IMG/VR virus record: IMGVR_UViG_3300032288_004643
Coordinates: 1 to 23,338 of that record
Strand: one strand, 5' to 3'
Source: a virus
DNA length: 23,338 nt
Numbering within the stretch: the first letter of the stretch is position 1; each line of letters opens with the position of its first letter. The translations under genes were made by a program, and so were the position numbers. The notes beneath the pieces are model-generated. The model saw only the letters and a program-made list of their open reading frames with translations, was not told the origin of the DNA and did no database searches. Positions 1-23,338 of the stretch are shown here, in pieces.

Positions 1-4
1 AAAT

Positions 5-406
5 ATGGAAAATAAGAAGACAGGTTCAAGAACCAAGCACACTACTGAACAAATAAAGGCACTTTTCGTTGAGACATATCAAAAGAACCTATGTAATGTC
101 TCAAAGACCTGTAAGGCACTTAAAGTTGGTAGAACACAATACTATACTTGGATGAAAGATGATACATTTAAAGAAGCCATTGAGAACTCCGAAATACATC
201 AAGTAGAGTTTGTTGAAGATGCTTTATTAAAAAAGATTAAAGAAGGTTCTGATAGTTCTATTCAGTTTTATCTTAAAACAAAAGGTAAGAAATATGGCTA
301 CGGAACACAGATAGACCTTACAACCAATGGCGAGAGCATCAACAGCATAACCACTATCAAGCTGATAGAGATAAAAAAAGAAGACGACAATGGTAAGATT
401 GATTAA
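5..406 (+). CDS. terS: Small terminase subunit (TerS-like)
   Basis: Predicted 133-residue DNA-recognition subunit of the packaging motor, which would select phage DNA and hand it to the large terminase. The N-terminal half looks like a helix-turn-helix domain: residues about 17-50 hold a helix, a turn and the stretch VGRTQYYTWMKDD, of the kind seen in terminase small subunits and transposase-like HTH proteins. The segment SIQFYLKTKGKKYGYG near residues 85-100 is typical of small terminases of this type. Position supports the call, because the large terminase lies about 500 bases downstream in the same operon. The ATG is five bases from the window edge, so its promoter cannot be seen. The last 17 bases overlap the next gene. 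Family assignment rests on pattern and context only. Confidence 0.75.
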   Translation: MENKKTGSRTKHTTEQIKALFVETYQKNLCNVSKTCKALKVGRTQYYTWMKDDTFKEAIENSEIHQVEFVEDALLKKIKEGSDSSIQFYLKTKGKKYGYGTQIDLTTNGESINSITTIKLIEIKKEDDNGKID

Positions 407-659
407 AAACGAGCCAATAAGACATAACGGAGTTTATTATGACTTCACAATGCTAGACCAGAAAAAACTACAAAAGGTATATGACAACAATCCTTCGCTT
501 AGGCATTTTTTTGAAGCAGATGAAGAAGATATTCTTCCGAGCATAATAACAACTGATTTTGAAGAAGCATTGGCAAAGGTTGGCATACTTACATCGAGCA
601 TAACCAACAAAAGGTTGGCAGAACTAAAAAAAAGAAGAGAAGATGATAAGATTGATTAA
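390..659 (+). CDS. Uncharacterised 89-residue protein, paralog A
   Basis: Function not recognised. The first half shares the pattern NGxYYDFTxLDxxKLQxxYDN followed by PxLRHxFE with the next gene, so the two are clearly paralogs, while the second halves have diverged. It is acidic and Lys-rich and has no signal peptide or membrane segment. It overlaps the small terminase gene by 17 bases and the next paralog by another 17. These overlaps imply translational coupling within the packaging operon. The location between the two terminase subunits suggests a packaging-associated or neck role, but that is inference from position alone. Confidence 0.7.
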   Translation: MVRLIKNEPIRHNGVYYDFTMLDQKKLQKVYDNNPSLRHFFEADEEDILPSIITTDFEEALAKVGILTSSITNKRLAELKKRREDDKID

Positions 660-912
660 GAAGGAACCAGTAAGATATAACGGAATATACTACGACTTTA
701 CAGGACTGGACGAGCACAAACTGCAGAACATATACGACAACCACCCTCTACTGAGGCACCTGTTTGAGTTTATTGAAGAAGAGGTTGTTGTAAAAGACAA
801 GCTAGACGATTTTCTTACAAGGAACAAGCCAGAAGGAAAGACAGAAGAAGAGTTCTTCAACGACACGATCGAAGAGATAAAAAAATCAAAACCTATTAGA
901 AAGAAGAAATGA
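643..912 (+). CDS. Uncharacterised 89-residue protein, paralog B
   Basis: Tandem paralog of the preceding gene and also 89 residues long. The start MIRLIKKEPVRYNGIYYDF matches MVRLIKNEPIRHNGVYYDF of its neighbour. Similarity fades after about residue 43. The C-terminus is rich in Lys and Glu and ends in a basic tail (PIRKKK), which could bind DNA or an acidic partner. Its stop overlaps the start of the large terminase in an ATGA junction. No family was recognised. Retention of two diverged copies between TerS and TerL suggests each has some role, possibly as a heteromeric packaging accessory, but nothing in the sequence proves it. Confidence 0.7.
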   Translation: MIRLIKKEPVRYNGIYYDFTGLDEHKLQNIYDNHPLLRHLFEFIEEEVVVKDKLDDFLTRNKPEGKTEEEFFNDTIEEIKKSKPIRKKK

Positions 913-2081
913 GCGAACTCGTAATAAAGCACACCAATGTAATGACTAGGAACTATGAGGCCTTGATGGACGAAAAGATAAGATTTGTCGTAAATCAGGG
1001 CTCTACTAGATCCTCGAAGACCTATTCATTATGCCAGCTTGTTATAGTATATTGCCTGAACAATCCAAACAAGATAGTATCTATTGTTAGAAAGTCGTTT
1101 CCGTCTCTTAGGAGCACCGTAATGAGAGATATGATGGATATACTCGTCGAACTAAAGATATATCGAGAGAACAAGCACAACAAGACGGAAAACATATACT
1201 CTTTCGACAACGGAGCCAAGATAGAGTTCTTCTCTTTGGACGATCCTCAAAAGATAAGAGGTCGTAAGAGGGATGTTCTGTGGTGCAACGAAAGCAACGA
1301 ACTATCATTCGAGGACTTTAACCAGTTGAACTTCCGTACCAGCGAGAAGCTATTCTTCGATTTTAATCCAAGTGATAGCGAGCATTGGCTATACGACATA
1401 TTGGAGAAGGAAGACGCGGTTCTTATTCACAGCACCTACAAGGACAATACATTCTTGCCAGCATCTCTCGTAAAGGAGATTGAGGACCTGATAAATGTAG
1501 ACCAAGACTACTACAACATATACGCACTTGGTCTTCCGAGCAAGTCGAACCACACCATATTCAACCATCAAAAGCCATACGCGGAGGAACTAAAAGGATA
1601 CGACGATGTTGTATACGGGCTCGACTTTGGGTTCCAGCATCCAACCGCCCTGATCCAATGCTCGTTCAAAGAAGACATAGTGTTCGTAAAGGAGATAATA
1701 TACGAGAGCTATCTGACTACGGAGGACCTCATAAACAAGATGAGGATGCTTGGCATACCAAAATCATTGAAGATAGTGTGCGACTATGCCAGACCAGAGA
1801 TAATAGAGGAACTTAGAAGAGAGGGATACAACTGCCACAACGCGGTAAAGAATGTAAAGGAAGGGATAGACGCGGTAAAATCATACAAGCTATTCTACCA
1901 CCATGAAAGCACCAACATCGCGAAGGAGTTTAGAAACTACAAATGGAAGGTCATTGGAGAAAGAATACAGGACGAACCAGTAAAGTTATGGGACGACGCG
2001 ATGGACGCGATAAGATATGCCGTTCTGGACCACAAGAAAAACACGAGGAGATCTGGCGGAGTAGAGTTCATTTCCTTTTAA
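909..2081 (+). CDS. terL: Large terminase subunit (ATPase and nuclease)
   Basis: Packaging motor that pumps DNA into the prohead and cuts it. The 390-residue length is normal for a Terminase_3/PBSX-type large subunit. Visible motifs run in order. The Walker A-like P-loop is GSTRSSKT at residues 31-38, and Walker B is DVLWCNE at 122-128 with catalytic Glu128. A coupling-type segment DFNPSD lies at 151-156. The RNase H-like nuclease acidic residues are Asp239 in YGLDFG, Asp292 in VCDYA, and Asp363/Asp366 in DDAMDAIRYA. All expected catalytic residues are present, so the protein appears intact. It overlaps the preceding gene by four bases, and the 40-nt repeat begins at its stop codon. Confidence 0.95.
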   Translation: MSELVIKHTNVMTRNYEALMDEKIRFVVNQGSTRSSKTYSLCQLVIVYCLNNPNKIVSIVRKSFPSLRSTVMRDMMDILVELKIYRENKHNKTENIYSFDNGAKIEFFSLDDPQKIRGRKRDVLWCNESNELSFEDFNQLNFRTSEKLFFDFNPSDSEHWLYDILEKEDAVLIHSTYKDNTFLPASLVKEIEDLINVDQDYYNIYALGLPSKSNHTIFNHQKPYAEELKGYDDVVYGLDFGFQHPTALIQCSFKEDIVFVKEIIYESYLTTEDLINKMRMLGIPKSLKIVCDYARPEIIEELRREGYNCHNAVKNVKEGIDAVKSYKLFYHHESTNIAKEFRNYKWKVIGERIQDEPVKLWDDAMDAIRYAVLDHKKNTRRSGGVEFISF

Positions 2082-2119
2082 AGTAGGAAACAGATAGATG
2101 ATATATATTATATTATTAT
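2080..2119 (+). repeat. 40-nt intergenic direct repeat, copy 1
   Basis: Forty bases beginning AAAGTAGGAAACAGATAGAT and continuing into an AT-rich stretch are identical to 10385-10424. After the exact match both copies continue with imperfect TAT/TTA repeats and then share CCCACCACA (2136-2144 here). Both copies follow the stop codon of a large gene and precede a new transcription block. This looks like a conserved regulatory or recombination element. Its function is unknown. Confidence 0.85.
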
Positions 2120-2221
2120 ATTATTGTTGTTCTTGCCCACCACAATCCTAATGTAGCGCGACACCAAGGAGCACGCGTTCCAAACAATCCAAGAGCGAGA
2201 CTGAATATAAATATATACAAT
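2082..2221 (+). promoter_or_regulatory. Intergenic region upstream of the sigma-like gene
   Basis: This 140-base gap holds the repeat copy and its CCCACCACA extension. It also has a possible weak hairpin (CGCG arms near 2157 and 2183). The AT-rich box TATAAATA lies at 2206-2213, eight bases before the ATG at 2222, and its sequence equals the T4 late-promoter consensus. No intrinsic terminator with a T tract is visible after the large terminase, so read-through into the next gene is possible. The promoter call is inference. Confidence 0.4.
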
Positions 2222-2839
2222 ATGACAAACAAACAATATAGAGAACTTATAGGAGATTTTTTGACAAAAAGATATAGTTTTATATACGAGTGCGCCACCA
2301 ACATCCTTAAAAACAAAAAGACAGAGGCAGGAGACTTGGTAAGCGAACTCGCAATCTTCCTATACGAAAACAAGGACAAACTTGAACCCTACATAGACAT
2401 AAAGATGCTTGAAGGATTTTCGGTAAGCTGGATGAGAATACAGGGCCAGTACGACAACACTCCGTTCAGCAAGAAGATGAACATAAACAAAAGGCACGAA
2501 GACATAGGAGACGAAGCGATAATAGAAAAGATGGAGCACATGGACGAGATTGACTTCGACCACATAAACGATGACGAGTATATAAAGGATCTTCGAACAA
2601 TCTATACGGAAGACCAGATAAGAAGCATATTGAAGATACACGACATCTATCCAAACCTATCGAAGATAAACAAAGTCCTGTTCGACGCATACTTTTTAAA
2701 GGGACTATCATACGACAAGATCAAAGACCAATATACCTTTTTTAGAACCAAGAACGGAAAGAAGGTATACTACAAATCAAAAAAATCCATCTACAACCTA
2801 ATGATAGAACTAAAAAACGAAATCAAAAGAAACCTATGA
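2222..2839 (+). CDS. Sigma-factor-like protein (putative late transcription factor)
   Basis: A 205-residue soluble protein that resembles small phage-encoded sigma-70-type factors. Residues about 10-80 form a helical stretch including AGDLVSELAIFLYENKDK and a later Trp-containing FSVSWMRIQ, reminiscent of sigma region 2. Residues about 160-205 (FLKGLSYDKIKDQY, then KSKKSIYNLMIELKNEI) read as a region 4-like helix-turn-helix. The middle is very acidic. If correct, it would direct host RNA polymerase to phage late promoters, and the window holds a recurring promoter-like box (TATATTTA). It overlaps the next gene by four bases. The similarity is weak, and another HTH regulator is possible. Confidence 0.55.
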   Translation: MTNKQYRELIGDFLTKRYSFIYECATNILKNKKTEAGDLVSELAIFLYENKDKLEPYIDIKMLEGFSVSWMRIQGQYDNTPFSKKMNINKRHEDIGDEAIIEKMEHMDEIDFDHINDDEYIKDLRTIYTEDQIRSILKIHDIYPNLSKINKVLFDAYFLKGLSYDKIKDQYTFFRTKNGKKVYYKSKKSIYNLMIELKNEIKRNL

Positions 2840-3093
2840 TATACATACTCGCACTAGCATGCTTTAATGTTCTTTTTATCGTCGCTGAACCAATCATTAT
2901 CATAAAGAGAGCCATTGGGTTCAAAGAAGAAGACTTCGACCAATACAGGCCATCAAAACGCTTCATTCACAAACTTCTCCATTGCTGCCTATGTAGCGGA
3001 TTTTGGATCAGCCTAATCATATCTCACAATATATTCATAGCGGCGATCGCGTCGGTCCTGGGAGAATATATATACAAAAAAACAATAGAATAA
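2836..3093 (+). CDS. Small membrane protein with CxxC-GFW motif
   Basis: An 85-residue integral membrane protein. The first hydrophobic segment spans about residues 1-24 (ILALACFNVLFIVAEPIIII). A basic linker follows, then CCLCSGFWISLI near residues 50-61 and a second hydrophobic segment to about residue 77. The pattern Cys-x-x-Cys-x-G-F-W at the edge of a membrane helix recalls the DUF1360-type family of small phage and bacterial membrane proteins, whose role I do not know. It sits between the sigma-like gene and a small CxxC protein. A lysis or superinfection-exclusion role is conceivable, but there is no specific evidence. It overlaps its upstream neighbour by ATGA and its downstream neighbour by TAATG. 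Confidence 0.75.
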   Translation: MIYILALACFNVLFIVAEPIIIIKRAIGFKEEDFDQYRPSKRFIHKLLHCCLCSGFWISLIISHNIFIAAIASVLGEYIYKKTIE

Positions 3094-3290
3094 TGGAAAA
3101 AGAACTAAACGAACTAATGCTGGCACTGGAAGGAAAGGACAAAATCTTGGCAGAACAGACACGCCTACTATACAGACTGAACAACCACTACTATCCGGAC
3201 CTAAAGGAACACAACATGGGATGCGCGTCCTGCCGAGAAAGAATATACAAAAGGATGAAGCAGCACTGGTTGATGAACAAAAACAAATAA
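3093..3290 (+). CDS. Small CxxC-containing protein
   Basis: A 65-residue soluble protein starting at the ATG that overlaps the previous stop by one base. This start is preferred over a further-upstream non-ATG option in the same frame because of the overlap. Residues 1-40 look helical and may form a coiled coil. A single CASC pair follows at about residues 44-47, within a basic stretch ending in Lys/Asn. One CxxC is not enough for a zinc site in a monomer, but a dimer could hold one. No family was recognised. It is co-transcribed with the CxxC membrane protein, which suggests a shared function. Confidence 0.65.
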   Translation: MEKELNELMLALEGKDKILAEQTRLLYRLNNHYYPDLKEHNMGCASCRERIYKRMKQHWLMNKNK

Positions 3291-3299
3291 ATAAAAAAA

Positions 3300-3307
3300 T
3301 ATATTTA
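3300..3307 (+). promoter_or_regulatory. TATATTTA box 1, upstream of the tail chaperone gene
   Basis: The octamer lies four bases before the ATG at 3312. It is one of five exact copies in the window, all upstream of genes. With a typical -10 to start distance the transcript would begin at or next to the ATG, making it leaderless. No clear -33/-35 element was seen. It resembles the Bacteroidota -7 consensus TAnnTTTG except for the last base. Confidence 0.45.
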
Positions 3308-3311
3308 GAAT

Positions 3312-3956
3312 ATGAAGACCTGGAAAGACATAACACTGAGACAAGCAATAGAAATAGACCAGCTTGGAGAGATGGACGAGGTAGACCTTATCATAAACCA
3401 GATGGCGATAATAAGAGATACTACGACAGACGCGATAGAGGCACTATCTCCATTGGAGTTTGCCAAGTTTGTCGAAGAATACAAGTTTATGGGAGACATT
3501 CCTAAGCCAAAGCATATAAAATCGTTCAAAAAGAACGGAAAGCTATACCAGATGACGGAACTTCAAGAGATAAACCTAGCGCAGATGGTAGACATTGAAG
3601 AATACTATACCGCAGGATTTTTAAAGAACGCGCACAAGATACTTTCGGTTCTATACTTGCCGGTAAAGACGAAGAACATTATCACGAGAAAGATAGAGTT
3701 GGAAGAATACAAGCCAGATCCTAAAAGAGAAGAGATGTTCTTGGATATGGATATGGAGTTTGTTTGGCAGAACCTGATTTTTTTTTGGAATATCGGTCAG
3801 ATTTATATAAAAGGTTTGACGGACTATTCGGAGGATCAAGTGAAGACGGCGATGGAGGAGTTGAAGTCGGCGACAAGCCTGGACGAAGAAGCTTCGAAGA
3901 CAGACAAGCAGAGCAAGCCGAAGAACGACAAAGAAAGTGGAACTGGGTTGGAATAA
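3312..3956 (+). CDS. Tail assembly chaperone, short form (gpG-like)
   Basis: A 214-residue protein of the kind that binds the tape measure during long-tail assembly. It has a helical N-terminal body (residues about 1-155), starting with TWKDITLRQAIEID and containing repeated acidic and hydrophobic helices. After the shift site it ends in a charged, Lys/Glu-rich disordered tail. The assignment rests mainly on architecture. A run of nine T residues at 3778-3786 lies just where a second frame opens, and that frame supplies a C-terminal domain typical of gpGT-type products. It is followed by tail-terminator-like and gp10-like genes, which fits a tail operon. The ATG at 3312 lies just after a TATATTTA box. 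Confidence 0.65.
   Translation: MKTWKDITLRQAIEIDQLGEMDEVDLIINQMAIIRDTTTDAIEALSPLEFAKFVEEYKFMGDIPKPKHIKSFKKNGKLYQMTELQEINLAQMVDIEEYYTAGFLKNAHKILSVLYLPVKTKNIITRKIELEEYKPDPKREEMFLDMDMEFVWQNLIFFWNIGQIYIKGLTDYSEDQVKTAMEELKSATSLDEEASKTDKQSKPKNDKESGTGLE
3778..3786 (+). other. Probable -1 frameshift slippery run (nine T)
   Basis: In the zero frame the run reads ATT TTT TTT TGG. A heptamer T TTT TTT (3779-3785) satisfies the X XXY YYZ rule for tandem -1 slippage. After the shift, reading resumes as TTG GAA TAT and stays open to 4069. The -1 frame is open only from 3725 and contains no ATG before the run. I did not identify a convincing stimulatory stem-loop downstream. Confidence 0.7.
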
Positions 3957-4069
3957 TATACGACCTATGTAGAGGAGACATAACAAAGACGGAAGCAATA
4001 CTAGAAAAGACCTTTACGGAATGCCTGATATGGCTATCATACGAAAAGGAGATGAACATAAAAAAATAA
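3785..4069 (+). CDS. Frameshift extension of the tail assembly chaperone (gpGT-like T domain)
   Basis: Ninety-four residues expected to be fused to residues 1-158 of the chaperone by -1 slippage, giving a product of about 252 residues. The extension has an acidic Gly/Asp/Glu-rich linker. A conserved-looking end follows: WNWVGIIYDLCRGDITKTEA, then ILEKTFTECLIWLSYEKE. In lambda-like phages the long form bridges the tape measure and tail tube subunits. Independent translation is unlikely, because the only in-frame starts before the domain are TTG or other weak codons. The region 3786-3956 is thus dual-coding, with both frames protein-like. It ends seven bases before the next ATG. Confidence 0.68.
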   Translation: MEYRSDLYKRFDGLFGGSSEDGDGGVEVGDKPGRRSFEDRQAEQAEERQRKWNWVGIIYDLCRGDITKTEAILEKTFTECLIWLSYEKEMNIKK

Positions 4070-4075
4070 AAGAAA

Positions 4076-4513
4076 ATGAGTTTTACTTACAACCAGATTA
4101 TCAAATACTTCGGAGACATCGCGGCGGCGCATCCATTCATAAACAGGTTTGGATCGGGCGACATATCCGACATCGACAGCATTTCTGACGATTATGGGCT
4201 ATTTCCTATTCTATGGGTGGTTCCTCAATCGGTAAACATTGGAGAGAACACGCTGACCTACAAGTTCAGGTTTATGGTCTTCGACATAGACAACACGGAC
4301 GACAGCCATCAACAAGAGATTTTATCGGATACTCTATCTACCTTTTTGGATGTCGTAAAGACATTCATAAACATAGACCCGTCGGTGGATATAGAATACA
4401 ACAACGAAGCGTATCCATTTACGGAAAGGTTCACGGACTATCTTTGCGGATGGTACGGAGACCTATCCATAATAACGGACCTAAACAACAACCCTTGCGA
4501 CATACCTGAATAA
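4076..4513 (+). CDS. Tail terminator / head-tail joining-like protein
   Basis: A 145-residue protein with a pattern I associate with a conserved gene of Bacteroidota phages: an early aromatic-rich segment with HPFINRFGSGDISDID, a central beta-strand FRFMVFDID, then a helix LSDTLSTFLDVVKTF. After that come PFTERFTDYLCGW and a C-terminal NPCDIPE. In long-tailed phages the slot before or after a gp10-like gene normally encodes the tail terminator that caps the tube and joins it to the head. It overlaps the next gene by one base (TAATG). The function is inferred from position and fold-like pattern rather than a catalytic motif. Confidence 0.55.
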   Translation: MSFTYNQIIKYFGDIAAAHPFINRFGSGDISDIDSISDDYGLFPILWVVPQSVNIGENTLTYKFRFMVFDIDNTDDSHQQEILSDTLSTFLDVVKTFINIDPSVDIEYNNEAYPFTERFTDYLCGWYGDLSIITDLNNNPCDIPE

Positions 4514-4974
4514 TGGCAGAGATAAAAGTAGAGAAGACCTTAGAACAGCTAGGGTGGCAGATAGTAAAGGAGATGAAGGCCTTAATAAAGATGAATGGCT
4601 CGTTCGCATCAGGAGAGCTATACAACTCCGTAAAGAGCAAGGCGTTCAAGGACCAGAACAATGTATATCATCTAGAGATAGACTATATCTACTATGGTCT
4701 TTTCGTAGACAAAGGAACAAAGCCAGGACACATGCCAAACATAAATAGCATTAGAGAATGGTGCCGACTAAAAGGCATATCGCAAGACGCGGCGTTCTTT
4801 ATCGCAAGAAACATATTCAGGAACGGAACAAAGGCAAGACCATTCACAACTCCTTTTAGCAGAGACAGCAAGGTCATAAACGACATAATAAAGGAGATGG
4901 GCAAAGAGTTCGCGAACGACGCGGAAAGACAGATAATGAGAGACGCAAAATACTTCAAAGGAAGAATAAAATAA
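4513..4974 (+). CDS. HK97 gp10-like neck / tail-completion protein
   Basis: A 153-residue protein with features of the HK97 gp10-like family: ASGELYNSVKSK near residues 32-43, a beta-hairpin IDYIYYGLFVDKGTKPG near 56-72, and a GTKARPFTTPF motif near 110-120. The family contributes to the connector or tail-completion complex joining head and tail. Helices in the first 25 residues and the Arg/Lys-rich end are consistent with it. The length is normal. It is translationally coupled to the previous gene. The next gene starts 11 bases later after an A-rich leader. Confidence 0.72.
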   Translation: MAEIKVEKTLEQLGWQIVKEMKALIKMNGSFASGELYNSVKSKAFKDQNNVYHLEIDYIYYGLFVDKGTKPGHMPNINSIREWCRLKGISQDAAFFIARNIFRNGTKARPFTTPFSRDSKVINDIIKEMGKEFANDAERQIMRDAKYFKGRIK

Positions 4975-4984
4975 AATAAAAGAG

Positions 4985-7258
4985 ATGAGCATAACAATCC
5001 TATCAAGACCATATGACGACCTAGGTCCAGTATTGCCTAAACTGAACCCAGTATACAACGGGTTAGGGTTCGCGGTAACAAGCAACAAGAACAAATCCGC
5101 CAACTTCAAGTATGTTGCGGAGATATTCGTAAACGGAGGAAAAGTCGGACAGCTATCGCACAATCCGGACATATCGAACAACAACATTGGTATATTCGAC
5201 ATTGGAAGAATAGTTGAAAACTTCGTATCCTACAACCTAAACTGGAACAACACGACACTGGCAAAGGCGCCAAACAGCCTTGTTGGATACCATGTAGAGT
5301 TTGGAGAAGAGTTTTCAAGAGTTGGAGATGTAAAGAGCGTACAGAGCGGACTGGGAGGACTGGTTAGAATAGAGACTACGGTTCCTCACAACCTAGAAGA
5401 CGGATCCAGAGTTCTTATACAGGGTTCCTTGATTGAGGCGTACAACGGATACAAAACCATAAAGTACAACTCGATAACATCGTTCCTTCTTATTGGAAGC
5501 ACATTCACATCTTCGAACATAGGAGGCAATATGTACTTTCTATCAGGAGAGCCAATAAACCAGTTTTTGAGCTATATTGGAGCAGATGGACAGAACTATG
5601 TAAGAATAAAGACAAAAGGAAACACCTCCTTCCAGATTGGAAACACGATAAACATACAACTAGATAGTACTTCTTGGGTATCTTGGCTTACGAACTACCA
5701 AAACATGGATTGGACCATCGTAAAGATGACCATATCCACGACATATAGCTATTTAGACACGAACATTCCTTGGCAAGGCAGTGTTCCGAGCACCTATACA
5801 GGATCGGTCGTATCGAGAAACAACTTCTTCGTAAGAAACTCCATATCCACAAAGAACGACAAAGCGATGGCGTTCAATGGAGTAGAGCAATACGATACTT
5901 GGCTTGATTGGAACCCTACGCCATATATGCTGACATCTGCCACAGGAAAGTTCCTTACGAAGAGACCAAGAAAGGACATAAGCGTTTGCTATACGGACTA
6001 TATGGTTCTATCGCAGTTTGGAAGAACAAACTTTACTGGCTCTACCACGCCAGACCAGACATACTATGTTGTGGAGACTTGGTCAGTTCCGCCATCGCCG
6101 AGGGGAATAGTCAGTATCGGAAATAGCGCGTTCGGCATGTATGTAGTTATGGACGGATTGGTTCAGGCAGATTGGACGGCAGGTTCCTATATTAGGATTG
6201 ATGGGTTCTATACTTCTGGACCAAACAAGATAGCGATATATACCGAATGCCGAATAGCATCGACGAACACTGCGGCAGGACAGACAATAGTATCATTGAT
6301 AAATGGGGATGGAACGCCACCAAACTGGTACAACACATCAACAGGAGCGTTCGTCTTTTCTGGATACGACGCGGCGATGTATATAAACATACCAGCAAAT
6401 CCTTGGACGATAACAGGCATCAAGAAGGTAAAATACAACAAAGTTCTCGCGTTGACTGACAGAAACGAAGGACCTGCTGGACCAAAGAACCTAAGCTATG
6501 CCGAGATAAACGACAAGACTTGCTATAAGTATTTTGTCTATCATGTAAAGTACGATCCGTTGACGGCAGACCAGTGGTGGGTATGGCAAAAGAGAAGCGA
6601 GACATTCACATTCAACATAGATTGTTCTTGTAGCAAGTTCAAAAAATACACTCTTATGTGGCTGAACGATTTGGGCGGATGGGATTTCTACTATTTCAAC
6701 CTAAAGTCGGACATAGAAAGAGAGATAGAAAGAACGCAGTTCCACAAGCATTTAAAGTCATACAAAAGCGTTGGTTCTACTGGATACAAATACACTCAAG
6801 GAGAAAGAGGAAGAACCACCTACAACACGACATCTATCGATAGCTTTACGGTAAGAACCAACTATCTATCAAGAGAGGAGCTTGAATGGATGAGCAACCT
6901 TATGGAAAGTCCGGAAGTATATTGGATAAACAACACGAAAAACTTGCTAGGACAGGATACTGACAAGATAATACCAGTAAACATAACGAATGGTTCTTTC
7001 GACCTATTTAACAAGACCAATGTGAACAGCGACACCGGAACTTTATATATATATGAGTTCACATTCCAATCCGCACTAAACAGAGGAGTACAGAGAGGCG
7101 GCGCGACATCGTTGCCAAGCGGATCATCAGGACCAGTTGTGGTAAATCCAACAACTCCGCCAAATGGACCATGGTTGAACAAATATGGATGGTCTTATGC
7201 CGACTGGAAAGTACAGAGAGACCAGTTTTCGTCATATACCACATCATTTTACGAATAA
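4985..7258 (+). CDS. Large tail protein of Bacteroidota-phage type
   Basis: A 757-residue structural protein, probably in the distal tail. The N-terminal segment (residues 16-75: LPKLNPVYNGLGFAVTS, then FKYVAEIFVNG and GIFDIGRIV) matches a pattern I recall from tail genes of Bacteroidota phages. Residues about 126-184 form a beta-rich repeat domain (TTVPHNLEDGSRVLIQG, then AYNGYKTI) of the sort found in many phage fibres. The C-terminal third has WLNDLGGWDFYYFNL and EELEWMSNLMESPEVYWI, also typical of this gene. No membrane segment or catalytic motif is seen. It precedes a tail-tip-like gene by 15 bases, so the two are probably assembled together. The exact role is unknown. Confidence 0.6.
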   Translation: MSITILSRPYDDLGPVLPKLNPVYNGLGFAVTSNKNKSANFKYVAEIFVNGGKVGQLSHNPDISNNNIGIFDIGRIVENFVSYNLNWNNTTLAKAPNSLVGYHVEFGEEFSRVGDVKSVQSGLGGLVRIETTVPHNLEDGSRVLIQGSLIEAYNGYKTIKYNSITSFLLIGSTFTSSNIGGNMYFLSGEPINQFLSYIGADGQNYVRIKTKGNTSFQIGNTINIQLDSTSWVSWLTNYQNMDWTIVKMTISTTYSYLDTNIPWQGSVPSTYTGSVVSRNNFFVRNSISTKNDKAMAFNGVEQYDTWLDWNPTPYMLTSATGKFLTKRPRKDISVCYTDYMVLSQFGRTNFTGSTTPDQTYYVVETWSVPPSPRGIVSIGNSAFGMYVVMDGLVQADWTAGSYIRIDGFYTSGPNKIAIYTECRIASTNTAAGQTIVSLINGDGTPPNWYNTSTGAFVFSGYDAAMYINIPANPWTITGIKKVKYNKVLALTDRNEGPAGPKNLSYAEINDKTCYKYFVYHVKYDPLTADQWWVWQKRSETFTFNIDCSCSKFKKYTLMWLNDLGGWDFYYFNLKSDIEREIERTQFHKHLKSYKSVGSTGYKYTQGERGRTTYNTTSIDSFTVRTNYLSREELEWMSNLMESPEVYWINNTKNLLGQDTDKIIPVNITNGSFDLFNKTNVNSDTGTLYIYEFTFQSALNRGVQRGGATSLPSGSSGPVVVNPTTPPNGPWLNKYGWSYADWKVQRDQFSSYTTSFYE

Positions 7259-7273
7259 AAAAAAAGATAGAAA

Positions 7274-10200
7274 ATGGATAGCATATACATAAATGTAAAG
7301 AACCCAGACGGAACCATAATGGGTAGATTGGATGTTGGAGAAGCGGATATAAACACCGTGTATTCTCTAGTCGATGTCAGAGAGCCAGACAAAAAGCAGA
7401 CTGACTATGTACAGACATTCACTATTCCTGGAACCAAAAACAACAACCAGATTTTTCAGAACATATTCGAGAATGGATTTTCTATGTACCAGTACAACCC
7501 TACGAGAGCATTGGACGCGCAGGTCATACTGAACGGAAACCAATACTTTTTGGGAAACCTACAGGTAAACAAAATCAACAAGATTGACGACACGCACATA
7601 ACTGGATATGACATAACGATATACGGAAAGGTAGGATCGTTCTTCGCAGACATAGACAAGTACAAGGTATCGGACCTAGTAGACCTAAGCGATTTCAAGC
7701 ACATCTATGACATAACGAATGTTGTTGGGTCTTGGGACAGCTTTATATACCAAAACGGAACAAAGGCTCCATTCCAGCTAGGAAACGGATATGTTTATCC
7801 TATGGAGTTTAGAGGACAGACAGACGCGACAAACTGGAAGCTAAAAGATTTCAAGCCAGCAATCTATGCGAAGACCATCTTTGACAGGATACTAAAATCG
7901 CAAGGATATACCTACACGAGCAGGTTCCTAAACGGAAAGACATTCAGAAAGCTGATACTTCCATATTGCGGAGAAGAGAACATAGCCATATCGCAAGACA
8001 CCGTAGAAAAGTCTTCATTCTTGGCGAACCTAACCGATAGGCCAATGAAGGATTTAAGCCTTAGGGTTGCTCAGGTAGATAGCGCGACAGATAGGTCGTA
8101 TGACATACCTTATATTATGTTCAACAACGATACTGCCGCGCCAGCGACGGACCCAGGAGACTGCTTCAATCCATCGACAGGAATAATAACAATACCGAAG
8201 AACGGAAACTATACGATCAGCGCGACCCTATACACATCGATGTGTTTTTTGAGAGGATCTGATGGCACCATCAAGAACATGAAACTTGAAGGAGGACCAG
8301 TAGAGGCGCAGCTTTACTTCAAAACATATCCAGGTGGGGCCATACTAAAGACGGCGGCATACACATATACGGACCCTAAGATAAACTCGTCCTCAAACGC
8401 GGCGAACGAACCGGTTCTATGGGGCCAAAAAGGATGGTATGCGATAGACAGCACATATCCAGACAAAGGATTGTGGACAGAATATCAGGTTCCGCAGATT
8501 TCGTATACAGGACTATTCAAAAAAGGAGACAAGCTAAAGCTTTATGCCAAGTTTACTTCCACAAAATCAAAATGGACCCACAAGACGCAGAAGCCAGTAA
8601 AGGCGCTTGGAGTTATTGTGGATGGAAAGCCATACAGCACCTATATGAACTTCTATGTTCACGCGAAGAAGTCTGACGGAACATACGACAAGAACGACAC
8701 TTCTAGAATAGCGATGACTTTGACCGACAAGACTATTATAGACGGAGACGAGATGGACCTAAACCCATTCCTTCCGAACACGAAGGCATCTGAGTTCATT
8801 AAAGACATAAACAAGATGTTCAACCTATACTGGAAGCAGATTGGAGACAACGAGTTTGTTATAGAGCCGAGAGACGACTTTTACAGAACGAACGGACAGA
8901 TAGTGGATTGGACTATGAAGGCGGACAACAACGAAGAGATAAACATAGAACCTCTTTACGACCTTCAATACAAAAACTACAAATATACATACAGCGAGGA
9001 TGGCGACTTCTACAACGAGGACTACAACAATGTTTTCAAGGATGTATACGGCACCAAGAATGTAGAGGTAGAGACAGACTTCGTAGATGGCGAACTGGAA
9101 ACAAAGGTATCTTTCTCCGCGACGCCAACGACGAACCATCTCGCGACGGACAGGGTTCTTCCATCATATGTGAAGGAGAACACCAGCGGAGGCATGATAT
9201 ATTCAAAGCCAAAGCAGAGGATACTTTTCTATGGAGGAAGAATACCGACCGCATCAAAATGGAACCTAAGCAGTTCGTTGGTAAAGACGCCAGTATCCTT
9301 TAACGACTATCCATACGCGGGCCATTTCGACCACCCTATAAATCCTATAAACGATTTGAACTGGGGAGTTTGCTTGAAGTACTACAACAACTGGAAGACG
9401 ATAACAAACACCAACCTATTCAACAAATATTGGAGAAGCCAGCTGGACGAGATGACGGATGTGAACGCGCACCTTTTGACCGTAAACATGATACTATCCG
9501 ATGTGGATATGATAAACTTCGACATAAGAAGAGTTATTCAGTTTGAGAATGTATATTATAGAGTAAACAAGCTAACCCACAATCCATTGAACAGAAAGGC
9601 GGTTGTAGAGTTGATAAAGATGAAGGACTATGTTCCGTTCACGCCAAGCGTCATAACGGCAGGAACCAACGGAAACCAGCCAGCGATAAACGCAGGATCG
9701 CAACCTCCATTGATGCTTGGATACGCGTCGATGCCAATCGCGGGAAGCCCGCAGGTAAATCCTCCAAAATACAATGTGCCATACACATCCATATCTTCGG
9801 CGTCCATTCTTACGACATTGAAGCCATACACTTCGGCATCGCCAGGAGTACCGGTAAGTTTAGGCGGAGGATTGATGACATCACAAAACATATTGGCGAC
9901 GAGAGGAAAATCGTGGGGCGATATAATGCCAGCATCGACATTCTATTCTATGAAGAACGCGAACACGGACGGAAACCTATTCTCGCCACAGGCAGCGCAG
10001 GAAGTAATGGGTAGGGACAACAATGTATCGCCAGACGCTCTTTATGTAAGAATACAGGGAAACAACAACAACATATCAGGAAAGACAGAGAACATATCCA
10101 TTGTTGGAGACAACAACATAGTTCAGTCAGGAGTAAAGAATGTATCAGTTGTTGGAGACGGCCATATAGTAACAAAAAGCAATGTATCGTATTTTCACGG

Positions 10201-10351
10201 AACCATAATAGACGAGGATGGATTTAGAAAGAATGTGGCGATATACAGATCCAAAGTAAACTCGGCCGCGTTCAGGAGCAAGGTGATGAGCGGTGGAAAA
10301 AACTCGACAAAAGCGTCGGTAGTATTAAAAGGAGGACAGGATAGAGTTTAG
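7274..10351 (+). CDS. Tail-tip / hub-like structural protein
   Basis: A 1025-residue protein. The N-terminus (residues about 40-95: DYVQTFTIPGTKNNNQIF, then IFENGF) and the middle (about 497-536: LPNTKASEFIKDINKMFNLY, then FVIEPRDDFY) match the pattern of a widely shared Bacteroidota-phage tail protein. I regard it as the hub or tail-tip component. Residues about 928-968 hold short repeats (NNNISGK, NISIVGDNN, NVSVVGDGH) suggesting a beta-helix that could end as a spike or fibre attachment point. No peptidoglycan-hydrolase motif was seen. The gene ends at a terminator-like intergenic region, so it probably closes the tail-tip transcription unit that begins at 3312. Confidence 0.6.
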   Translation: MDSIYINVKNPDGTIMGRLDVGEADINTVYSLVDVREPDKKQTDYVQTFTIPGTKNNNQIFQNIFENGFSMYQYNPTRALDAQVILNGNQYFLGNLQVNKINKIDDTHITGYDITIYGKVGSFFADIDKYKVSDLVDLSDFKHIYDITNVVGSWDSFIYQNGTKAPFQLGNGYVYPMEFRGQTDATNWKLKDFKPAIYAKTIFDRILKSQGYTYTSRFLNGKTFRKLILPYCGEENIAISQDTVEKSSFLANLTDRPMKDLSLRVAQVDSATDRSYDIPYIMFNNDTAAPATDPGDCFNPSTGIITIPKNGNYTISATLYTSMCFLRGSDGTIKNMKLEGGPVEAQLYFKTYPGGAILKTAAYTYTDPKINSSSNAANEPVLWGQKGWYAIDSTYPDKGLWTEYQVPQISYTGLFKKGDKLKLYAKFTSTKSKWTHKTQKPVKALGVIVDGKPYSTYMNFYVHAKKSDGTYDKNDTSRIAMTLTDKTIIDGDEMDLNPFLPNTKASEFIKDINKMFNLYWKQIGDNEFVIEPRDDFYRTNGQIVDWTMKADNNEEINIEPLYDLQYKNYKYTYSEDGDFYNEDYNNVFKDVYGTKNVEVETDFVDGELETKVSFSATPTTNHLATDRVLPSYVKENTSGGMIYSKPKQRILFYGGRIPTASKWNLSSSLVKTPVSFNDYPYAGHFDHPINPINDLNWGVCLKYYNNWKTITNTNLFNKYWRSQLDEMTDVNAHLLTVNMILSDVDMINFDIRRVIQFENVYYRVNKLTHNPLNRKAVVELIKMKDYVPFTPSVITAGTNGNQPAINAGSQPPLMLGYASMPIAGSPQVNPPKYNVPYTSISSASILTTLKPYTSASPGVPVSLGGGLMTSQNILATRGKSWGDIMPASTFYSMKNANTDGNLFSPQAAQEVMGRDNNVSPDALYVRIQGNNNNISGKTENISIVGDNNIVQSGVKNVSVVGDGHIVTKSNVSYFHGTIIDEDGFRKNVAIYRSKVNSAAFRSKVMSGGKNSTKASVVLKGGQDRV

Positions 10352-10356
10352 AACGC

Positions 10357-10489
10357 ACGGCCCTTGGAGGCCTGCTTCCATCTCAAAGTAGGAAACAGAT
10401 AGATGATATATATTATATTATTATTATATTATTTTGATTTTACCCACCACATTTAAGAGGAAGGCAGGCCGACAGGGCCTCGCCGTTTT
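10357..10489 (+). terminator. Terminator-like hairpin with competing long-range pairing
   Basis: Positions 10463-10485 fold as GGC-AGGCC, loop GACAG, GGCCT-(C)-GCC, followed by GTTTTAAT, which looks like an intrinsic terminator. The left arm at 10369-10375 (GGCCTGC) is complementary to 10464-10470 (GCAGGCC), the 5' side of that hairpin. Flanking ACGG/CCGT, CCCT/AGGG and TTCC/GGAA pairs extend the alternative fold. The left arm can also fold on itself (GGCC-cttgga-GGCC). The arrangement is attenuator-like. Regulation is inferred, not shown. Confidence 0.55.
10385..10424 (+). repeat. 40-nt intergenic direct repeat, copy 2
   Basis: Identical over 40 bases to 2080-2119, with the shared CCCACCACA following at 10443-10451. 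The spacer before that block differs by a few bases, including an extra TAT unit. It lies in the loop of the long-range pairing described for 10357-10489. Confidence 0.85.
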
Positions 10490-10524
10490 AATATATAAGA
10501 TATAAAAACAAAATATGCGAAAGG

Positions 10525-10532
10525 TATATTTA
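10525..10532 (+). promoter_or_regulatory. TATATTTA box 2, upstream of the tail fibre gene
   Basis: An exact octamer copy 20 bases before the ATG at 10553 and just downstream of the terminator-like hairpin. That is where a promoter for the receptor-binding operon would be expected. The implied untranslated leader is about 13-15 bases. No -33/-35 element is apparent. Confidence 0.5.
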
Positions 10533-10552
10533 GATAAAATAAAGATTAAAGA

Positions 10553-13471
10553 ATGAGTTGCGAAAGAGACGAAGAAGTTAGGATAATAATGAAGTACAGC
10601 ACCATATCAGGAGCAGAACCTACCATTCCTACATCAGGAGACCACTCGGATGGAACCTGGTTGCCAACAGATTTATATACAGGAGAGTTGTTCCTAAACT
10701 CTGCAGACGACAAACTATGGATTAGAACCGACAATGGAATAGTCGGAATAGGAGGAACGGCGGGAGCTACCTTCTCTGGAATATACGACTATGTTCATAT
10801 CTCAGGAGGAACATATAGCGGAGAGGTTTATGCGCCAACATTCTCTTCGATAGGAATAGTCGCGCAAAACATATACGGAGACACATTCGAAGGAACGGCA
10901 GGAGCATCGGCATCCTTTACCGGAAACTTTTTCGGCGACGGATCAGGACTTACAGGAATAATAGCAGACTGGCTTGGAGGCACCGTGTCGACACCGGTTC
11001 ATTTTGTAGATACGGTCGATTTCACGAACGATATTCACATCGATGGCGCAATATATTCAAACAATCCTAATATAGCCATAAACTCTTCCTTAGAGATATC
11101 TGGTGGCGTATCCGCGAGCATATTCTATGGAGACGGATCAGGACTTACTAACCTTCCAACAGGAACATATAGCGATACCTATACGGCAACGGCGACATTA
11201 AGCGGAAACGAGATTATATTCACTAGAAACGATGCGAGCGACTATTCGGTAGACCTTACTCCTATATTGGGTTCTCAAAGTCTTGCTATGGTCCAATGGG
11301 ACGACACGACGGATGTTCTTACGCTCTATTTAAACGACGGAACAGAAATGGGAATAGTAATAAACAACTTCTCGCAACTAAGTTCGACAGGAGCAATAAC
11401 GGCGCCAGAGTTTTATGGTGGATCGTTCTATGGAACACTTGTTGGAACATTCAGCGGAGATATCTATACCACGACAGCGACACTATACGGAACAGAGTTA
11501 GTATTTGATAGAATAAATGGTTCATCTTATTCAGTTGATCTATCATCTATATCTGCAACAGGTTCAGGTGGTGGAACTGGAACTCAGTCATTGGCAGAAA
11601 CTCTTGCGAATGGAAACGCAACTGGCGGATATAACATAAACCTAAATGTTACCGACCAGATAGTAAGCGATGACAACAAAAAGGCAATATCGTTGGAAGA
11701 AGATAGAGCACTTATTCAATATGAGAACTCTTTCACAAGCGAAGGAGTTATATACACTCAAATAGGCACATTGGAAGTAAAAGAAGGCACTAATATGTCT
11801 CAACTTATACATAGTACTTCTGATGATATGAGCGGAATGACCAAAATAGGAGCGGTTAGAGTAATAGATAGAGGTGCTACCATTATTGCTGATAACCCAA
11901 TAACAGGCAACCAAGCATTTATTATGACCGATAGTGGTACAGGATTATTTCCAGTACCAGAAATAAGATTTTACGCAGATGACCAATATGGCAATATATC
12001 ATGGATGAAGATAAAGCCTGGACTAATGCAGATTTCCGGCTTTAACAATGATGGCTTCCAAGGACTTCAATATATGGGCGACTACTCGGCAGACTATTCA
12101 ATAAGAAGTTTAGTTGATAAAGAATATGTTGATAATGCTATATCTACTGGTGGTGGAGGAACATTGGAACAAACCCTACAGGCTGGAAACACGACAGGAA
12201 CGCAATCAATCTACATAAGCTCGTCAGCATCTCAAATAATCGGATATAATGGAGTAAGCCAACACTGGTATGATGCTACAAACCCTGTTCTTGGAAACTA
12301 CTATAGAATAGAAAACGGAACAGGAGCGTCATCATCATATATTCAAATAGAGGACAATACCAGAGGAAACATCAGGATCGCGAACGACAACCTATATGAC
12401 ACGACATCGAGCTATTCGGAAAGAACGAGCGTTGTTGTCGGACAAAGCGACATACAGCACAACGCGACAACGAGAGATTATGCTGGTGGCACCGTTTGGG
12501 GCAGCACAAACCAGACTATATATATGAATGGTTCGGATATGGTAACGAGAGACTATATAGCGAACACGACTGCATGGATTGCGACATATACAGGAGGAGC
12601 GGAAACATACGCATATCTATATGCGGATAGAGGCGGAAACGGAGCAAGTTTTTCAAGCATCAAAGTAAATCACGACAAAATAACCTCGTTGGCACAAAAT
12701 GGAATAACTGACTATACACAGATCGATCAAACACCAACAGGCATTTTAGTAGAAGGATTTGGCGGTGCGTTCAAAGGCATAGAATACGCGGCAGACTATT
12801 CAGCAACACTTACAAATCGTTCATTGGTAGATAAGCAATATGTTGATGGCGCGGTTGTTAGCGCGGTTGGTGGTACGGCAACAGCCACAATGTTTAACTC
12901 AAAAGCAACGCATGCCGATTTTGGTGCTCTTCCTTGGTATAAACTTAATACTCCGGCAATAAGTTTTTCAACAGCCAACTATACTTTATCGGCAAACCAA
13001 ATAAGCTATTCGCCGATAAACCTGGTTACGGGCGAGACTATAAATGAAGTTGCAATATTTTGTAGCACACTTCTGGCGGGTGCTACGGCATCTATCGCAC
13101 TATATTCCGCAAGTTTGGATATCAATGGCCGTCATTATCCAAGCACTCTTTTGACAACATTTGGAGATGTATCATTGGCGACCACTGGTAGAAAAACAAT
13201 AACAGGTTTAAACTATATTATACCAGCATCATTAAATGGAATATACTATACGGCTATTTTAAGAACAGGTCCGGCAGGAACGCCTACTATAACAGGACCT
13301 GCCAATACGGGTAGTATAGTTTATTATGGTTCATTGAATGGCACCACAATGGATAGACCAATGACCGCGAGACCATCAGTAGCATTTAGTTCATTTCCGG
13401 CAACAATAACTTCGGCATCATTTTCGACATACACTTCTTCAACAACTTTACCTTATATAGGCTTTAGATAA
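10553..13471 (+). CDS. Modular tail fibre (receptor-interaction protein)
   Basis: A 972-residue fibre. A second ATG at 10589 would give an N-terminus (MKYSTISGAEPTIPT) closer to what is usual, so the true start is uncertain. Residues about 13-70 resemble a phage fibre attachment domain, with PTDLYTGELFLNSADDKLWI. Short motifs GDGSGLTGI and GDGSGLTNL follow, typical of phage fibre shafts. Two tandem modules, about 346-531 and 537-768, each begin TLxxGNxTG and end with DYSA, then SLVDKxYVDxA. The last 170 residues are a beta-rich, Ser/Thr-rich domain probably exposed at the tip for receptor contact. No membrane or catalytic motif is seen. Base composition changes inside the gene. Confidence 0.72.
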   Translation: MSCERDEEVRIIMKYSTISGAEPTIPTSGDHSDGTWLPTDLYTGELFLNSADDKLWIRTDNGIVGIGGTAGATFSGIYDYVHISGGTYSGEVYAPTFSSIGIVAQNIYGDTFEGTAGASASFTGNFFGDGSGLTGIIADWLGGTVSTPVHFVDTVDFTNDIHIDGAIYSNNPNIAINSSLEISGGVSASIFYGDGSGLTNLPTGTYSDTYTATATLSGNEIIFTRNDASDYSVDLTPILGSQSLAMVQWDDTTDVLTLYLNDGTEMGIVINNFSQLSSTGAITAPEFYGGSFYGTLVGTFSGDIYTTTATLYGTELVFDRINGSSYSVDLSSISATGSGGGTGTQSLAETLANGNATGGYNINLNVTDQIVSDDNKKAISLEEDRALIQYENSFTSEGVIYTQIGTLEVKEGTNMSQLIHSTSDDMSGMTKIGAVRVIDRGATIIADNPITGNQAFIMTDSGTGLFPVPEIRFYADDQYGNISWMKIKPGLMQISGFNNDGFQGLQYMGDYSADYSIRSLVDKEYVDNAISTGGGGTLEQTLQAGNTTGTQSIYISSSASQIIGYNGVSQHWYDATNPVLGNYYRIENGTGASSSYIQIEDNTRGNIRIANDNLYDTTSSYSERTSVVVGQSDIQHNATTRDYAGGTVWGSTNQTIYMNGSDMVTRDYIANTTAWIATYTGGAETYAYLYADRGGNGASFSSIKVNHDKITSLAQNGITDYTQIDQTPTGILVEGFGGAFKGIEYAADYSATLTNRSLVDKQYVDGAVVSAVGGTATATMFNSKATHADFGALPWYKLNTPAISFSTANYTLSANQISYSPINLVTGETINEVAIFCSTLLAGATASIALYSASLDINGRHYPSTLLTTFGDVSLATTGRKTITGLNYIIPASLNGIYYTAILRTGPAGTPTITGPANTGSIVYYGSLNGTTMDRPMTARPSVAFSSFPATITSASFSTYTSSTTLPYIGFR

Positions 13472-13487
13472 AAAATAATAACTTAAT

Positions 13488-13667
13488 ATGATAACTATTC
13501 AAACAAACGAGACTTGGATAAAGCAAGAAGACGGAACAATGCTTTTAATAAGCAGCGAAGAGGTCGAAGTGGACATACCAACGCCAGAAGAAGAGATAGC
13601 GCAAAAGGAGGCAGAACTTCTTATTATGTTCAATGAACTGCAGGCATTAAAAAATAGTAGACAATAA
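13488..13667 (+). CDS. Small acidic protein (59 residues) between fibre genes
   Basis: A short ORF that abuts the next gene exactly: its TAA ends at 13667 and the next ATG begins at 13668. The product starts MITIQTNETWIKQEDGTMLL and has an acidic centre (SSEEVEVDIPTPEEE). It ends in an amphipathic helix (KEAELLIMFNELQALKNS) that could trimerise. Small proteins in this position are often fibre chaperones or connectors, but I do not recognise a family. Perfect packing between two real genes supports expression. Confidence 0.6.
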   Translation: MITIQTNETWIKQEDGTMLLISSEEVEVDIPTPEEEIAQKEAELLIMFNELQALKNSRQ

Positions 13668-14588
13668 ATGAGCATTTGTATAAAGAGCACGGACCAAAAG
13701 TATATTCTAGACTACGATGAACTATCAGGCCAACTAAAGGTCATGAGTTTTTCGTATTCTACTTGGGACCAATCGCAGCAAGAATACAATATGGTTCTAT
13801 CGAACACCACATATATTGGAGGAGGAACAGGAAGCGGCGGTTCAGGAAGTTCAGGAACTAGCGGAACATCTGGTTCGTCAGGAACATCAGGAACATCAGG
13901 AACTAGCGGAACATCCGGCGCGATTGGCGCGACAGGCCCGGCAGGACAGCAAGGTATATCGACAGGACAGATATACTATTTTAATCAATCCGCCACATCA
14001 TCCATATCGCCATATAGAGTTTTAGGAATAGATCCATTGGCGAACGGAGGTTCTATTCTTACTCATACTCTTACAAACAACGAACAGGACTACTTGGTAT
14101 CGGAATATATAACGGAAGAGTTAGGTTTCGCGGTTATACCTGGCGGAACGCAAAGATTTCATATCCATTCATTGAAGCCAGCATCGAACGACCATATAGA
14201 GATATATGTGACGATACAGCTGGCGGATAGTTCAGGAACAGCGATCGGACCAGTTATATCAACCAGTGCCAATCTGGTTCCATGGGTAGACGATACGACG
14301 CCATCGGAAACATTGGTGGATTTGACTATATCTACGCAGACGATAGACCCTACGAACAGAATGATTGTAAGGATATATGCCAACAACAACGATAGCACGA
14401 CGCATGTTTTTAAGTACTATACAGAAGGAACATCATACTATTCTTTCGTAATAACATCGGTAGGAGTTGTAGGCGGAACAAGCGGAACATCAGGAAGTTC
14501 AGGAACAAGCGGAACATCAGGAACATCAGCCAGCAATGACCCTCAGGTCGTAGACGCGATGCTACTTTTCTTATCGATAAACACATAA
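13668..14588 (+). CDS. Virion protein with collagen-like Gly-Thr-Ser repeats
   Basis: A 306-residue protein with two Gly-x-y repeat segments flanking a beta-rich domain. The first, residues 63-96, is GTS/GSS triplets running into GAIGATGPAGQQG. The second, residues 270-287, is GTS/GSS only. At DNA level these are 9-base-type repeats (13831-13923 and 14476-14529). The domain at about 100-268 is rich in Thr, Ile and Tyr with strands such as HIEIYVTIQLADSSG and MIVRIYANN, and looks like a jelly-roll exposed on the particle. Gly-x-y segments in phage fibres can form trimeric helices or flexible linkers. The C-terminus (DPQVVDAMLLFLSINT) is short and hydrophobic. Likely a fibre or decoration protein. 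Confidence 0.6.
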   Translation: MSICIKSTDQKYILDYDELSGQLKVMSFSYSTWDQSQQEYNMVLSNTTYIGGGTGSGGSGSSGTSGTSGSSGTSGTSGTSGTSGAIGATGPAGQQGISTGQIYYFNQSATSSISPYRVLGIDPLANGGSILTHTLTNNEQDYLVSEYITEELGFAVIPGGTQRFHIHSLKPASNDHIEIYVTIQLADSSGTAIGPVISTSANLVPWVDDTTPSETLVDLTISTQTIDPTNRMIVRIYANNNDSTTHVFKYYTEGTSYYSFVITSVGVVGGTSGTSGSSGTSGTSGTSASNDPQVVDAMLLFLSINT

Positions 14589-14603
14589 AAATAAAAATAA
14601 AAA

Positions 14604-15023
14604 ATGGCAACAACACTTACATTTACAAGCACATCGTTCTATCAAGGAACAACAATGAGCGCCACGGCATCTTTTGATATATTAGGAGGAACATATTCTT
14701 ATGATAAAAGAATATATGGCATATCCGCGACATCCACAGACACGGCAGCGAAAGAGCTTACTTTATGGCTATCCGGACCAATGGCGGATTATCAAGTCGC
14801 TAGAATAGCAGTGCCTATAAACGCAGGAAACACAAACCTTATCGCGCAAGTTGATATATTCGGAGATAGCAAGTTCGCGGCAACTTTTCAAAAACAAGCA
14901 GACGCTAATGGAAAGCCATACTTTAATCTACCTGCAGGATATACGATTTTGGCAAACTTGACCGCGGCAACAACCGCAACAAAAGTTGTTACCGTTCATG
15001 CGTTCGGAGAAAACTATAACTAA
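14604..15023 (+). CDS. Small beta-rich virion protein
   Basis: A 139-residue protein, Ala/Thr-rich and predicted to be almost all beta-strand (for example ATASFDILGGTYSYDKRIYG and ELTLWLSGPMADYQVARIA). It has no signal peptide, membrane segment or cysteine. It lies between the collagen-like protein and the lectin-like protein, after an A-rich leader typical of this genome. It is probably a structural or decoration protein of the tail-fibre assembly. No family was recognised. Confidence 0.55.
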   Translation: MATTLTFTSTSFYQGTTMSATASFDILGGTYSYDKRIYGISATSTDTAAKELTLWLSGPMADYQVARIAVPINAGNTNLIAQVDIFGDSKFAATFQKQADANGKPYFNLPAGYTILANLTAATTATKVVTVHAFGENYN

Positions 15024-15026
15024 AGA

Positions 15027-15908
15027 ATGCAACTAGGACATCAGAGTGGAAGACTTCAGGGAATAAAATCCGGAACAGGACAGGCAAACAAGAACAATGG
15101 ATTAAAGCAGGGTATCCATAAACTTATTCAAGACAAAGCGCATAGTCAGGATCCAGCAGAACTAAAAGGAATAAAGAAACCTCTTATATTCTGCATCAGC
15201 GATTTTTGGACGCAACCATCCAGTATCGAAACAAGATTGCTGGACCTATGCGGTTCAGGATACGCGCTTTTTTGCAATGCTGGTGGTTCGTTTCGACCGC
15301 AACCAACACCAAATGATATATTCTACAACAAGACGAGTATGGACTTCGCGAACACATCATCGTATTTTGTTACGACGCCAACATTGGCATTGACAGGATA
15401 TAACGCCATAACCACTATAATGGTCGTAAAACTAAAGGCGCAGGCAGGAAAGGTAATATTTACAATAGAAGACACGACAACGCCAGGTGGGTTGAACATT
15501 ATTATCGAAGACACAGAGAATAGAGTATCTTCTACTTTTCGTGGAGGACAGGCAGGTTCCGTGACGAGCAGCAAGTTCGAGACATATAAGGCAAGTGGAG
15601 AGATGGGCGACTGGATGATAATAACATCGAAGATTAGATTGGCCCAGCCACAAGGAGCCGGATCGGAACAAGAACTATACATAAACGGAAACCTACAAAA
15701 GAAGTTCGTAAGTTCAAACTTCGATGTTGTAACGACGGCGTTCAACTCAGCCCAGAACATTATAGTCGGAAACGACAGCACATCGACAGGGGCGAACGGC
15801 AATGGAATAAAACTCGGAGGCATAGTCATGCTTCCATACTGGGCGAACGAAAGCGAACAGATAAGAATAGAAAACTATTGGAGAAGCTATTATGGAAACA
15901 AGTTTTGA
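15027..15908 (+). CDS. Lectin-like (concanavalin/LamG-fold) virion protein
   Basis: A 293-residue protein. After a basic, Gly-rich N-terminus (about 60 residues) comes a domain with the hallmarks of a LamG/concanavalin-like jelly-roll. These are SMDFANTSSYFVTTP, the strand ITTIMVVKLKA, GGLNIIIEDTENRVSSTFRGG, GDWMIITSKIR, QELYINGNLQKKF, IIVGNDSTST, and the closing pattern GGIVMLPYWANESEQIRIEN with YWRSYYG. Such domains bind glycans, and in a phage tail this would fit host surface-polysaccharide binding. No glycosidase catalytic pair is obvious, so binding rather than cleavage is inferred. It follows the previous gene by only three bases, and its 3' end overlaps the next start. Confidence 0.6.
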   Translation: MQLGHQSGRLQGIKSGTGQANKNNGLKQGIHKLIQDKAHSQDPAELKGIKKPLIFCISDFWTQPSSIETRLLDLCGSGYALFCNAGGSFRPQPTPNDIFYNKTSMDFANTSSYFVTTPTLALTGYNAITTIMVVKLKAQAGKVIFTIEDTTTPGGLNIIIEDTENRVSSTFRGGQAGSVTSSKFETYKASGEMGDWMIITSKIRLAQPQGAGSEQELYINGNLQKKFVSSNFDVVTTAFNSAQNIIVGNDSTSTGANGNGIKLGGIVMLPYWANESEQIRIENYWRSYYGNKF

Positions 15909-16089
15909 CAGCACGACGCATAGGTTGGAGTTCAAACAGGAGATTTTGGACGATCCAATAATAATAAATGTATATAGAGGAGGACCAAACCCATACTATA
16001 CGATAGATCCACTGGACACCACAGACGATATAAGAGAGTATTATTTCTATCAGGGTCTAGATTATTTATTCGATATAGTTCCTCTATAA
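15892..16089 (+). CDS. Small acidic protein downstream of the lectin-like gene
   Basis: A 65-residue protein starting with an ATG inside the last codons of the lectin-like gene (17-base overlap). It is acidic and Tyr-rich (IDPLDTTDDIREYYFYQGLD) with no hydrophobic segment or recognised domain. The overlap suggests coupled translation and perhaps a partner or chaperone role for the lectin-like protein. It is the last gene before the tape measure promoter-like box. Confidence 0.55.
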   Translation: METSFDSTTHRLEFKQEILDDPIIINVYRGGPNPYYTIDPLDTTDDIREYYFYQGLDYLFDIVPL

Positions 16090-16108
16090 AAACGATATGG
16101 CAATAAAG

Positions 16109-16116
16109 TATATTTA
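16109..16116 (+). promoter_or_regulatory. TATATTTA box 3, upstream of the tape measure
   Basis: An exact octamer copy 19 bases before the ATG at 16136, in the 46-base gap after the 65-residue gene. No terminator is visible in that gap, so it may add to read-through transcription from upstream. Confidence 0.45.
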
Positions 16117-16135
16117 ATAAAAAGAATAATCTACA

Positions 16136-19100
16136 ATGGCAGATAACATAAAGATAGACTTACTCATAAACGCGGCTCAATCCGCGAAGACGATAGGAGA
16201 GACGAAGAAGGCTTTGAGAGACCTTAAAAGCGAGGCACTGAACCTAAAAGAAGGAACCGCTGCCTTTACGAGAGTTGCGACCGCGGCAGGTGAGTTGCAG
16301 GATAAGATATCCGATTTGAGCGCGACTACAAAATATCTAGGAGACGACCTTAGAAAGATAAAGGGTATATCTGGCATTGGAGAAGGCATAGCGGGTGGGT
16401 TCGCTATGGCACAAGGCGCGGCGGCACTATTCGGTGGAGAGAACAAGAAACTCGAAGAAAGCATGGTAAAGCTCCAAGCAGTCATGGCCGTTATACAAGG
16501 AATGACAGCGATCGGAAATGTTCTACAAAAGGAAAGCGCGGCAGTGCTATTCATAAAGAATACCGTGACCAAGGCGGCGGTTATGTTGGGATGGCAGGAT
16601 GTTGCTGCTACAGAAGCACAAACCGTAGCTACGGTGGCAGAAACTGCGGCGACAGAGGCACAGGTAGTTGCTACAGAAAGCGCGACAATCGCTCAAAAGT
16701 TGTTGAACCTAGCAATGAAGGCAAACCCTATTGGACTTTTAATAGGACTTATCACGGCAGGAGTTGCCGCTCTTATGCTATGGAGCGACGCGTCTAGCAA
16801 GGCTGCCGAAGCAGAAAAGAAATCAAACGAGGAAAAGAAGAAGGCTGCCGACCTATTGAAGAAGAAAAACGAGGAAACTAAAAAGGAAACGGATTATATA
16901 GCAAAAGAAAGCACCGGATATGTAACCCTTATAGAAAAACTTAAACAGACCAACGCAGGATCAAAGGAAAGAAAAGATTTAATAAAGCAGATAAACTCGA
17001 CATATGGTGCGACATTGAAGAACATAAGCGATGAAAAGAAGTTCCAAGACCAGCTAAACGGATCGGTTCAGGACTATATTAAATACAAGACGGACGAATA
17101 TAACCTATTAAAGAACGAGGAGAAAATAACCTTAAACCTAAAAAAGCAGGATGATATAAAAAAGGATATTGTTTCGATAGAAAAGGAACTTCTTATGGCG
17201 ACCGTAAAGAGAAACGCGGCAATCGCATCGGCTCCAAAGGATTTTGATGTAAATAGATTGCCAGATGTAATAAGATATAACGAACTTACAAAATCATTAA
17301 GTAAAAACCAGGCAGAACTTACCAACGCGGAAAAAAGGATGGCATCTTATACTACTACTATTATGGATACCACGGCGGAAATGGAGAAGCTAGGCTTTAA
17401 GACGGATGATACGATGAACAAATCGGTAAAATCTACCGATAAGGCAATCGATAAGCAAAAAGAACTTCGTATTGCTGCCTTAAAATCACAGGAAGATTTT
17501 TTAAAGGCCAAAAAAGATATGAACGATCAAGACAGAGAGGATTTGATAGACCTTGAAAACAAGCGAATAGGTCTGATGAAAGATGGATTTGAAAAGGAGA
17601 AGGCTTTATTGGAACAGGCAGCGAAGGAGGAAATCGACGCAAGAAGACAGAGAGATGCCGAGGCATTGAAGGATTATAGTATTAAATATGAAAAAGCCAT
17701 AACAGATCGAATGGCATTGGATAAGAGTTCTAGAGAAGAGGCCAGAAAGGCGGTAGAAAAGGATGCTAAGGAAGGAAGGGCTGTTGATGCAGAAGCGTCC
17801 GCAAGAGCAATAAGTAGGGCAAAGTTTGAAAAGGATATAACAGACAAACTAGCAATAGACATAGCCAAAGCAAAGGTTGATGCTGATAAAAAAGCATTAG
17901 AAGATAGCCAAAAACTTAGTATAGATAGTATAGAAGCCACCTATAAAAAAGAGTTGGATATAATAAACAGCGCGAGCGAATATAAAGGAGAAAGTACAAT
18001 ATTTACCGCAGAGGAATATATCAAAAAACTAGAAGATGTTGAAAAGGCAAAAGAAGATATGCTAAAAAGGATCTCATCATTCCAAAAGGACGAAAGTGTT
18101 ACGATGACAGAAATGTCTAGAACAGACTACAAAACACAATATCAAACATTGGCAGAGTTTACTAGAAAACAAAGAAAGATGAGAGAGGATAGTATGAACG
18201 AAGCCCATAAGAGAAACAAAGAGGAGTTTAAAAGTGGATTAAAAGATGAGCAGATGTATATTGAAGAAAGGGCCGCCATAAACAAAAAATGGGCTGAGGA
18301 TGATTTGACATATAAAGAAGAGTTGAATAAAAAACTATTTACCATATCTTCCGAAGGAACTACTATTGAATACAATGATAAAAAAACATATTTAGAAAAT
18401 CTTGTAGACTTGTTTGACAAAAAGTATGGAAGGATAACAGAAATCGTAACAGAAGAAAACGAAAACAAGGCGAATGACCAGATAGCGGCAGACCAAAAGG
18501 CATTGGAAGAAAAACAGGCTTTCTGGGACCAGATGATTGAACTAGAACAGCAAGGACAGCAGCTTATGATGAGCATATTCAACAACGCGATGGCGCAGAG
18601 AGAATATACCGTAAACAAGGAATATGAAAACAAAATCGCGCAGATAGACAGCGAAATGCAAGCATACGAAAACGCTCAGGCGGAAAGGACCGTACAGCAG
18701 CAGATAGAATATGACATACAGCAAGGCTTTGAGAACCAAAAAGCGGCGGCAGAGAGAGCAAGAGACATAGAACTAGACAAAGTAAAGCAAAAGCAGTTCA
18801 ATGCTCAAAAGGCTAATGATTTGGCGACAATAGCAATCTCTACCGCAAAGGCGATCGCTAAAACCGTAGCAGAACTAGGTGGAGTTGGAGCCATAACGCC
18901 AATGGGTGCCGCGATTATAGCAGGAGTTGGAATAACTGGAGCAGTACAGGCAGGAATAGTGGCATCGAAAGAATATATTCCATCGTTCGCGACAGGAGGT
19001 ATATTCGAAGGAAACGGAATGGTAAAAGGTCCAGGTTCAGGAACAAGCGATAGCGTAAACGCAAGGCTTTCGAACGGAGAAGCGGTCATCAACGCCAAGT

Positions 19101-19354
19101 CCACAAAGATGTTCGCGCCAATGCTGTCTGCCATAAACGAAGCAGGTGGTGGAAAGGCAATACCGCATTTAAAAAACGGAGGGATATATACAGAACCGGC
19201 AATGCAGTATCAATCATCTTCTATAGATACGCAGGCGATAGTGGAGGCGATATATTCTGCGAGCGATAGGCCAATAGAGACTTATGTAAAAGAAAACTCT
19301 ATAACGACCGCGCAAAAAAGAGCGCAGAGACTAAAAGGAAGAACATCGTTTTAA
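16136..19354 (+). CDS. Tail tape measure protein
   Basis: A 1072-residue protein that sets tail length and is ejected during infection. Evidence includes its size, the long coiled-coil and Lys/Glu/Ala-rich stretches (about 225-860), and a hydrophobic segment near residues 196-216 (IGLLIGLITAGVAALML). There is also a Gly/Ala-rich hydrophobic region near 896-945. The ending is characteristic: FATGGIFEGNGMVKGPGSGT, SDSVNARLSNGEAVINAKST, then a Gly-rich KNGG. Helical tape measures give roughly 0.15 nm per residue, so a tail of about 150-160 nm is inferred. The block 17160-18480 is more AT-rich, with T-ending codons, than the rest. The tail chaperone, usually adjacent, lies 12 kb upstream. Confidence 0.88.
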   Translation: MADNIKIDLLINAAQSAKTIGETKKALRDLKSEALNLKEGTAAFTRVATAAGELQDKISDLSATTKYLGDDLRKIKGISGIGEGIAGGFAMAQGAAALFGGENKKLEESMVKLQAVMAVIQGMTAIGNVLQKESAAVLFIKNTVTKAAVMLGWQDVAATEAQTVATVAETAATEAQVVATESATIAQKLLNLAMKANPIGLLIGLITAGVAALMLWSDASSKAAEAEKKSNEEKKKAADLLKKKNEETKKETDYIAKESTGYVTLIEKLKQTNAGSKERKDLIKQINSTYGATLKNISDEKKFQDQLNGSVQDYIKYKTDEYNLLKNEEKITLNLKKQDDIKKDIVSIEKELLMATVKRNAAIASAPKDFDVNRLPDVIRYNELTKSLSKNQAELTNAEKRMASYTTTIMDTTAEMEKLGFKTDDTMNKSVKSTDKAIDKQKELRIAALKSQEDFLKAKKDMNDQDREDLIDLENKRIGLMKDGFEKEKALLEQAAKEEIDARRQRDAEALKDYSIKYEKAITDRMALDKSSREEARKAVEKDAKEGRAVDAEASARAISRAKFEKDITDKLAIDIAKAKVDADKKALEDSQKLSIDSIEATYKKELDIINSASEYKGESTIFTAEEYIKKLEDVEKAKEDMLKRISSFQKDESVTMTEMSRTDYKTQYQTLAEFTRKQRKMREDSMNEAHKRNKEEFKSGLKDEQMYIEERAAINKKWAEDDLTYKEELNKKLFTISSEGTTIEYNDKKTYLENLVDLFDKKYGRITEIVTEENENKANDQIAADQKALEEKQAFWDQMIELEQQGQQLMMSIFNNAMAQREYTVNKEYENKIAQIDSEMQAYENAQAERTVQQQIEYDIQQGFENQKAAAERARDIELDKVKQKQFNAQKANDLATIAISTAKAIAKTVAELGGVGAITPMGAAIIAGVGITGAVQAGIVASKEYIPSFATGGIFEGNGMVKGPGSGTSDSVNARLSNGEAVINAKSTKMFAPMLSAINEAGGGKAIPHLKNGGIYTEPAMQYQSSSIDTQAIVEAIYSASDRPIETYVKENSITTAQKRAQRLKGRTSF

Positions 19355-19374
19355 TCTACGAAAAAACAAAAAAA

Positions 19375-19382
19375 TATATTTA
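19375..19382 (+). promoter_or_regulatory. TATATTTA box 4, upstream of the protease-scaffold gene
   Basis: An exact octamer copy five bases before the ATG at 19388. As with box 1, a transcript starting from it would be essentially leaderless. It lies in a 33-base gap and is preceded by an A-rich tract. Confidence 0.45.
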
Positions 19383-19387
19383 AGAGT

Positions 19388-20467
19388 ATGGAACAAAACC
19401 TAAAGACCTATAAAGTGGTCGTAAACCCAGAAGACGAGCTTACAGGAGTTTATGCGGTAAGTTTGGTAGACCAACCTGCAATCGAAGTTGATTGGATAAA
19501 GCTAGGAAAGGTAGAAGACTTCTTCTTTTCGGCAAACGGAGACAAGCAGATGCTGTTTGGACCATTGCTTATTCCAGGAAAGCTTATTTTGAGAAAGAGC
19601 CAATCAGGAGAACTATTCAACATCGTCTTTGACGCGGAAACTATACAGATTATCGCGGACAAATACAACGAAAGCAAAATCAACGACATATTCAACTTTC
19701 AGCATAGCGATAGACAGGTAAACGCCGTTCTTCTTCAAAACTGGATAACAGGAGAGAAAGACAAGTCTCAGGACTATGGATTTGACCTTCCATCAGGAAC
19801 TTGGTTCGCGGGAGTGAAGGTAAAGGACGAGGAGTTTTGGCTAAACGAAGTAAAGACAGACAGAGTTAAAGGATTTTCGATAGAGGTAAAGGCTGATGTC
19901 GAACTAATAAAGATGACGGCGGAGGCCGATAAAAATGAAATAATACTTATGAACTACAAAACAAAAGACGGAGTTGAGTTAGAAGGCGATATCGCGATCG
20001 GGGCTGACTTGTTCGTAGTTGCGGAAGACGGATCGAAAGCGCCAGCAGAAGGCGAGTACGAACTAGAGGACGGAACTAAAATCGTTGCGTTGGCAGGTAA
20101 AGTTGTCGAGGCAGAAAGTCCAGCAGAAGAAGCAGTTGAAGAAGACATGGCAGAAGCTCCAGAAGCGGAAGCGCCAGCAGCGCCAGTGGTAGACAACCAA
20201 GCAATCATGGATGCGGTGGCACCAATGTTCGAAGAGATGAGAACTATCATTGCTGACTTATCTTCAAGATTGGACGCGTTGGAAAATGTACCAGCAGAAC
20301 CAGCAGACGAGCAAATGAGCAAGATTGAGGAACTAGAAGAGAAACTATCTATTCTATCATCATTGGCAGGAGCGCCATCTATCACTAAAAAGACGGATAC
20401 TCAAATCAAAAGGGAAGACGCAGAGGCTATCCTTTTAAACAAGATTAGCTTCTTCAAAAGAAAGTAA
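19388..20467 (+). CDS. XkdF-like prohead protease fused to a scaffold domain
   Basis: A 359-residue protein. Residues 1-170 match the XkdF-type phage serine protease pattern (Peptidase_S78_2). It begins TYKVVVNPEDELTGVYAVSL with VDQPAIEV, then FGPLLIPGKLILR. Next come FNFQHSD with candidate catalytic His106, PSGTWFAGVKV, and KGFSIE with candidate Ser164. Residues about 185-240 form a small beta-rich domain. Residues 241-270 are a Pro/Ala/Glu-rich linker, and 275-325 a coiled coil (FEEMRTIIADLSSRLDALEN) as in scaffolding proteins. The fused product would template capsid assembly and then cleave itself and perhaps other head proteins. It sits immediately before the major capsid gene, as expected. 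Confidence 0.78.
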   Translation: MEQNLKTYKVVVNPEDELTGVYAVSLVDQPAIEVDWIKLGKVEDFFFSANGDKQMLFGPLLIPGKLILRKSQSGELFNIVFDAETIQIIADKYNESKINDIFNFQHSDRQVNAVLLQNWITGEKDKSQDYGFDLPSGTWFAGVKVKDEEFWLNEVKTDRVKGFSIEVKADVELIKMTAEADKNEIILMNYKTKDGVELEGDIAIGADLFVVAEDGSKAPAEGEYELEDGTKIVALAGKVVEAESPAEEAVEEDMAEAPEAEAPAAPVVDNQAIMDAVAPMFEEMRTIIADLSSRLDALENVPAEPADEQMSKIEELEEKLSILSSLAGAPSITKKTDTQIKREDAEAILLNKISFFKRK

Positions 20468-20488
20468 AATCTACAAAAAACAAAACTA

Positions 20489-20505
20489 TTATACTTCTGG
20501 TATAA
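20489..20505 (+). promoter_or_regulatory. Perfect inverted repeat in the capsid gene leader
   Basis: TTATAC-TTCTG-GTATAA is a six-base perfect inverted repeat with a five-base centre, ending 22 bases before the ATG at 20528. It could be a 5'-end RNA hairpin, a protein-binding dyad or part of the capsid promoter. No TATATTTA box precedes this gene, so this is the most distinctive element in its 60-base leader. Confidence 0.4.
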
Positions 20506-20527
20506 AAACAAAAAAAATAAACACATT

Positions 20528-21451
20528 ATGAAAAAAAATGATTTCAAACTATCATTCACTGACAATACTACATTCACAGGTATTGACGCAGAAGGATTTT
20601 ACGCAAAAGCGTTATTGACTGGAAAATCTAAAGAGGCTTTCAGATTGATACCGAATGTAAAGTCAAAAATCAAGTTAGGAGAACTTGCTATCGGAAACAT
20701 CTTGGGAGATGCTGATTGTTCATTCTCATCTGCTGGAGAAGGCGTATTGAACCAAAAAGCGTTCGAAGTAAACGCGATCAAAATCAACTTGGAGTACTGC
20801 CAAAGAACTTTTGAAGTAAACTACTTATCGCAGTTATTGAGACCAGGATCGAACAACGACGAAGTTATGCCAGCAACGGTTGAAAGCTTCTTGTTAGACC
20901 AAGTTTCTTTAAAAGTATCTGCTGACACTGAACAACTTGTTTGGAAAGGCGACACTGCTACTGCTTCTTACCCATTATCATTGGTTGATGGATTAGAGAA
21001 ACAACTTTTAGCTGACGCTGCGGTTATCGATGTAGCATCTACTACTTTATCAAAATCAAACATCATCGCTCAGTTAGGATTGGTATACGATAAAATACCA
21101 GAAACTATCATCGGTGCTGAGGATTTAAGAATATTCTTATCTCCATCTGCTTTCAGATTTTACAGAGAAGCATTGGCTGACGCATCTGCTGAGGCAAACT
21201 ACATGCAAAACTATGCTGAACTTCACTTCTTAGATGTTAAGTTGTCAGTTGCTCCTGGTATTTCTACTAACAAAATGGTTGCTGCTAGAACATCAAACCT
21301 TTTATTGCTTACAGATTTAATGTCTGATTTCGAAGACATCCAAATCTTGCCACAAAAATCCGTAACAGGTGTTCCAGTCGTAAGAATGGTTGGAGAGTTC
21401 AAGTTCGGAGTAGGATATATCTTCGGTTCAGAAATCGTTTTCTATAACTAA
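20528..21451 (+). CDS. Major capsid protein (HK97-fold type)
   Basis: A 307-residue protein directly after the protease-scaffold gene. It has the composition and ending of phage coat proteins: an N-terminal arm, a central helix region (QVSLKVSADTEQLVWKGD), SPSAFRFYREALADA, and a C-terminal strand set (VPVVRMVGEFKFGVGYIFGS). The codon pattern differs from most of the window, with Ile mainly ATC/ATT, Ala GCT and Thr ACT. That is common for the most abundant virion protein. It is followed by a strong intrinsic terminator. Sequence alone does not show whether the N-terminus is removed by the protease. Confidence 0.82.
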   Translation: MKKNDFKLSFTDNTTFTGIDAEGFYAKALLTGKSKEAFRLIPNVKSKIKLGELAIGNILGDADCSFSSAGEGVLNQKAFEVNAIKINLEYCQRTFEVNYLSQLLRPGSNNDEVMPATVESFLLDQVSLKVSADTEQLVWKGDTATASYPLSLVDGLEKQLLADAAVIDVASTTLSKSNIIAQLGLVYDKIPETIIGAEDLRIFLSPSAFRFYREALADASAEANYMQNYAELHFLDVKLSVAPGISTNKMVAARTSNLLLLTDLMSDFEDIQILPQKSVTGVPVVRMVGEFKFGVGYIFGSEIVFYN

Positions 21452-21470
21452 GATTAAAAAAACAACATAG

Positions 21471-21494
21471 AACCCACCGAATGGTGGGTTTTAA
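21471..21494 (+). terminator. Intrinsic terminator after the capsid gene
   Basis: An eight-base perfect stem AACCCACC/GGTGGGTT with a GAAT loop, followed by a short T run (TTAAT). It lies 20 bases after the capsid stop codon and would end the capsid transcript. Confidence 0.8.
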
Positions 21495-21515
21495 TAAAAT
21501 AAAAAATATATTATT

Positions 21516-22052
21516 ATGGCAATATGTAATGCTTTAACAAATGGTTTAGACAAGTCTTGCGACACTAACGCGGGTGGTATAAACAAAATCTTCATAACCG
21601 ATTGGGAAAATGTAACGAATGTAACCGACGGAGCAGGAACAGGCGGAGACTGGATCACGGCTATCACATTGGCTGGGACTACTAAGTTCTACGAGTTCCA
21701 AACAAACAAAAATGTTTGCAACTTTACAGAAAGCGTAGCTATCGACTTGGTTGCTGGAACAACATTCTTCAATCAAATCGTGACTTTGGTCTTATCAAGA
21801 AGAGAGACTATCAAAAGAGACGCGATCGAAAAACTTGTAGCAGGTCAAAAACAACTTGCGATCATAGTTTTAGATAGTAATGGACTATACTGGTATTCAG
21901 GTCTTAACGAAGGTTCATATGTATCTGCTATCGAAGGCGGATCAGGAACTGCTAAGGCTGATGCTAATGGCTACACAATCACATTCACTGCGATGGAGCC
22001 TTTACAGATGTATCAAATAGACCCAACAATCGTTGGCGCTTTAATAGCATAA
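21516..22052 (+). CDS. Probable major tail tube protein
   Basis: A 178-residue protein that matches a pattern I associate with an abundant tail (tube) protein of Bacteroidota phages. It has an early Cys-rich start (CNALTNGLDKSCDTNAGGI), then IFITDWENVTNVT, FYEFQTNKNVCNFTESV, TTFFNQIVTLVLSRRE, LAIIVLDSNGLYWYSGL, and YTITFTAMEPLQMYQID at the end. The strand-helix-strand layout fits the tube fold. It uses ATC-rich codons like the capsid gene, consistent with high expression. Terminators lie on both sides, so it appears to be its own transcription unit. A TATATTAT sequence just before the ATG is a degenerate form of the box seen elsewhere. Confidence 0.65.
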   Translation: MAICNALTNGLDKSCDTNAGGINKIFITDWENVTNVTDGAGTGGDWITAITLAGTTKFYEFQTNKNVCNFTESVAIDLVAGTTFFNQIVTLVLSRRETIKRDAIEKLVAGQKQLAIIVLDSNGLYWYSGLNEGSYVSAIEGGSGTAKADANGYTITFTAMEPLQMYQIDPTIVGALIA

Positions 22053-22072
22053 TCGTAAAAACAGAGATTTTT

Positions 22073-22099
22073 AGCCCTTCCTATATGGAGGGGCTTTTT
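22073..22099 (+). terminator. Intrinsic terminator after the tail tube gene
   Basis: A nine-base stem AGCCCTTCC/GGAGGGGCT with one G-T pair and a TATAT loop, followed directly by TTTT. It lies 20 bases after the stop codon at 22052. Confidence 0.85.
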
Positions 22100-22125
22100 G
22101 TTTAATAAACGAAAATATTCAAAAA

Positions 22126-22133
22126 TATATTTA
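22126..22133 (+). promoter_or_regulatory. TATATTTA box 5, upstream of the 154-residue gene and portal
   Basis: An exact octamer copy 21 bases before the ATG at 22155 and 26 bases after the terminator, so a new transcript must begin here or nearby. A TATAAATA sequence (the T4 late-promoter consensus) also lies at 22137-22144. This is the best-placed box for a promoter role. Confidence 0.55.
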
Positions 22134-22154
22134 GAATATAAATAAAGAAAAGCA

Positions 22155-22619
22155 ATGATTATACTAAGAGGAGGACAGAACGAGGTATCGCTTACACTAA
22201 ACGAAAAGTTTGATTTTTACACGCCACCCGTATCGGCATATGTAGACCTATACTATGTTGTGAAGATTGATGACAGAATGAGCGAGTATACTCAAAACTT
22301 CATACTTCTATCAGACAATGACCTATCAACCAATCCAGAAAGAAGCAACAAGTTTAGAATAGACATAACAGGAACAACGCAGTCCGATCCTTGGAGCGCG
22401 TCTCAGTCATACCCTATCGTTGGTTTTACAGGACAGAACGAGCTTAACTTCGACAGCCAATGGGACTACGAGGTATGGGCATTGGAAGGACCTGCTCCTA
22501 CAAGCGGAACCATCAGCATCGCGGCAAACGGGCCGACTGCGTTGGGACCAGCATTGCTAGAACAAGGAAGACTATTATACACGAACAAATATGGAAAGCC
22601 AAGGCATCTTCCACACTAA
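22155..22619 (+). CDS. Unrecognised virion-type protein before the portal
   Basis: A 154-residue beta-rich protein with no membrane segment or catalytic motif. It starts MIILRGGQNEVSLTLNEKFD and includes NPERSNKFRIDITG, WDYEVWALEGPAP and a C-terminal ALLEQGRLLYTN. Similar-looking small genes occur in Bacteroidota phage structural modules, but I know no assigned function. It is transcribed with the portal, whose ATG follows 15 bases later, so a connector or head-vertex accessory role is possible. This is inference from context. Confidence 0.6.
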   Translation: MIILRGGQNEVSLTLNEKFDFYTPPVSAYVDLYYVVKIDDRMSEYTQNFILLSDNDLSTNPERSNKFRIDITGTTQSDPWSASQSYPIVGFTGQNELNFDSQWDYEVWALEGPAPTSGTISIAANGPTALGPALLEQGRLLYTNKYGKPRHLPH

Positions 22620-22634
22620 AAATAAAATAGAAAA

Positions 22635-23338
22635 ATGAAAATATTCGGATACAACCTATCAAAGATACAGACGCCTCAAATAGAGCAACCAGCGACTTTT
22701 AATATAGGAATGGATAGTTTATCTCTATCTGCTATGACGGACCTTCCTGTGATAAAGGAAAGCAGAAACAAAGAGTATGTGGAGTATGGAACGACAAACC
22801 TATATCCTGAATACTTGAAAGATATGTTCAACACTTCACCGACACACAACGCGATTGTAAAGACAAAGGCTCAGATGGTCGTAGGAGATGGATGGGTATA
22901 CGACGACAGCACATTGGACGAAGCAAAGAAGATTGAGGTTCAAAAGATACTAAACTTCATCAAAAGAGATATGTATGACCTATCTTTAGACTATCAGATA
23001 TTCGGTGCGATGGCTTTCGAGATTATATGGAGCCTTGACTTTTCGAGAGTAGTAGAGGTAAACAGAATAGATGTATCAAAGCTAAGAAGCGGAAAGTTTG
23101 AAGAAGGAGAGGTTGAGGAATGGTACTACAAAAGAGACTGGTCCAACAGAAGAGAAGAAGCGGCGTGCATACCGGTTTTGGACCTATCGAACAGACAGGA
23201 TCACAGACAGATTATCTACATTCCAGGACAGATGGTATCGAACGAATACTATGCCGAACCGCAATACATCTCATCTATGGATTGGATAACATTGGAAAGC
23301 CAGGTTGGACTATACTATAGAAGCCTTATCGAAAACGG
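22635..23338 (+). CDS. Portal protein (partial, 3' end beyond window)
   Basis: Open from the ATG at 22635 to the window edge, giving 234 residues of an incomplete protein. The N-terminus has YVEYGTTNLYPEYLKDMFNT, then SPTHNAIVKTKAQMVVGDGW, followed by LSLDYQIFGAMAFEII near residues 115-130. It continues with EVNRIDVSKLRSGKF, a tryptophan-rich segment and PGQMVSNEYYAEPQYIS. This order is typical of phage portal proteins: an N-terminal arm, a trimming helix with paired hydrophobics, and a conserved NRIDxxKLR-type strand. The portal forms the dodecameric DNA gate at the head vertex and docks the terminase. It is far from terL and in an unusual position after the capsid gene. Confidence 0.82.
   Translation, partial: MKIFGYNLSKIQTPQIEQPATFNIGMDSLSLSAMTDLPVIKESRNKEYVEYGTTNLYPEYLKDMFNTSPTHNAIVKTKAQMVVGDGWVYDDSTLDEAKKIEVQKILNFIKRDMYDLSLDYQIFGAMAFEIIWSLDFSRVVEVNRIDVSKLRSGKFEEGEVEEWYYKRDWSNRREEAACIPVLDLSNRQDHRQIIYIPGQMVSNEYYAEPQYISSMDWITLESQVGLYYRSLIEN

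Follow-up and report, generated by a model that had tools for sequence, protein, structure and literature searches.

Results

A two-frame gene with a T9 run next to the terminase gene

The window, by which we mean the whole IMG/VR virus record of 23,338 bases analyzed here, carries on its plus strand a gpG-like gene (3312–3956) whose zero frame encodes a protein of 214 residues with homologous relatives and an AlphaFold2 model. A run of nine T residues (T9) lies within this gene at 3778–3786 and includes an in-phase T TTT TTT heptamer (3779–3785), a candidate ribosomal slip site. The −1 frame of the same strand is open from 3725 to 4069, and from 3785 onward it would supply the conserved C-terminal domain of a longer form. 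Joining 3312–3785 to 3785–4066 in translation of the window gives a product of 252 residues that reads ...NLIFFLEYRSD... across the junction. The original prediction had placed both frames, the T9 run and the in-phase heptamer at the correct coordinates and had put the long form at about 252 residues, which agrees with the joined product. It had also claimed that the −1 frame has no ATG before the shift site; we searched this part of the window and found none, though there is a TTG at 3764. The only A/T runs of at least nine in the window are this T9 and one A9 at the end of a gene (7257); chance alone would produce about one run of this kind. The single copy in the window therefore proves little, and the evidence is comparative.

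The gene upstream encodes the terminase large subunit (terL; 909–2081, plus strand; phrog_2, E 8e-43). This neighbor is conserved in 47–50 of 64 representatives, and in the best-matching ones terL starts 1.6–3.5 kb upstream of the run. Downstream, a gene for a protein of 145 residues (4076–4513, plus strand), possibly a tail terminator, is found about 0.3 kb from the run in 45 of the 64, followed by a HK97-gp10-like or neck protein (4513–4974, plus strand; phrog_5, E 5.5e-6) that lies about 0.7–0.8 kb downstream of the run in relatives. The tape measure gene (16136–19354, plus strand; several PHROG tape-measure families, best E 2e-13) is located about 12 kb downstream of the slip-site gene. 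This distance had been pointed out as an oddity for a tail chaperone; the distance stands, but a position between terL and the tail-terminator/neck genes is shared by the relatives and is the rule in this lineage as far as the loci reach.

Relatives keep the layout and the length of the run

Searches with the zero-frame protein matched 14 viral contigs at first and 31 thereafter. When distant members served as queries, 80 marine contigs and another small family were added. Two cultured Nonlabens phages, P12024L and P12024S, emerged in this way from a phage collection, and their kin accounted for 63 contigs. In tblastn against the phage collection, the window protein, its −1 frame, and the proteins of L025 and L034 found no relative, and the two Nonlabens phages were reached only by the L028 and P12024L queries. 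Judging from these phages, the host group is apparently Bacteroidota. In a genome collection, the A1 profile had no match and the L035 query matched one marine contig (L340, 6001–6639) of a metagenome-assembled genome labelled Euryarchaeota, which has a T9 copy with 78% identity to L035. It is probably a misbinned phage contig, or may have an archaeal host.

Every member that spans the site shows the same order of elements: a conserved N-terminal protein, the T-run, a short divergent zero-frame tail, and a conserved domain in the −1 frame. Recruitment with the N-terminal protein yielded 172 loci, 165 with T9 and seven with T10; they comprise 125 unique slip regions and fall into 65 clusters at 80% identity. 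We separately recruited loci with the −1-frame C-terminal domain, scanning with closer subsets since the C-terminal domains taken all together were too diverse to serve as one search profile, and obtained 107 unique regions (103 T9, three T10, one T12). Pooling both sets gave about 199 unique regions, with T9 in about 96%, T10 in seven, and T12 in one. Runs of 7, 8, or 11 were absent among these regions, and none was shorter than nine. One locus, L248, was considered as an exception lacking the T-run and was rejected, as it has T9 plus an indel farther downstream. Natural T10/T12 variants occur in L295, L291, L296, L302, L066, and L125; they would be a useful natural test of how slippage efficiency depends on run length.

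The two-form product from one start, as originally proposed for the window, thus recurs as a layout in about 199 distinct regions and two cultured phages. This bears on a trivial explanation, that a sequencing or assembly error in the homopolymer splits what is truly one continuous ORF. Homopolymers are error-prone, but the same offset is repeated across independent metagenomes and in the Nonlabens phages, which were cultured and sequenced separately. A single ORF resulting from 8 or 10 T's, an outcome named beforehand as one that would overturn the prediction, was not found, no fused ORF was seen, and the T12 variant (9+3) retains the frame offset. We regard an error as a negligible prospect.

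The −1 frame is under selection and mostly lacks an ATG

Downstream of the run, 893 sequence pairs of moderate divergence gave dN/dS values of 0.34 for the −1 frame, 0.90 for the zero frame, and 1.59 for the +1 frame. Beyond the zero-frame stop, the −1 frame had a value of 0.21; the zero frame upstream of the run had 0.25. The low values of the −1 frame (0.34 and 0.21) therefore indicate that its domain is under purifying selection and is a real part of a protein. The zero-frame tail, by the same measure, drifts near-neutrally and is mostly just left open. Of the suggestion that both downstream frames encode plausible protein, the half concerning the −1 frame holds up, and that concerning the zero-frame tail does not.

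In Nonlabens phages P12024L and P12024S (JQ823123, JQ823122), gp40 and gp41 (phrog_32199) are homologous to the genes studied here and have an identical T9 layout, but are annotated as two unrelated hypothetical proteins in a record that does not mention recoding. The joined peptide across the run would read ILFFLSFR in P12024L. An arrangement of two separate genes, with internal initiation of the second one in the −1 frame, would fit the ATG start that GenBank gives gp41 of P12024L and could use the TTG at 3764 in the window. Against this, an ATG is missing from the −1 frame ahead of its last 45 codons in 47 of the 62 complete cases, including the window, so that this frame usually cannot be a separate ATG-started gene, and the conserved −1 frame begins exactly at the run, with FFL. 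We therefore consider two genes very improbable; homologs with a separate start for the second frame, the other outcome that would have spoken against the original prediction, were not found. Because the two-frame layout is conserved, the −1 frame is under selection, and it mostly lacks an ATG, the comparison indicates that the short and the long form are made by programmed recoding that is deeply conserved. This would explain why annotation misses the long product and why the P12024L gene is split into two hypothetical proteins.

Nine T's are maintained in three codon registers

Alignment of the homologs confirmed that the length of the run is conserved, and gave a more differentiated answer for its phase: an in-phase heptamer is always there, whereas the register of the run varies. 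T9 occurs in all three codon registers, with 152 unique regions in register 1, 31 in register 2 (30 if L248 is not counted), and eight in register 0, the seven T10 and the one T12 being counted apart. Register 1 has the pattern V/L/I-F-F-Y/W/C/S, in which the codon before FF is only V, L, or I (xTT). In register 2 the pattern is G/S/N/T/A/C-F-F-L/F, the codon before FF being restricted to these six residues and the following codon to TTR or TTC, and in register 0 it is R-F-F-F-V/A. The two flanks are coupled: with T at position two of the codon before FF, the codon after FF gives one T; otherwise it gives two. A constraint on the protein could account for part of the restriction to V/L/I before FF.

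On a tree of the family, the residue preceding FF changed at least nine times in register 1 and at least 14 times in register 2, and T8 never resulted. A change from GTT to GCT in register 1, for example, would yield T8 without disturbing either the heptamer or the long frame. The tree has 16 changes of register or run length, fewer of them forced by well supported branches, and three switches between registers 1 and 2, two of which are so forced. In a formal paired test of the coupling, the two to three independent register 1/2 switches were too few for significance.

The mechanism first proposed was a programmed −1 ribosomal frameshift by tandem tRNA-Phe slippage on T TTT TTT (3779–3785), as in lambda gpG/gpGT and P2 E/E+E′. 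This is the usual mechanism of phage tail chaperones, every register has the heptamer in phase, and phage P2 slips on T TTT TTG without a structure (PMC3091744). Any T9 holds an in-phase T TTT TTT in whichever register it lies, however, and the presence of the heptamer is therefore not diagnostic. Seven T's would suffice for the ribosome, yet runs of seven or eight were never seen and coupled variation of the flanking codons preserves nine. We also found no conserved stimulator on either side of the run: no pseudoknot-free RNA structure flanking it was conserved (mean z about 0 to −0.3 overall), and an SD-like motif was absent in 60 of 63 cases. The missing structure and SD motif are a weak argument alone, P2-type ribosomal sites being structure-free as well. 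We judge ribosomal slippage a possible but rather unlikely main route, the second-best fit to a run of at least nine T's kept across three registers. In the window itself, a hairpin lies directly 3′ of the T9 at 3787–3829 (z −3.9 for +0 to +45); it was not conserved among the close relatives compared.

Runs of nine A or T make bacterial RNA polymerase slip efficiently, and the RNA:DNA hybrid of this enzyme spans 9–10 bp (PMC5009743; PMC1088944). We favor transcriptional slippage as the probable main route to the long form, because nine T's are kept across registers with coupled flanks although seven suffice for the ribosome, and because 9–10 T's match both the length of the polymerase hybrid and the threshold known for efficient slippage. 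Two hallmarks of genes with transcriptional slippage are present, a run of at least nine A/T of conserved length within a frame overlap and maintenance of this run irrespective of codon register (three registers here). The two-frame layout and its conservation, the selection on the −1 frame, and the conservation of run length across registers are results at the level of sequence.

Fold of the short form and possible role

The AlphaFold2 model of the short form has a pLDDT of 91 and places the slip run inside a long helix (residues 148–198), whereas the model of the C-terminal domain is weak (pLDDT 69). Searches of the short form against Pfam, PDB sequences, the PDB with Foldseek, and VIA-align gave no usable match, and its fold may be an unlisted one. 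Foldseek against BFVD matched many uncharacterised phage proteins, including the P12024S homolog, and one annotated tail assembly chaperone with a weak E of 0.028. Among the PHROG families, phrog_32199, whose function is listed there as unknown, accounts for 46 of 65 members; four members have weak matches to phrog_166 (‘tail protein’; best E 0.005). A remote fold relative, R9VW65 of Flavobacterium phage 6H (L180, 10352–10927, minus strand), is encoded upstream of what may be a tail (tape measure) gene. It lacks the T9, has a broken frame pattern, and was left out of the comparison; its frame is disrupted near TGTTTTTTC, by either another recoding site or sequencing errors.

A tail-assembly-chaperone role of the two-form protein, as originally proposed, is likely by analogy. 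It draws on the two-form architecture, the weak fold match (E 0.028), and the weak phrog_166 matches rather than on homology to a characterised chaperone. Like lambda gpG/gpGT (PMC5009743), the system has one start, a short and a long form, a −1 change near the 3′ end, and a distinct C-terminal domain, and the two products from one start are kept among relatives at the level of sequence. Unlike the lambda genes, it has no detectable sequence homology to them, its slip site is a T9 run, and the gene lies beside terL and the tail terminator rather than just before the tape measure. It falls outside the stretch that separates the major tail gene from the tape measure gene. We do not claim membership of the gpG/gpGT family; the resemblance would be one of working only.

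Discussion

We propose that standard expression of the gene at 3312–4069 gives the 214-residue short form, and that RNA polymerase would slip on the T9 and add one extra U (U10) in a fraction of transcripts. Ordinary translation of the U10 transcripts would run through ...I-F-F-L-E-Y-R-S-D... into the −1 frame and give the 252-residue long form with its conserved C-terminal domain. Part of this form may also come from ribosomes that slip in tandem at the T TTT TTT within the run. The short form would act like lambda gpG and coat the tape measure, and the long form, like gpGT, would recruit tail-tube subunits at a set ratio.

Comparable sites are known. The P2 E/E+E′ site (PMC3091744) is likewise T-rich, leads into the −1 frame, and is structure-free downstream, but it has six T's followed by one G and is regarded as ribosomal, whereas at least nine T's in any register are kept here. 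Runs of nine A or T are shared with Thermus thermophilus dnaX and with mxiE (PMC5009743, PMC1088944, PMC3711429); the T-run of mxiE (n > 8) gains one extra U that joins two overlapping ORFs, the same arrangement as proposed here. Both are cellular or plasmid genes with proven slippage, whereas ours would be a phage virion-assembly gene with slippage deduced from sequence. Citrobacter rodentium tssM1, with transcriptional slippage on A11, also yields products of two lengths in a fixed ratio; both are required, and the machine they belong to is related to phage tails (PMC4256274). In contrast to our case, tssM1 is a secretion gene with an A11 run that is not conserved across a large family. Apart from general reviews and prediction tools, a search of open-access papers turned up none that ties transcriptional slippage to phage tail chaperones.

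The viruses concerned form a large family that infects marine and freshwater bacteria, and they keep a nine-T run in one virion-assembly gene that yields a short and a long protein. On balance, we lean toward the view that this whole lineage of tailed phages, apparently of Bacteroidota, controls the ratio of the two tail-assembly proteins through slippage of RNA polymerase on a strictly conserved T9–T10, in place of the ribosomal frameshift on which other phages rely for it. If true, a fixed ratio would be reached at another level of gene expression, as between the dnaX genes of E. coli and Thermus, and phages would have a widespread and deeply conserved programmed transcriptional slippage. 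A cultured phage–host pair, P12024L and Nonlabens/Persicivirga sp. IMCC12024, exists and allows a direct test.

Other features of the window

Two adjacent, overlapping ORFs of 89 residues upstream of terL (390–659 and 643–912) are clear paralogues (MVRLIKNEPIRHNGVYYDFT... and MIRLIKKEPVRYNGIYYDFT...), a tandem duplication. The region 16136–23336 has an unusual order, with the tape measure gene ahead of genes for protease-like, capsid-like, and portal proteins. At the opposite end of the contig lie terL, the slip-site gene, and the neck genes. This order may reflect circular permutation. A protein encoded at 13668–14588 contains collagen-like GTSGSSGTSG repeats and has weak matches to tail-fibre profiles.
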